Of a stretch of DNA of 64,000 nucleotides, positions 1 through 64,000 are shown one piece after another. The notes under the pieces are model-generated. The model did not search any database. It was not told the DNA's origin and was given only the letters and a program-made list of their open reading frames with translations. The DNA comes from Saprospira sp. CCB-QB6 (GTDB lineage: Bacteria; Bacteroidota; Bacteroidia; Chitinophagales; Saprospiraceae), in NCBI RefSeq assembly GCF_028464065.1, contig NZ_CP116808.1, positions 682,001-746,000 of the forward strand. The letters are read 5' to 3'. The position numbers and the translations under genes are program-made. Position 1 is the first letter of the stretch; every line of letters starts with the position of its first letter.

Positions 1-693
1 CCAAAACCAAAAAATCTGTAATAGGCCCAAAAAATATCCAGCCCAACTATCTCGCCCCTTCAAATGCCCCAACTCATGATAAAATGCAGCCTGTTGCTCT
101 TCTTCATTTAAACAATCTAAAGCTGGCGACCAAAGAATATAATGTCGCAGCAAACTGAACGTACTAAAGGGATAACTTTTATACCCCTTAGGATAAAGCA
201 TTTGATATGACTGATTCTCTAGCTCCCTAGGCTCTGCATAAGATTGCAAGCGCAACCAAATCAAGCCCCCAAACCGCCATAAAAATCGCAGTAAAAAATA
301 AGTGGCTAAGAGCAAAAACACCGACTCCAAAGCCCAACGAACATCCATTAAGGTATCATAATAGGGATCAGGCTGAAAGTCAACTAAGGCCGCCTTTTGC
401 TTAATCTCACAATGACAAACCCCCTCACTATTATTGGCCGATTTATAACAAGACAATAATTTAGGATCCTCAATATCTACCTGATTCCAACCCTCATAAC
501 TCTCATAGTCAATCCATGTCTTCTCAAAATAATGCTCCAAAGAAGGCATAAGACTAGGCAAAAGCAGAGCCGCTAGCAAAAATGTCCAGATGAATAATTT
601 TCTATTCTGCCAAGACAATCGCTTTCTCAATGCCCAATAAAAGAGCGCCCCTGCAGCCAATAGTAGCGCAGAAAGAAGTAGAAAAATTAGCAT
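1..693 (-). CDS. M56 (BlaR1-like) membrane metallopeptidase, N-terminal part, cut by the window edge
   Basis: Translating the minus strand from the ATG at 693 gives an open frame of 231 codons that runs off the left edge. It begins with a hydrophobic helix (MLIFLLLSALLLAAGALFYW), has a second one near residues 33-46 and a third near 125-140. A zinc-protease motif HELGH lies at about residues 206-210 and a further hydrophobic stretch follows. Membrane helices around a cytoplasm-facing HExxH site are the layout of the M56/BlaR1 family, in which the protease domain inactivates a BlaI-type repressor. The gene starts 9 bp downstream of the stop of the BlaI-like gene, so the two are very likely co-transcribed. 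The C-terminal sensor or partner domain is outside the window, so the signal sensed cannot be told. Confidence 0.85.
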   Translation of the reverse strand, partial: MLIFLLLSALLLAAGALFYWALRKRLSWQNRKLFIWTFLLAALLLPSLMPSLEHYFEKTWIDYESYEGWNQVDIEDPKLLSCYKSANNSEGVCHCEIKQKAALVDFQPDPYYDTLMDVRWALESVFLLLATYFLLRFLWRFGGLIWLRLQSYAEPRELENQSYQMLYPKGYKSYPFSTFSLLRHYILWSPALDCLNEEEQQAAFYHELGHLKGRDSWAGYFLGLLQIFWFW

Positions 694-702
694 AAGTAGC
701 GT

Positions 703-1071
703 TTATCGGTCCAATAATTTTTTGAGCTCCTCTAAATCCGCGTCCGTCATTCCCTCCTGCTCTATAAGCGCAGAAAGCAAGGAGTGTACAGAACCCGAAA
801 AGACTTTCTCTACCGCATTTTCCAAAAAATCTTGCTGATAGGTTTCCTTAGACACCAAAGGGTAGTACTGATGACTCCTCCCCTTTTCCATATGCCCAAT
901 GTACTTCTTCTTATCTTGCAAAATGCGGACTATAGTAGAAACGGTATTGTAAGCCGGTTTGCTGGCCTCTGGCCAATGCGCTAAGATATCTTTAATATAC
1001 GCCCGCTCTAATTTCCATAAAATATCCATCACCTTTAGCTCCAAAGGCGTGAGCATAATTTTCTTTTCCAT
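703..1071 (-). CDS. BlaI/MecI/CopY-family transcriptional repressor
   Basis: This is a 122-residue protein, the usual length for the family. The N-terminal winged helix is recognisable (LTPLELKVMDILWKLERAYI, then a recognition region around YNTVSTIVRILQDKKKYIGH). A C-terminal dimerisation part ends in SALIEQEGMTDADLEELKKL. BlaI-type proteins repress their own operon and target genes and are removed when the partner M56 peptidase is activated. The partner gene follows 9 bp downstream. Seen: family sequence and operon. Inferred: autoregulation. The divergent glucosaminidase lipoprotein begins 145 bp away and could be a target, but no clear operator dyad was found between them. This is not evidence of beta-lactam resistance, because no beta-lactamase is nearby. 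Confidence 0.93.
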   Translation of the reverse strand: MEKKIMLTPLELKVMDILWKLERAYIKDILAHWPEASKPAYNTVSTIVRILQDKKKYIGHMEKGRSHQYYPLVSKETYQQDFLENAVEKVFSGSVHSLLSALIEQEGMTDADLEELKKLLDR

Positions 1072-1094
1072 AAGCTTTAGTTATTTTTCAGCCC

Positions 1095-1102
1095 CAAAAA
1101 TA
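1095..1102 (-). promoter_or_regulatory. candidate -7 element for the BlaI-M56 operon
   Basis: The minus strand reads TATTTTTG, a match to the Bacteroidota -7 consensus TAnnTTTG, 24 bp upstream of the repressor start. No good -33 TTTG is placed 18-20 bp further upstream, so only half of the promoter is supported. Confidence 0.35.
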
Positions 1103-1215
1103 AGGCTTTTTCTGCTTTGCCTAAAAAATCAACGCTAAAGACCACAATATTTAGCCCAAAGGAACGTCTTAAAGCCCGAAAAGTCACTTTTTTATCCTTA
1201 AAAACAAAAGTTTTT

Positions 1216-1758
1216 ATGTCCGCAACATGCTCTCGCCTCTTGGCCATCTGCCTGCTCTTTAGCCTTTCAGCCTGTCACCTCCTAGAGGTTTCTAACAATA
1301 ATAATAGTAATGCCAGCAGTGGTAGCGCCACGGCTACCGCCTCCGCCTACATAGAACGCTTCAAACCTATCGCTATTGCCGAGATGAAACGAACGGGCGT
1401 TCCCGCTAGCATCAAAATGGCCCAAGCTATCCTCGAATCTGGCTACGGCCGCAGCGAACTCGCCAAAAAAGCCAATAACCACTTCGGAATCAAATGCGGC
1501 AGCAACTGGAACGGAAAAACCTATAAACTCAAAGCCTCTTGCTTCAGAGCCTATAGCAGCGCTGAAGAAAGCTTTAAACAACATTCCGACTTCCTCCGAA
1601 ATGGCAGCCGATATGCCGACCTCTTCAAACTCAAAACTACAGACTATAAAGGCTGGGCCAAAGGCCTCCGAAAAGCCGGCTATGCCACTTCTTCCTCCTA
1701 CCCTAGCAAACTAATCGAACTGATCGAAAGATACCGACTCCATCAATACGACCAATAA
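1216..1758 (+). CDS. glucosaminidase-domain lipoprotein (peptidoglycan hydrolase)
   Basis: The protein starts at the ATG at 1216. A longer frame from a TTG at 1117 would put 33 charged residues before an obvious lipoprotein signal. From 1216 the sequence opens MSATCSRLLAICLLFSLSAC, with the lipobox LSAC giving Cys20 as the lipidated residue. After a Ser/Asn/Ala-rich linker comes a FlgJ/LytG-type glucosaminidase domain: IKMAQAILESGYGRSELAKK with the conserved Glu, then NNHFGIKC, a Phe-rich FRAYSSAEESFKQHSDFL segment and a C-terminal KGLRKAGYATSSSYPSKL. The family cleaves the GlcNAc-MurNAc backbone of peptidoglycan, and the lipid anchor places it in the periplasm. The protein has about 180 residues and lacks a LysM or SH3 wall-binding domain. 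It is transcribed divergently from the blaI-like operon. Confidence 0.88.
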   Translation: MSATCSRLLAICLLFSLSACHLLEVSNNNNSNASSGSATATASAYIERFKPIAIAEMKRTGVPASIKMAQAILESGYGRSELAKKANNHFGIKCGSNWNGKTYKLKASCFRAYSSAEESFKQHSDFLRNGSRYADLFKLKTTDYKGWAKGLRKAGYATSSSYPSKLIELIERYRLHQYDQ

Positions 1759-1788
1759 TCCAAAACAAGTTTTTCCCCTTTTTGTTTT

Positions 1789-1901
1789 GGGGCCTCCTGC
1801 CTTCGGCAGGCGCTACGTTGCAGGGCTCGCTGTTCGCTCGGCCCTTCAGCGCTAAAGCGCTTCGGTCTGGCCTAACGGCCCCCCTTCCACATCGCTAGGC
1901 C
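1789..1901 (+). repeat. dispersed hairpin element, subfamily B (copy B1)
   Basis: It runs from GGGGCCT to AGGCC, which are complementary ends. Internal inverted repeats are CCTGCCTTCGGCAGG, AGCGCTAAAGCGCT and GGCCTAACGGCC, separated by the constant blocks GCTACGTT, CTCGCTGTTCGCTCGGCCCT, CGGTCTGG and CACATCGCTAGGCC. It lies 30 bp after the glucosaminidase gene, in the same orientation. Confidence 0.85.
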
Positions 1902-1928
1902 TTAAAAGACGGCTCCGCCGCCAAAAAA

Positions 1929-1969
1929 AGAGAAAAGCCCACAGCTTCTTTAGCTGTGGGCTTTTCTCT
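1929..1969. terminator. bidirectional terminator hairpin
   Basis: A perfect 17-bp stem (AGAGAAAAGCCCACAGC and its complement) with a 7-nt loop lies between the convergent glucosaminidase and prolyl oligopeptidase genes. A/T-rich tracts on both sides allow termination in both directions. Confidence 0.85.
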
Positions 1970-1984
1970 TTCCTAAAATACCGC

Positions 1985-4225
1985 CTAATCCATCATATTA
2001 AACTGCATAAAGGCCAATTTATCAACAATCTCTTCTATCCGCTGGGCCGTGGGCTTGCCCGCTCCATGTCCCGCCGAACGATCTATCCGCAATAAAGCTG
2101 GAGCATTCCCCTGCGCATTGGCCTGTAAGGCCGCCGCAAACTTAAAAGAGTGCGCAGGCACCACCCGATCATCATGATCCGCTGTCATGACCAAGGTCGC
2201 TGGATACTTTTGCGCCTTTACATTATGCACTGGCGAATAACTATATAAATTCTTAAACTGCTTTTCATCAGTACTCAAACCATAATCTGCCGCCCAAAAA
2301 CGACCAATGGTAAATTCCTGATAACGAAGCATATCCAAAACACCCACAATCGGAAAGGCCACTTTAAATAAGTCTGGACGCTGCGTCATACAAGCCCCAA
2401 CCAATAAGCCTCCATTAGAACGGCCCTCTATAGCCAATTTATCGGGATTGGTATACCCCTCTTTGACCAAATACTCCGCCGCCTGAATGAAATCATTAAA
2501 CACATTTTGCTTATTCAACTGCGTTCCCGCCTGATGCCAATCTTTACCATACTCTCCTCCCCCTCTAATATTGGCTACCGCGAAAATACCTCCCGCTTCC
2601 AATAGTGGAATACGCTCCAAAGCAAATGAAGGCATAATACTGATGTTGAATCCACCATAACCATAGAGCAAGGTTGGCCGTTTCCCATCCGCTTTTAGGC
2701 CCTTTTTATGCGTAATAAACATAGGAATGCGAACGGTTTCTTTTCCATTTTTATAGCTATAAAATACCTGCCGCGTTACAAAGTCTTGGGGATTAAAGGC
2801 CAATTTGGGCGCCTGCCAAGTTTCACTTTTTCGGCTATCTAACTCAAAGGTGCAAGCTGTACTCGGAATGGTAAACGCACTTACGCTATAACTCCCCCCC
2901 TTTCCATTCGGAAAGGCCCGCAAATCACTAATGTCCACAGGGCTATCGCTACCCAAAACCTTGGGCAAATGCAAACGGCCCTTATATTCTCCCTTGGCAT
3001 CATATACCCGCAACTGATTGCGCACATCTTTGATGTAATTGGCCACAAACTGATCGCCCAACATAATCACCGACTCTAAAGCCTCTTTCTGCTGGGGCAA
3101 AATAGAACTCCAGTTTTTTTCTTCGGGCTGCTTAAGATCTATTTCTAACAATTGATAATTGGGCGCCTTGTAATTGGTCTTAAAATACAAACGACTGCCC
3201 TTATTGTTGACCAAGCTATAATCATAGTCAAAATTACTCACCAAAACTTCTACCCCTGCATCTTTCTGCTTGAGATTTTTATAATAAATTCCATTGCCAC
3301 TAGTGCTAGCTGTACTATAAATGAGCAGGTAATTTTCATCCTCTGTTACTTCTGGACTAAAATTGTAGCTCGGGTGACTTCTATCGGCAAAGATCAACTC
3401 ATCTTCTGCCTGCTTTTGGCCCAAACGGTGGTAGTACAACTGATGAAACTCGTTTTTACGGCTATATTTATCCTCTGCTTCATTGGCATCGTAACGACTA
3501 TAAAAAAAGCCATTCTCAAACCAACTAACATTGGAGTAACGCACCCAATTTACCTCATCCGCTAAGACCTTTTTATCTTTTAGGTCCATCACCTTAATGC
3601 TGCGCCAGTCTGAGCCCGATTCGCTAATCGCATAAGACATATAACGCCCATCTTTAGAAAACCAAAGCCCCATCAAAGAAACAGAACCATCTTTAGACAA
3701 GGTATTGGGATCTAAAACCAATTCTTCTTTTAAGGGATTTAGACTAGCGGAACGATAAAGGACCGACTGATTTTGTAGGCCCGTATTTTTGGTGTAATAA
3801 TAATAGCCGCCCTCCTTTCTTGGAGCCGAATAGCGGTTATAGTTCCAGATTTTCTCTAGGCGATCTTTTAAGGCTTCTCGGCCAGGCAAAGCATCCAAAT
3901 AATTGCGGCTCAACTTTTCTTGATGGCCCACCCAATCTTCTACTTTGGCATCTGTATCTTTTTCTAGCCAGCGATAAGGATCTGCTACTTTTTGGCCAAA
4001 ATAATCGTCTACGGTTTGTCCTTTTTCTGTTTTGGGATAAACGAGCTCTACTTTATCGGGTTGGACCAATTGCTCTTGCTCTTGAGTAGTTGCAGTAGCT
4101 GCCTTTGTTTCGGCTTCTTCTGTTTTTATAGGTTCAAAGCCTCGTTTGGGAGTAGAAGGCTGGCAAGCCTGTAGGCCCATTAGACCTAGAACAGCTAGCG
4201 AAAGGGTTATTTTTTTGGCTTTCAT
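1985..4225 (-). CDS. prolyl oligopeptidase (family S9A), lipoprotein
   Basis: This 746-residue serine peptidase cuts short peptides after proline. An N-terminal lipoprotein signal ends in the lipobox LQAC (Cys21), followed by a low-complexity Glu/Thr/Gln linker, so the enzyme is predicted to be anchored in a periplasmic or outer membrane. Residues about 60-470 contain the S9 seven-bladed propeller (start marked by DPYRWLEKD). The alpha/beta hydrolase domain follows, with YGYGGFNIS, the nucleophile elbow GRSNGGLL (Ser about 603), the acid in TADHDDRVVPAHS, and the His of SAGHGAG (about 720). All three triad positions are intact. The length exceeds the typical 690-710 residues because of the lipoprotein leader and linker. 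It stands alone between lpdA and the convergent glucosaminidase gene. Confidence 0.95.
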   Translation of the reverse strand: MKAKKITLSLAVLGLMGLQACQPSTPKRGFEPIKTEEAETKAATATTQEQEQLVQPDKVELVYPKTEKGQTVDDYFGQKVADPYRWLEKDTDAKVEDWVGHQEKLSRNYLDALPGREALKDRLEKIWNYNRYSAPRKEGGYYYYTKNTGLQNQSVLYRSASLNPLKEELVLDPNTLSKDGSVSLMGLWFSKDGRYMSYAISESGSDWRSIKVMDLKDKKVLADEVNWVRYSNVSWFENGFFYSRYDANEAEDKYSRKNEFHQLYYHRLGQKQAEDELIFADRSHPSYNFSPEVTEDENYLLIYSTASTSGNGIYYKNLKQKDAGVEVLVSNFDYDYSLVNNKGSRLYFKTNYKAPNYQLLEIDLKQPEEKNWSSILPQQKEALESVIMLGDQFVANYIKDVRNQLRVYDAKGEYKGRLHLPKVLGSDSPVDISDLRAFPNGKGGSYSVSAFTIPSTACTFELDSRKSETWQAPKLAFNPQDFVTRQVFYSYKNGKETVRIPMFITHKKGLKADGKRPTLLYGYGGFNISIMPSFALERIPLLEAGGIFAVANIRGGGEYGKDWHQAGTQLNKQNVFNDFIQAAEYLVKEGYTNPDKLAIEGRSNGGLLVGACMTQRPDLFKVAFPIVGVLDMLRYQEFTIGRFWAADYGLSTDEKQFKNLYSYSPVHNVKAQKYPATLVMTADHDDRVVPAHSFKFAAALQANAQGNAPALLRIDRSAGHGAGKPTAQRIEEIVDKLAFMQFNMMD

Positions 4226-4385
4226 CTTATCGGTTTTGTGTAGGGAAACTGTTTTCTCTCATTTGTCTTTATAAGGTATAAAAATGCTGTTATTTTTTAG
4301 GCCTCTAAGCTTTTTTTTATGCGTTCAATAAAAAACTGATGGTATTTGAAGTGGCCATTGCCTAAGTATTTTTTGGTCCAAACCG

Positions 4386-4421
4386 CAAAAAGCCGCTGCC
4401 CTTTAATTGGGCAGCGGCTTT
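4386..4421 (-). terminator. terminator downstream of lpdA
   Basis: On the minus strand AAGCCGCTGCCC pairs with GGGCAGCGGCTT around a short A/T loop and is followed by TTTTTG. It lies beyond the repeat copy B2, so an lpdA transcript would carry the repeat before ending here. Confidence 0.75.
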
Positions 4422-4431
4422 GCTGTATAAT

Positions 4432-4550
4432 GGCCTAGCGATGTGCAAGGGTGGCCGAAGGCCAGACCGAAGCGCTTTAGCGCTGAAGGGCCGAGCGAAT
4501 AGCGAGCCCTGAAACGTAGCGCCGCAAGGCGAAGCCGCAGCGGAGGCCCC
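4432..4550 (-). repeat. dispersed hairpin element, subfamily B (copy B2)
   Basis: Read on the minus strand it runs GGGGCCT to AGGCC, with the inner hairpins AGCGCTAAAGCGCT (identical to copy B1) and GGCCTTCGGCC. It lies 23 bp after the lpdA stop codon, in the same orientation as lpdA. Confidence 0.85.
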
Positions 4551-4573
4551 AAAACATCCTTGACCTAGAAATT

Positions 4574-5992
4574 CTATAGGTGAATGACTTCATCATAGGC
4601 GGCAGCGGCAGCTTCCATAATTGCCTCTGACATGGTGGGGTGAGGGTGTACTGTTTTCACCAGTTCCATGCCTGTAGTTTCTAGTTTGCGAACCGCTACT
4701 AGTTCGGCCACCATTTCGGTCACATTAGCGCCCACCATGTGGCCACCGAGCAACTCGCCATATTTTTTATCAAAGATCAATTTGACAAAACCGGCATTAT
4801 CGCCAGCGGCACTAGCTTTTCCAGAAGCTGAGAAGGGGAATTTACCGATGCGAAGCTCGTAGCCAGCAGCTTTAGCTTGCTCCTCCGTCATACCAACAGA
4901 AGCCACTTCGGGCCAGCAGTAAGTACAGGCGGGAATATTATCATAATCGATAGCTTGAGGGGCGTGCTCAAACTTACCGTCCTTATAAGCGATTGCTTCC
5001 ACACAAGTGATTCCCTCTGCGCTAGCAACATGGGCCAAAGCTTGAGTTTCTAGCACATCGCCAATTGCGTAAATGCCAGCAACATTGGTAGCATAAACTT
5101 CATTTACTTCGATATGGCCAGCTTTGGTTGTTTTAACGCCTAAATTAGCCAAGCCAATATTCTCGGTATTGGGGGTTACGCCAACAGCAGAAAGAACAAC
5201 ATCTACAGTTACTTTCTCTACTTTTCCCGTTTTATTCTGTTGGATTTCCACCTCACAGCCTCCATTAGCCAAAGGAGTTACCTTTTGTACGGCGGCTTTG
5301 GTTTTAATCTTCATTTTGGCCTTTTTATAGACCTTAGTAATTTCCTTAGAGACATCTACATCTTCGCGGGGAAGGATGTTGTCTAGGTATTCTACAACAG
5401 TGACTTCCGTGCCCATGCTATTGTAGAAATAGGCGAATTCCATTCCGATAGCGCCAGAACCTACCACCAACATACTCTTGGGTTGCTGGGGTAGCGTCAT
5501 CGCTTCGCGGTAGCCAATTACGTGCTTGCCATCAATGGCCAAATTGGGCAACTGGCGGGCGCGAGCGCCTGTAGCAACGATAATATGTTTGGCTGAATAA
5601 GCTTTCTTTTGGCCTTTATCATCGGTCACTTCAAGCTTTTTGCCAGGCAACAACTTGCCTTCGCCCATAAGAACCGTGATTTTATTCTTCTTCATCAAGA
5701 AATTGACGCCGCCGCTCATTTTTTGAGCTACGCCACGGCTGCGCTGCACTACAGCAGAGAAGTCGCTTTTGGCTTCGCTAACCTGAATGCCGTAATCAGC
5801 AGCATGCTGAATATAATTGAATACCTGTGCACTTTTGAGCAGTGCTTTAGTGGGAATACATCCCCAATTGAGACAAATACCACCAAGGGCTTCCCGCTCT
5901 ACAACAGCTACTTTATAACCTAATTGAGAGGCCCGAATGGCCGTTACGTATCCGCCAGGGCCGCTGCCCAAAACAATGATATCAAAATCCAT
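4574..5992 (-). CDS. lpdA: dihydrolipoyl dehydrogenase (E3)
   Basis: This 472-residue FAD/NAD-dependent flavoprotein re-oxidises dihydrolipoamide in the 2-oxoacid dehydrogenase and glycine cleavage complexes. Visible features are the FAD Rossmann motif GSGPGGY at residues 9-15 and the redox-active disulfide in GGICLNWGCIPTK (Cys40, Cys45). The NAD motif VVGSGAIGMEFA lies near residue 180, the second FAD motif YAIGDV near 315, and the C-terminal dimer-site HPHPTMSE carries the catalytic His451-Glu456 pair. Nothing is missing. The E1 and E2 partners are not in this window. A well-formed promoter lies just upstream (6040-6069). Confidence 0.97.
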   Translation of the reverse strand: MDFDIIVLGSGPGGYVTAIRASQLGYKVAVVEREALGGICLNWGCIPTKALLKSAQVFNYIQHAADYGIQVSEAKSDFSAVVQRSRGVAQKMSGGVNFLMKKNKITVLMGEGKLLPGKKLEVTDDKGQKKAYSAKHIIVATGARARQLPNLAIDGKHVIGYREAMTLPQQPKSMLVVGSGAIGMEFAYFYNSMGTEVTVVEYLDNILPREDVDVSKEITKVYKKAKMKIKTKAAVQKVTPLANGGCEVEIQQNKTGKVEKVTVDVVLSAVGVTPNTENIGLANLGVKTTKAGHIEVNEVYATNVAGIYAIGDVLETQALAHVASAEGITCVEAIAYKDGKFEHAPQAIDYDNIPACTYCWPEVASVGMTEEQAKAAGYELRIGKFPFSASGKASAAGDNAGFVKLIFDKKYGELLGGHMVGANVTEMVAELVAVRKLETTGMELVKTVHPHPTMSEAIMEAAAAAYDEVIHL

Positions 5993-6039
5993 ATTGAAGC
6001 ATAGTTTTAGTTAAACAGAAAGGATGATCTTTCTGGCAA

Positions 6040-6069
6040 CAAAGGTACAGGTTTTAGTTTAAAAACAAA
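6040..6069 (-). promoter_or_regulatory. housekeeping promoter of lpdA
   Basis: On the minus strand TTTG (6066-6069) is followed after 18 bp by TACCTTTG (6040-6047), an exact match to the Bacteroidota -33/-7 pattern. The -7 ends about 47 bp before the lpdA start codon. Confidence 0.85.
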
Positions 6070-6106
6070 GCCTGTTTTGAAGAACTGCATTATAGCAGAG
6101 ATCCGC

Positions 6107-6114
6107 TACCTTTG
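6107..6114 (+). promoter_or_regulatory. candidate -7 element of the GrpB-family gene
   Basis: TACCTTTG matches TAnnTTTG exactly, 18 bp before the ATG at 6133. The nearest TTTG lies 27 bp upstream, which is too far for a standard -33, so the promoter is only half supported. The very short leader also supports 6133 over the TTG at 6112, which lies inside this element. Confidence 0.5.
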
Positions 6115-6132
6115 CCCTCAAAACAAAAGTAT

Positions 6133-6663
6133 ATGAACATCAGAACTATTGAGGTCTGTCCCTATCAAGAAGACTGGCCCCAAGCCTTTGCTAAAGAAAA
6201 AGCGGCCATTTTGAGTGTTTTACCCCAAAATATGCGGGTCCAAATTCATCATATTGGAAGCACTTCTGTGCCTGGCCTATCGGCCAAACCGATTATTGAC
6301 CTATTGATGGAGGTTGATAGCTTAGCAAAGCTGGACCAAGCAGCCCACAAGCTAGAACAATTGGGCTATTTGGTCAAAGGAGAATTTGGCATCCCAGGCC
6401 GACGCTACTTCCAAAAGGGAGAAATAAACCGCAGCCATCAACTACATGCTTTTGTGCTTGATTCTTATGGAGCAAAGCGACATTTGGCCTTTCGGGACTA
6501 CCTTCGGCAGTTTGCAGAACATCGCCAAGCCTATGAAGCCATTAAGTTGGAAGGGGCTCGCTTATATCGCCTAGATCCAGCGGGCTATGTGGCCCATAAA
6601 AATGATTTTATTCAGCTACATGAGCAAAAAGCCTTGGCTTGGGCTCAGAAAGAAGGAAAATAG
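6133..6663 (+). CDS. GrpB family protein (UPF0157, nucleotidyltransferase-like fold)
   Basis: This 176-residue protein carries the GrpB signature IHHIGSTSVPGLSAKPIIDL in its first third. Later come LGYLVKGEFGIPGRRYFQKG and a HLHAFV-like HQLHAFVLD segment. The family belongs to the nucleotidyltransferase superfamily. Members are often annotated near CoaE or as stand-alone proteins, and their substrate is not settled. The frame extends upstream to a TTG at 6112, but the ATG at 6133 is preferred because the -7 box covers the TTG. It is monocistronic, divergent from lpdA and convergent with rnr. Confidence 0.88.
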   Translation: MNIRTIEVCPYQEDWPQAFAKEKAAILSVLPQNMRVQIHHIGSTSVPGLSAKPIIDLLMEVDSLAKLDQAAHKLEQLGYLVKGEFGIPGRRYFQKGEINRSHQLHAFVLDSYGAKRHLAFRDYLRQFAEHRQAYEAIKLEGARLYRLDPAGYVAHKNDFIQLHEQKALAWAQKEGK

Positions 6664-6681
6664 CTGTCGTTTTAACAGAAG

Positions 6682-6715
6682 AAAGCCGCCTACACAACTG
6701 TGTAGGCGGCTTTTC
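6682..6715. terminator. bidirectional terminator between the GrpB-family gene and rnr
   Basis: AAAGCCGCCTACACA and its complement flank a tiny loop, with T-runs on both sides, between two convergent genes. Confidence 0.88.
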
Positions 6716-6733
6716 CTTATATCCAGCTTTGGC

Positions 6734-9694
6734 TTATGGCTTTTCTAGGGCCCAAGTCCAAGCTTCTTCTTTTGCTTTTTTGTTGTAGCTAGTGGTTAAG
6801 CTAGGAAAGAAAGCAAAACGTAGTTTTTTATTGGCCAAAGGCATATAGCCTCTAAAGATGCGAATCTCTCTTTTGCCAGAAGTTACCGTTAGCTCTTCTA
6901 GCTCTCGGATCAAGCCATTTTTGACCAAATAATTCTTCAAGCGAGCCGAGAAACAAAGCACTTGTTCTGCCTGCAAATAAGACATCCAGTCAAAGAAGAA
7001 GGCTTGACAACGCATCAGGTCCGCAGAGCTGATACTCGACTCCTTATCGGTATAGAATGGACAATAAGCCGTGTCAGTCAATTGGTCCAAAGAGAAGTTG
7101 GGAATATAAGCCTTTAGCTCAGGCATTATCTTGGCCCATTTCTCCTGATCGATTTCGCCATCGGGGGCGGTCATTTGTGCGGGATACTCCTGCCCTTCTT
7201 CGGCTAACCAAGCATATTGCAAAAGAACAGTTCCTTTGCGATGAATGGTAGAACTGGCTAGTTGATAGGTCCAATTGCGCTCTGCTTCTGCATTTTCCTG
7301 ACAGATATCGCTACTGCCGAAGGTCTCCGCTAAACGAACATAAAGCTCATCTAAATCGGTACGGCGAACGGCTTCAATCTCGACCACCTCATTTTTGCCT
7401 TCTTCTAGTTTGGGGCGCAAATCTTCCTCGCTCAAGTTCAATTCGGCAATGGCATCTTCTGCACGGACCATTTGGAAATCCACCTGGCGTTTTTCCAAAT
7501 TGGCACTAGCTACCCGCACCCAAATGGGGTCTCCCATTTTGAAGCGCTCTGAGGAAGAGCGAATGTGAAACCGGTCTTCTTCTAGCACAAATTGATCGTA
7601 CATATTTTCAAAGCGGAGCATTCCTTCACAGAAATTCTCATCTAGGGCGACAAAAATACCATATTCGGTCATGCCCGTGATATGGCCCTGAAAAACCTGG
7701 CCCAAACGTCCCTGCAAATATTCGGTCTGCTTATACTTGATCGACTCCCTTTCGGCATCCATGGCATTACGCTCCTTTTTGGAGATATGTCCACAAATTT
7801 CTTCTAGTTTCTCTGAAGTATAGGGCGGCTTTTCATTCATTAAGAAATGCTGCAAGTTTCTATGGACCAATACATCCGCATAACGGCGAATAGGCGAAGT
7901 GAAATGCGAGTAATCCTCAAAACCCAATCCATAGTGCCCAATATTTTGGGTAGAATAAGCAGCCTTCGACATGGTGCGGATGCCCAACTGATGCAAGACC
8001 GCATGCTCAGGTTTGCCCTCAGCGGCTTTCAGCATCTTATTAAAGGCGCCAGCCACTTGGTCCACATCCTGAATCTTTAGGCGATAGCCCAATTGAGCGG
8101 CAAATTTTCCAAAACCATTGACCTTCTCCATATCGGGGAGGTCGTGAATGCGATAGACGAAAGGAATTTCTTTGCCTCCATTGCGATAGATATTCATAAT
8201 CTTGGCCCCTACACGGCGGTTGGCCAATAGCATAAAGTCCTCGACCAACATATGCGCATCTTTGCGATGCTTGAGATAAACATCTACAGGTTTGCCATCT
8301 TCATCTAGCGTAAAGCGTACTTCTGGCGACTCAAAACTGATGGCGCCTTTCTTAAAGCGAGCTTTGCGCAAAATATGTGCGTAGCGATTCAGGATGCGCA
8401 ACTCTTGGCTATAGGGCCCTTCTGCCCCATCCAAAATTTCCTGCGCCTCTTCATAAGCAAAACGCTGATCCGAGTGGATAACCGTTTTCCCGAACCACTC
8501 TTCGACCACATGTCCTTTGGCATTCAACTCAAAGAGGGCCGAAAAGGTCAGCTTATCTTCATGCGGACGCAAAGAGCAAACCCCATTAGATAGCTTTTCG
8601 GGGAGCATAGGCAAAACGCGGTCTACCAGATAGACAGAAGTGGTCCGCTTAGCGGCTTCTTTATCTAATGGACTTCCCTTGGCCACATAATAAGTTACAT
8701 CGGCAATGTGAATACCAATTCGATAATTGCCATTGTCCAACATTTCTACCGAAAGGGCATCATCAAAGTCCTTGGCCGTAGCGGGATCAATCGTAAAAGT
8801 AGGAATTTTGCGAAGGTCCAAACGCTTTTGGATTTCTTCTTCGGGAATTTCGAGTGGAATAGCTTCCGATTCGGCCATTACATCTTCTGGAAAATCTAGC
8901 TCGAAGCCCTGTTTTATCAAAATGGACTTCATTTCAATATCATTGCCTCCCGCCTTGCCCAATACGGCCGTAATTACCCCCTTGGGGTTATCATTGCTAT
9001 TGGGTTTGGGCCATTCGGTAATATGTACGACTACCTTATCATCACTTTGGCCCTCCATCAGGCTGTTGCGGTCCACAATAATATCCATAGGGACCGTATT
9101 CTCATCGGGAATGACGAAGCAAAAGCGCTTAGACACCACCAGCGTACCAATAAAGGTTTCTCGGTTGCGCTTTAAAATCTTAATCACTCGGCCCTCGGGT
9201 TTGCCTCGGCGAGATAAGCGCCATTTTAGCTGCACCAAATCGCCTTTGAGCGCGCCTTCCAATGCGCCTTGAGGAACAAAAACATCACGGTCCAACTCTG
9301 CGTCATCGGGTACAATATAGGCAGCGCCTGAGCGGGTGGGGTCTACGGTTCCGGTAGTTGTCTGCCAGCCCGATCCCTTTTTGCGGTTATCTCGATCCTT
9401 ACGTCCCGACTGCCCTTGCCCATTGCGGTCATCTTCTACCAATCGCTGCTGATAAAAGCGGTCAATGCGATAGCGATTTCCTCTAGCTAATGGATAAATG
9501 ACCCCTTCTTCTTGCAGGGCCGTCAGAGCGGATTGCACCGCATCCGTGCTATTGGCAATAGGTAATTTTCTAACAATATCTTTCACGCCCAAACGGGCCT
9601 TGTGGTCATTGATAAAGAGTTTAGCAATTTGACTTTTCAGTTCTCCAGCGCTCAATTGCTTCTTGCGCTTGGGTTTATTTTTTTTATGTGCCAT
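6734..9694 (-). CDS. rnr: ribonuclease R with an unusual C-terminal extension
   Basis: This processive 3'-5' exoribonuclease degrades structured RNA. In its 986 residues, a basic N-terminus and winged helix (about 12-85) precede two cold-shock domains (about 110-285). The RNB catalytic domain (about 295-645) has the metal-binding Asp cluster in TIDPATAKDFDDALSVE (Asp303, 309, 311, 312) and the signature SHFTSPIRRYADVLVHR. An S1 domain follows at about 660-745 (GQVFQGHITGMTEYGIFVAL). Typical RNase R ends soon after S1 in a short Lys-rich tail. Here about 235 further residues follow, with no basic tail and a folded-looking mix of aromatic and aliphatic segments. That portion was not recognised. 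It is monocistronic, with repeat A1 upstream. Confidence 0.95.
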   Translation of the reverse strand: MAHKKNKPKRKKQLSAGELKSQIAKLFINDHKARLGVKDIVRKLPIANSTDAVQSALTALQEEGVIYPLARGNRYRIDRFYQQRLVEDDRNGQGQSGRKDRDNRKKGSGWQTTTGTVDPTRSGAAYIVPDDAELDRDVFVPQGALEGALKGDLVQLKWRLSRRGKPEGRVIKILKRNRETFIGTLVVSKRFCFVIPDENTVPMDIIVDRNSLMEGQSDDKVVVHITEWPKPNSNDNPKGVITAVLGKAGGNDIEMKSILIKQGFELDFPEDVMAESEAIPLEIPEEEIQKRLDLRKIPTFTIDPATAKDFDDALSVEMLDNGNYRIGIHIADVTYYVAKGSPLDKEAAKRTTSVYLVDRVLPMLPEKLSNGVCSLRPHEDKLTFSALFELNAKGHVVEEWFGKTVIHSDQRFAYEEAQEILDGAEGPYSQELRILNRYAHILRKARFKKGAISFESPEVRFTLDEDGKPVDVYLKHRKDAHMLVEDFMLLANRRVGAKIMNIYRNGGKEIPFVYRIHDLPDMEKVNGFGKFAAQLGYRLKIQDVDQVAGAFNKMLKAAEGKPEHAVLHQLGIRTMSKAAYSTQNIGHYGLGFEDYSHFTSPIRRYADVLVHRNLQHFLMNEKPPYTSEKLEEICGHISKKERNAMDAERESIKYKQTEYLQGRLGQVFQGHITGMTEYGIFVALDENFCEGMLRFENMYDQFVLEEDRFHIRSSSERFKMGDPIWVRVASANLEKRQVDFQMVRAEDAIAELNLSEEDLRPKLEEGKNEVVEIEAVRRTDLDELYVRLAETFGSSDICQENAEAERNWTYQLASSTIHRKGTVLLQYAWLAEEGQEYPAQMTAPDGEIDQEKWAKIMPELKAYIPNFSLDQLTDTAYCPFYTDKESSISSADLMRCQAFFFDWMSYLQAEQVLCFSARLKNYLVKNGLIRELEELTVTSGKREIRIFRGYMPLANKKLRFAFFPSLTTSYNKKAKEEAWTWALEKP

Positions 9695-9879
9695 ATTCTT
9701 TTGTTTAATACTGCTCTTTGGGCCCTGGCGGGGCCATACTCAAAAAACGGAGCAGTGGGGCGGCCTGCCTTTGCAAGCCTATATTGATTAAATAGGGCTG
9801 CCTCAATTTTCGGAGGCCTTATACCCAGTTTGTGCTAGTCTTTCTTACAAGCTATAGACTAGTCTTTTTATGATGATTT

Positions 9880-9998
9880 GGGGCTGCCCCTCCCTTTGGT
9901 CGGGTCGGGCTGTGTCGCAGCTCGCTGCTCGCTCGGCCCTGCAGCCCTTCGGGCTTTGGTCTGCCGCCTGTGGCGGCCCTGCTGTCCATCCCTCAGCC
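9880..9998 (+). repeat. dispersed hairpin element, subfamily A (copy A1)
   Basis: It runs from GGGGCTG to CAGCC (complementary ends). Constant blocks are GGGTCGGGCTGTGTCGCAGC, CTCGGCCCTGC, GGTCTG and CCATCCCTCAGCC. The variable hairpins are AGCCCTTCGGGCTTT and GCCGCCTGTGGCGGCC. Confidence 0.85.
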
Positions 9999-10175
9999 AG
10001 TTAGGCCCTGCGGGCCTTTTAGATCATTACTTAAAGCCTTTGTTCTTGCATTAAGTTCAATCAAGGAGGATAGTATTTTTTTTGGTCCAAGACATTTTGC
10101 GCCTTGTCTTGCTCTTTTGTTTTTTGCTTTGCTCTTCTTTGTTGCTAAAAGCTAGGGAAACCTTGGGGATTAGTT

Positions 10176-10322
10176 GGCCCAGCGCTGTGGAGTGGGTGGC
10201 CGAAGGCCAGACCGAGCGTTTTTGCTGCCCAGCAGCAAAACGCGAAGGGCCGAGCAGCCTTGCGAGCCCCGCAACATAGCGGCGGCAAACCGAAGCCGAA
10301 GGCTGAGCCTGCCGCGGGCCCC
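10176..10322 (-). repeat. dispersed hairpin element, subfamily B (copy B4, GGCCC-type ends)
   Basis: On the minus strand it starts GGGGCCC and ends TGGGCC. Both ends have changed together relative to the usual GGCCT/AGGCC. One inner hairpin is unusually long, with arms GCGTTTTGCTGC and GCAGCAAAAACGC. Another is GGCCTTCGGCC. It follows the 184-residue hypothetical gene by 23 bp in the same orientation. Confidence 0.82.
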
Positions 10323-10345
10323 AAAAGGATTAAATGACAAACGAA

Positions 10346-10900
10346 TTAGACATCTTCTAGGATTTCTCCATCTAGTGTGATCTGCAAGCGTTTGCTTTGG
10401 GTCGTATTCTCTTTGAGGAGTTGGCCTTGAGCATCAATTTGCCCTTCTACTCGCTGAATGCTCCAATCTTTGGCCACGGTACAAACCATCTGCTTGATGC
10501 CGTCTTCCAAATAAAGCGTTCCGGCCAAAATCTTATGGTCAATAATATGGCCAGCAGGAGAAAAAGTAGCTAAAAAGTAGGCGCTGCCCTCCAAAGAAGC
10601 CTGCCAATAGACCAAGCCGATAAACTGTTCGCTTTGGGCGAGGCAAAAACAGGGCATAAATTCAGTAAACTCATCTAGTTCTTCGCCATACTCCAATACA
10701 AATTCATACATCCAAGCTGCATTTAGGGGCTCATGAGCCTCTGAGATGAGCTTCTCTGTATCAGAGCTGATGCTTAGGGGAAGTTCTACAGGCGGAAAAA
10801 AGTTCAAAAAATCTTCAAAGCGTAACTTGGCTTTCTTCTTTGGGATAATTGGACCTGTTGTGCCATGAAATCCTTCCTGATGTAACAGCATTTTCTGCAT
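10346..10900 (-). CDS. hypothetical protein, 184 residues
   Basis: Not recognised. The protein is soluble-looking and acidic, with no signal peptide or membrane helix. It begins with a Lys-rich patch (PIIPKKKAKLRF), then FLNFFPPVELPL, an acidic helix (YGEELDEFTEFM) and several beta-strand-like stretches that end in a repeated pattern of short hydrophobic strands and turns (LYLEDGIKQMVCTVA, LQITLDGEILEDV). The frame is clean and flanked by its own intergenic regions. It lies downstream of ahcY in the same direction, beyond the ahcY terminator, so it is probably an independent unit. Confidence 0.75.
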   Translation of the reverse strand: MQKMLLHQEGFHGTTGPIIPKKKAKLRFEDFLNFFPPVELPLSISSDTEKLISEAHEPLNAAWMYEFVLEYGEELDEFTEFMPCFCLAQSEQFIGLVYWQASLEGSAYFLATFSPAGHIIDHKILAGTLYLEDGIKQMVCTVAKDWSIQRVEGQIDAQGQLLKENTTQSKRLQITLDGEILEDV

Positions 10901-10981
10901 CTAAATACTATACGTTTAATAAGTTGGTTAAAACTAAGCTTTTTTCGTTGCTTTTGCAACTGGCCGCAGCCATAAGAAAAA

Positions 10982-11016
10982 GAAAAAGGCCACCGAAGGC
11001 ATTCGGTGACCTCTTG
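10982..11016 (-). terminator. terminator of ahcY
   Basis: On the minus strand GGTCACCGAA pairs with TTCGGTGGCC across a 4-nt loop and is followed by a T-rich tract (TTTTTCTTTTTC), about 20 bp after the ahcY stop. Confidence 0.85.
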
Positions 11017-11036
11017 GCCCTAAAGGGCGATATGGT

Positions 11037-12353
11037 TTAGTAGCGGTAGTGTTCTGGTTTGAACGGACCTTCTACTGTTACGCCAATGTATTCGGCTTGT
11101 TCTTGGCTAAGCTCTTCTAGCTCAACGCCAATTTTGGCCAAGTGTAGGCGAGCAACTTCTTCATCAAGATGCTTGGGCAACATATATACGTCTTTGCCGT
11201 ACTCATCTCCGTCGCGCTTGGTCCAAAGTTCAATTTGAGCCAAAGTTTGGTTGGTGAATGAGTTTGACATAACGAAAGAAGGGTGTCCAGTAGCACAACC
11301 CAAGTTCACCAAGCGGCCTTCAGCCAATACGATGATGTCGTTTCCGTCTACATTATAAAGATCTACCTGAGGCTTGATTTCTACCTTAGTGTTACCATAA
11401 GTTTTGTTCAACCAAGCCATGTCGATTTCGTTATCGAAGTGGCCGATATTACAAAGGATGGTCTTGTCATTCATCATTTTGAAGTGCTCAGCACGGATGA
11501 TGTCTTTGTTACCTGTAGCCGTAACAATAATGTCGGCACGAGGAATAGCGTTGCTCATCTTTTTCACCTCGAAACCGTCCATAGCAGCCTGAAGGGCACA
11601 AATGGGATCAATTTCGGTAACGATTACACGGCAACCAGCACCACGCAAAGAAGCAGCAGTACCTTTTCCTACATCACCATAACCACCTACAACAGCAACC
11701 TTACCAGCCAACATAATGTCAGTAGCACGGCGGATAGCATCTACAGCAGACTCGCGGCAGCCATATTTGTTATCAAACTTAGACTTAGTTACAGAGTCGT
11801 TTACATTGATAGCGGGCATAGGCAAAGTACCTTTTTTCACGCGCTCATACAAACGGTGTACACCTGTAGTGGTTTCTTCAGAGATACCGAATACGCCTTT
11901 AGCCATTTCGGGATATTTATCCAAAACTACATTTGTCAAGTCTCCACCATCATCCAAGATCATGTTCAAAGATTGACCATCTTCAAAAGCATGTAGTGTT
12001 TGCTCGATACACCACTCATACTCTTCTTCTGTCATGCCTTTCCAAGCAAAAACAGGTACACCAGCAGCAGCAATTGCAGCAGCAGCTTGGTCCTGAGTAG
12101 AGAAAATGTTACAAGATGACCAAGTTACATCAGCGCCCAAGGCGACCAAAGTTTCGATCAAAACAGCAGTTTGGATAGTCATGTGCAGACAACCTGCAAT
12201 ACGAGCTCCTTTAAGAGGTTTGCTCTCTCCATATTTCTCACGCAAGGCCATCAAACCAGGCATTTCTGCTTCGGCTAGCGTAATTTCTTTGCGACCCCAG
12301 TCAGCTAGTGAGATGTCTTTTACTTTGTAGTTCAACTTATTTACTGTTTCCAT
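11037..12353 (-). CDS. ahcY: S-adenosyl-L-homocysteine hydrolase
   Basis: This 438-residue NAD-dependent enzyme splits S-adenosylhomocysteine to adenosine and homocysteine, closing the methylation cycle. It shows the N-terminal substrate region ([20 protein letters not shown], then [15 protein letters not shown]), [11 protein letters not shown], the NAD-binding loop [17 protein letters not shown] near residue 220, ATGNKDII, and the conserved C-terminus KPEHYRY. All these family landmarks are intact and the length is normal for the bacterial form. It is monocistronic, with a strong promoter and a hairpin terminator of its own. Confidence 0.97.
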
Positions 12354-12388
12354 TCAGTTAACAACTAGATTGAGTGATAAAATCAGCA

Positions 12389-12419
12389 CAAAAGTACAAC
12401 TTTATCCCTGATTTACAAA
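12389..12419 (-). promoter_or_regulatory. housekeeping promoter of ahcY
   Basis: On the minus strand TTTG (12416-12419) is followed after 19 bp by TACTTTTG (12389-12396). This fits the Bacteroidota -33/-7 consensus, 35 bp before the start codon. Confidence 0.85.
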
Positions 12420-12445
12420 ATATCTTAAGCTCCTGATTATCAGAA

Positions 12446-13453
12446 CTAATCATTCTTTAGGACAACACGGTAACGGGCCTTGCCCGCTTCCAAATGCGCA
12501 ATGGCTTCATTGATTTGGCTCATAGGAAACTCCTGTACTTCGGGGTAGATATCATGACGCAAGCAAAACTCAAACATTTTGAGCATATCGCTTGGGCTAG
12601 CCACGGGGCTACCGCTCACAGACTTCTGTCCACCAATCAAGCTAAAAGCAGGAATCTGCATAGGCTCTAGAACAGCTCCCACCGTATGCAAACGACCATT
12701 GGGCGCCAAGCAACTGAGGTAGGCGTTCCAATCTAAAGCTACATTTGTGGTATTGATGATAAAATTCAACTGCCCCTTGATTGCTGCCAAACTATCTGCA
12801 GAACGTGAATTAACTACTTTGGTTGCTCCCATGGCCAAAATTTCTTCGGTCTTAGCTGGATTAGAGCTAAAGGCCACTACCTCGCATCCCCAATACTTCA
12901 AAAACTTGAGCGCCAAATGGCCCAATCCACCAATTCCAATTACCCCAACCTTATCCGTGGGACGCACCCCCGTATTCAAAATGGGATTAAAAACTGTAGC
13001 CCCTCCACAAAGTAAGGGCCCCGCCTTACTCATATCGGTTCCCTCTGGTAAAGCAATCGCCCAAGACCAATGTGCCCGAACATGAGAGGCAAAACCTCCA
13101 TGCCGACCAACAATAACCCCCTGCGCCTCTCCACAAAGATGCTGCTCCCCTCCCATACAGCTAGGGCAGTGCATACAAGAGGAAGAGAACCAACCTACGC
13201 CAACCAAATCGCCTACCTTTAATCCCTTCACCTCAGTACCTACAGCTACTACCTCCCCCACAATCTCGTGGCCAGGAACAAAAGGATAACGAGTACTCCC
13301 CCACTCATTGTTGAGCATACTCAAATCCGAATGACATAGCCCACAATAATGTACTTTTACATCTACTTCCTCTTTGCCAATAGCCGGCAACTCATAAGTA
13401 TAAGGACTTAGTTTTCCACCCGCTTCCTGAGCGGCATAAGCTTGTACGTTCAT
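12446..13453 (-). CDS. zinc-dependent NAD(P) alcohol dehydrogenase (cinnamyl-alcohol/YahK-like)
   Basis: This 335-residue medium-chain dehydrogenase/reductase carries the catalytic zinc ligands in YCGLCHSDLSML and PFVPGHEIVGEV. The structural-zinc cysteines lie in SCMHCPSCMGGEQHLC. The Rossmann motif GIGGLGHLALKFLKYWG is followed by a Ser-Ser-Asn loop (VVAFSSNPAK), which in this subgroup usually goes with NADPH preference. The family reduces aldehydes to primary alcohols; the physiological substrate cannot be read from sequence. The gene stands alone between the ahcY promoter and the FKBP genes. Confidence 0.92.
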   Translation of the reverse strand: MNVQAYAAQEAGGKLSPYTYELPAIGKEEVDVKVHYCGLCHSDLSMLNNEWGSTRYPFVPGHEIVGEVVAVGTEVKGLKVGDLVGVGWFSSSCMHCPSCMGGEQHLCGEAQGVIVGRHGGFASHVRAHWSWAIALPEGTDMSKAGPLLCGGATVFNPILNTGVRPTDKVGVIGIGGLGHLALKFLKYWGCEVVAFSSNPAKTEEILAMGATKVVNSRSADSLAAIKGQLNFIINTTNVALDWNAYLSCLAPNGRLHTVGAVLEPMQIPAFSLIGGQKSVSGSPVASPSDMLKMFEFCLRHDIYPEVQEFPMSQINEAIAHLEAGKARYRVVLKND

Positions 13454-13574
13454 GTTTTTTGGTTTTATTGATTGTGAAGATAATCTTCTAAAGATAATAA
13501 TGATCCACTGCTTTACCCTATCCCCTCATAGTCCATAAAGACCAACTTCCTCTTTTTATCGATGACTATAGCCT

Positions 13575-13606
13575 AAAAAAAAAGAGCCCAAAACTGGACT
13601 CTTTTT
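13575..13606 (-). terminator. terminator of the 13626-14216 FKBP gene
   Basis: On the minus strand AAAGAGTCC pairs with GGGCTCTTT across a short loop and is followed by a run of T, 20 bp after the stop codon. Confidence 0.8.
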
Positions 13607-13625
13607 ATACTTTATCGCTAACGGA

Positions 13626-14216
13626 TTAGCCTTGGATGCTCAACAACTCCAATTCAAAAATCAAAGTAGCATGAGGAGGAATGTCATTTCCTGCTCCGTT
13701 GGCTCCATAAGCCAAAGCAGAAGGAATGTATAGACGCCATTTTGATCCCACAGGCATCAACTGCAAGGCTTCTTGCCAGCCTTGAATCAAATTACCTACA
13801 GGGAAAGTAGCAGGCTGCCCACGCAATACAGAACTGTCAAATACTTTTCCGTTGAGTAGACGACCTTCGTAATGTGCAACTACAGTATTCTTAGCCGTGG
13901 GGATAGTACCATCACCCTCTACCAATACTTCATACTGCAAACCACTCTCGCGGCTAACTACTTCCTCACGTTTAGCATTCTCTTCCAAGAAGCTCTTTTC
14001 TTGCTCTACAGATTCTGCAGCCTGAGCAGCAGCAATACCTTGCATGTAGTTTTGTACCGCCTGAGAAGCAGCCTGTAGCTCTTCATTGGTAGCAGACATT
14101 CCAAAAATAGCTTGGATACCTTGACCCATCGCTTCTACATCCATATCCTGAGGATTCACTTGATTGGCGAGATTGCTACCAAGCAAAAGCCCAATTTGAT
14201 AACTAAGTTCTTTCAT
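13626..14216 (-). CDS. FKBP-type peptidyl-prolyl cis-trans isomerase, no signal peptide
   Basis: This 196-residue protein runs from the ATG at 14216. The frame is open up to 14285, but that stretch overlaps the terminator of the upstream FKBP gene, so the shorter start is preferred. An N-terminal FKBP_N dimerisation domain ([15 protein letters not shown]... [19 protein letters not shown]) and a helix lead to the catalytic FKBP domain ([64 protein letters not shown]). It resembles FkpA/Mip but lacks a leader peptide, which suggests a cytoplasmic location unlike its paralogue just upstream. This is one of five FKBPs in the window. Confidence 0.92.
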
Positions 14217-14257
14217 AAGTTGATTTCGATTGTATAAATTCTGCCGCAATGATACGA

Positions 14258-14297
14258 AAAAGCGCTCGCTATCCCAAGGATGCAAGCGCTCTTTCTA
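14258..14297 (-). terminator. terminator of the lipoprotein FKBP gene
   Basis: On the minus strand AGCGCTTGC pairs with GCGAGCGCT and is followed by TTTTT, beginning 14 bp after the stop at 14311. Its position argues against the long start of the downstream FKBP frame. Confidence 0.75.
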
Positions 14298-14310
14298 TTT
14301 TATCCCAAGC

Positions 14311-15030
14311 TTATTCAATAGCCAATAGCTCTACCTCAAAGATAAGCGCAGAGTTCGCAGGGATTTTACCCGCTGCTCTGCCTCCATATCCCAAGTCTGC
14401 CGGAATGTATAATTTGTATTTAGCCCCTACAGGCATCAATTGCAAACCTTCTTGCCAGCCTCTAATCACATTTCCTAAGGGGAAGGAAATCGGTTGGCCC
14501 CGATCCACAGAACTATCGAAAACAGTTCCATCAATCAAGGTCCCATGATAATGTACTTTCACTTTGTTGCTAATGCTCGGCTTTCCACCCACACCCTCTT
14601 TGAGTACCTCATACTGCAAACCAGACTCAGTCACCTTTACCTCGGGACGCTTGGCATTCTCTGCCAAAAATTCCTGCCCCTTCACTAAGTTCGCCTGCCC
14701 CGCCTTAGCCTGCATATCCTGAAACGTCTTATTGACTAACTGCTGTGCCGCCGCCTGATCCATCATCGCCTCTCCTTTACCCTCCAAAGCAGCCTGCAAA
14801 CCCGCTAGCAATTCTTTAGTATCTACATCATTGTAATCCATGCCCATCGCCTTGAGATTGCTTCCTAAAAGCATCCCATAAGCATAACTAAAATTGTCCC
14901 CTTTAGGGGCCGATTCCTGACTAACTACTGAAGGCATTGGCGCCGCTTGCGCAGGCTCTCCACAAGATTGTAAACCATAGCTGGCACTAAACAAACCAGC
15001 CGCAAAAAGAAGACGAGTCGTCCATTTCAT
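14311..15030 (-). CDS. FKBP-type peptidyl-prolyl isomerase, lipoprotein
   Basis: This 239-residue protein begins with a lipoprotein leader ending LQSC (Cys23 in GLQSCGEP), then an Ala/Pro/Ser linker. It has one FKBP_N dimerisation domain (SYAYGMLLGSNLKAMGMDYN...QQLVNKTFQDMQAKA) and a complete FKBP domain (YEVLKEGVGGKP, VHYHGTLIDGTVFDSSVDRG, GWQEGLQLMPVGAKYKLYIP, PANSALIFEVELLAI). The family speeds Xaa-Pro isomerisation and acts as a chaperone. The lipid anchor points to the periplasmic side of a membrane. It is separated from the next FKBP gene by a terminator, so the two are tandem paralogues rather than a strict operon. Confidence 0.93.
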   Translation of the reverse strand: MKWTTRLLFAAGLFSASYGLQSCGEPAQAAPMPSVVSQESAPKGDNFSYAYGMLLGSNLKAMGMDYNDVDTKELLAGLQAALEGKGEAMMDQAAAQQLVNKTFQDMQAKAGQANLVKGQEFLAENAKRPEVKVTESGLQYEVLKEGVGGKPSISNKVKVHYHGTLIDGTVFDSSVDRGQPISFPLGNVIRGWQEGLQLMPVGAKYKLYIPADLGYGGRAAGKIPANSALIFEVELLAIE

Positions 15031-15076
15031 ATAATATCCTGTTTTATAATTTTTACTAGTTTCTTCCCCAATTTAC

Positions 15077-15084
15077 CAAAAATA
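15077..15084 (-). promoter_or_regulatory. candidate -7 element of the lipoprotein FKBP gene
   Basis: The minus strand reads TATTTTTG (TAnnTTTG), 46 bp before the start codon. No convincing -33 was found. Confidence 0.35.
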
Positions 15085-15150
15085 ATTCCATTTGCTCAAG
15101 TCTCCCCTTTTAGATTAGGGGAAGATTAACAATCTGCTGTTATTTTTTTA

Positions 15151-15270
15151 GGGGCCTCAGCTGCGGCCTACGGCCTTGCTGCGCTATGTTTCGCAGCTCG
15201 CTCTTCGCTCGGCCCTTCGGCCTGCGGCCTCGGTCTGCGGCTGCGCCGCACTGCTGCACAGCGCTAGGCC
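15151..15270 (+). repeat. dispersed hairpin element, subfamily B (copy B3)
   Basis: It runs GGGGCCT to AGGCC, with inner hairpins GGCCTACGGCC, GGCCTGCGGCC and GCGGCTGCGCCGC. It lies between priA and the FKBP gene, opposite in orientation to both. Confidence 0.83.
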
Positions 15271-15313
15271 CAAACAAAGCTTAGGCCTAATAGCCAGCCC
15301 TAAGCCTATGTCT

Positions 15314-17839
15314 TTAATATGGGTCTACATCAATGACAATTCTCAAACCACTTAGGCCATCCTTCTGCCGAAGCATTTCCTGCATATCCCTAATCTTATC
15401 TTTGGCCGCCCGCAAACTTTTTCCTCCTCGACCCAATTTGATTAACAAATCCATTAAGTAGTAGGTCCGCACCCTAGCAATAGAAGGCTCCGCTGGCCCC
15501 AATACCCGGTCACCCAAACGCGATTGTAAAAACTTAGCCCCCCATTCTGCCGCCATCAATAGCTGGTCCCGCTTCTTATGCTTAAACTGTATTTTTATTA
15601 AACGCTGAAAAGGCGGGTACTTAAAACTGCGTCGCTCAGCCAACTCCCTTTGCTGAAACTGCTGAAAGTTGTGCTGCAAAACCTCCCGCAGGATTTCATG
15701 CTCAGCCTGATAGGCCTGAATCAAGACCTTCCCCTGCTTTTTCTTCCGTCCAGCACGCCCAGCTACCTGTGTCATCAACTGAAAGGCCCGTTCATTGGCC
15801 CTAAAATCGGGAAACTGAAGCATTTGATCCGCAGATAGGACCGCCACTAGACCAACATGATCAAAGTCTAAGCCTTTGGTCACCATTTGTGTCCCAATTA
15901 AAATATCTATTTGCCCATCGGCAAAGCGATTGATGAGCCGATCATGCCCGTCTTTCCCACGAACGGTATCCCAGTCCATCCGCTCCAAACGAGCCTCTGG
16001 CAAAAAGATTTGTAGCTCATCCTCTATCTTTTCGGTCCCAAAACCAATAATTTCTAACTCATGACTGCCGCAAGCATCACAGCTTTTAGGCAAAGAACGC
16101 TGATAGCCACAATAGTGGCAGCGCAAATTATTGCTGTATTTGTGGTAGGTCAAACTGACATCACAATCTTTACACTCTGTCGTCCAACCACAACTCTTAC
16201 AACGGTATACTGGCGCATATCCTCGGCGGTTCTGAAACAGAATAGCCTGTTCCCCATTTGCTAAGGTCTCTTTGAGGGCCTCTAGTAAATAGGCAGAGAA
16301 AATACCATGCATGCGCTTCTCCCGCTGCTGCTCTCCTAGGTCCACAATCTCTATCTTAGGTAAGGCCAGCCCCCCATAACGCTGATCAAGCTGCACCAAA
16401 GCATACTTTTCCTCCAAAGCATTCTGATAACTCTCTAAAGAGGGAGTAGCCGAACCCAAAAGAATATTGGCCCCATGCAAATGGGCCATAAATACAGCCG
16501 TGTCCCTGGCATTATATCGAGGCGCCGGATCTTGCTGCTTATAAGAGGGGTCATGCTCCTCATCAACTAAAATTAGCCCCAAACTCTGAAAAGGTAAGAG
16601 TAAGGCAGAACGCGCCCCTAAGATAATCGGCACGCCTTCTTGTACCGCCCGCCAAATTTCTACCCGCTCGTTGTTATTAAACTTAGAGTGGTAAACCAAT
16701 ATCTGGTCTCCAAAGTGCTTTTGCAAACGCCCCACAATCTGAGCCGTCAAAGCAATCTCTGGCAAAAGATACAAGACCTGCTGCCCCTGCCCTATATAAT
16801 GCTCAATCAACTCCACGAAAACCTGTGTCTTCCCACTACCCGTCACCCCATGTAACAAAACGGGCTTTTTCTGCTCAAACTGCTGCAAACATAGGCTGTA
16901 GGCTTGCCGCTGCTGCTCAGAAAGAGCATAGTTCCCCTCGGCCTCGCCCTCATAGTCGTCTAAGCGAGATAATTCCTTTTGATAGATGCTAAATATCCCC
17001 TTGTCCACTAGCTTTTTGAGCAAGGCACTATCTATTTTGGCCCGCTCATACAGCTCTTTTTTACGCACTTCTTTCTGTTCCCGCCCCAATTGCATAAAGG
17101 CCATTAAGGTATCTATTTGCTTATGCGCTCGACTACCAATGAGATCAAAGGCTTCTTTTATACTTGCTGGATTGTTGAGCTCATAAGGTGGGGCCAAAGC
17201 TACCCAATCTTCTAGCTTGGGCTTATAACGCTCCTGCAACTCCTCTTTGAGCTGCACCAACTGTTTATCTATTAGCGATTTGACCAGCTTATGTACCGAT
17301 TTAAGCTTTAACATCCGCTGAATATCGGTCAAGCTGAGCTCGCCTTTTTTTTGTAATTGCTCAATCACTAAGGCCTCATCTCCTGGCAATTCTTGATGCA
17401 GTTGCATCCAAGGCTTACTCTCATAGTTCTCGGCCAACAATAGTTTGCTTTCCCCCGCTAGTTTAAGGCCCGCAGGCAATGCTGCCGACATCAATTCGCC
17501 CATGCTACAGAGATAATAATCCGACATCCACTCCCATAAGCGAAACTGTTCCTCCGTGACCACTGGAAAATCATCTAAAACCGAGATAATAGGCCGCGTT
17601 TGATAGTCGGGCTTTTCCTCGGTAATGGCATATACTAAACCAGCATAACGCCCCTGCCGCCCAAGCTGCACCTCTACTCGCACCCCCTTTTGTAACCATT
17701 CCTTCAAATGAAAAGGAACAGAATAGGTATATAATTTAGGTAAAGGCAAGGGCAAAATGACCTCTACATAGGTCCCTTTTTTCTCCACGCCTCCCCCAGT
17801 TTCAAAGAGGTCTAATAAGCTAGATGCAGACATAAGCAA
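15314..17839 (-). CDS. priA: primosomal replication-restart helicase PriA
   Basis: This 841-residue 3'-5' superfamily 2 helicase reloads the replisome at stalled forks. The N-terminal 3'-end-binding domain (YVEVILPLPLPKLYTYSVPF, VEVQLGRQGRYAGLV) is followed by a winged-helix region. The helicase core has Walker A GVTGSGKT near residue 331 and the DEEH box LVDEEHDPSYKQQD. Eight zinc-binding cysteines lie in CKSCGWTTECKDCDVS and CHYCGYQRSLPKSCDACGS. Motif VI appears as QVAGRAGRK. It is slightly longer than the E. coli protein (732) but typical of Bacteroidota. The start may be this ATG or the one two codons later. Confidence 0.96.
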   Translation of the reverse strand: MLMSASSLLDLFETGGGVEKKGTYVEVILPLPLPKLYTYSVPFHLKEWLQKGVRVEVQLGRQGRYAGLVYAITEEKPDYQTRPIISVLDDFPVVTEEQFRLWEWMSDYYLCSMGELMSAALPAGLKLAGESKLLLAENYESKPWMQLHQELPGDEALVIEQLQKKGELSLTDIQRMLKLKSVHKLVKSLIDKQLVQLKEELQERYKPKLEDWVALAPPYELNNPASIKEAFDLIGSRAHKQIDTLMAFMQLGREQKEVRKKELYERAKIDSALLKKLVDKGIFSIYQKELSRLDDYEGEAEGNYALSEQQRQAYSLCLQQFEQKKPVLLHGVTGSGKTQVFVELIEHYIGQGQQVLYLLPEIALTAQIVGRLQKHFGDQILVYHSKFNNNERVEIWRAVQEGVPIILGARSALLLPFQSLGLILVDEEHDPSYKQQDPAPRYNARDTAVFMAHLHGANILLGSATPSLESYQNALEEKYALVQLDQRYGGLALPKIEIVDLGEQQREKRMHGIFSAYLLEALKETLANGEQAILFQNRRGYAPVYRCKSCGWTTECKDCDVSLTYHKYSNNLRCHYCGYQRSLPKSCDACGSHELEIIGFGTEKIEDELQIFLPEARLERMDWDTVRGKDGHDRLINRFADGQIDILIGTQMVTKGLDFDHVGLVAVLSADQMLQFPDFRANERAFQLMTQVAGRAGRKKKQGKVLIQAYQAEHEILREVLQHNFQQFQQRELAERRSFKYPPFQRLIKIQFKHKKRDQLLMAAEWGAKFLQSRLGDRVLGPAEPSIARVRTYYLMDLLIKLGRGGKSLRAAKDKIRDMQEMLRQKDGLSGLRIVIDVDPY

Positions 17840-17913
17840 TACAATAATTTTGAGGGGCGAATATAAGGAACTCTAAACAGAAGCGCAGAACTCCTCCCGC
17901 CTAAAAAAGAAAA

Positions 17914-17944
17914 AGAGACTATCATCTTTGCTTAGATAGTCTCT
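17914..17944 (-). terminator. terminator of the 17981-18946 gene
   Basis: On the minus strand AGAGACTATC and GATAGTCTCT pair across an 11-nt loop and are followed by TTTTTCTTTTTT. Confidence 0.88.
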
Positions 17945-17980
17945 CCTACAATTAAACATAACGAATTGGTCATTTCTCCA

Positions 17981-18946
17981 TTAAATGAGTTCGATGGATA
18001 GCTTAACTTCGGTGGAGTTGGTATTCTCCAAAACCAAAATTCTATGGTCCAAAGGAACACTGTAGTCCAGGTTCTGCCCAGAGAACAAATCCAACTTGCG
18101 GTCAGGGCTATCTGTGGCCTCTATTAGAGAGTAATACTGAATATCGCCCCCCTCTAGGTTGACCAAGCGAACAATCTCGCCTCCCTCTATTTGTCCAGCA
18201 AAAAAGGTCTGCTGACTGTTGGGGCTCAAACGAAGTTCCATGATCGGACTTTCCTCTTCTTCTACCCCAGCATTAGCCGCCGAACGGAAGTACTTGAGCT
18301 CATAGAAGTTTTCTACTGTCGCTAGCTCTTTGTAATAATGAAATTTCAAGCGACCAAAAACCCCAAACAAGGCTTCTGCTAGTTCTTTTCGCTTTCGGCT
18401 CAATTGCAAAGAGTTACTGCTAAAGTCAAACTCAATCCCTTGTTGGCTATTGCGTAAGTCCTCCAATTGTTGCCCCAAAGCCAGGATATCCTGCCCCAAA
18501 GTAGCCAACTGCGGATCATTTTGCAAAGCACGTCCCAAGGCTTTTACCGCTCGAATCCGAGGTTCATAGCCCCCCGTCTGAAAAGGCGCCCGACCCTGCG
18601 GAAACAAAACCGCATACTCTCGGCTATTGCGTCCATAAGCCAACTGTATCTGCAAATCCCAAACATGTAGCTGTTCAGAAGTTACATCCGTCAATAAACT
18701 GCTAAACTGAGCAGTCAAATCTCGATAGACCGCACGATCATCCGTTGATTTTTCATACTGAATAACGAATGCGGAAAAGAAAGGCTCCAAAAAATCCAAT
18801 AGAAATTGAATCTCGGCATCCCGAGGGGCTACCTGGCGCAACTTGCTCACATGATCAGACGCTAACTGATGCATCTTCTTATTAGAAGTTCGTGTGCTGT
18901 TGTAGAAGAAATTAATCAGCCAGTGCCAATTAGTGTTATTCTCCAT
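17981..18946 (-). CDS. hypothetical protein, 321 residues
   Basis: Not recognised. There is no signal peptide or membrane helix. The N-terminal two thirds look alpha-helical, with charged heptad-like segments (YEKSTDDRAVYRDLTAQFSS; LGQDILALGQQLEDLRNSQQ). The last 100 residues look beta-rich (SQQTFFAGQIEGGEIVRLVN, then YSVPLDHRILVLENTNS, ending in KLSIELI). The gene has its own hairpin terminator and a 900-bp intergenic region upstream, so it appears to be a stand-alone unit. Asn-rich stretches near the N-terminus contain WHWLINFFYNS. Codon composition matches its neighbours, which supports a real resident gene. Confidence 0.75.
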   Translation of the reverse strand: MENNTNWHWLINFFYNSTRTSNKKMHQLASDHVSKLRQVAPRDAEIQFLLDFLEPFFSAFVIQYEKSTDDRAVYRDLTAQFSSLLTDVTSEQLHVWDLQIQLAYGRNSREYAVLFPQGRAPFQTGGYEPRIRAVKALGRALQNDPQLATLGQDILALGQQLEDLRNSQQGIEFDFSSNSLQLSRKRKELAEALFGVFGRLKFHYYKELATVENFYELKYFRSAANAGVEEEESPIMELRLSPNSQQTFFAGQIEGGEIVRLVNLEGGDIQYYSLIEATDSPDRKLDLFSGQNLDYSVPLDHRILVLENTNSTEVKLSIELI

Positions 18947-19299
18947 AATACTGCTTTATGGTTATGCTACAATATCGTAACGTTACAAGTATAGATCTTT
19001 TATCTTACAACTACAAGCGTAACTATAAATAAATCTAACTTTTTAACACTTTTAATTTACGCAAATAATATTTAGGCTTACATCCAACTATATCTAAGTT
19101 ATTACCATTAGCTACTGTTTAACTTCTGTTGCCCTGTTTTTACCTTCCCGATAAGGCTATCTACTGGTCTCCTAGGACTTAGGAAAAGAACAGCCCTAGG
19201 ATTTTATCTAGTCGGGCCTATCCCGTCCCCAATTCCCCTACTCTTTTCAACTGATTTAGGCTGATGATCCCCATAAGACTACTTATAACTTCTGTCTCT
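18947..19299. other. A/T-rich intergenic stretch upstream of the minisatellite
   Basis: No gene is seen. The sequence is A/T-rich near the minus-strand gene start and contains ATCGTAACGTTACAAG around 18970-18987, which includes the palindrome GTAACGTTAC, a possible operator. No recognised element follows until the tandem array at 19300. Confidence 0.5.
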
Positions 19300-19627
19300 G
19301 CGCTGTCGTGGCCACAGCCCTAAATCCACGCTCCGTTTTACTCTGTGGCAGCCACAGACCTAAATCCGCTCTCCGTTTCCGCTCTGTGGCGGCCACAGAC
19401 CTAAATCCACGCTCCGTTTTTACTCTGTGGCGACCACAGCCCTAAATCCACGCTCCGTTTTTACTCTGTGGCAGCCACAGCCCCAAATCCGCGCTCCATT
19501 TCTACTCTGTGGCAGCCACAGACCCAAATCCACGCTCCGTTTCTACTCTGTGGCAGCCACAGACCTAAATCCACGCTCCGTTTTTACTCTGTGGCAGCCA
19601 CAGCCCCAAATCCACGCTCCGTTTCCC
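19300..19627. repeat. minisatellite, eight 41-bp units each with a palindrome
   Basis: Eight units follow one another with a 41-bp period (one unit is 40). Each holds the odd palindrome CTGTGGCAGCCACAG, or variants with GTGGCGGCCAC or GTGGCGACCAC. Then comes A(C/G)C, C(T/C)AAATCC, a CGCTCCGTTT tail and a pyrimidine-rich joint. The repeated C(T/C)AAAT core sits at 19320, 19360, 19401, 19442, 19483, 19524, 19565 and 19606. Because 41 is not a multiple of three, the array cannot encode a repeated protein in one frame. Confidence 0.93.
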
Positions 19628-19855
19628 TGCTCTGGCGGAAATAATAGGGCGGCAGCTCTTCTAAGCTATCTTATTAGAAACCACTAATAATGAACGAGAT
19701 AAAAGGCAGCCCCAAAAGGCCAGTTTTCCCCTAGCGCCTTTCGCCAGCTATTCATTAAGGGCTAGTCTATATATGTAATGGAGGAAAAAGGGCTGCCCAA
19801 TTTTAAAAATGGCCTATAATCTTTATCTTAAGGCCCTATAAAAAGAGCAAACCCT

Positions 19856-21121
19856 ATGGTAAAAATACTAATCATTGATGATGAGGAGAGTATCCGCAAT
19901 GTGTTGCGAGATATTCTAGAAATGGAAGACTACAAAGTAGATGAGGCCAAGGATGGCATTAACGCCCTATCTAAACTTAAGAAGGGCGGCTACGATGCAG
20001 TCATCTGTGATATCAAAATGCCCAAGATGGATGGGATGGAAGTACTTGAAAGAGTGCAAATCCTGCAACCTGATTTGCCCGTGATTATGATATCGGGGCA
20101 TGGAGACATAGATACAGCGGTAGAGACCGTTAAAAAAGGGGCTTTTGATTATATCTCTAAGCCGCCAGACCTCAATCGCTTACTGATTACCATCCGCAAT
20201 GCGCTGGATAAGTCTTCTTTGGTTACAGAAACCAAAGTCCTCAAAAGAAGGATCAAAAAGAGCAAGACCCAAGAGATCATTGGCGAATCGGAAGGGGTGC
20301 AACGCATCAAAGAGACGATAGATCGAGTAGCGCCTACTGATGCGCGGGTCTTGGTTACTGGTCCCAACGGAACAGGTAAAGAGCTAGTCGCTCGATGGAT
20401 GCATGAAAAAAGTAATCGGGCCGATCAACCGATTGTAGAAGTCAACTGCGCCGCCATACCTTCGGAGTTAATTGAGAGCGAACTCTTTGGTCATGAAAAA
20501 GGGGCCTTTACTTCGGCGGTCAAGCAGCGTATCGGGAAGTTTGAGCAGGCTAATGGGGGTACCCTTTTCCTAGATGAGATTGGCGACATGAGTCTGTCGG
20601 CTCAAGCTAAGGTACTACGGGCCTTACAGGAGAACCGAATTACTCGAGTAGGGGGCGATAAGGAGATCAAGGTAGATGTAAGAGTGGTAGCTGCTACCAA
20701 TAAGGATTTGCGCGAGGAGATCAATGCGGGCCGATTCCGTGAAGATTTATACCATCGTCTAGCTGTAATCATTATACAGGTCCCTTCTCTTAACCAGCGC
20801 AAGGAAGACATTCCTTTATTGGTCGAGCATTTTGTAGAAGCCATCTGCCAAGACTATGGACGACCAGCCAAGAAAGTAGAGGCCGATGCTTTGGCCCTTT
20901 TACAGGAGATGGATTGGACGGGGAACATCCGAGAGTTGCGCAACGTTATTGAGCGGCTCATCATCTTGAGTGAAAACAGCATCAAGAGAGCGGATGTAGA
21001 GCAATTTGTAGCGCCATCGATGCACAAATTCCATCCTCTACGTCAGTTGTTTAAAGAACATGAGGACCTTCAAAGTCTACAAAAGGAAATAGAGGCCGAA
21101 TGGCATAAATACAAGGCCTAA
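19856..21121 (+). CDS. NtrC-type response regulator with sigma-54 AAA+ domain but no DNA-binding domain
   Basis: A receiver domain (residues 1-120) has the acidic pair in IDDEES, the phosphorylation site [12 protein letters not shown] (Asp about 53) and the conserved Lys of YISKPPD. The AAA+ domain (about 140-370) has Walker [14 protein letters not shown], the sigma-54 contact loop HEKGAFTSA (GAFTGA in most members), Walker [13 protein letters not shown] and the arginine finger region [11 protein letters not shown]. Family members of 440-480 residues end in a FIS-type helix-turn-helix. This one stops at 421 after [16 protein letters not shown], with a terminator immediately behind, so the domain is absent rather than frameshifted. 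No histidine kinase is adjacent. Confidence 0.93.
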
Positions 21122-21136
21122 GTCTTCTTGCTCCAT

Positions 21137-21174
21137 AAAAAAAGCTCTTTCTTTTGCTGAAAGAGCTTTTTTTT
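21137..21174 (+). terminator. terminator of the NtrC-type regulator gene
   Basis: AAAAAAAGCTCTTTC pairs with GAAAGAGCTTTTTTT across a 7-nt loop, followed by T residues, 15 bp after the stop. Confidence 0.9.
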
Positions 21175-21221
21175 AGCCCCTGCAGGCGGCTTTAGCCGCC
21201 GCCAAGGCGCGCAGCGCCTAA

Positions 21222-21342
21222 GGCTGAGGGATGGATAGTGGTGTGGCGTAGCCACAGACCGAGCGGGCTTTGCCTGCGCAGGGCCGAGCAGACCTGCGAG
21301 CCACGGCACAGCCCGACCCGACCGTAGGGCGGGGCAGCCCCC
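21222..21342 (-). repeat. dispersed hairpin element, subfamily A (copy A2)
   Basis: On the minus strand it runs GGGGCTG to CAGCC, with the constant blocks GGTCGGGCTG, CAGGTCTGCTCGGCCCTGC and CCATCCCTCAGCC. Inner hairpins are GCAGGCAAAGCCCGC (one mismatch) and TGTGGCTACGCCACA. It ends 46 bp before tilS. Confidence 0.85.
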
Positions 21343-21387
21343 AAAAAATCATTTACTACACCTTCATTCTATATAGAACTACAGTTT

Positions 21388-22722
21388 ATGTCTTTAGCCC
21401 AAGAGCTTCGAGAATATGTAGCAGCTCAATCGCTTTTTGAGATTGGGGAGGATTTGCTTGTTTTGGGGATCAGTGGTGGTTTAGACTCTATGGTCTTGGC
21501 CCATTTGCTTATGCAGTGGCAACAGCCCCAAGTTTGGGTACATTTTAATTATCAATTGCGGGCTAGTGCTCAGGAAGAAGCGGATTTTCTGGCCCAATTG
21601 GCGGAAGAAAAGGGCATCCCCTTTTATAGTCGGACTTATGACTTGGGGCAAGAGTTAGCCGAGCAGGGCGGCAATTTGCAGGGGCGAGCTAGGAGTCTGC
21701 GCTATCAGTATTTTGAGGAAATTCGGCAGCAAGAGGGAGCCAAATACATCCTGACGGCCCATCATTTAGATGATTTGGTAGAAACCTTTTTCTTGCAGCA
21801 GCTAAGAGGCGGGGGATTGGGCAGTATGCAAGGAATTTTGCCCAAGGATGAGCAGCGCAAGCTTTGCCGCCCCCTTTTGTCGGTCCCCAAACAGGCGCTC
21901 AAAGCCTATGCTCTACGGCAAAACATTCATTGGAAAGAGGATCTTTCTAATCGAGAGAGCAAGTACAAGCGAAATTTTCTGCGAAATCGGGTCTTGCCTG
22001 AAATTGAGCAGGCTTATCCGCATTATAAGCGACGTTTGGCCCAAAATATAAGCTTATTGCAGGAGGAAAACCGCTTTATCCAGAAGGAGATGCAGGCTTA
22101 TCGCCTCCGTTTATTGGCTGCTGGGAAAAATGGGGAGCTGGCTCGGCTAAGTTGGCTGGCCCTAGAGGATTGTTCGGAGCCGGCGCTCTTTCTACAATAT
22201 TGGTTGCGGCCTTTGGGCTTTGCCCCTAAGCAGATTCGGGCCCTTTGGGAGAATCGGCAGCAGCAGGCTGGCGGTATTTATCTAGCCCCTGCATATCGTT
22301 TGCAGGAAATGGCTTGGGGTTTAGTATTGGCCGAAGCTGAGCGGCCCCCTATGGCTCCCTTAACGCTGCCTATTCCAGAAAAGGGCCAAGAAAGTCGGCT
22401 GCCCCTACCCAATGGGCAAAGCTTGCGGCTCTATTGGGCGCAAACAGGGCCTGGGCTAATGGCGGAAGAGCTAGAAAAGGGGCTACATATCCGTCAACAG
22501 CAGCAGGGCGATCGGTTTCGGCCATTGGGCATGGGGGGACAAAAGAAAAAGCTCAGTAAATATTACAAAGATGAGCAGCTCAGTCAATTTGAGCGGGAGG
22601 CCCAATATCTTTTGGCCAATAGCGAAGAAGTTTTGGCCGTCTTAGGCCGTCGTTTGGGGCATCTCTTTGAGCAGAAGGCTGGGCCAGATCGCCTGCGGTT
22701 GCAGCTAGTCAAAAAGGCTTAG
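21388..22722 (+). CDS. tilS: tRNA(Ile)-lysidine synthetase
   Basis: This 444-residue N-type ATP pyrophosphatase converts C34 of the CAU-anticodon tRNA-Ile to lysidine, switching its reading from AUG to AUA; it is essential in most bacteria. The P-loop motif SGGLDS is at residues 29-34, followed by VHFNYQLR and the conserved AHHLDDLVETFFLQQLRGGG. KEDLSNRESKYKRNFLRNRV marks the tRNA-acceptor region, and the C-terminal TilS_C domain contains GLHIRQQQQGDRFRPLGM. The length and order are those of the long (E. coli-like) form. It is followed 78 bp later by truB, so the two form a likely tRNA-modification operon. Confidence 0.96.
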   Translation: MSLAQELREYVAAQSLFEIGEDLLVLGISGGLDSMVLAHLLMQWQQPQVWVHFNYQLRASAQEEADFLAQLAEEKGIPFYSRTYDLGQELAEQGGNLQGRARSLRYQYFEEIRQQEGAKYILTAHHLDDLVETFFLQQLRGGGLGSMQGILPKDEQRKLCRPLLSVPKQALKAYALRQNIHWKEDLSNRESKYKRNFLRNRVLPEIEQAYPHYKRRLAQNISLLQEENRFIQKEMQAYRLRLLAAGKNGELARLSWLALEDCSEPALFLQYWLRPLGFAPKQIRALWENRQQQAGGIYLAPAYRLQEMAWGLVLAEAERPPMAPLTLPIPEKGQESRLPLPNGQSLRLYWAQTGPGLMAEELEKGLHIRQQQQGDRFRPLGMGGQKKKLSKYYKDEQLSQFEREAQYLLANSEEVLAVLGRRLGHLFEQKAGPDRLRLQLVKKA

Positions 22723-22748
22723 GCCTTAGCAAAACTGCCCAAAAAAGC

Positions 22749-22767
22749 CTAGCTTTGCGCAGCTAGG
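22749..22767. repeat. short palindrome between tilS and truB
   Basis: CCTAGCT and AGCTAGG pair across six bases. There is no T-run after it on the plus strand, so it is not a clear terminator. Confidence 0.45.
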
Positions 22768-22800
22768 GCGGGCCCTTTGGGCTTGGTCCTCATTTGTTCG

Positions 22801-23547
22801 ATGACAATCAAAATAAGAACCTTGGAAGTACTCAATCAAACAGCGCCCTATGATTTTCAGGCAGGGGCCCTCCTCTTAGTCGATAAACCTTTAGAATGGA
22901 CCTCTTTTGATGTGGTCAATAAGATTCGCTATGCCCTTTGTCGCAGCTTGGGCGTAAAAAAAATCAAGGTGGGACATGCGGGCACCTTAGATCCCTTAGC
23001 CACGGGTTTGTTGCTCATTTGCACGGGCAAATACACCAAACAAATTGATGGCTTGCAGGGCATGCCCAAAACCTATACGGGCCAGCTCAAGTTGGGGGCC
23101 ACTACGCCCTCCTATGATGCGGAATCTGAAGAGATAGAGCAGCAATCTATTGAGGGGATTGATGCTGCAGCCTTAGAGCAGGCACGGCAGCAATTCTTGG
23201 GGCCTATTGCCCAATATCCGCCTATGTTTTCGGCCGTAAAGATTAAGGGCCAAGCCTTGTATAAGTTGGCGAGAAAGGGCAAAGAAGTGGAGCGCAAAGC
23301 GCGTCATATCGAGATATTCGACTTTCAGTTGACAAAGCGCGAGCTGCCTTTGGTTGATTTTGAGGTAGCTTGTAGCAAGGGGACCTACATTCGTTCTTTG
23401 GCCTATGATTTTGGTCGAGCCCTAGATAATGCGGCCTATTTGACGGCCCTTAGACGGACCAAGATTGGGGACTATAGCGTAGAAACGGCTTGGTCCTTGC
23501 CTGCTTTGATCGAGCATATTGAAAGTTATAAGCAGCAACAGGACTAG
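22801..23547 (+). CDS. truB: tRNA pseudouridine-55 synthase
   Basis: This 248-residue enzyme makes the pseudouridine at position 55 in the T-loop of tRNAs. Motifs are LLVDKPLEWTSFDVVNKIR, the catalytic VGHAGTLDPLATGLL (Asp64), YPPMFSAVKIKGQALYKLAR, and CSKGTYIRSLAYDFG. The ATG at 22801 is preferred over an in-frame upstream start at 22777 because homologous sequence begins after it. The length is close to the compact bacterial TruB without a long PUA extension. It lies downstream of tilS in the same direction, and repeat A3 follows directly. Confidence 0.96.
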   Translation: MTIKIRTLEVLNQTAPYDFQAGALLLVDKPLEWTSFDVVNKIRYALCRSLGVKKIKVGHAGTLDPLATGLLLICTGKYTKQIDGLQGMPKTYTGQLKLGATTPSYDAESEEIEQQSIEGIDAAALEQARQQFLGPIAQYPPMFSAVKIKGQALYKLARKGKEVERKARHIEIFDFQLTKRELPLVDFEVACSKGTYIRSLAYDFGRALDNAAYLTALRRTKIGDYSVETAWSLPALIEHIESYKQQQD

Positions 23548-23555
23548 TCTTTTTT

Positions 23556-23690
23556 GGGGCTGCCCCTGCGGCCTACGGCCTTGGGTCGGGCTGTGTCGCA
23601 GCTCGCAGGTCTGCTCGGCCCTGCGTTTTTTTTCGCTGCGCTCAAAAAAACTGGGTCTGGCCTGCGGCCACTGCTTTCCATCCCTCAGCC
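23556..23690 (+). repeat. dispersed hairpin element, subfamily A (copy A3)
   Basis: It runs GGGGCTG to CAGCC. One inner hairpin has arms made of TTTTTTT and AAAAAAA around CGCTGCGCTC, so pairing is kept although the sequence is wholly unlike other copies. Another hairpin is GGCCTGCGGCC. It begins 9 bp after the truB stop, behind a T-run. Confidence 0.85.
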
Positions 23691-23747
23691 AGTCGCTGCG
23701 CTCCTCTGGATCAGCCACTCATTTCCCCATAAAAAAAGCAAACTGTC

Positions 23748-25238
23748 ATGATTAGAACCGCTCATTTATTTGTCATTCTGTTGCTTCCCTATTGTTTAGC
23801 GGCCCAGCTATTGCGAGATGGGCGAGACAGCCTAGCCATTCGGCAGGCGGTGGCTTTTCCAGAAGTAAATGCCAGCATCATTTTGAGTTACAACCGCTCT
23901 ATGTTGGAGCCAGAGTTGCCGCCAGAAGCGCAGGCACCAGAGCGCAGTCTAGAAGAGCTACTCTTAGCTTATGAGGACCCCAAACTGGAGAATGATGTTC
24001 AGCTTTTGATTGACATCTATCAAAGTTATTACGATCAGGGCAAGCCCGACAAGGGTTTTCCCTATTTGCAGAAAGCCTATAACTATTCGGTAGAGCTTTA
24101 TGAGGCCAATCCCTCCAACATAGAGGTATTGGAAGACATTAGTTATATGATGTTGACGGTGGGCAACCTAGAGGGCTTACCCACCTTATGGGAGGGCTTT
24201 TGTCAGCGGCAACCGAAGCTAGCGCGGGCTCGTGCGCAATTGGCCCTATATCAGTTGCAGACCTTTCAGCTAGATAAGGCCCAACGGCAGCTAGATACAG
24301 CTTATCAACTGGACCCGATGGATCCCAATATCTATGTAACGGCTTTACTCTTCACGACCTATCGGGCCATGATGCAGTTGCCTGCTCAGCGGGAGAACTA
24401 TGGTTTGGAAGAGCTAGCTAAGTTTGAATTGGACCTTAGCTTTTTGGAGCGTGCAGAGCGGGAAAACCCCAAAGCCTTGCGGATCAAGCTGGCCTTAAAG
24501 ACGGCGCAGCTCACGGCCCTATTCTATAAAGTCTTCTTTTTGGAGCTCGATCAGTTTTCTAAGAAGGAACCTTTCCAATTAAGGGCCAAGGGGGCGCAGC
24601 TCAAGGCCTTAGGGGCTTTAGAGCGGGACTACCTTGAGTTGCTCCAAGAAGAGCCAGAAAATCCCTTTTTAATCTACAAATCATTGGTCCTATTGCATAT
24701 CTTAAAAGGCGAGTTGGCCATCAGTCAAGACTATTTGGCCAAGGCCGAGGCCATCAATGCCTTTGATGCGGACCTTTATAAGATGATGGGCTTTGCCTAT
24801 TTGCCAGAGCATAAGTATCATAAGGCCATTCCCTATTATGAGCGGGCCACGGCTATTGCGCCCGAGTTTGAGGAGCTATTTGCTTTAGCTCGTTTATACT
24901 TTGAGAACTACGAGTATGAGAAAAGCGAAAAAATCTTGGTGCAACTGCTACAAACAGCCCCAGATAACTATGAATTGGTAGAGGGATTGGCGGCCATATA
25001 CCTACGTCAGGACCAATATGCCAAGGCTAGGGGGCAATTAAAGCGCTTTGCGCAATTGTATGATGAAGACTTGCACTTAAGTAAGAACAGCGACTATAAG
25101 TTTTATCAGTTTTTGGCGGACTTTGCGCTAAGTCCAAAAGCGGAGGCCATGCAAGAGAAGCAGCTCAAGGGCTGGGTGGAAGATCAGAACAGTAGATTTA
25201 ATGCTGAGGCCAAGCAACTATTAAAGCAATTCTTTTAG
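23748..25238 (+). CDS. exported TPR-repeat protein
   Basis: This 496-residue protein begins with a signal peptide (MIRTAHLFVILLLPYCLAAQ, probable cleavage after Ala19). The rest is alpha-helical with tetratricopeptide-like repeats. Examples are LLIDIYQSYYDQGKPDKGFPYLQKAY, ARAQLALYQLQTFQLDKAQRQLDTAYQLDP, LYKMMGFAYLPEHKYHKAIPYYERATAIAP, and a final set near LAAIYLRQDQYAKARGQLKRFA. TPR proteins scaffold protein contacts, and the leader places this one in the periplasm or outer membrane. No catalytic domain is seen. Repeat elements A3 and A4 flank it, so it looks monocistronic. The partner is unknown. Confidence 0.88.
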   Translation: MIRTAHLFVILLLPYCLAAQLLRDGRDSLAIRQAVAFPEVNASIILSYNRSMLEPELPPEAQAPERSLEELLLAYEDPKLENDVQLLIDIYQSYYDQGKPDKGFPYLQKAYNYSVELYEANPSNIEVLEDISYMMLTVGNLEGLPTLWEGFCQRQPKLARARAQLALYQLQTFQLDKAQRQLDTAYQLDPMDPNIYVTALLFTTYRAMMQLPAQRENYGLEELAKFELDLSFLERAERENPKALRIKLALKTAQLTALFYKVFFLELDQFSKKEPFQLRAKGAQLKALGALERDYLELLQEEPENPFLIYKSLVLLHILKGELAISQDYLAKAEAINAFDADLYKMMGFAYLPEHKYHKAIPYYERATAIAPEFEELFALARLYFENYEYEKSEKILVQLLQTAPDNYELVEGLAAIYLRQDQYAKARGQLKRFAQLYDEDLHLSKNSDYKFYQFLADFALSPKAEAMQEKQLKGWVEDQNSRFNAEAKQLLKQFF

Positions 25239-25278
25239 TCTGCTAGAATTATCCAGTGTACAGGCCCGAAGGGCCGCA

Positions 25279-25397
25279 GGCTGAGGGATGGACAGCAGTG
25301 GCCCAAAGGGCCAGACCCAGCCGCCTTTGGCGGCGCAGGGCCGAGCGAAGAGCGAGCTGCGAGACAGCCCGACCTGAGCGAAGCGAAGGGCAGCCCC
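25279..25397 (-). repeat. dispersed hairpin element, subfamily A (copy A4)
   Basis: On the minus strand it runs GGGGCTG to CAGCC, with hairpins GCCGCCAAAGGCGGC and GGCCCTTTGGGCC. It ends 38 bp before the S46 peptidase start codon, so the promoter of that gene must overlap or sit just next to the element. Confidence 0.85.
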
Positions 25398-25435
25398 AAA
25401 AAAATAGAAACATTGTGTATATATAAAACTAACTA

Positions 25436-27571
25436 ATGAAAAAATTATTAGCATTTGTAGTGGCGCTATTGCTCTTCATGCCTATGAGTTGGGCTGGAGA
25501 GGGGATGTGGATTCCGGCGCTGATTGATATGTTCTATTCGGACATGAAGACCTATGGATTAAAGTTAAAGCCTTCAGAGATTTACTCGACCAATAAATCG
25601 AGTTTGAAAGATGCCATCGTTCAGTTTGACGGGGGGTGTACGGCAGAGATTGTTTCTGATCAGGGCTTAATCTTGACGAATCATCACTGTGGGTTTGATG
25701 CCATTCAGCAGCACTCTTCCTTAGAGAATGACTACTTAAAGCATGGATTTTGGGCCAAGAATCGTTCGGAGGAATTGGCTTGTCCTTGGATGCATGTGAC
25801 CTTTGTTAAGGAGATGCGTGAGGTGACCCATGATGTATTGAAGGGGACCACAGAGGCCATGACCGAAGAAGAGAAAGCCGTAAAGATTTCGGCCAACATC
25901 AAAGCTTTGGAAACAGCGGCGGCGCAGGAAAAGGGCTATAAAGCCAAGATCAAGCCTTTCCATAAGGGAAATGTCTACTATATGTTAATCACGCAAGATT
26001 ACAATGACATTCGTTTGGTTGGGGCTCCGCCTTCGGCCATTGGGAAGTATGGAGGAGATACGGACAACTGGGTATGGCCACGTCATACGGGTGATTTTTC
26101 TGTCTTTCGCATTTATGCGGATGAGGAGAATGCGCCTGCGGCACATAGTGAGGCCAACCGTCCCTACAAGCCTGCTCATTACTTGCCTATTAGTATGAAA
26201 GACAAGCAAGAGGGAGATTTCACGATGGTATATGGTTTTCCGGGTCGTACAGACCAGCATTATTCTGCGGCCAAGTTAGGGTTTTACATGGATCAGGAGC
26301 GTCCTGCTCGGATTAAGATGAGAGAGACTACTTTAGGTATCATTAAGCCAGCGATGAACAATTCTGATGAGATTCGCATCAAGTATGCTGCTAAGCAGGC
26401 TTCAGTAGCCAATGCTTGGAAGAAGTGGATTGGCCAATTGGGGGGCTTGCGTGATCTCAAGGCCTTGGAGAAAAAGGCCAATTGGGAGAAAAAGTACACT
26501 ACTCGTGCGCAGAGCAAAGAAGAGTGGAGTAAAGAATTTGGTAGCGTACTAGAGGAATTGGCAGTTTTGCAAAAAGAGAATCAGAAATATGAGTTTGCTC
26601 GGGCTTTATTCATTGAGTACTTCTTTGTAGGGCCAGAATTCTTGCGATTTAGCTATGGGTTTAACAACTTGGCCAATCGCTACGAGGAGTTAGCTGCTTC
26701 GGGTAAGCTAGAAGGGGAAATTGCTCGTTTGAAGGAAGCCAATGCGGCTTTTTTCAAGAACTACGATTTGGGCGTGGACCAAAAAATCTATGAGCAATTG
26801 ACCCCGCTCTATGTAGAGTATATGGACAAGAGTCTTTTGCCTGATGACTTTGCTGAAGGATGGGCTGAAATGGGTAAAACTATCTTTGGCGGCTCTTTGC
26901 TTCTTCATGAAAAGAAAGTAGCGGCCTTATTAGAGCGTTTTGATGCCAAAAGCGCTCAGGAATTGGCGAAGGACCCCGCCTTAAAGTTGGCGGCTAGTTT
27001 ATACAGCAACTACCTACAAAAGGTAGCACCTAGTTATGGGGCGTTTCAGGCTCAGGAAGAGGGCTTGATGGAAACCTATGTCAAGGGAGCATTGACGATG
27101 TTTCCCAAACAGCGGCATTGGTCGGATGCCAACTCTACCTTGCGCATTGCGTATGGCAAACTAGAGGGTTCGGCTCCGCATGATGGCATGGCATATTTGC
27201 CTTATACTACTATTGATGGGGTGATGCAGAAGTATCAGAAAGATCATCCTGATTTTGATTTGCCCCAGCGTTTCATTGATTTGTATGAGGCCAAGGATTT
27301 TGGTCCCTACACACAGGATGGGAAGCTTTGGGTCTGTTTTACGGCTTCCAACCACACTACGGGGGGCAACTCGGGTAGTCCGGTCATTGATGCCAAAGGG
27401 CGTTTGATGGGAATTAACTTTGATCGTAGTTGGGAGAGTACCATGAGTGACTTCATGTTTGATGAATCGCGTTGTCGCAACATTGTGGTAGACATTCGCT
27501 ATGTGCTTTGGGTCATTGACCGTTATGGCGAGGCCAGCTGGTTGATTGACGAGATGAAGTTGGTCAAATAG
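25436..27571 (+). CDS. S46-family dipeptidyl peptidase, DPP11-like (Asp/Glu-specific)
   Basis: This 711-residue exported serine peptidase removes dipeptides from the N-terminus of peptides. A signal peptide ends near MSWAGEG. The chymotrypsin-fold catalytic residues are the His of LTNHHCGFDAIQQH (about 84) and the Ser in GGNSGSPV (about 646), with the usual helical cap between them. The residue 18 positions after the Ser, within GINFDRSWES, is Arg (about 664). In characterised S46 enzymes this position is Arg in DPP11 (Asp/Glu at P1) and Gly in DPP7 (hydrophobic P1), so DPP11-type specificity is inferred. The enzyme suits growth on peptides, as does the prolyl oligopeptidase at 1985. A hairpin terminator follows. 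Confidence 0.94.
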   Translation: MKKLLAFVVALLLFMPMSWAGEGMWIPALIDMFYSDMKTYGLKLKPSEIYSTNKSSLKDAIVQFDGGCTAEIVSDQGLILTNHHCGFDAIQQHSSLENDYLKHGFWAKNRSEELACPWMHVTFVKEMREVTHDVLKGTTEAMTEEEKAVKISANIKALETAAAQEKGYKAKIKPFHKGNVYYMLITQDYNDIRLVGAPPSAIGKYGGDTDNWVWPRHTGDFSVFRIYADEENAPAAHSEANRPYKPAHYLPISMKDKQEGDFTMVYGFPGRTDQHYSAAKLGFYMDQERPARIKMRETTLGIIKPAMNNSDEIRIKYAAKQASVANAWKKWIGQLGGLRDLKALEKKANWEKKYTTRAQSKEEWSKEFGSVLEELAVLQKENQKYEFARALFIEYFFVGPEFLRFSYGFNNLANRYEELAASGKLEGEIARLKEANAAFFKNYDLGVDQKIYEQLTPLYVEYMDKSLLPDDFAEGWAEMGKTIFGGSLLLHEKKVAALLERFDAKSAQELAKDPALKLAASLYSNYLQKVAPSYGAFQAQEEGLMETYVKGALTMFPKQRHWSDANSTLRIAYGKLEGSAPHDGMAYLPYTTIDGVMQKYQKDHPDFDLPQRFIDLYEAKDFGPYTQDGKLWVCFTASNHTTGGNSGSPVIDAKGRLMGINFDRSWESTMSDFMFDESRCRNIVVDIRYVLWVIDRYGEASWLIDEMKLVK

Positions 27572-27596
27572 CCATCTGCAGAAGATGTTAATATAG

Positions 27597-27633
27597 AAAA
27601 CCGCTAGTTCTGAGTAAGGGCTAGCGGTTTTTT
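27597..27633 (+). terminator. terminator of the S46 peptidase gene
   Basis: AAACCGCTAG pairs with CTAGCGGTTT, followed by a T-run, 26 bp after the stop. Confidence 0.88.
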
Positions 27634-27697
27634 TATAGATATCCCCCAAAGCGGGATATAGTCCTTAAAAAGGACATGCTTGACCATATTTATAGTA

Positions 27698-27727
27698 TTT
27701 GCCTTAGCGGGGAAGCGCTTACATTTG
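27698..27727 (+). promoter_or_regulatory. promoter of the TonB-receptor/PepSY genes
   Basis: TTTG (27698-27701), an 18-bp spacer and TACATTTG (27720-27727) match the Bacteroidota consensus, 92 bp upstream of the receptor start. Just upstream are two short palindromes, ATATCCCCCAAAGCGGGATAT and GTCCTTAAAAAGGAC, which could be regulator sites. Confidence 0.8.
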
Positions 27728-27819
27728 CAGCATAAATTTCAATTTAATTAACATATATAGGCCCAGAGGAGTACTTCTTTGATCATGAGCTCTAGGTCTT
27801 ATTTATTCCCTTCTAAAAA

Positions 27820-30117
27820 ATGAAAGACTTATTTGTCTTAATGGTATTTCTATGCCTTAGCCTCAATAGTTGGGGGCAAACAATGATCAAAGGTCAGGTA
27901 ATTGATAGCGAGAGTAGCTCGCCATTACCCTATGTACAGATTATAAACCGCAATGGTTTATCATATACTCAAACTAATGACTTAGGGCAGTTTGAGATTT
28001 CAGCAAAAGCAGAGAAGGACAGTTTAGAAATTCGGTTATTAGGCTATACTTCCTTAGTTGTTTTAGCGACAGAAGCGCTTCATATTTCTTTATCGGCAGA
28101 AGCTTTAGCGATAGATGAGCTCTTAGTTAGTGCAAGTCGATCGGTAGCGAGTCGAAGTACATCACCAGTAGCCATTAGCAGTATATCTGCTCAAGACATA
28201 AAGCAAACCAAGGCCACTACAATTGACCAGCTAGTCAATCAGTTGGCGGGGGTGAACATGGTTGATTTGGGTAATGAGCAGCACAGCATGAGCATTCGCA
28301 GGCCCGTAGACTATGGCGCTTCTTACTTATATATGGAAGATGGGTTACCAATACGGGCCTCTGGGGTCTTCAATCATAATGCACTTTTAGAGATCAACAT
28401 GGCAGATGTTGGGCGAATTGAGTTAATTCGGGGGCCGGCATCTAGTTTATATGGCAGTGAGGCCATTGGGGGAGCCATCAACTTCATTTCGTCTAGAGGT
28501 AGTTTGACGCCTCAGGCGAGGTTGGGAATACAGGGCAGTAGCATGGGCTATGCAAGAGCAGATTTGCAAGCTTCTAGTAGTTTCAATAAACGTTTGGGCA
28601 TACAGTTGAATGGTTACTATGCTCAGCAGCGGAATGGATTATTAGCACATAGTGATTTTTACAAAATGGCCTTAAATATTGGGGGGAATTATCAATTGGA
28701 TGACAAAACAAGTTTATCGGCCAAGCTCTCTATCTTAGATTACCATTCAGAGATGCGAGGATCATTGGATAGCACTGCTTTTTTTAGTCGTTCCTATGAT
28801 TCAGATCAGACCTTCACTTATCGGAAGGTAAAATCTTATCGAGCAAGAATAGATGCCAAGCGCCAGTGGAACAGCCATTCATTTAGTAAAGCCATTGTTT
28901 ACTTTCGGAATAATGGGATTGAGCAAAACCCTTCTTATCGAGTCAGCGATGATTACAAACCTTGGAGTGGGCAGGGTGATCCCTTATTGGCGCATGGACA
29001 AATCAATGACAATAGTTTTATTAGTTGGGGGCTCTTAGGGCAACATCAGGAAAATTGGGCCTGGCAAAATGCTCAGTTGATTATTGGTGGACAACTAGAT
29101 TATAGTCCCAATACTTATGAGGCTCAATATATTCAAATTCAGAAGACAGAAGAGGGATTGTATAATAGCTATACAACTACAGACAGCAGCTTAGCCGATT
29201 ATACCGCTCATCTTTTGAATACCGCAGCTTATATGCAGTACCAAATGGACCTTTTTGAAGGGCTAAAGCTAACTGCAGCGCTTCGGTTTGATTATTTCAA
29301 CTATTCATTTGACAATCAATTAGGGGCAAATGCCTATACAGCAGTAGAAGATGGCAGCAACAGTTTTTATCGCTTAACGCCTAAGTTGGGCTTGAATTAC
29401 AACTTCAGCAAAACTAAGGGCATTTACCTTAACTATGGACAGGGCTTTGTGCCACCTCAGGTATCTGCACTATACGTAGGGCAGCGCATTCCTATGTTAG
29501 ATGCTGTTTACTATCAAAACTATGAGTTAGGTAGTTATTTGGGGATTTGGAAAAACCGACTTCGCATAGAATTATCGGCCTACTATATGAGTGGAGAGAA
29601 TGAAATTATCTCCGTTTTACAAGATGATGGCACGACTATCCGTCAAAATGCTGGTGGAACAGTGCATTATGGGCTAGAGTATAGTTTACGCATTCAGTTG
29701 TTAAAGGATTTGAACCTGAGTGTGCAAGCAACTAACTCCATTCATCGTTTTACAGACTTTGAAGATAGTCGAGGAAATGATTTCTCTGGCAACGATATGC
29801 CTTTAGCACCTAAATTCTTCATGAATAGTATGCTCAGCTATCAGCCTTCATTTGCAAAGGGCCTCTCATTGCGTTTAGAATGGCGTCACCTGAATAAGTA
29901 CTATATGGACCAGGCTAATAGTAAAGAGTACAATGGCTTTGACTGCTTTAATCTCAGGTTGGGGTATCAGTATAAGAATCTAGAAGTTTGGGCCCATTTG
30001 ATGAATCTAAGCGATGAGCTTTACGCTACAGTAGCTAGTGCGAGTCTATGGGGAGAGAGTTATTCTTTAGGGCGCCCCCGTTACTTGCAACTGGGGGTTG
30101 CTTATACCCTTAAGTAG
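27820..30117 (+). CDS. TonB-dependent outer-membrane receptor with carboxypeptidase-like N-terminal domain
   Basis: This 765-residue protein has a signal peptide (SLNSWGQ), then a CarboxypepD_reg-like domain (IKGQVIDSESSSPLPYVQII). The plug domain follows (ISAQDIKQTKATTIDQLVNQ, LIRGPASSLYGSEAIGGAIN). The 22-strand barrel runs to the C-terminal aromatic strand (RYLQLGVAYTLK). Such receptors import siderophores, cobalamin or other large ligands using TonB energy. The gene is followed 166 bp later by a PepSY-TM protein, a partner common in iron/siderophore uptake loci, so ferric-siderophore uptake is the leading inference. No Fur box was identified with confidence. There is no SusD partner, which argues against a polysaccharide SusCD system. 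Confidence 0.93.
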   Translation: MKDLFVLMVFLCLSLNSWGQTMIKGQVIDSESSSPLPYVQIINRNGLSYTQTNDLGQFEISAKAEKDSLEIRLLGYTSLVVLATEALHISLSAEALAIDELLVSASRSVASRSTSPVAISSISAQDIKQTKATTIDQLVNQLAGVNMVDLGNEQHSMSIRRPVDYGASYLYMEDGLPIRASGVFNHNALLEINMADVGRIELIRGPASSLYGSEAIGGAINFISSRGSLTPQARLGIQGSSMGYARADLQASSSFNKRLGIQLNGYYAQQRNGLLAHSDFYKMALNIGGNYQLDDKTSLSAKLSILDYHSEMRGSLDSTAFFSRSYDSDQTFTYRKVKSYRARIDAKRQWNSHSFSKAIVYFRNNGIEQNPSYRVSDDYKPWSGQGDPLLAHGQINDNSFISWGLLGQHQENWAWQNAQLIIGGQLDYSPNTYEAQYIQIQKTEEGLYNSYTTTDSSLADYTAHLLNTAAYMQYQMDLFEGLKLTAALRFDYFNYSFDNQLGANAYTAVEDGSNSFYRLTPKLGLNYNFSKTKGIYLNYGQGFVPPQVSALYVGQRIPMLDAVYYQNYELGSYLGIWKNRLRIELSAYYMSGENEIISVLQDDGTTIRQNAGGTVHYGLEYSLRIQLLKDLNLSVQATNSIHRFTDFEDSRGNDFSGNDMPLAPKFFMNSMLSYQPSFAKGLSLRLEWRHLNKYYMDQANSKEYNGFDCFNLRLGYQYKNLEVWAHLMNLSDELYATVASASLWGESYSLGRPRYLQLGVAYTLK

Positions 30118-30283
30118 TTTTTTGTACAGCCAATAAACTGGCTCGAAATCATCTCTATTTCCTTTATTATTGGGGCCTTGGGCAATAAGCACTCTGGCAA
30201 GCATAAGCTTTTTAAGCTGTAGTGCTAAGACTAAAAAAATAATTACTACAACTTGCTCTAAAGGCCCCCATATTATTTATATC

Positions 30284-31513
30284 ATGAAAAACAGACAGCT
30301 ATTTGCTTGGGTTTGGCGTTGGCATTTTATAGGAGGATTATTCAGTCTTCCTATCATTTTAATCCTAGCTTTTACAGGCGTCCTTTATTTATTCAAAGAT
30401 GCTTATGAGGAAGATCAACTCGCTCAAAAGCTTCCGCAAGTGGAACAGTTGAAAGAAAAAAGGAGCTGGCAAGAGCAATGGGATCAACTAAAAAAAGACT
30501 GGGAATTGGTTCCGCAAACTGTTGAACTAGGCTTGTCTAATGAACAATATAGCGTTTTTTCTCATGGCCGTTTTGGCCGTAAAGCATTTGCCTATATTAA
30601 CCCTTATCAAGGGAATTTGACCCATCAGTATGCCTTGCGAGAAACCAATAGCTATAAGGTCCGAAAACTGCACGGAGAGTTATTGCTTGGAGGATATGGA
30701 ACCAAACTCGTGGAGTTAGTAGCTTGCTGGATGATTGTCTTAATCATTACGGGTTTGTATTTATTTTGGCCCAATTGGCAGCAGTATAAGTATATGAAGC
30801 AGGGGAGGCGACAATTAGTAATAGGACTACACAGTTATTTATCAGCTATTTTTGCCATCCCCCTCCTACTATTACTTTTGGGTGGTTTGCCATGGACAGA
30901 TGTTTGGGGCGGTGCCTTTAAGTTCATCCAAAAGAAGACAAATACGGGATTTCCCAAAGAATGGCATGCCCGTTCCTGGCAATCAAATCCTCAAACTACA
31001 GCCTTATCTCTAGATGAAGTTATTCAAATTGTAGAGCAACTGGACGTAGAAGGAGAATTGAGCTTAAGCTTGCCTAATTCTGCCAAAGAAGTCTATAGTT
31101 TGAGCAATAACCAAGTAGCTTTGGAGAAAAAAGTAATCTACCACCTAGATGCTTACAGCGGAGAAGTACTCTATAGAGGCAGCTGGACCGATATTGGCCC
31201 ACTGATGCAAGCCCGACTCTGGCTGATGGCCTTTCATCAAGGAGAATTTGGCTATTGGAACTTTTTACTCGTCCTAATCATGGGCATTTCCCTATTCTTT
31301 TCTAGCCTGTTTGCCTTAGCCAGTTACCTCTACAGAAAACCCAAGGGCGCCTGGGGCTTCCCCAGCCAACACCGCAACTTCAAAAAACCTTATCTCCTTT
31401 ATAGCTTAATTGGCCTATTGGGCCTATTATTCCCCCTATTTGGCCTTAGTTTATTGCTCATTGTCACTATTGAATGGAGCACTAAAAACCGAAAACTATC
31501 CATGTCCACCTAA
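30284..31513 (+). CDS. PepSY-associated membrane protein (PepSY_TM)
   Basis: The protein has 409 residues from the ATG at 30284; an in-frame start at 30170 would add a non-homologous leader. The first helix begins WVWRWHFIGGLFSLPIILIL, the diagnostic opening of PepSY_TM proteins. Further helices lie near VELVACWMIVLIITGLYLFW, LHSYLSAIFAIPLLLLLLGG, FLLVLIMGISLFFSSLFALA and the last LIGLLGLLFPLFGLSLLLIV. Two periplasmic PepSY-like regions (ALSLDEVIQIVEQLDVEGEL; YHLDAYSGEVLYRG) lie between. The family occurs beside ferric-siderophore receptors, and some members are thought to act as flavin/haem-dependent ferric reductases. It is probably co-expressed with the upstream receptor. Confidence 0.9.
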   Translation: MKNRQLFAWVWRWHFIGGLFSLPIILILAFTGVLYLFKDAYEEDQLAQKLPQVEQLKEKRSWQEQWDQLKKDWELVPQTVELGLSNEQYSVFSHGRFGRKAFAYINPYQGNLTHQYALRETNSYKVRKLHGELLLGGYGTKLVELVACWMIVLIITGLYLFWPNWQQYKYMKQGRRQLVIGLHSYLSAIFAIPLLLLLLGGLPWTDVWGGAFKFIQKKTNTGFPKEWHARSWQSNPQTTALSLDEVIQIVEQLDVEGELSLSLPNSAKEVYSLSNNQVALEKKVIYHLDAYSGEVLYRGSWTDIGPLMQARLWLMAFHQGEFGYWNFLLVLIMGISLFFSSLFALASYLYRKPKGAWGFPSQHRNFKKPYLLYSLIGLLGLLFPLFGLSLLLIVTIEWSTKNRKLSMST

Positions 31514-31587
31514 ATAATTCCCCCTATCCTAACTTTGCTCCATTTAATCACTACAAATGAAGCATGTTTTTATTTTTATTCTTTTTT

Positions 31588-31711
31588 GGGGCTGCCCCGC
31601 CCTGCGGGCGGGTCGGGCTGTGTCGTGGCTCGCAAGTCTGCTCGGCCCTGCAGGCAGGCTACGCCTGCCTTTGGTCTGCGGCTTCGCCGCCCCACTTTCC
31701 ATCCCTCAGCC
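31588..31711 (+). repeat. dispersed hairpin element, subfamily A (copy A5)
   Basis: It runs GGGGCTG to CAGCC with hairpins GCCCTGCGGGC, AGGCAGGCTACGCCTGCCT and GCGGCTTCGCCGC. It is preceded by TTTTTT and lies 74 bp after the PepSY gene, same orientation. Confidence 0.86.
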
Positions 31712-31875
31712 AAATGAAACTTCGTTGCTTTCAACAAACTTCGCTGACATCTAGCTAAAGCTGCTGCTCCCCGTAAATTAAACGTAAATCACGAGCTAAC
31801 ACCCCTCAAAACAATAAGTTCGGGCTTAAAACTGCTAAAATCTAAGGGATATCAGGAAATCCAATGATAAATCAG

Positions 31876-31883
31876 TAACTTTG
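31876..31883 (+). promoter_or_regulatory. candidate -7 element of the ABC-F gene
   Basis: TAACTTTG matches TAnnTTTG, 48 bp before the start codon. The -33 is not clear. Confidence 0.5.
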
Positions 31884-31931
31884 CGGCCAACTAAGTGAAA
31901 TCATTTGAACACCGCCACAAACCAACCATAA

Positions 31932-33566
31932 ATGCTAACTGTCAGCAATCTTTCTATGCGTTTCGGCAAACGCATCCTTTTTGATGAGGTGAATGTTGTT
32001 TTTTCTACCGGCAACTGCTATGGCGTTATTGGGGCCAATGGAGCGGGTAAATCAACTTTCCTAAAAATCTTATCTGGAGAGCTTGATCCCACCACTGGTC
32101 AAATTTCTCTAGAGCCTGGTACACGGATGTCTGTGCTTAAGCAGGACCACTTTGCCTATGATGATTTTGCCGTTTTGGACACCGTCATGATGGGCCACAA
32201 AAAGTTGTACGATACCAAAGTAGAACTTGATCAAATTTACCTAAAGCCCGATTTTAGTGAGGCTGACGGTATGCGTGCTGGAGAACTCAGCGCCGATTTT
32301 GAAGAGATGGGCGGCTGGTCAGCAGAAAGCGATGCGGCCGAGCTATTGAGTAACTTGGGCGTGGCCGAAGAGCTACACCACAAGCCCATGAAAGAGCTCA
32401 ATACTAGCCAAAAAGTGCGGGTATTATTGGCCCAAGCACTTTATGGTAATCCCGATGTATTGATTCTCGATGAGCCTACAAACGACTTGGATGCAGAAAC
32501 TATCATGTGGTTAGAGGATTTCTTGGCTGACTTTAGAAATACCGTTATTGTGGTATCTCACGACCGTCACTTCCTCGATGCTGTTTGTACACATATTGCC
32601 GATGTAGATCGCATGCGCATCAATCTACATACTGGTAACTATACCTTCTGGTATGAGTCTAGCCAGTTAGCTGCTCGCCAGATGGCTGATAAGAATAAGA
32701 AAATGGAGCAAAAGCGAAAAGAGCTCACGGACTTTATCCAGCGCTTTTCGGCCAATGCTTCAAAGGCCAAACAGGCAACTTCTCGTAAAAAGGCTTTGGA
32801 AAAACTCAACTTGGATGAGATCAAGCCATCTACTCGTCGTTACCCCGGTATTATCTTTAAGCAAAACCGTGAAGTAGGAGACCAAATCCTAGAGGTTCGC
32901 GATCTTAAGATGAGCCTAGGTGGAGAAACGCTCTTTGATAAAGTTAGCTTTACCGTTCAAAGAGATCAAAAAATTGCCTTTTTGTCTAAGAACAGCTTGG
33001 CGGTTTCTAAATTCCTAGAGTGTCTAGTTGGTGAGCAGGGACTCAAGCCTGATTCGGGCAGCATTAACTGGGGCGTTACAGTAACCCCGTCTTATTTACC
33101 CAACGAAAACAATCACTACTTTGATGTGGACCTCAATCTAGTGGATTGGTTGCGCCAATATTCTGAAGAAAAAGATGAAACCTTTATCCGCGGTTTCTTG
33201 GGTCGTATGCTTTTCTCTGGAGAAGAGACTCAAAAATCATCTAAAGTCCTTTCAGGGGGAGAAAAAGTACGTTGCTTACTCTCTCGCCTGATGCTTGAAG
33301 AGGGTAATGCTTTAGTATTAGATGAACCTACTTCTCACCTTGATCTAGAGTCAATCACTAAGCTCAACGAGTCTTTGGTTGAATTCCCTGGTTATATCTT
33401 CTTTACTTCTTCGGATCATCAGTTTGTACAAACTATTGCCAACCGAATTATTGAAATTACGCCCAATGGAATCATTGATAAGCTCATGCCTTATGATGAT
33501 TATCTCCGTGACCCAAGCGTCAAAGAGCAACGGGCACTACTATACGGCCAAGAAATTAAGGCCTAA
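31932..33566 (+). CDS. ABC-F ATPase, YbiT-like, with degenerate second ATP site
   Basis: The 544-residue protein has two tandem ABC domains and no membrane part, so it belongs to the ABC-F group of ribosome-binding translation factors. The opening, the linker (KKMEQKRKELTDFIQRFSAN) and the ATSRKKALEKL segment resemble YbiT. Domain 1 has a perfect Walker A (GANGAGKST, residues 34-42), DEPTNDLD and the switch His in VSHDRHF, but its signature is LNTSQ rather than LSGGQ. Domain 2 has LSGGEKVR and LDEPTSHLD, but its Walker A position reads LSKNSLAVSK (about 351-360) and its switch reads FTSSDHQF. Only one composite site therefore looks able to bind and hydrolyse ATP normally. Confidence 0.94.
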   Translation: MLTVSNLSMRFGKRILFDEVNVVFSTGNCYGVIGANGAGKSTFLKILSGELDPTTGQISLEPGTRMSVLKQDHFAYDDFAVLDTVMMGHKKLYDTKVELDQIYLKPDFSEADGMRAGELSADFEEMGGWSAESDAAELLSNLGVAEELHHKPMKELNTSQKVRVLLAQALYGNPDVLILDEPTNDLDAETIMWLEDFLADFRNTVIVVSHDRHFLDAVCTHIADVDRMRINLHTGNYTFWYESSQLAARQMADKNKKMEQKRKELTDFIQRFSANASKAKQATSRKKALEKLNLDEIKPSTRRYPGIIFKQNREVGDQILEVRDLKMSLGGETLFDKVSFTVQRDQKIAFLSKNSLAVSKFLECLVGEQGLKPDSGSINWGVTVTPSYLPNENNHYFDVDLNLVDWLRQYSEEKDETFIRGFLGRMLFSGEETQKSSKVLSGGEKVRCLLSRLMLEEGNALVLDEPTSHLDLESITKLNESLVEFPGYIFFTSSDHQFVQTIANRIIEITPNGIIDKLMPYDDYLRDPSVKEQRALLYGQEIKA

Positions 33567-33586
33567 ATCATAACTTTCACTATGCT

Positions 33587-33622
33587 AAGGCTCGTTTTGT
33601 TCCTTTTGGACTAACGAGCCTT
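33587..33622 (+). terminator. terminator of the ABC-F gene
   Basis: AAGGCTCGTT pairs with AACGAGCCTT and is followed by the T-rich CTGTTTG. The loop is 16 nt long, so the strength is moderate. Confidence 0.65.
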
Positions 33623-33680
33623 CTGTTTGTATAGCCTTTTGAGGCTATCCCAACTAGTACAGCATACAACTTTACTTTAT

Positions 33681-34412
33681 ATGAAACTATCTATGAATGC
33701 CTCTTCTTGGGGTGCTGCTTTTTTGCTGCTCATTTTGATGTTGAGCATGACTCCTGAGGCTTCGGCCCAAAGACGCAAGAAAAAGCGTAAGAAAAAACAG
33801 AAAACTGTACAAGTAGACAGTCTAGGCCTCAGTTATAATTATGGCCTCTTAGTTGGCGCTAGCATTGCTATGCAAGGTATTCCCAAAGACTCTTTATCTG
33901 GAGAAGAAATTGCCGCTGGAATCATGAAAGCGCTAGAAAGTGAGTTAGGCCCTCAGATGATGGATCAAGCTCAAGAGCGCTTTATGGCTCGTATGGAGGC
34001 CATGCAAGCTGCTTTAGCCGAAGCTAAACTAGCTGAGGAAAAAGTATGGTTTGAAGACAATGCCAAAAACAACAAAAACATCAAGACGCTAGAGTCAGGC
34101 ATTCAATATGAAGTTTTACAAGCTGGCGAGGGCGAAAAGCCCACAGCTGAAAGCACCGTAACTACACACTATCATGGCACCCTTACGGATGGGAGCGTAT
34201 TTGATAGTTCGGTAGAGCGTGGACAGCCAGCTACCTTTCCCGTTGGTGGCGTGATCCAAGGTTGGCAAGAGATCCTACAGCTTATGCCCACTGGCGCTAA
34301 ATGGAAGGTCTATATTCCCTCTGCTTTAGCTTATGGAAGTCAAGCAGTGGGTAGTATTCCCGCCAACTCTATTCTCATCTTTGAAATTGAGCTACTCTCT
34401 ATTGGAGAGTAA
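33681..34412 (+). CDS. FKBP-type peptidyl-prolyl isomerase, exported
   Basis: The protein has 243 residues from the ATG at 33681; the frame opens upstream at 33627 but the signal peptide starts here. A leader (AAFLLLILMLSMTPEASAQ) is cut after Ala, leaving an exceptionally basic mature N-terminus (RRKKKRKKKQK), which could bind nucleic acid, LPS or phospholipid head groups. One FKBP_N domain (LSYNYGLLVGASIAMQ...QERFMARMEAMQAAL) and the catalytic domain follow (YEVLQAGEGEKP, THYHGTLTDGSVFDSSVERG, GWQEILQLMPTGAKWKVYIP, ILIFEIELLSI). It heads a tandem of three paralogues; 41 bp separate it from the next. Confidence 0.92.
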   Translation: MKLSMNASSWGAAFLLLILMLSMTPEASAQRRKKKRKKKQKTVQVDSLGLSYNYGLLVGASIAMQGIPKDSLSGEEIAAGIMKALESELGPQMMDQAQERFMARMEAMQAALAEAKLAEEKVWFEDNAKNNKNIKTLESGIQYEVLQAGEGEKPTAESTVTTHYHGTLTDGSVFDSSVERGQPATFPVGGVIQGWQEILQLMPTGAKWKVYIPSALAYGSQAVGSIPANSILIFEIELLSIGE

Positions 34413-34453
34413 TTGAACGCATTATTTAGACTATTCAGAACGATCAAATTAAA

Positions 34454-35419
34454 ATGAAAAAACAGTTTTTAGTACTAGCACTAGCTGCTGGTTTGGGCCT
34501 TGTTGGCTGTACAGAAGATAAAGAAAAAGCAGGTGCTGCAGAACTAGGCGAAAACCTAGAACAAATGGAAGAAAAAGCCGCTACCGATGCCCCTGCTCTT
34601 GCCGGCAATTTGGGCGAGGCCTTTGGCGTATATATCGCTAGCGACCTCATGAATGGCGCTGGCATTACTGCCGATGTCTTGAATGTTGCTGAGTTTACGG
34701 CTAACTTCCAAAAGGCCATGAAAGGAGAAGAGCCTTTCCAAATGCAGACAGTTGGTCCAAAAATCCAACAATATATGGGGGGCTGTGCCGCCGCTAAGCA
34801 ATCTGGAAACCCTATGCCCCAAGCCCCCGAGAATTTTTCGGCTGAGTTTGGCTTTATGGTGGGCTTTAATGTAAAGTCGCAAGGAATGCTCAACGCCAAT
34901 AACTTTGACTTTGCTGGCTTTGACAAAGGCTTCGCCTCTGTTTTTGAAGGAGCCCCTAGCATGACTGGCGAAAATGCCCAGCAGCTTATCCAAACTGCAA
35001 TGACGAAGCTACAGGCAGAGGCGGCTAAGGCTGTTCAAGCAGATGAAAAAGCATTCTTTGAAAAGAATGCCAAGGAAAATGATAAAATCATCAGCCTGCC
35101 TTCTGGCATTCAATATGAGGTACTCAAAGAGGGGAAAGGACCAAAACCAGCCATTACGGATAAGGTGCGCACGCACTATCACGGTACTTTGCTAGACGGT
35201 TCTATTTTTGACAGCTCTGTAGACCGTGGCGAACCCGCCGAGTTTCCCATTCAGGGCGTAATTAAGGGCTGGCAAGAGGTTTTGCCCATGATGGCTACTG
35301 GCGCTAAATGGAAGGTCTATATTCCCTCTGGCTTGGCTTATGGTCCTCAAGGCCGCCCAGGCATTCCCGCCAATTCTATTTTGGTCTTCGAAATTGAGCT
35401 TTTGGATATTGTGAAGTAG
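34454..35419 (+). CDS. FKBP-type peptidyl-prolyl isomerase, lipoprotein with two FKBP_N repeats
   Basis: The 321-residue protein has a lipoprotein leader ending LVGC (Cys20) and an acidic linker. Two successive dimerisation-type repeats follow (EAFGVYIASDLMNGAGITAD near residue 55; AEFGFMVGFNVKSQGMLNAN near 130), then a connecting helix (TKLQAEAAKAVQADEKAFFE) and the FKBP domain (YEVLKEGKGPKP, GWQEVLPMMATGAKWKVYIP, ILVFEIELLDIVK). The usual Mip/FkpA layout has one such N-terminal repeat, so this is a duplicated form. A block of about 360 bp is almost identical to the next gene (see findings). The lipid anchor implies a membrane-attached periplasmic chaperone. Confidence 0.92.
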   Translation: MKKQFLVLALAAGLGLVGCTEDKEKAGAAELGENLEQMEEKAATDAPALAGNLGEAFGVYIASDLMNGAGITADVLNVAEFTANFQKAMKGEEPFQMQTVGPKIQQYMGGCAAAKQSGNPMPQAPENFSAEFGFMVGFNVKSQGMLNANNFDFAGFDKGFASVFEGAPSMTGENAQQLIQTAMTKLQAEAAKAVQADEKAFFEKNAKENDKIISLPSGIQYEVLKEGKGPKPAITDKVRTHYHGTLLDGSIFDSSVDRGEPAEFPIQGVIKGWQEVLPMMATGAKWKVYIPSGLAYGPQGRPGIPANSILVFEIELLDIVK

Positions 35420-35447
35420 ATGACTTCCCATTTTTTGTAACTAAAAG

Positions 35448-35479
35448 GTACTTCTGTGGCTATATAGCTGCAGAAGTAT
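35448..35479 (+). terminator. terminator between the second and third FKBP genes
   Basis: TACTTCTG pairs with CAGAAGTA across a loop and is followed by TTTTTTT, 28 bp after the stop. The third gene therefore probably has some independent transcription. Confidence 0.82.
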
Positions 35480-35502
35480 TTTTTTAACTATAACTCGCTA
35501 AA

Positions 35503-36405
35503 ATGAAAATGATAACCCTCGGGCTTTTTTTCCTCTTTCTCGCCAATTTTGGCGCAATGGCCCAAACAGAAAAAGAACAACAAACAACAGCGCGTTTAGC
35601 AGAGGCCTTTGGTGTATATATCGCTAGCGACCTCATGAATGGCGCTGGCATTACTGCCGATGTCTTGAATGTTGCTGAGTTTACGGCTAACTTCCAAAAG
35701 GCCATGAAAGGAGAAGAGCCTTTCCAAATGCAGACAGTTGGGCCAAAAATCCAACAATATATGGGGGGCTGTGCCGCCGCTAAGCAATCTGGAAACCCTA
35801 TGCCACAAGCCCCAGAGAATTTTTCGGCTGAGTTTGGCTTTATGGTGGGCTTTAATGTAAAGTCGCAAGGGATGCTCAACGCCAATAACTTTGACTTTGC
35901 TGGCTTTGACAAGGGCTTTGCCTCTGTTTTTGAAGGAGCCCCTAGCATGACTGGCGAAAATGCCCAACGAATTGTCAATACGACCTACCAAAAGATGCTG
36001 GCCGAAATGGCCCAAAAGGCAAAAGAGCAGGAAAAGGCATTTTTTGAAAAGAATGCCAAGAAAAATGAGAAGATCATTAGCCTGCCTTCTGGTATTCAGT
36101 ATGAGGTACTCAAAGAGGGGAAAGGGCCAAAACCAACTATTACCGATAAAGTACGCACGCACTACCACGGTACTTTGCTAGATGGTTCTGTTTTTGACAG
36201 CTCTGTAGACCGTGGCGAACCCGCCGAGTTTCCCATTCAGGGGGTAATTAAGGGCTGGCAAGAGGTTGTGCCCATGATGGGCACTGGCGCCAAATGGAGA
36301 GTGTATATTCCCTCTGCCTTAGCTTATGGCGCTCAAAAGCGCAAAAAAATTCCCGCCAACTCTATTCTGATCTTCGAAATTGAGCTTTTGGATATTGTGA
36401 AGTAA
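35503..36405 (+). CDS. FKBP-type peptidyl-prolyl isomerase, exported with two FKBP_N repeats
   Basis: The 300-residue protein has a cleavable signal peptide (MKMITLGLFFLFLANFGAMA before Gln21) instead of a lipobox. The two N-terminal repeats from EAFGVYIAS to SMTGENAQ are the same residue for residue as in the preceding gene. The next helix differs completely (RIVNTTYQKMLAEMAQKAKE). The FKBP domain is close but not identical (GWQEVVPMMGTGAKWRVYIP, AYGAQKRKKIPANSILIFEI). It is a soluble periplasmic counterpart of its lipid-anchored sister. A strong terminator follows. Confidence 0.92.
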   Translation: MKMITLGLFFLFLANFGAMAQTEKEQQTTARLAEAFGVYIASDLMNGAGITADVLNVAEFTANFQKAMKGEEPFQMQTVGPKIQQYMGGCAAAKQSGNPMPQAPENFSAEFGFMVGFNVKSQGMLNANNFDFAGFDKGFASVFEGAPSMTGENAQRIVNTTYQKMLAEMAQKAKEQEKAFFEKNAKKNEKIISLPSGIQYEVLKEGKGPKPTITDKVRTHYHGTLLDGSVFDSSVDRGEPAEFPIQGVIKGWQEVVPMMGTGAKWRVYIPSALAYGAQKRKKIPANSILIFEIELLDIVK

Positions 36406-36428
36406 GTATACTGAAGCTGCTGTTTATT

Positions 36429-36462
36429 AGCTGCTGTAACATTTTTGTTGCAGCAGCTTTTT
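36429..36462 (+). terminator. terminator of the third FKBP gene
   Basis: AGCTGCTGTAACA pairs with TGTTGCAGCAGCT (one mismatch), followed by TTTTTT. The T-run directly abuts the GGGG of repeat A6. Confidence 0.88.
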
Positions 36463-36464
36463 TG

Positions 36465-36583
36465 GGGGCTGCCCCGCCCTCCGGGCGGGTCGGGCTGTTT
36501 CGCAGCTCGCTGTTCGCTCGGCCCTGCGCCGCCTTTGGCGGCTGGGTCTGGCGCTTCGCGCCACTGCTATCCATCCCTCAGCC
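36465..36583 (+). repeat. dispersed hairpin element, subfamily A (copy A6)
   Basis: It runs GGGGCTG to CAGCC with hairpins GCCCTCCGGGC, GCCGCCTTTGGCGGC and GGCGCTTCGCGCC. It begins at the end of the FKBP terminator. Confidence 0.87.
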
Positions 36584-36943
36584 AGAGTGGTATTCCTCGC
36601 TGCGCTCGTCATTTGTTGATATGTCCCCGCCCACCCTCCCCGCTGCGAGCTTCCTTAGGGAAGCTCTTGGGGAGGATGGACCAATGCATAATTTTTAGGG
36701 GTGAGGAGCGGAGCGACGAACGGAATGCTGGGCGCTTTGGCCCCCAAGGCCAAAGGAGCCCAGCCCCCAGGCGAAGCCCCGCCTCAACGAATGCCCAAAG
36801 CTAGGTCTAGCCTACTGCTCCCCTGCCTCATTCAAGTAAAAAAGATAGATTTAGCGGGGCCAGAGCCGGCCGGGCGCGCTTGGCGCGAGCCGGCGAAGCT
36901 TGAAGCCGCGACAGCGGCTTGTAGCTGAGCCGCAGGGCAGCCT
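36584..36943. other. GC-rich intergenic filler between two hairpin elements
   Basis: No gene is supported. It contains several short inverted repeats: CTTTGGCC with GGCCAAAG at about 36749-36770, AGCTTCC with GGGAAGCT at about 36649-36665, GCCGGC arms at about 36860-36894, and AAGCCGC/GCGGCTT at about 36903-36920. The GGTCTAGCC at about 36804 resembles the GGTCTGGCC block of the dispersed element, so this may be a decayed copy. Confidence 0.45.
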
Positions 36944-37057
36944 GGCCTAGGGGCCTGAAGGGGTGGCCGCAGGCCAGCCCCAGGCGGCAAAGCCGCCGCA
37001 GGGCCGAGCAAAGCTGCGAGCCCCGAAAGGGCCCGGCCGCCAAAGGCGGCAGGCCCC
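36944..37057 (-). repeat. dispersed hairpin element, subfamily B (copy B11)
   Basis: On the minus strand it runs GGGGCCT to AGGCC with hairpins TGCCGCCTTTGGCGGC, GGCGGCTTTGCCGCC and GGCCTGCGGCC. The usual CTGCTCCACATCG block is diverged. The GCCGCCTTTGGCGGC hairpin sits in the first position here but in the middle position in copy A6. Confidence 0.75.
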
Positions 37058-37062
37058 AAAAC

Positions 37063-37097
37063 AAAAAAGCCTGTCTGCAAATAGCAAACAGGCTTTT
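37063..37097 (-). terminator. terminator of the giant adhesin gene
   Basis: On the minus strand AAGCCTGT and ACAGGCTT pair across a 13-nt loop and are followed by TTTTTTGTTTT, just after the stop codon. Confidence 0.82.
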
Positions 37098-37117
37098 CTC
37101 AGTTATACAAAGCTAGC

Positions 37118-40100
37118 TTATGGTTTTTGTAGCTTTTGGCCCAAGAGCTGGCCCTTGGGTGTTTGTAATTGTAGGAAATAAAGTCCAGAAGGCCAATCAG
37201 CTGGAAGCTGAACTTGTGTATTCGAGAAACCTTCGGGAAGATTCAATCCACGATCAAGCAATAAGCGGCCCGCAAAATCAAAAATTTGCAAGCGGGCTTC
37301 AGGCACAGCCATTGGCAATTCCAACTCTAAATTTAGAATCTCTTGAAGCGGATTTGGATAAATCCGATACTGTCCTTCAGTCAACGCAATAGGATTTGTA
37401 GCTGTTGGCTGATTACTCACGTCAATTAGAATAGAGCCAGAAACCCCAGACATATCTTGAGCTGTAGCCACCACTAATACTTGACCATTTCCTCTAGCAG
37501 TAAGGACTCCAGATTGATCAATCGTGCCCACAGAAGTATTAGAAACGGACCAACTCACATTAGGGTTATCTGCATTGGCTGGAGAAACTACTGCAAACAG
37601 TTGCAAGGTCCCATTGGGCAAGTTAATTTCTGTGTTTCCACCTGCAGAAAGCACTTGAATTGAAGAGACCAGAATCTGGCCCTGTCCCCCTTGGTTACTA
37701 ATCGTAATCTGTTTGCTACCCGATACGCCAGAGCCATCGGTAGCCGTTGCAGTTACCGTCACAACGCCGTTAGTAAGTGCTTGTAGCACACCCGTAGCGT
37801 TAATGCTTGCGATACTGCTATTTGATACCGACCAGTTTACATTTTGGTTATTGGCACTAGTGGGCAGCACCGTAGCAATCATTTGCAAACTCCCTGCATT
37901 GCTTGTAATATGGTCAATTCCCGACTGAGAATTCACCAAAATGCTTTGCACCATTACCGATTGGTTATTGATCACAATAACTGTAGAACCAAAGACATTT
38001 GATCCATCAGTAGCTGTGGCTGTTACAGTCACCAAACCATTACTTACTGCTGTCAATAAACCAGTATTAGGATCAATCGTCGCTATTGTAGGATCATTTA
38101 CAGACCAAACTACGGTTGGGTTAGAGGCATTAGTAGGCGTTACCGTAGCAATCATTTGCAAATTGCCATTCAGTGTCGTGATCGAAGATTGGCCCCCTTG
38201 TCCCTGCACGCTAATTCCGCTAACATAGATAGGATCTACGGTTATCACAATACAATCAGAAACGCCAGAACCATCAGTAGCCGTTGCACAAACCTCTACC
38301 GTACCAGGATTACCTGCCATCAGCATCCCTGTACTTGGGTTAATCGTGGCTGAGCCCGTTTGGTTATTGACCGTCCAGCTAACTGAAGGATTTGAAGCAT
38401 TAGTAGGCGTTACTGTAGCCAACATCTGTAGGCTAGCATTGGCAGGTACTGTAGTTGCTCCCCCTTGGCCTTGCACACTAATCGTACTGACCAAAATAGG
38501 ATCTACTGTAATAATGATACAATCTGATATACCAGATCCATCATTGGCTGTAGCACAAACCTCTACTGTACCAGGACTACCAGCAGTAAGCACCCCTGTA
38601 CTAGGGTTAATCGTAGCAGAGCCCGTTTGGTTATTCACCGACCAAGTCACGCTATTATCGGTTGCATTAGCAGGAGTAATTGTAGCCAACATTTGTAGGC
38701 TAGCGTTAGCGGGAACTGTAGTTGCTCCACCTTGGCCCTGTACGCTAATCGCACTGACCAAAACAGCATTGATCGTGATAATTGTACAACCCACAACTCC
38801 AGAACCATCATTGGCTGTAGCACAAACCTCTACCGTACCAGGACTACCAGCCATCAATTGCCCAGTATTCGCGTTAATTGTAGCAGAACCTGTCTGGTTA
38901 TTCACCGACCAAGTCACAGTAGGATTAGTTGCATTAGCAGGAGTTACCGTAGCCTGCATCTGCAAACTAGCCCCTGAGTTGATACTAGCCGTTCCTCCTT
39001 GGCCCTGTACACTAATTGCTGTAACAGGAATAAAGACATTGCTAATCGTAATAATAATACAATCTGAAACGCCAGAACCATCCGTAGCCGTAGCACAAAC
39101 CTCTACCGTGCCTGCAGAAGTAGGACTAAGCACCCCTGAGGCACTAATCGTTGCAGAGCCCGTCTGATTATTGACCGACCAAGTGACAGTAGGATTAGAG
39201 GCATTGGCAGGACTAACTGTAGCCAACATCTGTAAAGTAGAAGAGCTAGCCACTGTAGTTGCTCCACCTTGACCTTGTACCGTAATACTAGACACCAAAA
39301 TAGGATCAATCGTAATGATGATACAATCTGATATACCAGAGCCATCCGTAGCCGTAGCACAAACTTCCACGGTACCAGGATTGCCCGCTGTTAAAACTCC
39401 TGTACTTGAGTTTACCGTCGCTGTTCCTGTTTGGTTATTCACCGACCAAGTCACACTATTATTAGAGGCATTCGCAGGAGCTACGGTAGCCAACATCTGC
39501 AAACTAGAAGAGGATTGAACAGTTGTTGCTCCCCCTTGACCCTGTACTGTAATACTAGACACTAAAATAGGATCAATCGTAATGATGATACAATCTGAAA
39601 CTCCAGATCCATCATTGGCTGTAGCACAAACTTCCACGGTACCAGGATTGCCCGCTGTCAAAACTCCTGTACTTGAGTTTATCGTTGCTGTTCCTGTTTG
39701 GTTATTCACCGACCAAGTCACACTATTATTAGAGGCATTCGCAGGAGCTACTGTAGCTAACATCTGCAATGTAGAAGAGGATTGAACAGTTGTTGCTCCC
39801 CCTTGACCTTGTACCGTAATACTCGATACCAATACAATATTGGTAGTGACCGTAATAGTAGTACAATCTGAAACGCCAGAACCATCGGTAGCTGTAGCAC
39901 AAACCTCCACAGTACCAGGGTTGCCCCCAGTCAGAACACCTGAGCTACTGATGGTCGCTGTTCCTGTTTGATTGCTTACAGTCCAAGTTACATTTGGATT
40001 AGAGGCATTCGCAGGACTAATAATCGCCTGCATTTGTAGAGTCGAAGAAGAAAGTACAGCCGTAGCTCCCCCTTGACCTTGTACCGTAATACCAAATACC

Positions 40101-43100
40101 AAAATGGGATCAATCGTGATTATTATACAATCCGATACACCAGAGCCATCATTAGCCACAGCACAAACTTCGACGGTACCAGGATTGCCCGCTGTCAAAA
40201 CTCCTGTACTTGAGTTTATCGTCGCTGTGCCTGTCTGATTATTCACCGACCAAGTCACGCTATTATTAGAAGCATTGACAGGACTAACCGTCGCCAACAT
40301 CTGTAATGTGGTAGAGGATTGAACAGTTGTCGCTCCGCCTTGACCTTGTACCGTAATACCAGATACCAAAATCGGATCAATTGTGATTGTAATACAATCC
40401 GATACGCCTGAGCCATCATTAGCTGTGGCACAAACTTGTACCGTCCCAGGATTACCTGCCGTCAAAACACCAGAACTGTTAATGGTTGCGGTTCCTGTTC
40501 CATTCGTTACACTCCAACTTACAGAAGGATTCGACGCATTAGCGGGACTAATCATCGTCAACATTTGTAAGCTTGCATTAGCCTGTACATTAGTAAGACC
40601 GCCTTGGCCTTGTACCGTAATACTAGACACTAAAATTGGGTCAATCGTGATTGTAATACAATCCGATACGCCTGAGCCATCATTAGCGGTGGCACAAACT
40701 TGTACCGTCCCAGGATTACCAGCTGTCAAAACACCAGAACTATTAATGGTTGCAGTTCCTGTTCCATTCGTTACACTCCAACTTACAGAAGGATTCGACG
40801 CATTAGCAGGACTAATCGTAGCCAACATTTGTAAGCTTGCATTAGCCTGTACATTAGTAACACCGCCCTGGCCTTGTACCGTAATACTAGACACTAAAAT
40901 CGGATCAATCGTAATCGTTATACAATCCGATACGCCTGAGCCATCATTAGCTGTAGCACAAACTTCTACCGTTCCTGGATTACCAGCGGTCAAGACCCCT
41001 GTACTAGAGTTAATCGTCGCTGTTCCTGTTTGGTTATTCACAGCCCAACTCACAGATGGATTCGAGGCATTAGCGGGACTGACTGTCGCTAACATTTGTA
41101 AACTAGTCGAAGACTGCACAGTTGTCGCTCCGCCTTGGCCTTGCACCGTAATACTAGACACTAAAATCGGATCAATCGTAATAATAGTACAGCCTGACAC
41201 TCCAGAACCATCCGTAGCCGTAGCACAGATCTCTACCGTTCCCTCTGTATTAGTAGTCAATAAGCCAGTAATAGGATCAATGCTAGCCGTCCCCGTTTGA
41301 TTATTTACGGACCAACTTACTGTAGTATTTGTTGCATTAGCCGGATTTACTGTCGCCAGCATTTGTAAGGTATTTCCTAAGGTTACATTAGCTTGTCCAG
41401 CTTGCCCCTGTACGGTAATACTACTAACAGCTACCACTGCAGTTAAAATCGTAATTGTTGTACAACCCGATACCCCAGAACCATCAGTAGCTGTAGCACA
41501 AACCTCTACCGTTCCTGCTGTAGTTGCTGAAAGCAAACCTGTATTCGGATCAATTGTGGCCGTCCCCGTCTGATTCGTTACCGACCAAACTACTGTCTGA
41601 TTAGAGGCATTAGCGGGACTGACTGTCGCTTCCATTTGCAAGCTAGATCCTGCCTGCACATTAGTCGCTCCACCTTGACCCTGTACACTAATACTACTCA
41701 CAAAGATTGTCGTTGTTGTAATATTGATGACGGTACAACCCGATACCCCAGAACCATCAGTAGCCGTAGCACAAACCTCTACCGTTCCTGCTGTAGTTGC
41801 CGAAAGCAAGCCTGTATTCGAATCAATTGTAGCCGTTCCAGTTTGATTATTTACGGACCAAACTACCGTCTGATTAGAAGCATTAGTTGGACTTACTGTA
41901 GCCACCATCTGAAGATTAGCTCCTGCCTGAATAGTAGTTGCGCCTCCTTGGCCCTGCACACTAATGCTTGACACTAAGATTGGGTCAATCGTAATCATTA
42001 CACAATCCGATGCCCCTGAGCCATCATTGGCCGTAGCACAAACTTGCACCGTACCTGGATTACCCCCTGTCAATACACCTGAACTATTGATAGTCGCTGT
42101 TCCCGTACCATTTGTTACCGTCCAAGTTACAGAAGGATTAGACGCATTGGTGGGACTGACCGTAGCCAACATCTGCAATGTAGAAGAGGATTGTACAATT
42201 GTCGCTCCGCCTTGGCCCTGCACGGTTATGCTTGACACCAATATAGGATCAATCGTAATCGTTACACAATCCGATACCCCTGAACCATCATTGGCCGTAG
42301 CACATACTTGTACCGTACCTGGATTACCCGCTGTTAAAACGCCAGAACTATTGATAGTCGCTGTTCCCGTACCATTCGTTACGGTCCAACTAACTGAGGG
42401 ATCAGAAGCATTGGCAGGACTGACCGTAGCCAACATCTGCAATGTAGAAGAGGATTGTACAGTTGTCGCTCCCCCTTGACCCTGCACGGTTATGCTTGAC
42501 ACCAATATAGGATCAATCGTAATCGTTACACAATCCGATACTCCAGAACCATCATTAGCCGTAGCACATACTTGTACCGTACCTGGATTACCCGCTGTTA
42601 AAACGCCAGAACTATTGATCGTGGCTGTTCCCGTACCATTCGTTACGGTCCAACTAACTGAGGGATTAGAAGCATTGGCGGGACTAACAGTGGCCAACAT
42701 CTGCAATGTAGAAGAGGATTGTACGCTCGTCGCTCCGCCTTGGCCCTGCACGCTTATGCTGGACACCAAAATGGGATCAATCGTAATCGTTACACAATCC
42801 GATACCCCTGAGCCATCATTAGCCGTAGCACATACTTGTACGGTTCCTGGGTTGCCTCCCGTCAATACACCTGAGCTATTGATCGTTGCGCTTCCCGTTC
42901 CATTTACGACAGACCAGCTGACTGTATTATTTGTCGCATTGGCTGGACTAACGGTGGCCAACATCTGCAATGTAGCAGAAGCTTGCACCGCTGTCGCTCC
43001 CCCTTGGCCCTGCACACTAATGCTAGACACCAAAATAGGATCAATCGTAATCGTTACACAATCCGATACCCCAGAACCATCATTGGCCGTAGCACAAACT

Positions 43101-46100
43101 TGCACCGTGCCAGGGTTGCCCCCTGTCAATACACCTGAACTATTAATGGTCGCTGTTCCCGTACCATTTGTTACCGTCCAACTTACAGAGGGATTAGAAG
43201 CATTGGCGGGACTAACCGTGGCCAACATCTGTAAGCTAGCAGAAGCTTGCACGCTTGTCGCTCCGCCTTGGCCCTGCACACTAATGCTAGACACCAATAT
43301 AGGATCAATCGTAATAGTCACGCAATCCGATACCCCAGAACCATCATTGGCCGTAGCACAAACTTGTACCGTTCCAGGATTACCCCCAGTCAATACTCCT
43401 GAACTATTGATGGTTGCTGTTCCCGTTCCATTTGTTACGGTCCAACTTACAGAAGGATTAGAAGCATTGGCGGGACTAACCGTGGCCAACATCTGCAAAC
43501 TAGCAGATGACTGCACAGCTGTTGCACCTCCTTGGCCCTGCACCGTTATGCTGGACACCAAAATGGGATCAATCGTAATCGTTACACAATCCGACACTCC
43601 TGAGCCATCATTGGCCGTGGCACAAACTTGCACCGTGCCAGGACTACCCGCAGTCAATACACCAGAACCGTTAATCGTCGCACTTCCCGTTCCATTTGTT
43701 ACGGTCCAACTGACCGATGGATTAGAAGCCGTCGCAGGACTGACCGTGGCCAACATCTGCAATGTAGCAGATGACTGCACCGCTGTCGCCCCCCCTTGGC
43801 CCTGCACCGTTATGCTTGACACCAAAATAGGATTGATCGTAATCGTCACACAGTCAGACACCCCTGAGCCATCATTGGCCGTAGCACATACTTGTACCGT
43901 TCCAGGGCTTCCCCCAGTCAATACACCAGAACTATTGATCGTCGCTGAGCCTGTGCCATTAACTACGGACCAGCTAACTGTATTATTTGTCGCATTGGCA
44001 GGACTAACCGTAGCCAACATCTGCAAGGTTGAGGAGGACTGTACTGTACCGACTCCCCCTTGGCCCTGCACAATAATGCTAGACACCAATATAGGATCTA
44101 CAGTAATCGTTACACAATCCGATACCCCTGAGCCATCATTGGCCATAGCACATACTTGCACCGTACCTGGGTTGCCCCCTGTCAATACACCTGAGCTGTT
44201 AATCGTTGCTGTTCCCGTCCCATTGACTACGGACCAACTGACCGTATTATTGGTCGCATTAGCTGGACTAACTGTAGCCAACATCTGCAAGCTAGAAGAA
44301 GATTGTACAACTGTCGCTCCAGCTTGGCCCTGCACACTAATGCTAGACACCAATATAGGATCAATCGTAATCGTCACACAATCCGATACCCCAGAACCAT
44401 CATTGGCCGTAGCACATACTTGCACCGTACCAGGATTCCCCCCAGACAATACACCTGAACTATTGATGGTCGCCGTTCCTGTGCCATTCGTTACAGTCCA
44501 ACTAACCGATGGATTAGAAGCCGTAGCAGGACTGACCGTGGCCAACATCTGCAAGCTAGCTGAAGCCTGCACGCTCGTCGCCCCAGCCTGCCCCTGCACA
44601 CTAATGCTAGACACCAAAATAGGGTCAATCGTAATCGTTACACAATCCGATACCCCTGAACCATCATTGGCCGTGGCACAAACCTGCACCGTTCCAGGAT
44701 TCCCCCCAGTTAATAGCCCAGAACTATTGATCGTCGCCGTTCCTGTTCCATTTACTACAGACCAACTAACCGATGGATTAGAAGCATTGGCTGGACTAAC
44801 CGTGGCCAACATCTGTAAACTAGCAGAAGCTTGCACATTTGTCTGCCCACTCTGCCCTTGCACCGTAATACTAGATACTAAAATAGGATCTACCGTAATT
44901 ACAGTACATCCCACTACACCCGAACCATCATTGGCCGTGGCACAAACTTCTACCGTTCCTGGGCTCCCTGCCGAAAGCAAACCCGTACTCGGATTTATTG
45001 TTGCTGAACCCGTCTGATTATTTACGGACCAGCTTACACCTGTATTGCTGGCATTAGTAGGACTGACTGTGGCCACCATCTGCAAGCTAGCAGCAGCCTG
45101 CACGCTTGTTGCTCCCCCTTGGCCCTGCACCGAAATGCTAGATACCATCAAAGGATCTACCGTAATATTGGCCGTGGCCGAATTACCAGAACCATCATTG
45201 GCCGTAGCCGTTACTTGCACCGTACCAGGATTCCCCCCAGTCAATACTCCCGAAGCGTTTATCGTGGCCGTTCCCGTCCCATTGATGACGCCCCAACTTA
45301 CTGTGGTATCCGTCGCATCTGTGGGTAAAACATAAGTAGTCATTTGTAGGGTTTGGGTAGACACCACAGCGCTCGCTCCGCCTTGGCCCCCAATCTGAAT
45401 ACTACTCACAGGCTTAAACTGCCCAGAAATGACAATATCCTTAAATCCCGATACCCCAGAACCATCATTGGCCGTAGCAAAAACTCGTACTGTACCATTG
45501 GTCACAGCCTGTAAAAGCCCCGTACTTGAGTTAATTGTTGCTATAGCGTTATTGTTGGTCGTCCAAGTTTTTGAAGTATCCGTGGCATTGGTAGGCGTGG
45601 TTGCCGCAAACATCTGAAGGCTGCCACTAGGCGTACTAATCGTATTTTGCCCGCCTTGTCCATAAACCACAATCTGATTGACCAAAACCTGCCCCGTTGC
45701 CCCAGCAATAATTGCCGTATTTGGGCTTTGCTCCCAACCAAAATCCTTAATGGTTACCGTATTGGCCGTAGTCGGTACATCTACTCGTACCCAGCCATAA
45801 TGCGTGGTCCCCGAATTCCGTACAAACCGAAAGCCCACATAAACATCACTAACTGGTGGGGCCGCCCAAGGATAAAGTGCCTGAATACAAGCCGAACAGA
45901 AAAAAGTAGAACCCGCAGTATAGGTCCCAGAACTCGGCCCAATCGAAGCACCAGCCGCCAATTTCTGAATGTTCGGCCCCGATAATTGCAGGGTCGCCGT
46001 CTGACTAACCCCCGCATTTAAAGCAGGCCGCGTAAAGGTAATAAATGTACTCCCACTCAAATTGACCGAGATGTTGATCTCATTGTCTCCATCCGATGTC

Positions 46101-46234
46101 AAATCAAAAGTCGCCGATTGCCCCACCGTCAAGGTCTGATCCGGAACATCCACATAGGCGATCTGCGCTTTTAGCCCCCAACTCAGGGACCATAGCAGGA
46201 AAAGTGTTAAAATGTATGCTATTTTTCTATGCAT
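37118..46234 (-). CDS. giant Ig-like (BIG2) repeat surface protein with T9SS sorting domain
   Basis: This 3038-residue protein starts with a signal peptide (ILTLFLLWSLSWGLKAQ). A beta-rich domain of about 190 residues with a CSAC pair follows, then about 31 tandem bacterial Ig-like repeats of roughly 88 residues (264 bp). A typical unit has ILVSSITVQGQGGAT, LQMLATVSPANAS, then VSWTVTNGTGTATINSSG and GNPGTVQVCATANDGSGVSD followed by Cys. In most central units two Cys lie 11 residues apart and could form a disulfide; both edge units lack them. The last 85 residues (YRIYPNPLQEILNLELELPM through GLYFLQLQTPKGQ) are a type A T9SS sorting domain. It is probably a surface or released adhesin; no enzymatic domain is seen. 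It is transcribed alone. Confidence 0.95.
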   Translation of the reverse strand: MHRKIAYILTLFLLWSLSWGLKAQIAYVDVPDQTLTVGQSATFDLTSDGDNEINISVNLSGSTFITFTRPALNAGVSQTATLQLSGPNIQKLAAGASIGPSSGTYTAGSTFFCSACIQALYPWAAPPVSDVYVGFRFVRNSGTTHYGWVRVDVPTTANTVTIKDFGWEQSPNTAIIAGATGQVLVNQIVVYGQGGQNTISTPSGSLQMFAATTPTNATDTSKTWTTNNNAIATINSSTGLLQAVTNGTVRVFATANDGSGVSGFKDIVISGQFKPVSSIQIGGQGGASAVVSTQTLQMTTYVLPTDATDTTVSWGVINGTGTATINASGVLTGGNPGTVQVTATANDGSGNSATANITVDPLMVSSISVQGQGGATSVQAAASLQMVATVSPTNASNTGVSWSVNNQTGSATINPSTGLLSAGSPGTVEVCATANDGSGVVGCTVITVDPILVSSITVQGQSGQTNVQASASLQMLATVSPANASNPSVSWSVVNGTGTATINSSGLLTGGNPGTVQVCATANDGSGVSDCVTITIDPILVSSISVQGQAGATSVQASASLQMLATVSPATASNPSVSWTVTNGTGTATINSSGVLSGGNPGTVQVCATANDGSGVSDCVTITIDPILVSSISVQGQAGATVVQSSSSLQMLATVSPANATNNTVSWSVVNGTGTATINSSGVLTGGNPGTVQVCAMANDGSGVSDCVTITVDPILVSSIIVQGQGGVGTVQSSSTLQMLATVSPANATNNTVSWSVVNGTGSATINSSGVLTGGSPGTVQVCATANDGSGVSDCVTITINPILVSSITVQGQGGATAVQSSATLQMLATVSPATASNPSVSWTVTNGTGSATINGSGVLTAGSPGTVQVCATANDGSGVSDCVTITIDPILVSSITVQGQGGATAVQSSASLQMLATVSPANASNPSVSWTVTNGTGTATINSSGVLTGGNPGTVQVCATANDGSGVSDCVTITIDPILVSSISVQGQGGATSVQASASLQMLATVSPANASNPSVSWTVTNGTGTATINSSGVLTGGNPGTVQVCATANDGSGVSDCVTITIDPILVSSISVQGQGGATAVQASATLQMLATVSPANATNNTVSWSVVNGTGSATINSSGVLTGGNPGTVQVCATANDGSGVSDCVTITIDPILVSSISVQGQGGATSVQSSSTLQMLATVSPANASNPSVSWTVTNGTGTATINSSGVLTAGNPGTVQVCATANDGSGVSDCVTITIDPILVSSITVQGQGGATTVQSSSTLQMLATVSPANASDPSVSWTVTNGTGTATINSSGVLTAGNPGTVQVCATANDGSGVSDCVTITIDPILVSSITVQGQGGATIVQSSSTLQMLATVSPTNASNPSVTWTVTNGTGTATINSSGVLTGGNPGTVQVCATANDGSGASDCVMITIDPILVSSISVQGQGGATTIQAGANLQMVATVSPTNASNQTVVWSVNNQTGTATIDSNTGLLSATTAGTVEVCATATDGSGVSGCTVINITTTTIFVSSISVQGQGGATNVQAGSSLQMEATVSPANASNQTVVWSVTNQTGTATIDPNTGLLSATTAGTVEVCATATDGSGVSGCTTITILTAVVAVSSITVQGQAGQANVTLGNTLQMLATVNPANATNTTVSWSVNNQTGTASIDPITGLLTTNTEGTVEICATATDGSGVSGCTIITIDPILVSSITVQGQGGATTVQSSTSLQMLATVSPANASNPSVSWAVNNQTGTATINSSTGVLTAGNPGTVEVCATANDGSGVSDCITITIDPILVSSITVQGQGGVTNVQANASLQMLATISPANASNPSVSWSVTNGTGTATINSSGVLTAGNPGTVQVCATANDGSGVSDCITITIDPILVSSITVQGQGGLTNVQANASLQMLTMISPANASNPSVSWSVTNGTGTATINSSGVLTAGNPGTVQVCATANDGSGVSDCITITIDPILVSGITVQGQGGATTVQSSTTLQMLATVSPVNASNNSVTWSVNNQTGTATINSSTGVLTAGNPGTVEVCAVANDGSGVSDCIIITIDPILVFGITVQGQGGATAVLSSSTLQMQAIISPANASNPNVTWTVSNQTGTATISSSGVLTGGNPGTVEVCATATDGSGVSDCTTITVTTNIVLVSSITVQGQGGATTVQSSSTLQMLATVAPANASNNSVTWSVNNQTGTATINSSTGVLTAGNPGTVEVCATANDGSGVSDCIIITIDPILVSSITVQGQGGATTVQSSSSLQMLATVAPANASNNSVTWSVNNQTGTATVNSSTGVLTAGNPGTVEVCATATDGSGISDCIIITIDPILVSSITVQGQGGATTVASSSTLQMLATVSPANASNPTVTWSVNNQTGSATISASGVLSPTSAGTVEVCATATDGSGVSDCIIITISNVFIPVTAISVQGQGGTASINSGASLQMQATVTPANATNPTVTWSVNNQTGSATINANTGQLMAGSPGTVEVCATANDGSGVVGCTIITINAVLVSAISVQGQGGATTVPANASLQMLATITPANATDNSVTWSVNNQTGSATINPSTGVLTAGSPGTVEVCATANDGSGISDCIIITVDPILVSTISVQGQGGATTVPANASLQMLATVTPTNASNPSVSWTVNNQTGSATINPSTGMLMAGNPGTVEVCATATDGSGVSDCIVITVDPIYVSGISVQGQGGQSSITTLNGNLQMIATVTPTNASNPTVVWSVNDPTIATIDPNTGLLTAVSNGLVTVTATATDGSNVFGSTVIVINNQSVMVQSILVNSQSGIDHITSNAGSLQMIATVLPTSANNQNVNWSVSNSSIASINATGVLQALTNGVVTVTATATDGSGVSGSKQITISNQGGQGQILVSSIQVLSAGGNTEINLPNGTLQLFAVVSPANADNPNVSWSVSNTSVGTIDQSGVLTARGNGQVLVVATAQDMSGVSGSILIDVSNQPTATNPIALTEGQYRIYPNPLQEILNLELELPMAVPEARLQIFDFAGRLLLDRGLNLPEGFSNTQVQLPADWPSGLYFLQLQTPKGQLLGQKLQKP
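37420..45690 (-). repeat. tandem 264-bp coding repeats (about 31 units)
   Basis: The DNA repeats with an approximate 264-bp period that matches the 88-residue protein unit. Central units (about 40400-44900) are the most alike, while units near both ends have diverged. This pattern is expected from unequal crossing-over or gene conversion acting on the middle of the array. Confidence 0.9.
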
Positions 46235-46525
46235 GCTGTAAGTAAATTAGGGGGCAGTTAATAATTGTTGTTAAGTAGTGCCGCTCTAAGCGCTTATATT
46301 AAAGAACGTGAAAAATCCTGAGATTGCATTTTTCCTATCCAGTCTTTTTATTCCAATAAAACCCCTAGCGATCTTAACAAAAGTCTAATAAATAATAGGG
46401 TATAAAACTAATCTCTACTCAATTTAAATATTCCTTAATATTTACATCCCCCTATATACCTAGACCTTTATCCTCCCCTGCAGGCCGTTTTTATGCCTCT
46501 CTAATGATTCTTCTGCTGCTGTTTT
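46235..46525. other. upstream region of the adhesin gene
   Basis: It is A/T-rich and non-coding. It contains an AGCGCTTA palindrome area near 46287 and no convincing -33/-7 pair. The promoter of the adhesin gene should lie here but could not be assigned. Confidence 0.5.
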
Positions 46526-46646
46526 GGGGCCTCCGCCTCGCTTCACTCGTCGGCGCTACGTTCCGCAGCTCGCTATTCGCTCGGCCCTGCGCGGGCTGAG
46601 GCCCGCTTGGTCTGGCCTGACGGCCACTGCTGCACATCGCTAGGCC
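46526..46646 (+). repeat. dispersed hairpin element, subfamily B (copy B5)
   Basis: It runs GGGGCCT to AGGCC with GCGGGCTGAGGCCCGC in the middle and GGCCTGACGGCC near the end. The constant blocks GCTACGTTCCGCAGCTCGC and CTGCTGCACATCGCTAGGCC are intact. Confidence 0.88.
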
Positions 46647-46650
46647 GATA

Positions 46651-47262
46651 CTGTAGGTTGAAACCTACAGCAAGGGTGGTATTGCTTCGCAATGTTTTTA
46701 TGGAATGAGGGTTTTAACCCTCATTGATTTAAATCTTTTGGCCTTAGAACTGGCTGTTTTTATCTAGTTATAGGCTGAAGGTTTTAACCTTCGGCCCATT
46801 TTGTAGGTCCAGCATGGCCTCCCTTTTTGCTGTGGGTTTTAACCCACAGGACTATAGGATAGAAATTTTGCACCAAAGGACCAATACAGAAAATTCAGTC
46901 TAGACCTAGTTAATCAATAGAGCTAAACAAAAAGCCTCCTCGAAGGAGGGCGCGACTACTTGGTCTGGCCTGACGGCCACTGCTGCACATCGCTAGGCCT
47001 GCGGCCCTTCGGGCCTGCTACATGGGCCTGTAGGTTGAAACCTACAGCCAGACAACAAAAAATATCCTAGATCCATAGCGTGGAGGGTTAAAACCCTCCA
47101 CAGCTTTTAACGGCCCTCAGAATTGCTGCATTTATGATTTAGGCAGCCTAGAAGATGTTTGTTTATGCAGGGTTTTAACCCTGCATACTATGTTAAAATG
47201 TATTCGTTAATTGGCTGTAGGTTTCAACCTACAGCTATGGCCCTGCAGCCTTTAGGCTGCAG
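46651..47262. repeat. cluster of nine palindromes, most centred on GGTTNNAACC
   Basis: Palindromes lie at 46651-46670 (CTGTAGGTTGAAACCTACAG), 46704-46725 (arms AATGAGGG), 46776-46794 (GAAGG), 46830-46849 (CTGTGGGTTTTAACCCACAG), 47028-47047 (same as the first), 47080-47101 (GTGGAGGG), 47165-47186 (ATGCAGGG), 47215-47234 (CTGTAGGTTTCAACCTACAG) and 47243-47262 (CTGCAGCCTTTAGGCTGCAG). The outer arms differ but are always complementary. No gene is seen in this stretch. Confidence 0.9.
46961..46999 (+). repeat. partial subfamily B element (copy B6, 3' part only)
   Basis: Only the last third is present, from GGTCTGG through GGCCTGACGGCC to CACATCGCTAGGCC, matching copy B5 exactly over this part. 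It is embedded in the palindrome cluster. Confidence 0.8.
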
Positions 47263-47370
47263 GATTCTTGGCCCCAAAATACAAGGGGTTTCTATATTTT
47301 GTTTTTAAGCCAAGCTAGCTAAACTGCCGTAGGGTTGGTCCAGAAAAAAAGATAGGGCCTTAGACAGCTC

Positions 47371-47745
47371 CCCCTAGCTAAATGTATTGATGCAGACGCC
47401 TTGGGGGAATCCCCCTAGCTAAATGTATCAATGCAGATGCCTTGGGGGAATCCCCCTAGCTAAATGTATCGATGCAGACGCCTTGGGGGAATCCCCCTAG
47501 CTAAATGTATCGATGCAGACGCCTTGGGGGAATCCCCCTAGCTAAATGTATCGATGCAGACGCCTTGGGGGAATCCCCCTAGCTAAATGTACTGATGCAG
47601 ATGCCTTGGGGGAATCCCCCTAGCTAAATGTATCGATGCAGACGCCTTGGGGGAATTCCCCTAACTAAATGTAAGAATGCAGACGACTGTGGCGCAACGC
47701 CACAGCTAAATGTAAGAATACAGATGACTCTAGGGGGGGTCCAGT
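47371..47745. repeat. minisatellite, nine 41-bp units each with a palindrome
   Basis: The core CTAAAT recurs at exactly 41-bp steps (47378, 47419, 47460, 47501, 47542, 47583, 47624, 47665, 47706). Most units carry the odd palindrome GGGGGAATCCCCC, then TAG, CTAAATGTATCGATGCAGAC and GCCTT. The last junction replaces that palindrome with the longer CTGTGGCGCAACGCCACAG yet keeps the 41-bp period. This second palindrome resembles that of the array at 19300. Confidence 0.94.
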
Positions 47746-47793
47746 AGATAGGCGGCTGAAAACAGGCGTTTAAAGCAGGGCGAAAAGATGAGC

Positions 47794-47911
47794 GGCCTAG
47801 CGATGTGCAGCAGTGCGGCGCAGCCGCAGACCAAGGCCGTCAGGCCGCAGGGCCGAGCGAATAGCGAGCTGCGGAACGTAGCGCCGACGAGCGAAGCGAG
47901 GCGGAGGCCCC
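47794..47911 (-). repeat. dispersed hairpin element, subfamily B (copy B7)
   Basis: On the minus strand it runs GGGGCCT to AGGCC with GGCCTGACGGCC in the middle and GCGGCTGCGCCGC near the end. A module C copy lies directly 5' of it. Confidence 0.88.
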
Positions 47912-47928
47912 AAAACAGCAGCGAGCTG

Positions 47929-48052
47929 CGACAACAAGGACTTTAGTCCGCAGTTCGACGACCAACGGGAGTAAACGTAGCGCCGCAAGGCGAAGCCGCA
48001 GCGACAACAAGGACTTTAGTCCGCAGTTCGATGACTGAAAGGAGTAACGCCC
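47929..48052 (-). repeat. two copies of module C (about 50 bp each)
   Basis: Two units share GGACTAAAGTCC (a palindrome), the preceding TCGAACTGC and the following TTGTTGTCG (minus-strand reading), at about 47929-47975 and 48001-48052. Between them lies a piece resembling the start of a subfamily B element (GCGGCTTCGCCTTGCGGC then GCTACGTT). No gene is present; parB starts at 48141. Confidence 0.82.
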
Positions 48053-48102
48053 CTAAAAAAAAGGGAAGAGATAGTTTTTAGGCAACTTCTGTAAAAAAAG
48101 CG

Positions 48103-48110
48103 TATTTTTG
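48103..48110 (+). promoter_or_regulatory. candidate -7 element of parB
   Basis: TATTTTTG fits TAnnTTTG, 30 bp before the ATG. A weak TTTA lies 22 bp upstream. Confidence 0.45.
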
Positions 48111-48140
48111 GGGCTTCAACTAGACGATTTATAAAGTACC

Positions 48141-49223
48141 ATGGCAAAAAAGCTAAATAGAGGACAAGGGGTTGGGGCCCTTTTTTCGAAAATCAATCCC
48201 AATATTGAGGTGAATAAAGAGGAATTGGTTCGGGAATTATCGAACACGGTGGCGGATATTCCCTTAGATCAGATCAGTTTCAATCCGGACAATCCTCGTT
48301 TAGAGTTTGATGAGGAGGCCTTATTGCAGTTATCGGAATCGATTAAGAAGCATGGGCTCATTCAGCCGATAACGGTAAGGCATTTGGGGGAGAATCAGTT
48401 TCAGCTCATTTCTGGAGAGCGTCGATTACGGGCCTCTAAGCTGGCGGCTTTGGGGCAGGTGCCGGCCTACATTCGGGTGGCCAATGATGAGGCCATGTTA
48501 GAATTGGCTTTGATTGAGAACATTCAGCGGCAGGACTTGAATGCGATAGAGATTGCGAGTACCTATCAGCGGATGATGGATGAGTTGAAATTGACGGAAG
48601 AGCAATTATCTAAGCGGGTCAATAAGAAGCGGAGCACGGTGAGTAATTATGTGCGTTTGCTTCGTTTGCCGGGTCAGATTCAGAATGCTATTAAGGCGCG
48701 GCAGATATCTATGGGGCATGCGCGGGCCTTGGCGGGTTTGAATGAAGAGCAATTGCAGAGCATTTTGTTTGAGGCCTGCATGGAAGATAAGTTATCAGTG
48801 CGCAAGGTAGAGCAATACAGCAAGCTTTTGCAAAAGGGCAATTCATTGGACAAAGCCATAATGGGTTTGAAATCGGGTATGATTGCTTTGGGGCATTTGG
48901 CGGAGCTCAGTCGGTTGGAGAAATTGGACGAGCAACTTTATTTGTATAAAGAAATCATTCGTTCCAACTGGTCGGTAGAAGAGACACGTCTTTGGCTCAA
49001 CAAGCAATTGGCGAAAAAGGAGCAGGAAGAGGAAGGGCCCAAGGAGGAGAAGAAAAAAACCTTATCGCCTGCTTATCAGAATTTGCAAGATCGGTTAAAA
49101 TCTCAGTTGGGGGCCAAGGTGCAGCTCAAGGCCAATGAAAAGGGCAAGGGGCAGATCATTATCAACTTTATGGATCCCGATGATTTGGAGCGCATTTTAG
49201 AGCAACTCAACTATGAAGCTTAA
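48141..49223 (+). CDS. parB: ParB/Spo0J-family chromosome partition protein
   Basis: The 360-residue protein shows RGQGVGALF at the N-terminus (the region where ParB meets ParA), the ParB core IPLDQISFNPDNPR... and the CTP-binding box GERRLRAS (residues 92-99). ENIQRQDLNAIEIASTYQRM and a helix-turn-helix (LTEEQLSKRVNKKRSTVSNY, about 145-170) recognise parS in this family. A C-terminal dimerisation segment ends in IIINFMDPDDLERILEQLNY. The role is CTP-dependent sliding-clamp loading at parS and chromosome segregation. No parA is adjacent and no parS-like dyad was noticed in the window. It overlaps the next gene by 11 bp. Confidence 0.95.
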   Translation: MAKKLNRGQGVGALFSKINPNIEVNKEELVRELSNTVADIPLDQISFNPDNPRLEFDEEALLQLSESIKKHGLIQPITVRHLGENQFQLISGERRLRASKLAALGQVPAYIRVANDEAMLELALIENIQRQDLNAIEIASTYQRMMDELKLTEEQLSKRVNKKRSTVSNYVRLLRLPGQIQNAIKARQISMGHARALAGLNEEQLQSILFEACMEDKLSVRKVEQYSKLLQKGNSLDKAIMGLKSGMIALGHLAELSRLEKLDEQLYLYKEIIRSNWSVEETRLWLNKQLAKKEQEEEGPKEEKKKTLSPAYQNLQDRLKSQLGAKVQLKANEKGKGQIIINFMDPDDLERILEQLNYEA

Positions 49224-49824
49224 TTTTTTATTTGCTTTTTTACTGCTATTGTCCTGTCCTCTTTGGGGGCAGGACAGTTTGCGTTTGGTGCCTGAGGATG
49301 GGCCCAGAGCAAAGGCAAAAACTAGACAATTGGACCCACAGAAAGCTTGGCGTTGGGCTTTGATTCCGGGAGGCGGACAAATTTATAACCGTCGTTATTG
49401 GAAATTGCCGATTGTCTATGGGGGCATAGGGACCTTAGTGTATCTATCTATAGACAACCGCCAAAAATATCAGTGCTATCGACAGTCTTATTTGGCTGTG
49501 GTTGACAATGATCCGAATACTGTAAATACTTGTGATCCGAGTTTGACCGATGCCCAATTAAAAATTTTGCGTGATGCTTACCGGCAGCAGTATGAGTATT
49601 CTGTAGCCGGGCTGATTGGATTTTACGGGCTAACGATTTTAGATGCTTTTGTAGACGCTCATCTGAGTAGTTTTGATGTAAGCGACGATCTTAGTTTGCA
49701 GTGGAATATTGGCGCGCGGCCGCATTACAATGCTTTTTCGGGCCAGTTGGGGTATAGTCCACAACTACAGCTTCAATTGCGTCCTAAGGGAAATAAAAAA
49801 CTGCGGCCAATTCCTCATTTCTGA
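49213..49824 (+). CDS. DUF5683-domain membrane protein
   Basis: The 203-residue protein has a signal peptide (MKLNFLFAFLLLLSCPLWGQ). The DUF5683 core follows: AWRWALIPGGGQIYNRRYWKLP, then a hydrophobic segment IVYGGIGTLVYLSID and a second one, YSVAGLIGFYGLTILDAFVDAHL. A short C-terminal region follows. Its function is unknown; in Bacteroidota it commonly follows parB, as here. The start codon lies inside the parB reading frame (11-bp overlap), so translation is probably coupled. Ten bases separate it from the next gene. Confidence 0.9.
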   Translation: MKLNFLFAFLLLLSCPLWGQDSLRLVPEDGPRAKAKTRQLDPQKAWRWALIPGGGQIYNRRYWKLPIVYGGIGTLVYLSIDNRQKYQCYRQSYLAVVDNDPNTVNTCDPSLTDAQLKILRDAYRQQYEYSVAGLIGFYGLTILDAFVDAHLSSFDVSDDLSLQWNIGARPHYNAFSGQLGYSPQLQLQLRPKGNKKLRPIPHF

Positions 49825-49834
49825 TTGGTCTTTT

Positions 49835-50461
49835 ATGCACAGGCAGCTCATTTTTCTATTATTTTACTGCAGTTTATCGCCCCTATCGGCTCAAAGTTGG
49901 GGTTGGAGCAGTTATTTGGACCTCAATATTTATCAAAACTATCGGCAGGCGCAGTTACTTGGACAAAAGGGCGCTTCGGCGGGGCAATGGCTTAATTTAT
50001 TGCCGGGTTTAGGTTTGGGGCTACATCGGCAAGCTAGTAATGGGCAAAGTTATCAGCTTTTGGTAGCGGCAGAGTATCAGCCTTTTGCGATGAACAGCCA
50101 GAACTATGGGGGGTTGGGCAGTCTATCTTTTCCTATTATTTTTCGGGCACAGCAACGATTCAGCAAGAAAGATGCTGCTGTTGCGGGTTTTATGAGTTTG
50201 GGAGCGGGTTTGCAGTGGAGTCGGATACATCTTTATGATCGGCCTGAAAATCTGCGGCAGATTCCCAATCCCTATTTTTATAGTTGGGTTATTGAGTTGG
50301 CATTTGGTTTAGAGCAATTGGTCCAATTTGAAGAGAAACAAAAGCGGCGTTTTGCCTTCTTCTTTCGCTTTGGCAGTTCTGAACTGGGGGCCGAAACCCT
50401 GAATTTTGGATTGCGCTTGGGTTTTGACAAGCCTTTTTCGGCTCCGCTTTATCGGTTTTAA
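49835..50461 (+). CDS. outer-membrane beta-barrel-like hypothetical protein
   Basis: The 208-residue protein starts at the ATG at 49835; the same frame is open upstream but overlaps the preceding gene. A signal peptide (MHRQLIFLLFYCSLSPLSAQ) is followed by alternating aromatic/hydrophobic strands and turns (SYLDLNIYQNYRQ, YQLLVAAEYQPFA, AGFMSLGAGLQWSRIHLY, FFFRFGSSELGAETLNFGLR). The C-terminal residue is Phe in PLYRF, a common outer-membrane barrel ending. No named family was recognised. It is the third gene of a parB operon, 10 bp after the DUF5683 gene. Confidence 0.78.
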   Translation: MHRQLIFLLFYCSLSPLSAQSWGWSSYLDLNIYQNYRQAQLLGQKGASAGQWLNLLPGLGLGLHRQASNGQSYQLLVAAEYQPFAMNSQNYGGLGSLSFPIIFRAQQRFSKKDAAVAGFMSLGAGLQWSRIHLYDRPENLRQIPNPYFYSWVIELAFGLEQLVQFEEKQKRRFAFFFRFGSSELGAETLNFGLRLGFDKPFSAPLYRF

Positions 50462-50465
50462 GGAC

Positions 50466-50495
50466 AAAAAAAGGGAGCAGCTTTCGCTGCTCCCC
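50466..50495 (-). terminator. terminator of the 356-residue coiled-coil gene
   Basis: GGGAGCAG and CTGCTCCC form a tight stem with a 6-nt loop. On the minus strand it is followed by TTTTTTT, 27 bp after that gene's stop. Confidence 0.87.
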
Positions 50496-50521
50496 TCTCA
50501 CATTCCAATTAAAAAAGTAGC

Positions 50522-51592
50522 TTATTTGCCTTTGCCCATATTTTTGGCTTGTTCCATAGCAATTTCGCGCATCGCTTTGAACGAATCGGCAGAAGAAGAA
50601 TTTTCTAATGCTTTGACGGCCAATTGTTGAGCTTGACGTTGTGTATCTTCTAGTTGTGCATAGAGCTTATGGATTTGGTCCTTTTGTTTATCCAAAGTAC
50701 TATTTAGATCATCAATAATATGTTGAAGAGCGCTGAGTTCGCCTTCTTGCTCAGTTTTGAGCATTTTCATTTTGACCTTATGATCTCTTTCGACGATGCC
50801 TTTGGCTTCGGCTTCTACTTTTTTGACCTCTTTGCGGAGTTTTTCTTCTAGTTCTTCAAAGTCGGCCTTGTATTTTGCCTGTTCTTCCTCCTGATCTTTG
50901 ACTGTTTTTTCCTCTACTTTCCAGGCGTCTTCTTTCTGTTCCTGAATCGTTTGCAATTCGAGTTCGAGTTGATTACATTTTTGCTTGTAATTATCGTCTT
51001 CTATTTTGCGTTCCTGCTTCAGTTGGTAATCGTATTGTTCTTTATCGCGGCTGCGTTCTTGTTCGGCTTCCCGTTGCATTTCGGCAATTTCTTCCGATTT
51101 GATTTCCTGTTCTTTATCCCAGTTTTTTTGCTGTTCTTCCAGCTGTTCTTTGTAGGCTTTTTCTTTGGCCTCAAATTCTTCTTCAAACTGCTTTTGGCTA
51201 TCGAGATATTCCTCAATAATTTTGAGCATGCTATCGGCATCTACCTCAATATCATAGAGTTTTTGAATCTCTTGGCCTTCTTCTTCCAATTTCTTTTGGA
51301 GATTTTGGAGTTTTTCGGCTTCTACGGCTTGCAAGGCAGAATTATCGCTAAAAGCGGGGGCAATGCCTTGTTCTACAGCTTTCAGAGTAGCAATAATGCC
51401 TTCCAAATTTTTGAGTTCCGCCGTTTTGTAGACCACTTTCTCTTGGATAACCGTTTTGGTGCTGCTTGTTGTAGTTGGAGCAACTGCGTTTTCTTTGCTC
51501 TTGAGTTGTTTTTCCAAATCTTTGACCTTAGCCAAAGCCTCTTTATAGGCATTCATGATTTGGTTTTTGGTATTGCGCATGGATACAGCCAT
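50522..51592 (-). CDS. long coiled-coil protein (356 residues)
   Basis: Nearly the whole chain is alpha-helical and rich in Glu, Lys and Gln with heptad spacing (YKEALAKVKDLEKQLKSKEN; AKYKADFEELEEKLRKEVKK). A Ser/Thr break lies near residue 40. There is no signal peptide or membrane helix. The C-terminal part LYAQLEDTQRQAQQLAVKAL then ENSSSADSFKAMREIAMEQA resembles the end of the next coiled-coil gene. It could be a filament-forming, scaffold or gliding-associated cytoskeletal element; the sequence does not settle which. No enzyme domain is seen. Confidence 0.85.
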   Translation of the reverse strand: MAVSMRNTKNQIMNAYKEALAKVKDLEKQLKSKENAVAPTTTSSTKTVIQEKVVYKTAELKNLEGIIATLKAVEQGIAPAFSDNSALQAVEAEKLQNLQKKLEEEGQEIQKLYDIEVDADSMLKIIEEYLDSQKQFEEEFEAKEKAYKEQLEEQQKNWDKEQEIKSEEIAEMQREAEQERSRDKEQYDYQLKQERKIEDDNYKQKCNQLELELQTIQEQKEDAWKVEEKTVKDQEEEQAKYKADFEELEEKLRKEVKKVEAEAKGIVERDHKVKMKMLKTEQEGELSALQHIIDDLNSTLDKQKDQIHKLYAQLEDTQRQAQQLAVKALENSSSADSFKAMREIAMEQAKNMGKGK

Positions 51593-51784
51593 GATATATA
51601 TATTTTAGAGTTGAAGACAAAAAGAAGATATAAGCGATAAAAGAAGAGATTTTAACTCCCCTCAGCCCTCAAACGAAGCAGAATCATCTGGCTAATGGAG
51701 CAAAATAGCGGCTTGCGCTGCACTCCCTTGAGGTTTGGGACTTTGGGGCGTTAAAAAATCCCTCTACATTTTTGGCCTAGATAC

Positions 51785-52762
51785 TTAGGAAGCCTGTTTA
51801 TTTTCTAGTGCTTTAATAGAAAGGGCTTGCATTTGAGCCACAGATTCCTTGAGTTCGGCCTTGAGTTTTTCAATTTCGGACTTTTGGTTTTCCAATCGAT
51901 TCGATAGGCTTTCAATTTGGAGCTCGGCAATTTTGCGCTTGCTTTCCATTTCCTTTTCATAAAGTTCTTGAGCCTCTTTGGCATCTCGGTTGGCCTCTTT
52001 AAAGGCTTTATCCTTAGCCTTTTTGACCTCTTCTTCTAGTTCGGTTTCAAAACCATCCACTTTTTCTTTGTGCTCCTTAAATTCCTCGGCTTTTTCTTCC
52101 AACCATTTAAGGCGCTGATCCCAATCTTTTTGTTTTTCTCTTTCTTCTTCATCTAGTTTGCGCAAAAGCTGCGTTTTTCGCATTTCGAAAGCATCTTTTT
52201 CACGCAAATAGCGGCGTTCAAGCTGATAGCGATATTCTTCCAGTTCTTGCTCACGCATTTTTTCCAATTGTGCCTTATTTTCGGCCTGTTCTTCTTGGAA
52301 ATCGGCAATTTCTTGCTCCCAATCAGCTCTTTGCTCTTGCATTTCTGCCTGCAAAGTTTCTAGCGCCTCTTTATGCTCTTCTTCCAATTCTTCGGCTCTT
52401 TGCTTTTGCTCTTGCTGAAGGATGAAAAGTGCATTGGCGGCAATTTTTGTTTGATAGCGAGCTTCTAGGTTTTTTTCTTGTACCTTGAGGGCCGTCCGCA
52501 TTTTTTCGAGTTGATCCACTTCGGCCAATACTCGCTCGCGAAGATTTTCGGTGGTACTCGCTACCTCCCATTGTAGGTCTGCAATTTTTTTGATGATCCC
52601 TTGAGGGCTGAGGCCTTCAGTTTCTTCCAAAAGGGCGGCTTCTCTTTCCAAGCGAGCCGATTCTTCTTTAGTCAGAATCGCTTTTTGTTGGATTTCATAC
52701 TGGGCCAATAACTGCTTAAAGGCCTTTTGGACTTCTTCTTTGGACTTCAAAGATTTGCTCAT
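51785..52762 (-). CDS. long coiled-coil protein (325 residues), paralogue of the downstream gene
   Basis: This highly charged alpha-helical protein has continuous heptads (ALETLQAEMQEQRADWEQEI; WLEEKAEEFKEHKEKVDGFE), with no leader and no membrane helix. Its end, IEKLKAELKESVAQMQALSI then KALENKQAS, parallels the end of the 356-residue protein (HKLYAQLEDTQRQAQQLAVK then ALENSSS). The two proteins have similar size and orientation, 192 bp apart. Both may co-assemble; that is inference. No named family was recognised. Confidence 0.84.
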   Translation of the reverse strand: MSKSLKSKEEVQKAFKQLLAQYEIQQKAILTKEESARLEREAALLEETEGLSPQGIIKKIADLQWEVASTTENLRERVLAEVDQLEKMRTALKVQEKNLEARYQTKIAANALFILQQEQKQRAEELEEEHKEALETLQAEMQEQRADWEQEIADFQEEQAENKAQLEKMREQELEEYRYQLERRYLREKDAFEMRKTQLLRKLDEEEREKQKDWDQRLKWLEEKAEEFKEHKEKVDGFETELEEEVKKAKDKAFKEANRDAKEAQELYEKEMESKRKIAELQIESLSNRLENQKSEIEKLKAELKESVAQMQALSIKALENKQAS

Positions 52763-52912
52763 GCGTAATGTTTTGTAGAAGGATTATGAATGTGAACTAG
52801 ATTGCAATCTCTGTTTGATTAAATACACTCTCTTTTACGCAGCTGAATCCATTTGGTTACAGAATTGACGCAAAAAAATTAAATTTTCTCAAAATTTAAC
52901 CAAAACAATTAA

Positions 52913-54769
52913 ATGCTTGCCGCTAAATGGGCTAACCCTCAGCTATTTATCGCCTTCATGGCCCTTACTACTACTATTTGGGGCTATCAATTTGGACTTT
53001 GGGACCATCAAGAGCACCTTAGTTTGCTCTTCCGTCAGCTAAATTCAGACTTCTTACCCTCCGATGCCTTTATCAATGCCAATGATTCTGGCTTCAACCC
53101 CAGAATTTACAGCAATTATTTCACTATTTTGTTTATAAAGGTTTTTGGTTTGCCCCTAGCCTTTTTTTTGCTCTGTTTTCTGACCAATTGGGCCATTGCT
53201 TGGGCAGCGCATCGCATGGGAGAATTGCTGTTTAAGAATGAACTTTCGGCCAATTTAGCGGCGCTTTTTTGCCTGTCTATTCCCACCCTAAGCCTAGGCT
53301 CCGTAGCCGAAATCCATGCGGTTTATCTCACGCCCAATAGTATGGCTTTTGCCCTGGTTTTGCTGGCCCTCCCACAGCTCTGGCAACAAAAATTTGTGCA
53401 AGCTGGGGCCTTTCTTGCCCTCGCCACCCTAATTCACCCTTTGGTGGGTCCAGAATCTACACTTTTGCTAGGCGGACTCTATGCCCTTAGCCTTCCTTTT
53501 CGCCCCCACTTTACCGCCAAGCAATGGAAAGCTTTAGCCTTAGGAGCTGGACTTTTTGGCTTGGCTGCCGCTCTCAGCCTTGGTCCCTATTTTCTTTCGG
53601 CCCAAGAGAATATTAGCGTAGAGGAGTTCTATAATATATATGTACACTTTAGAGCTCCTCACCATATTCTCCCTAGCCACTTTTTGGTCCGTGATGAACC
53701 CAAAAATGCCTATTATCTAATTGCCTACCTAGCCATTCTATATCTGCCCAAAGGCGTACTGCAGCTCCAAAAAATTGATCGCTTTTTTATTCTGGGCCTT
53801 ATTCTTAGCCTTTTGGGCCTAGCCTATATCGGCTATTATTTTGTAGAAATCCAGCCCAGCAAATTAATGGCCACCGCCCAAGTTTATCGCATTCTCTATC
53901 TCGGCAAATTTTTCTTTCTTTTGGGCTTGGCTGGCGCCATTGGCCAAATTCGACAAGGCAAGCAACTCGACCAATTTTATGTTTGGGCCTTTTTACTCAA
54001 TAGCTTTTGCTGGACCAATGGGCTCCGCATTGCCCTACTTTTTATCCTCACTCGCCTGCGTAACCGCTTTTTCCCCAATTGGCGCTGGTCCCTTGCCCTA
54101 GAACTCCCCCTTCTATTCGCCCTAACCGTCTACGGACTTTGGCAAACTTATCTCTCCTTAGATTTTTCTCCCGAAGCCTATCTATGGATCGCCTTTTTGC
54201 TTTTTGGGCCTGTTATGTACAGCATATATCCGCAAAAAAAATGGCCAACTTACTTGTCAGGACTTGCCAGCTTTGCTTTCATTATTTTTTGGTCCCAAAC
54301 AGCCAGAACTCCAGGCATGTCGCCGCTTGAACGAGATATGAGTCGCCTCTATAGCTTATCTGACCAAGCTTATTATCAGCCTGAACTCTATGAAGTAGCC
54401 CAATACATAAAGGAGGCAACCCCCAAAGATGCCCGCCTATTAAGCCCCCCCATGCAGCCCGAATTGCGCTATTTGGCCCAGCGCGCTTTGGTGGTCGATT
54501 TTAAGGCCTTTCCCTTTAGCGGTACAGCTATGAAAGCCTGGCAAGAGCGTATTTTTGATGTCTATGGCTGGACCGATCAACAGAGTTTTGCTGCCGTAGA
54601 TTATGCCTTTGTCCCTCACTGGAAACAACGGCCCGATAGCCTGCTTTTGGTCCTTGGACAAAAATATCAGGCCCAATATGCGTTGCTGTATGCCGAAACA
54701 AAAACAAAACTCCCCCTTCTCTTTAAAAATGAGGCCTTTCAGTTGGTGCTTTTAAAAGAAGAAGATTAG
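52913..54769 (+). CDS. polytopic membrane protein with DUF6798-like C-terminal part
   Basis: The 618-residue protein has about 10-12 predicted membrane helices up to residue about 470 (PLAFFLLCFLTNWAIAWAAH, FVQAGAFLALATLIHPLVGP, ALALGAGLFGLAAALSLGPY). A periplasmic or cytoplasmic tail of about 130 residues contains AQYIKEATPKDARLLSPP and LAQRALVVDFKAFPFSG, followed by KAWQERIFDVYGW. The membrane part resembles GT-C-type glycosyltransferases in layout (an early loop with conserved acidic and His residues, and HPLVGPE), and the tail resembles DUF6798. The substrate is unknown. It is divergent from the coiled-coil genes. Its TAG stop codon is shared with the first base of repeat A7. Confidence 0.82.
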   Translation: MLAAKWANPQLFIAFMALTTTIWGYQFGLWDHQEHLSLLFRQLNSDFLPSDAFINANDSGFNPRIYSNYFTILFIKVFGLPLAFFLLCFLTNWAIAWAAHRMGELLFKNELSANLAALFCLSIPTLSLGSVAEIHAVYLTPNSMAFALVLLALPQLWQQKFVQAGAFLALATLIHPLVGPESTLLLGGLYALSLPFRPHFTAKQWKALALGAGLFGLAAALSLGPYFLSAQENISVEEFYNIYVHFRAPHHILPSHFLVRDEPKNAYYLIAYLAILYLPKGVLQLQKIDRFFILGLILSLLGLAYIGYYFVEIQPSKLMATAQVYRILYLGKFFFLLGLAGAIGQIRQGKQLDQFYVWAFLLNSFCWTNGLRIALLFILTRLRNRFFPNWRWSLALELPLLFALTVYGLWQTYLSLDFSPEAYLWIAFLLFGPVMYSIYPQKKWPTYLSGLASFAFIIFWSQTARTPGMSPLERDMSRLYSLSDQAYYQPELYEVAQYIKEATPKDARLLSPPMQPELRYLAQRALVVDFKAFPFSGTAMKAWQERIFDVYGWTDQQSFAAVDYAFVPHWKQRPDSLLLVLGQKYQAQYALLYAETKTKLPLLFKNEAFQLVLLKEED

Positions 54770-54889
54770 GGGCTGCCCCGCCCTACGGGCGGGTCGGGCC
54801 ATTGCGCAGCTCGCAGGTCTGCTCGGCCCTGCAGCGCTTTCAGCGCTTTGGTCTGCCGCCTTCGGCGGCCCTGCTCCAGCCCCTCAGCC
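54769..54889 (+). repeat. dispersed hairpin element, subfamily A (copy A7)
   Basis: It runs GGGGCTG to CAGCC with hairpins GCCCTACGGGC, AGCGCTTTCAGCGCT and CCGCCTTCGGCGG. Its first G is the last base of the upstream TAG stop codon. Confidence 0.88.
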
Positions 54890-55013
54890 TTGCTGTGGGC
54901 TTAGCCCACAGCCAAATGGTATTGCTTCGCAATGATTTTACTCAGGAGGATTAAAACCCTCCTGAATTTAAGGGCCGAAGACAAAAAGCCCAAAGAAAAA
55001 AAGATCGTTGAGC
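54890..55013. repeat. palindrome pair and shared spacer after copy A7
   Basis: Two palindromes, GCTGTGGGCTTAGCCCACAG (about 54892-54911) and arms CAGGAGG/CCTCCTG around ATTAAAAC (about 54942-54963), flank GGTATTGCTTCGCAATG. That 17-bp string also occurs at about 46678-46694 beside the first palindrome of the 46.6-kb cluster. Confidence 0.75.
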
Positions 55014-55130
55014 GGCCCAGCGCTGCGCAGCCGTGGCCGCAGGCCAGACCAAAGCCCGCAGGGCTGCAGGGCCGAGCAAACCTGCGAGCGGCGAAGCATA
55101 GCGGCGGCCAGCTTGCTGGCCGCGGGCCCC
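55014..55130 (-). repeat. dispersed hairpin element, subfamily B (copy B8, GGCCC-type ends)
   Basis: On the minus strand it starts GGGGCCC and ends TGGGCC, the same paired change as in copy B4. Hairpins are GCGGCCAGCAAGCTGGCCGC, AGCCCTGCGGGCT and GGCCTGCGGCC. Confidence 0.85.
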
Positions 55131-55237
55131 AAAATAAAGACTAAACAAGCCTTCAAAGTATTTTGTCACAAAAGAGAGTATTACTTTCATCTTTTGGGCG
55201 ATAAGTTTTATCTTATAAACAGATAAAACAAACAAAC

Positions 55238-55603
55238 ATGTCTCAATACTTCAAAGCCGCCCGAGAAAGTCCCGCTTTCTTAGCAGGCGATGCAACCCTT
55301 CTGCAAGAAATTGCCCACCCCCTAAAAGATAGCTGGCCCATTGGTTATAGTTTGGCCAAAGCCCAATTGGATGTAGGGCAATCGAGTTTGCCTCATCGCT
55401 TAAAAGGCAGTGAGCTTTATTATGTGCTCTCTGGAGAAGCCAGCATTTTCATCAATGGTCAGGAGCAATTGCTTCAAGCAGGTGATTGCTGTTTAGTTCC
55501 TGCTCAGGCCGAGCAATATGTCGAACAAAAAGGAGATACCCCCTTTCATTTCCTTTGTATTGTAGAACCCTATTGGCAAGAAGATGAAGAAGATATACTA
55601 TAA
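55238..55603 (+). CDS. cupin-domain protein
   Basis: This 121-residue single-domain cupin has motif 1 around LPHRLKGSELYYVLSGEASI, with one His and a Glu at the metal-ligand positions. Motif 2 is around LQAGDCCLVPAQAEQYVEQK, where the expected His is replaced by Gln/Glu, followed by HFLCIVEPYW. Small cupins of this kind bind small molecules or isomerise sugars. The incomplete metal site suggests binding rather than classical oxygenase chemistry. No signal peptide is present, so it should be cytoplasmic. Its last 20 bases overlap the start of the CHAT gene, so the two are translationally coupled. Confidence 0.87.
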   Translation: MSQYFKAARESPAFLAGDATLLQEIAHPLKDSWPIGYSLAKAQLDVGQSSLPHRLKGSELYYVLSGEASIFINGQEQLLQAGDCCLVPAQAEQYVEQKGDTPFHFLCIVEPYWQEDEEDIL

Positions 55604-58565
55604 ACATCCCCTAGCAATCCTATTTTTAGCCCTTCTTCTATTTTTTTTGCCCCAAAGCTTAATGGGCCAAGAAAAGGGGCGCATTGACAGCCTAAAAGCC
55701 TTGGGGCAGGAGGAAAGTATTTTGGGCGCCTTAAGCTATAACCAATGGGCCAAAAAAGAATTTAAAGCCAAAAATTATAGTGAAGCACTACAGCTTTTTG
55801 AAGAAGAAATTCGCTGTAGAACTCATTTGCTCGACACAGGCGAACTAGCTACGCTAAAGGTTCGCGCCTATTATAATGCTAGCCTAATGGCTAGAGTCCT
55901 TGGCCAATATGAATTGGCCCAAAAACATGGTTTTGCCTGCCTCAACAACAGCAAAAAGTTGTTGGGGGACAAGGATGTAGAAACCCTAGATGCCTATCGC
56001 CTCATTGCCGATATTGGCTATTATAGCCAAGCCTATGAACTAGAGCAAAGCTATGGCGATACCGCCCTTTGGCTTTGTGAATCTGCTGAAACCTTAGACA
56101 GTAGCCGCTATAGTAGCTTACTGGTCTTGCAAGCCGCCCGAGAAATAAAAAAAGGCTTTTATGTAGAAGGGGATCGACTCTTGCAAAAGGCCCTCAAAAT
56201 TGAAAGTCAACGCAACCCTAAGGACCCTAAAATCCAAAAAAGCTTGGCCAAAATTTATAATGATTTGGCCGTTCTTTCCGATTATCAAGACCGCTTTGGC
56301 AGTGCCCTAAATTACTACAACAAAGCCCTCGCTTTGCGAAAAGCAACCGGGGGAGAAGAACAACTTTCCCTCATTTGGTTATATGACAATATGGGCGTGC
56401 TCTACCATCGTATGGATCGCCCCTTAAACGCCTTGGAATACCAACACCAAGCCCTAGATATCGCCAAAAAGCTAATTGGAGAAGACCACCCCCGCTATGC
56501 CCTCGTCTTACAACACTCAGCTGTTTCTTTTTACAAACTCAACCAATACGGACAAGCGGAAAAGCGCCTACAAAAAGCCATAAACATCTATATAAAAAGC
56601 TTAGGTGCAGACAGCCCCAAAGTAAGTGTTGCTAAAATGAGGCTGGCCAAGGTTAAATCTCAGCGAGATTGGCCTGCCGCTCAAGTCCTTTTTCAAGAAG
56701 CCGAAAGCATTTTACTAAAAAATATCACGCAAAATGGCCCCGCCCTAGCCGATCTCTATTTTGAATGGGCCGATGCGGCAGATAAACATAAACTGGGCAA
56801 AGTCATTCTGGAAAAAACAACTCAGGCCCTAGAAAAAAATCGTTATCTAGGTAAAGATAACTATCGAGAACCTCGCTTAGCCCTTCGCTGCTGGACGCTC
56901 TGGCTAAATTATGCCAACTATAATGACTTTATAGGCAAAAAAACACAATTGCTCGCCCTCCAACGCGATATTCATAAACAATTGGAACGCAGCCCTAACC
57001 AAAGTGATAAACAACTATTGCTCAATACCGCCAAACACTTTTATGGCGCCTATATTGACCATATTTACCGACACAAAGCGCAGTATCTTCAAAAAGAAGA
57101 CATGCGCAACCAACTCCTCGCCCTCTTTGAAACCAGCAAATCGGTCCTCTTGAACCACAGCTTGGCCCTACACCAAAAACTTCGGAGCCTACAACTTTCC
57201 CCCGCTCAAGAAAAAGCTTGCTTAAAAGCACGCAATCAAGCTGTTTATTATGAAGAGCTTTGGACCCAAGCCGATCCTCAGGATAAAGCGGCCTTCGCCC
57301 GCCTCAAAAAGCAATATGAACAAGCAAAAAGTAATTGGCAGAAACTAGAAAAAGAGTTTGGCCTAGACAAAGCCCGAAAAAATGCAGCTAACTGGCAACT
57401 GCCCAATGTTAGACAACTACAAGCAGAATTAGGGACCAAAGAATTACTCCTCCACTATTTTTCTCATAAAGACAATCACTTTTGTCTGAGTATCGGCCGT
57501 CAGGAAATTCAATTGAAAGAACTGAACAAAATATTACTCAAAGCCCCGCTTGCCCGCTTACTCAATGGCTTCTACCAAAGCGAACAACTCTTTGAATTGG
57601 ATGCCAAACAACGCTACAAAAACTTTGTAGATGATGCTCAACTCCTATCAGAACTCCTGCTCCCCAAAAACATAGCAGAGTTTGACCAGTTGAGTATCGT
57701 TAGTGATGGCGTCTTGGAATACCTTCCCTTTGAACTCCTCTTTAGCCGTGCAGTTCTACCCGAAGATAATTTCAAGACCCTGCCCTATCTCATCCGAACA
57801 AAAAGTGTCCGATATGTGTACAACTGGGAGGTATTACAAAAACAAGAACAACATATTCCCCAAAAAAGACCTAAGATGCTTGCCTTGGCCCCCGTTTATA
57901 ATTGGGAAAGCCCCATACATAAACCCTTAGCTGGTGCCCAAGAAGAAGTATCTTGGCTAAACAGTCGCTATCGCTCTCAAAAAATAGAGCCTTTCCCCAA
58001 TAAGCAACAGTTGTTGGCTAGTATTGGCGGCTATCAATTAGTACATTTGGCTATGCACGCTCTGGCCCCAGATAGTAGTGACGCCTTTTTGCTTTTACCC
58101 GAAAAAGGCGAAAATGGTCGACTAGATAGTAAAGAACTAGCCGCCCTTTCTCTAGAGAAACAAGATCTGCTCGTCCTCTCCGCCTGCCAAACTGCCCTTG
58201 GCAAACAAAGTAATGGAGAAGGGGTTATGAGCCTTGGTCGAGCTTTGGCCCATAGCGCCGCCCCCTCGGCTATGGTAACGCTTTGGTCCTGGAACGATGA
58301 ATCGGCCGTCTACCTTATGCGCCGCTTCTATATCCAACTCGAACAAGGCCTCCCTAAAGATAAGGCTCTACAAGCCGCCAAAATAGATTATCTCAATAAT
58401 GCCCAAGAAATACACTGCCATCCCTTTTTCTGGGCCGCTCCTATTATCTTTGGCAACCGCCAAGCCCTGCCCCTAAGCCCCCAGCCAAATTATTGGCCCT
58501 ACTATCTGGGCGGAGCCGCAGCCTTTTTCCTCCTCCTACTCGCCTTCTGGCGCTGGAGGTCTTAA
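55584..58565 (+). CDS. exported TPR-CHAT protein with C-terminal membrane anchor
   Basis: The 993-residue protein has a signal peptide (HPLAILFLALLLFFLPQSLM then GQ). TPR repeats span about 50-400 (LQLFEEEIRCRTHLLDTGEL; ALNYYNKALALRKATGGEEQ; RPLNALEYQHQALDIAKKLI; QAEKRLQKAINIYIKSLGAD), and a helical linker covers about 400-640. The CHAT caspase-like domain follows with both catalytic residues: His in LVHLAMHA (about 825) and Cys in LVLSACQTALG (about 868), plus GEGVMSLGRALAHSAAPSAM. One membrane helix lies near 974-990 (LGGAAAFFLLLLAFW) before a basic tail. The leader and anchor imply that TPR and protease domains face the periplasm, unlike cytosolic caspase-type defence proteins. It overlaps the cupin gene by 20 bp. 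Confidence 0.93.
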   Translation: MKKIYYKHPLAILFLALLLFFLPQSLMGQEKGRIDSLKALGQEESILGALSYNQWAKKEFKAKNYSEALQLFEEEIRCRTHLLDTGELATLKVRAYYNASLMARVLGQYELAQKHGFACLNNSKKLLGDKDVETLDAYRLIADIGYYSQAYELEQSYGDTALWLCESAETLDSSRYSSLLVLQAAREIKKGFYVEGDRLLQKALKIESQRNPKDPKIQKSLAKIYNDLAVLSDYQDRFGSALNYYNKALALRKATGGEEQLSLIWLYDNMGVLYHRMDRPLNALEYQHQALDIAKKLIGEDHPRYALVLQHSAVSFYKLNQYGQAEKRLQKAINIYIKSLGADSPKVSVAKMRLAKVKSQRDWPAAQVLFQEAESILLKNITQNGPALADLYFEWADAADKHKLGKVILEKTTQALEKNRYLGKDNYREPRLALRCWTLWLNYANYNDFIGKKTQLLALQRDIHKQLERSPNQSDKQLLLNTAKHFYGAYIDHIYRHKAQYLQKEDMRNQLLALFETSKSVLLNHSLALHQKLRSLQLSPAQEKACLKARNQAVYYEELWTQADPQDKAAFARLKKQYEQAKSNWQKLEKEFGLDKARKNAANWQLPNVRQLQAELGTKELLLHYFSHKDNHFCLSIGRQEIQLKELNKILLKAPLARLLNGFYQSEQLFELDAKQRYKNFVDDAQLLSELLLPKNIAEFDQLSIVSDGVLEYLPFELLFSRAVLPEDNFKTLPYLIRTKSVRYVYNWEVLQKQEQHIPQKRPKMLALAPVYNWESPIHKPLAGAQEEVSWLNSRYRSQKIEPFPNKQQLLASIGGYQLVHLAMHALAPDSSDAFLLLPEKGENGRLDSKELAALSLEKQDLLVLSACQTALGKQSNGEGVMSLGRALAHSAAPSAMVTLWSWNDESAVYLMRRFYIQLEQGLPKDKALQAAKIDYLNNAQEIHCHPFFWAAPIIFGNRQALPLSPQPNYWPYYLGGAAAFFLLLLAFWRWRS

Positions 58566-58586
58566 CAAAAAAGCACTTAACCAACA

Positions 58587-58620
58587 AAAGCCCCCAAGCG
58601 AATAGCTTGAGGGCTTTTTT
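58587..58620 (+). terminator. terminator of the cupin-CHAT operon
   Basis: AAAGCCCCCAAGC pairs with GCTTGAGGGCTTT (one mismatch) across a short AATA loop, followed by T residues. It may also serve the convergent yigZ gene. Confidence 0.85.
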
Positions 58621-58645
58621 CATTATATTTTCCTTTTCCTCGGGG

Positions 58646-59272
58646 CTATTCCTCTAGCCCTTCCGTCTTAATATCTGTAATCAAAGGATCATCCAAGCGC
58701 GCCTGCAACTCTGCCAAGCGAGATAAGGGCAACGAAAGCGTCAAAACGACTTCTTCCGCCGCATAATCAGAACTTTTGATGTCCATATCCGCCCCCTTTA
58801 AATAGTTCATCCAATCACTAAGTAAAGGATAGGGCAAGAAGAGCTTGACTTTCTGTTTCAGAATCCGAACAACCGTCGGTGCCTCATTCAAGGCCTCAAA
58901 ACTAGCCGCCTTATAGGCCGTTTTCAAACCTGAAGTCCCCAATTTGGTCCCCCCAAAGTAACGCACCACAATAATTAAACAATGCGTTAATCCAAAACTA
59001 TCAATTTGGCCCAAAATAGGCCGGCCCGCCGTTCCCGAAGGCTCTCCATCATCATTGGCCCGATAATGCGTTTTGTCTAAACCCAAACGCCAAGCATAAC
59101 AATGATGCCTCGCCTTAAAATGCAACTGCCGAACCTCTTCCAAGTATAACTGGATCTCCTCTTCATCCTCTACCTCATAGGCATAGGCAATGAATTTACT
59201 CCCTTTTTCCTTATACAATCCCTCCCGGGGCTCCGCCAAAGTCGTATAGCGGTCAATAATTTCTGCTGACAA
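58646..59272 (-). CDS. yigZ: YigZ/IMPACT family protein
   Basis: The 208-residue protein has an N-terminal UPF0029/IMPACT domain with EKGSKFIAYAYEV, KARHHCYAWRLG and RANDDGEPSGTAGRPILGQI. LTHCLIIVVRYFGGTKLGTS and LKTAYKAA complete the family signature. A C-terminal ferredoxin-like domain follows. Eukaryotic IMPACT regulates the Gcn2 stress kinase. The bacterial role is unclear, with a proposed link to ribosomes or proline peptidases. It lies 10 bp downstream of mqnD in the same direction, so the two are co-transcribed without an obvious functional link. Confidence 0.93.
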   Translation of the reverse strand: MSAEIIDRYTTLAEPREGLYKEKGSKFIAYAYEVEDEEEIQLYLEEVRQLHFKARHHCYAWRLGLDKTHYRANDDGEPSGTAGRPILGQIDSFGLTHCLIIVVRYFGGTKLGTSGLKTAYKAASFEALNEAPTVVRILKQKVKLFLPYPLLSDWMNYLKGADMDIKSSDYAAEEVVLTLSLPLSRLAELQARLDDPLITDIKTEGLEE

Positions 59273-59282
59273 AATAAGGCCT

Positions 59283-60104
59283 TTAAATCGCTACCCAAAG
59301 GGGCAAATCTGCTTGAATATTGAGGCTCTGCATCAACTGGGCAATGGCCGCCTCTCCCTTTGGTCCAAAATCTATACTGTTCTCGGTAACATACAAATTG
59401 ATATGCTGCCGACAAACTTCTACATCCATTTCTTGCGCATGCTCCGCTACATATTCCGCCGAAGCTAATGGGTGCGCAAAGGCATATTCTACCGATTTAC
59501 GCAACAAGCGCCCAATCTTTTGCTTGAGCTCCTCTGGCAAATCTCTACGAACCGCTATGCCGCCCAAAGGTATTGGCAAACCCGTTTGCTCCTCCCAATA
59601 TTGCCCCAAATCCATTACCTTATGCAAGCCTCTTTGGGCATAGGTAAAACGGTTTTCATGAATCAACAAGCCCAAATCTACTTGCCCAGCAAGAACAGCC
59701 CCCTCAATATCCGAGAACAAATATTCTTGCCGCTGCTGAGCCGCAGGAAAAGCAAAGGATAAAAGGAAATTTGCCGTGGTATGCTGCCCCGGAATCGCAA
59801 TTTTTGCTCCCGCCACTTCTTCTTCCGAAAAAGGCCGTGCCGCCACCAATAAAGGCCCACAATTGTTCCCCAAAGCAGAACCCGCCCGCAAGAGTTGATA
59901 ATCTTTCCACAAATGCGCAAAAGCATGATAACTCAACTTGCAAACAGGCAACTCCCCCGCAAAAGCTAAGCGATTAAGCTCCTCTACATCCGCATGATGT
60001 ACCTCAAATTCTAATCCCTCTGTATCTATTTTCCCATGCACCAAAGCATCAAAGATAAAGGTATCATTGGGACAAGGCGAATAGCCTATTTTGATCTTTT
60101 CCAT
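59283..60104 (-). CDS. mqnD: 1,4-dihydroxy-6-naphthoate synthase (menaquinone, futalosine pathway)
   Basis: This 273-residue protein has a periplasmic-binding-protein-like fold. Landmarks are the start IKIGYSPCPNDTFIFDALVH, then ADVEELNRLAFAGELPVCKL, SYHAFAHLWKDYQLLRAGSA, GPLLVA, IAIPGQHTTANFLL and GLLIHENRFTYAQRGLHKVM. The enzyme converts cyclic dehypoxanthine futalosine to 1,4-dihydroxy-6-naphthoate. Its presence implies the alternative (futalosine) menaquinone route. The other mqn genes are not in this window. It is followed by yigZ after a 10-bp gap. Confidence 0.94.
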   Translation of the reverse strand: MEKIKIGYSPCPNDTFIFDALVHGKIDTEGLEFEVHHADVEELNRLAFAGELPVCKLSYHAFAHLWKDYQLLRAGSALGNNCGPLLVAARPFSEEEVAGAKIAIPGQHTTANFLLSFAFPAAQQRQEYLFSDIEGAVLAGQVDLGLLIHENRFTYAQRGLHKVMDLGQYWEEQTGLPIPLGGIAVRRDLPEELKQKIGRLLRKSVEYAFAHPLASAEYVAEHAQEMDVEVCRQHINLYVTENSIDFGPKGEAAIAQLMQSLNIQADLPLWVAI

Positions 60105-60126
60105 TTCTTCTTTTTATTTTTCTTTT

Positions 60127-60220
60127 GGGGCCTCCGCCTCGCTTCGCTCGTCGGCGGTTACTCCCTTTGGTCGTCGAACTGCGGACTAAAGTCCTTGTTG
60201 TCGTTGCGCAGCTCGCTGCT
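60127..60220 (+). repeat. interrupted subfamily B element with module C inserted
   Basis: The sequence starts as an ordinary B element (GGGGCCTCCGCCTCG, CTCGTCGGCG). Where GCTACGTTGCGCAGC is expected, module C (about 60156-60203, with GGACTAAAGTCC) intervenes. The frame then resumes with TTGCGCAGCTCGCTGCTG and stops where the next full element begins. Confidence 0.82.
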
Positions 60221-60225
60221 GTTTT

Positions 60226-60338
60226 GGGGCCTCCGCAGCAAAGCTGCGGCGCTACGTTGCGCAGCTCGCTCTTCGCTCGGCCCTTCGGCGCTTTGCGCCT
60301 CGGTCTGGCCTGCGGCCACTGCTCCACATCGCTAGGCC
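60226..60338 (+). repeat. dispersed hairpin element, subfamily B (copy B9)
   Basis: It runs GGGGCCT to AGGCC with CCGCAGCAAAGCTGCGG, GGCGCTTTGCGCC and GGCCTGCGGCC. It shares its last bases with the left arm of the foldback at 60335. Confidence 0.88.
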
Positions 60339-60494
60339 AAATGGGAGTCCTGTGCTTCGGCCATCCTTGGATAAAAAATTCAGGCTAGTCAAGGCATTTT
60401 TTAAAGGCATAGCCTTAGCTATGGCTGAGAAAAATAACGCTGAATAGCAGGAATTTAAATCAAAGGATAGAAGTGACAGGACTCCCATTTGGCC
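60335..60494. repeat. 160-bp foldback element (MITE-like)
   Basis: The ends GGCCAAATGGGAGTCCTGT (60335-60353) and its perfect complement (60476-60494) form 19-bp terminal inverted repeats. The interior is also roughly self-complementary: an arm with ATCCTTGGAT and AAATTCAGG faces one with GAATTTAAATC and AAGGAT. The centre has GCATAGC/GCTATGG. The whole element can fold as a single long hairpin. No coding capacity and no obvious target-site duplication were seen. Confidence 0.85.
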
Positions 60495-60549
60495 TTTGCC
60501 ATTTTGGCCCTTTGGGCCAAGGGCAGCCCAGCCGCCCTGCACGGCCTAA

Positions 60550-61566
60550 TTAAATAGAGCGCAAGATTTGCTCGGCCTGCTGCATATCTGCTGCAGAGAT
60601 ATCCAGATGAGTAACTAGACGTATCCATTGCCCCCCAAAGGGAACAGCAAACAGGCCTTTGGCCGCCAATTGGTCCAAAAATGCCTGAGGCGATAATTCA
60701 TCCCTTAAACGAAAGAGAACAATATTAGTTTGTACAGGGGCCAATTCTTCACAATAGCCTTGTTTTTCTAACAAAGCGCCTAGTTGGGCCGCCTTCTCAT
60801 GGTCCTCCGCCAAACGATCCCATTGTTGGGCCAAAGCATATTGCCCAGCCGCCGCCAATTGGCCAGTTTGCCGCATTCCACCACCAAAGAGCTTGCGCAG
60901 ACGTCTAGCCGAACGGATAAAACTGCTAGCGCCCAATAATAAAGAGCCAATAGGTGCCCCTAGGCCCTTAGAAAGACAGATCGAAATGCTATCAAAGCAG
61001 GCCCCTACTTCTTTTTCGCTATAACCTTTGGCCACAATGGCATTGGCAATGCGGGCCCCATCTAAATGGACGGCTAAGTCTTGCGCACGGGCCAATTGAG
61101 ATAATTGCTGCATTTGGTCCAACTCATAACAGCTTCCACCTCCTTTATTACAGGTATTTTCCAAAACTAAAAGCTGGGCTGCGGCCTTATGCAAATCATT
61201 GGGATTGGGCAAGGCGGCCAACAAACTCGCAGGCTGCATCAATCCCGCCTCATCATTGGTCAAAATGGGGGTAAGGCCAGAGTGAAAGCTAATGCCCCCT
61301 ACCTCATATAAATATACATGAGCCCGTTGATCACAAATGAGGCTACCAGGAGCCGAGCTATGGTTTTTGATCGCAATTTGGTTGGCCATGGTCCCAGAGG
61401 GACAGAAGAGGCCGGCCTCAAAGCCAAAGCGTTGAGCTGTTTCTTCTTCTAAGGCATTGGTTAAGGGATCTTCGCCAAAAACGTCATCGCCTAGGGGGGC
61501 CTTTTGCATGGCGGCCAACATTCCTTTGCTTGGCCGAGTGACGGTATCGGATCTAAAGTCTAGCAT
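60550..61566 (-). CDS. ltaE: low-specificity threonine aldolase (PLP-dependent)
   Basis: This 338-residue fold-type I PLP enzyme cleaves L-threonine/L-allo-threonine to glycine and acetaldehyde. The start MLDFRSDTVTRPSKGMLAAM and GDDVFGEDPLTNALEEETAQ are diagnostic. FCPSGTMANQIAIK, the His ring of AHVYLYEVGG, HLDGARIANA (PLP-binding Asp, substrate Arg) and the Schiff-base Lys in SICLSKGLGAPIGSLL follow in order. The C-terminal Arg-containing part (GQWIRLVTHLDIS) is also present. All catalytic positions are intact. It is monocistronic, with repeat elements on both sides. Confidence 0.94.
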   Translation of the reverse strand: MLDFRSDTVTRPSKGMLAAMQKAPLGDDVFGEDPLTNALEEETAQRFGFEAGLFCPSGTMANQIAIKNHSSAPGSLICDQRAHVYLYEVGGISFHSGLTPILTNDEAGLMQPASLLAALPNPNDLHKAAAQLLVLENTCNKGGGSCYELDQMQQLSQLARAQDLAVHLDGARIANAIVAKGYSEKEVGACFDSISICLSKGLGAPIGSLLLGASSFIRSARRLRKLFGGGMRQTGQLAAAGQYALAQQWDRLAEDHEKAAQLGALLEKQGYCEELAPVQTNIVLFRLRDELSPQAFLDQLAAKGLFAVPFGGQWIRLVTHLDISAADMQQAEQILRSI

Positions 61567-61647
61567 GAAAATCGAGATTGAAGTAGAAAAATAAGTGGGC
61601 CGCCTTTTTGGTCCAACTACTGCGTCCTACAGGGCCGAAGGCCCGCA

Positions 61648-61764
61648 GGCCTAGCGATGGAAGGCAGGGCGGCGCAGCCGCAGACCCAGGCCGTCAGGCC
61701 GCAGGGCCGAGCGAAGAGCGAGCTGCCGAACGTAGCGCCGACGAGCAAAGCGAGGCGGAGGTCC
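61648..61764 (-). repeat. dispersed hairpin element, subfamily B (copy B10)
   Basis: On the minus strand it runs GGACCT (one change from GGGCCT) to AGGCC with GGCCTGACGGCC and GCGGCTGCGCCGC, the same two hairpins as copy B7. Module C lies about 75 bp 5' of it. Confidence 0.83.
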
Positions 61765-61838
61765 AAAAACGACAGCGAGCTGCCGAACAGCAAGCCCTTT
61801 AGGCCCCCATTTGTTATTTAAAAGGAGTGTGCAGCGAG

Positions 61839-61891
61839 GCGACAACAAGGACTTTAGTCCGCAGTTCGACGACTGAAAGGAGTAACGCCCC
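61839..61891 (-). repeat. module C copy
   Basis: Read on the minus strand it has GGCGTTACTCC, TCGAACTGC, the GGACTAAAGTCC palindrome and TTGTTGTCG, matching the copies at 47929 and 48001. Confidence 0.85.
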
Positions 61892-61914
61892 AAAAAAGCA
61901 GCAGTAAGGGTTAT

Positions 61915-63135
61915 TTATTCAACTCGTTCAATCAGCAGGGCGGCACCAAGCCCCGCTCGGGCCGAAATAGAGATACAACCTAGGCGTTTATCCTCTTTTT
62001 CGAGTCCATCGAGCAAATTGGCCAAAGCGATGCCGCCCATGGCGCCAGCGGCATAGCCCCAGGCGATATCGCTACCAAAAATATTGTATCGATCCAGTGG
62101 AATATCTAGTGCTTGGGTAAAATGTAGGCCGACAGCGGCGAAAAGCTCCACTTTTTCCCAGAGTTCAATATCTTTTTTGTCAATTTTTGTTTGGGCCAGT
62201 AGTTGCTTGACCGCCTCTAGGCCAGCGGTAAAGCTGAGGGTAGGATCGACGGCCACCACCTTAGCGCTAAGGACCTTAGCTCTGGCTTTGAGGCCTAATT
62301 TTTCGCCAATTTCGGCATTACCGAGCAGAGCCATAGCCGAGCCATCGGCCAGTTGGGCGGCAGAAGCGGGAGTATGCAAATGCTCCACATATTCCAAAGA
62401 GGGATAGCGCATAAGGGCCATTACATCGAGGTCCTTGGCTTCTTTTTCGGATAAAATGGGGGCGAACTGGGCCATATCTTCAGCCTTTAGGCCATGGCGG
62501 AGACATTCGTTCTTTTCGAGAATAGGCAGGCCATTCTGGTCATAGACGAGGGCCGCGTTGTGGCGAAGCCATTTAGCGGCTTGGCTTTTTAGGGCTCTTT
62601 GGTGCATCTCGAAAGCGTATTCATCTAGTTCTTGGCGGTTAAATCCCTGCAAATTGGCGAGGAGATCGGCGCTTAGGCTGGGCGGCACAAAATTCACGGC
62701 GGCTCGGACCAATGGATCGTAGATCATGGCACCTCCGTCGCTGAGTTCGGGCACGCGGTTCATACTTTCTAGGCCTCCGGCCAAAACCAATTGCTCCCAA
62801 CCGAGTTCTATCTTAGCTGCGGCCATTTGCAGAGCTTCTAGGCCCGAGGCGCAAAAGCGGTTAATTTGGGTACCTGCCACTTGATAGGGCAAGCCTGCAT
62901 AAAGGGCAGCGGCTCTGGCGATATTGCCACCTTGTTCGCCCACGGGGGTCATGCAGCCCAAAAAGAGGTCACCAATATAGTCGGCAACGGTAGGTTGGGC
63001 CTTCAAGACCGCTTGTATGCTGCTATCTAGCAGCTGGATCGGTTTGATCTCTTGTAGAGGGCCGCTATTTTGGCCAGCGGCACGAGGCGTTCGGCTGGCG
63101 GCATATATAAATACATTTTGCATCTTAGTCGACAT
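61915..63135 (-). CDS. thiolase-fold protein lacking most catalytic residues
   Basis: The 406-residue protein has a thiolase fold throughout: ASRTPRA at the N-terminus, then the acyl-accepting Cys in INRFCASGLEALQMAA (Cys95) and VLAGGLESMNRVPEL. In active thiolases three further motifs complete the site: NEAF, GHPxGxxG with the base His, and a C-terminal Cys-x-Gly-Gly. Here they read VELF (about 329-332), GYAAGAMG (Tyr about 361 for His) and ISARAGLG (Ser about 391 for Cys). The protein keeps the nucleophile but has lost the His, the second Cys and the Asn. It may bind or transfer acyl groups without Claisen chemistry; function unknown. The start may be this ATG or that at 63123. Confidence 0.85.
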   Translation of the reverse strand: MSTKMQNVFIYAASRTPRAAGQNSGPLQEIKPIQLLDSSIQAVLKAQPTVADYIGDLFLGCMTPVGEQGGNIARAAALYAGLPYQVAGTQINRFCASGLEALQMAAAKIELGWEQLVLAGGLESMNRVPELSDGGAMIYDPLVRAAVNFVPPSLSADLLANLQGFNRQELDEYAFEMHQRALKSQAAKWLRHNAALVYDQNGLPILEKNECLRHGLKAEDMAQFAPILSEKEAKDLDVMALMRYPSLEYVEHLHTPASAAQLADGSAMALLGNAEIGEKLGLKARAKVLSAKVVAVDPTLSFTAGLEAVKQLLAQTKIDKKDIELWEKVELFAAVGLHFTQALDIPLDRYNIFGSDIAWGYAAGAMGGIALANLLDGLEKEDKRLGCISISARAGLGAALLIERVE

Positions 63136-63355
63136 CTATTTTTAGAACGCATTTAAAGAGGAGAGTCCTTGCGCTTGGCGGTTAATTTTGCGCTGTTCTT
63201 TGCTTATTTTTAGTCTTCATCAGTTGGCTATATTAGCAAAGGAAGTATAAAATAGTCCTCAAGCATTAGACGAGTAAGATAAGGGCCTCATTCTCTCTGT
63301 CGTTCTTATTTTTTCTCTGCTATTGTACATCCCCAAAATAACAAATTTCAGGAAT
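63136..63355. other. divergent promoter region between thiolase-fold and membrane-protein genes
   Basis: It is A/T-rich without a recognised element. Both flanking genes start from here. No full -33/-7 match was found on either strand. Confidence 0.4.
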
Positions 63356-63871
63356 ATGTTGCACGCTCCAATTAAACGGACCTCCTACCCTTGGGCCAAA
63401 CCAGCCTTTTATGTTTTTGCGGTCCTTTACCTTTTGGGTTTTTGTCTACCTGCTTATCATCTACATCCTTTAGTAGAGTTATTGATTGAGGAGCGTTTTG
63501 GCTTGGATATGCCGGCCCAGTCGCTTTGGGGCTATCAGGTCCCTATTTATTTTTTCAAGCAGATGGTCGATCATCCTTTATTACTTTTTGCCAATATGGC
63601 CAATTTTCTGGTCTTGTTCATGTTTGCCTATCAGCTCTTGCGGCCTTTTGGGAGCTATATTCTACTCAAAAATTCTCTAGTAATTTTGATGTTAGTTGGG
63701 ACCTTTATCTGGCCTTTACTCTTGCGCACTGGCTTTGATTGGGGCTATTATGCCTGGGCTATGGGGGCCATGGGGATGAGCTTTTGTTTTTTATCACAGC
63801 CTTTGAATCAGCCCAAGGATAAATCTTTGGAGAATACAGATATTTTGGATGCCGATTATTTTTCGTCTTAG
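63356..63871 (+). CDS. small polytopic membrane protein, hypothetical
   Basis: The protein has 171 residues from the ATG at 63356, which has an AGGAA ribosome-binding site just upstream; an in-frame start at 63323 would add 11 residues. Four hydrophobic segments are seen: FYVFAVLYLLGFCLPAYHL, LLLFANMANFLVLFMFAYQL, ILLKNSLVILMLVGTFIWPL and GYYAWAMGAMGMSFCFL. A charged tail (PKDKSLENTDILDADYFSS) follows. No family was recognised. It is divergent from the thiolase-fold gene. Confidence 0.75.
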   Translation: MLHAPIKRTSYPWAKPAFYVFAVLYLLGFCLPAYHLHPLVELLIEERFGLDMPAQSLWGYQVPIYFFKQMVDHPLLLFANMANFLVLFMFAYQLLRPFGSYILLKNSLVILMLVGTFIWPLLLRTGFDWGYYAWAMGAMGMSFCFLSQPLNQPKDKSLENTDILDADYFSS

Positions 63872-63956
63872 GCCTATAGTCATCTAAGAGGGGCCATCTA
63901 GCACTTAAACTCAATAAGCATCTTCAGCTAGAGGATAAAGTAAATTGCTTTTTGGG

Positions 63957-64000
63957 CACCACGGACTGCTACGGACTTCTCGGATTAGCTCCGTGGCCAC
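63957..64000. other. inverted-repeat sequence at the right edge, cut by the window
   Basis: CCACGGA and TCCGTGG pair across about 27 bases near the end of the window. The similar CTACGGACT and CACGGACT strings suggest the start of another palindromic element. It continues outside, so nothing more can be said. Confidence 0.4.

Follow-up and report, generated by a model that had tools for sequence, protein, structure and literature searches.

A 41-bp tandem array in Saprospira and its place in a set of extragenic repeats of preferred size and variable sequence

BOX elements of streptococci are intergenic, dispersed elements built from a 5' module, a tandem hairpin module of variable number and a 3' module, and their sequence is kept. 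Bacterial tandem repeats of constant size and variable sequence have been described by Subirana and Messeguer (PMC8161180), whose article, at least in its main text, presents non-coding repeats with several families per genome and one length, reports no sizes other than 20-21 or 52 nt, and proposes either a DNA-polymerising protein or small RNAs. Saprospira is absent from the main text of that article, and no published Saprospira case of such repeats was among the literature matches listed. Why some bacteria retain tandem repeats that keep the same size while their sequence changes is an open question, and one that the Saprospira arrays described here make testable. The array from which we started lies in a window of 64,000 nucleotides (G000:C1:682001-746000) of a 4.24-Mb Saprospira genome; positions without a locus or contig name refer to this window.

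The main array and its surroundings

The original prediction for this window was of nine CTAAAT cores at an exact spacing of 41 bp, and this is borne out both by the core positions (47378, 47419, 47460, 47501, 47542, 47583, 47624, 47665 and 47706, so that all eight steps are of exactly 41 bp) and by TRF, which independently reports a period of 41, 8.4 copies and 0% indels. Two CTAAAT cores separated by 35 nt occur ten times in the window, eight times in this array and twice in another, whereas dinucleotide shuffles contain 0.01 on average. The array (47378-47746, forward strand) has nine units, each consisting of a 22-nt linker of the CTAAATGTANNRATRCAGAYG type and a 19-nt hairpin slot. That slot contains GGGGGAATCCCCC in units 1-6, GGGGGAATTCCCC in unit 7 and CTGTGGCGCAACGCCACAG in unit 8, and is degenerate in unit 9. 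Thus the predicted exchange of one palindrome for another at an unaltered period is indeed found, but the count of eight units plus a different last one is wrong, since six units are exact, the seventh is a variant, the eighth carries the other palindrome and the ninth is degenerate. The GGGGG-type palindrome (CTTGGGGGAATCCCCCTAG, with one T-T mismatch) occupies the same 19-nt slot as the other type, and both types are therefore built alike, from a linker of 22 nt and a hairpin slot of 19 nt. As the entire 41-bp unit repeats and there are no spacers, we rejected the identification of the array as a CRISPR.

Directly 5' of the array lies a conserved leader of ~100 bp (47278-47377, forward strand), delimited by an alignment of 19 leaders and matched by our R2 leader model at G000:C1:729279-729374 with an E value of 2.1e-19. 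On the 3' side is a dispersed repeat of the GCGGCCTAGCGATG... family (47747-47930, forward strand, end approximate), which also trails other arrays and shows collinear homology downstream of the array with up to 14 other loci in the same genome. A second 41-bp array, defined by TRF and by core spacing, is found at 19311-19625 on the forward strand; its linker is of type B (CTAAATCCRC..CTCTGTGGCNGCCACAGNC), it includes one step of 40 bp, and the R2 leader model has no match at it. Both this second array and the leader of the main array had been overlooked in the original prediction.

The second array lies 5' of a gene for a sigma-54-type response regulator. The main array adjoins a gene on the reverse strand (37118-46234) for a protein of 3038 aa that carries 31 Big_2 (bacterial Ig-like) stretches and, at its C-terminus, a Por secretion sorting domain. 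Dispersed hairpins of the form GGGTTTTAACCC / GGTTTCAACC are dense at 46800-47280. On its other side, a ParB gene (48141-49223, forward strand; Pfam ParB_N, HTH_ParB and ParB_C) starts 394 bp 3' of the array. Given that ParB is absent beside the other arrays in the open-frame listing, this adjacency is probably due to chance. Nine array-adjacent proteins were scanned against Pfam, yielding ParB and the Big_2 repeat protein at the main array, the sigma-54 response regulator at the second, and FtsX-type, hydrolase, polyphosphate kinase, acyltransferase, type I specificity and PKD proteins among the neighbours of other loci; no shared neighbour gene appeared among these nine proteins or in the open-frame listing around the arrays. 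The ToxN-type toxin of type III toxin-antitoxin systems (PF13958) was found in 0 of 20 genomes, in a search whose control was likewise silent, and the nine neighbour proteins match other Pfam families. Searches of a plasmid collection and of viral contigs gave no match.

Distribution, leader and unit size

The leader model matches 35 sites in this genome and 14, 14 and 10 in the S. grandis genomes G002, G005 (WHT) and G001, a total of 73, of which 58 were inspected for arrays. It has zero matches in the two remaining genomes of the genus, both of them more distant (one gene gives 57-60% protein identity, versus 92-93%). Among loci with cores of type A or the related type C, 19 of 22 have a leader, the leader-free loci (L044, L050 and L060) being those omitted from the leader alignment. 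Where loci were fetched by their leader (40, of which L124 is the L063 locus again), a 41-bp array follows in 32, a 42-bp array in three and no TRF array in five; leader-preceded arrays have several distinct unit sequences, mostly of 41 bp. At L108 (2265-2860) two leaders in inverted orientation face each other across one array (G000:C1 280765+ and 281266-).

Searching with the core instead, CTAAAT pairs 41 bp apart occur 120 times in this genome; a backward-pattern control gave 28, a count tainted by type B, which contains TAAATC. Three successive cores were found in 4 of the 40 genomes searched, all of them Saprospira (four of the six in the genus), and the unit model, under the stricter filters of a large search, matched one of 198 genomes of the order, namely this one.

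How constant is the unit size? Core-to-core steps in 27 fetched arrays are 41 bp in 248 of 254 cases, 40 in three and 42 in three, although these arrays were mostly picked by their period. A period-blind census sampled 20-kb stretches at even intervals, 60 in this genome (1.2 Mb) and 40 in S. grandis WHT (0.8 Mb), and counted extragenic arrays that had four copies or more and matched at 70% or better, the smaller period being chosen among overlapping TRF rows if it had at least 0.7 of the score. Of the 25 arrays in the two genomes, 23 have units close to two helical turns (21 bp), four (41 or 42 bp) or eight (83 bp). In this genome all 11 arrays are of 41, 42 or 83 bp, one of them being the second array of the window; in WHT 12 of 14 are of 21 or 42 bp, and the remaining two are of 11 and 22 bp. 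The 83-bp units are alternating steps of 42 and 41. Arrays dropped before this count had fewer than four copies (including 208, 210, 130 and 103 bp, though 41 and 42 bp are represented as well), less than 70% match (including 22 bp at 58%), or at least 120 open codons outside the array, which were deemed coding. Also excluded was L224 of WHT, a CRISPR stretch. The idea in the original prediction that the spacing is constrained thus largely withstands its own refuting condition, namely other arrays in the genome with clearly different periods, with exceptions at 11, 22, 81 and 208/210 bp.

The weaker off-size arrays of this genome are those of 208 bp (3.9 copies) and 210 bp (3.6 copies), and the 22-bp array of low match; arrays of 130 bp exist too (weaker or targeted). 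Another departure from the 41-42 size, in a targeted region (L056, 8256-9368), is an 81-bp repeat of 13.7 copies whose unit is composed of two dispersed palindromes. In S. grandis WHT, the 103-bp repeat at L240 2778-3059 is three tandem tRNA-Glu (ttc) genes, and L224 7817-19797 is a long CRISPR-like array with the repeat GTTTCAATGCTGCTTCGCCTGCAATGGGTTTAGTAT and differing spacers.

The common size is observed despite dissimilar sequences. Sequence clustering at a cut-off of 26, for which the shuffled maximum is 21, gave 12 clusters, ten of them with sizes of 21, 41, 42 or 83; one cluster (L205) shows the 22+19 layout again in a different sequence. Tested for phase against uniform sizes, the unit sizes are far beyond chance in a test that leans on the abundant 41/42 values and assumes independent clusters. 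The most permissive single linkage leaves seven clusters. At a permissive cut-off, 21 of 33 consensus units (the 25 census arrays and eight added) chain into one, so many of the 41-bp types may descend from a single unit. A coding origin of the 21- and 42-bp arrays was rejected, there being no consistent excess of third-position substitutions, on counts that are small for several arrays.

Unit turnover and what may hold the length

Our best explanation, to which we assign a probability of about 0.4, is that the main array is one locus of a large extragenic satellite set whose unit size is held at around four helical turns and whose sequence can change, probably for a putative protein. The constraint would act on the DNA itself, judging from unit sizes that track the helical repeat and hairpin mismatches that show no strand preference. 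A putative nucleoid-type protein might assemble along the array and require all its contact points to lie on the same side of the helix, while recombination between copies would keep arrays alike within a genome. The preferred sizes would then represent about four turns (41-42 bp), half of this (21) and double (83). Phasing as the only rule would not predict that units of three, five or six turns are missing, and we count this against the explanation.

A rather doubtful alternative is that there is no selection on spacing at all: the arrays would go back to an ancestral unit of ~41 bp that spread, its length kept by unequal crossing-over in register and by gene conversion, which purge units of other lengths. 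Concerted evolution is plain in type A, where GATCCAG is found in 74/74 units of the S. grandis loci and in 0/119 here (84 GATGCAG, 24 GATACAG, 10 AATGCAG and 1 GATACGG), despite the type A sites being orthologous between S. grandis and this genome. Array copy number varies among strains (for example 12, 9, 10 and 16 units). Types C, E and F are also mutually alike above shuffles (24-28/41 versus about 16.4-17.0), which we count in favour of this account.

This account sits less well with the units found at certain orthologous sites. With both flanks matched (84-97%), L115 of this genome (type D) corresponds to L134 of WHT (type E), both of 41 bp, yet the D and E units agree at only 17/41 positions in the best register, which is chance level (shuffled mean 16.1). 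With both flanks likewise matched, L111 (type C) corresponds to L141 (type E), both of 41 bp and partly alike (24/41 versus 16.4 shuffled); L121 (type C, 41 bp) to L140 (42/83-bp units), where the sizes differ by a one-base step; and L114 (~two D units) to L129 and L130 (type E). One flank matches between L116 (type D) and L135 (type F), whose units agree at 19/41 versus 16.3. Autocorrelation gives 41 bp for L115, L134, L111, L141, L121, L116, L135 and L130, and 83/42 for L140. Thus different units of the same length are observed at orthologous sites, in one well-flanked pair (L115/L134) and one half-flanked pair (L116/L135), and clean unit replacement rests on the single full pair with both flanks, L115/L134. 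The recurrence of 21, 42 and 83 bp in clusters that do not align with one another also speaks against homogenisation alone.

Fewer length changes are observed in the arrays than in their flanks. Relative to substitutions, there are 14/1526 in the arrays (493 adjacent pairs) and 14/378 in the non-coding flanks (6,948 aligned positions), so that they are approximately fourfold rarer in arrays (odds ratio 4.0, Fisher p 0.0004), on counts that are not independent, since the same strains recur among the flank pairs and homogenisation both multiplies changes and conceals them. The comparison of adjacent units scores one change many times, and homogenisation masks indels.

Our preferred reading, of a DNA length held for a putative protein, has a stronger form that we consider rather unlikely, in which a protein specific to the taxon would polymerise on DNA in Saprospira, sensing helical distance and not sequence, and would maintain dozens of arrays as assembly platforms of four-turn units whose sequence drifts freely. 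If this were true, the arrays would be a bacterial counterpart of length-conserved centromeric satellites. Predicted intrinsic curvature shows no general rise over shuffles, the exception being L205, which lies above all 200.

It is improbable, in our view, that the arrays function as RNA, transcribed into non-coding chains of hairpins that serve as a sponge or are processed to RNAs of ~41 nt. Compensatory changes, which also count in favour of our preferred reading, are observed in the type A hairpin, as this explanation would expect: 90.3% of cells are paired, and covariation, in 22 type A units chosen out of 127 distinct ones, is 0.348 versus 0.141 ± 0.029, a value that 0/500 shuffles reach. 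The leader is upstream and in fixed orientation, and constant-size repeats are reported to be transcribed in Bacillus coagulans (PMC8625621). However, wobble pairs show no strand bias. An excess of T-G over C-A in type A only, which we had considered as proof of RNA, was inflated by a biased score and is gone under symmetric scoring, where G-T and A-C mismatches in distinct hairpins number 25 versus 29 and 28 versus 20, so that neither strand is favoured. The leaders have no conserved fold, RNAalifold returning only two pairs on their alignment. Nor does the leader appear to be a promoter, a candidate we rejected: the -33/-7 Bacteroidota-type promoter occurs in 0/58 leaders and 1/58 control stretches, and the -7 element alone in 1/58 leaders forward, 8/58 in reverse and 2/58 control stretches. 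Nothing within the window matched Rfam at gathering scores, and an RNA function does not account for units of 2, 4 and 8 helical turns.

Finally, a mutational ruler, in which duplication machinery copies whole helical turns so that size is fixed at birth and has no function, would account for equal size with unlike sequences and for 21, 42 and 83 as successive doublings, but we think it improbable too, as it leaves both the covarying hairpins and the scarcity of length changes relative to the flanks unexplained.

Comparison with known systems

Saprospira offers particular advantages for asking why such repeats are retained: four genomes can be compared per locus, unlike units of the same length lie at orthologous sites, a leader is common to the loci, and units of 2, 4 and 8 turns occur.

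The REP and BIME elements associated with RAYT transposases resemble the Saprospira arrays in having palindromic units in intergenic arrays, and differ in that the Saprospira units are direct repeats of 41-42 bp whose palindromes change. With BOX elements the Saprospira arrays may share a modular build: a 5' leader is common to the loci, and 3' tails are common only within subsets of loci; unlike BOX, the repeat sequence varies by locus and species at a fixed length. Closest are the constant-size repeats presented in the main text of PMC8161180, which the Saprospira arrays match in being non-coding and in comprising several families of a single length and differing sequences. They differ from these in their sizes of 41-42 bp (also 21 and 83), their common leader, their covarying hairpins and the unlike units at orthologous sites. 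Since the main size is 41-42 and not 20-21 or 52, although 21 nt occurs in WHT, we regard the Saprospira arrays as a size variant of the repeats described there, rather than as a plain member of that class.
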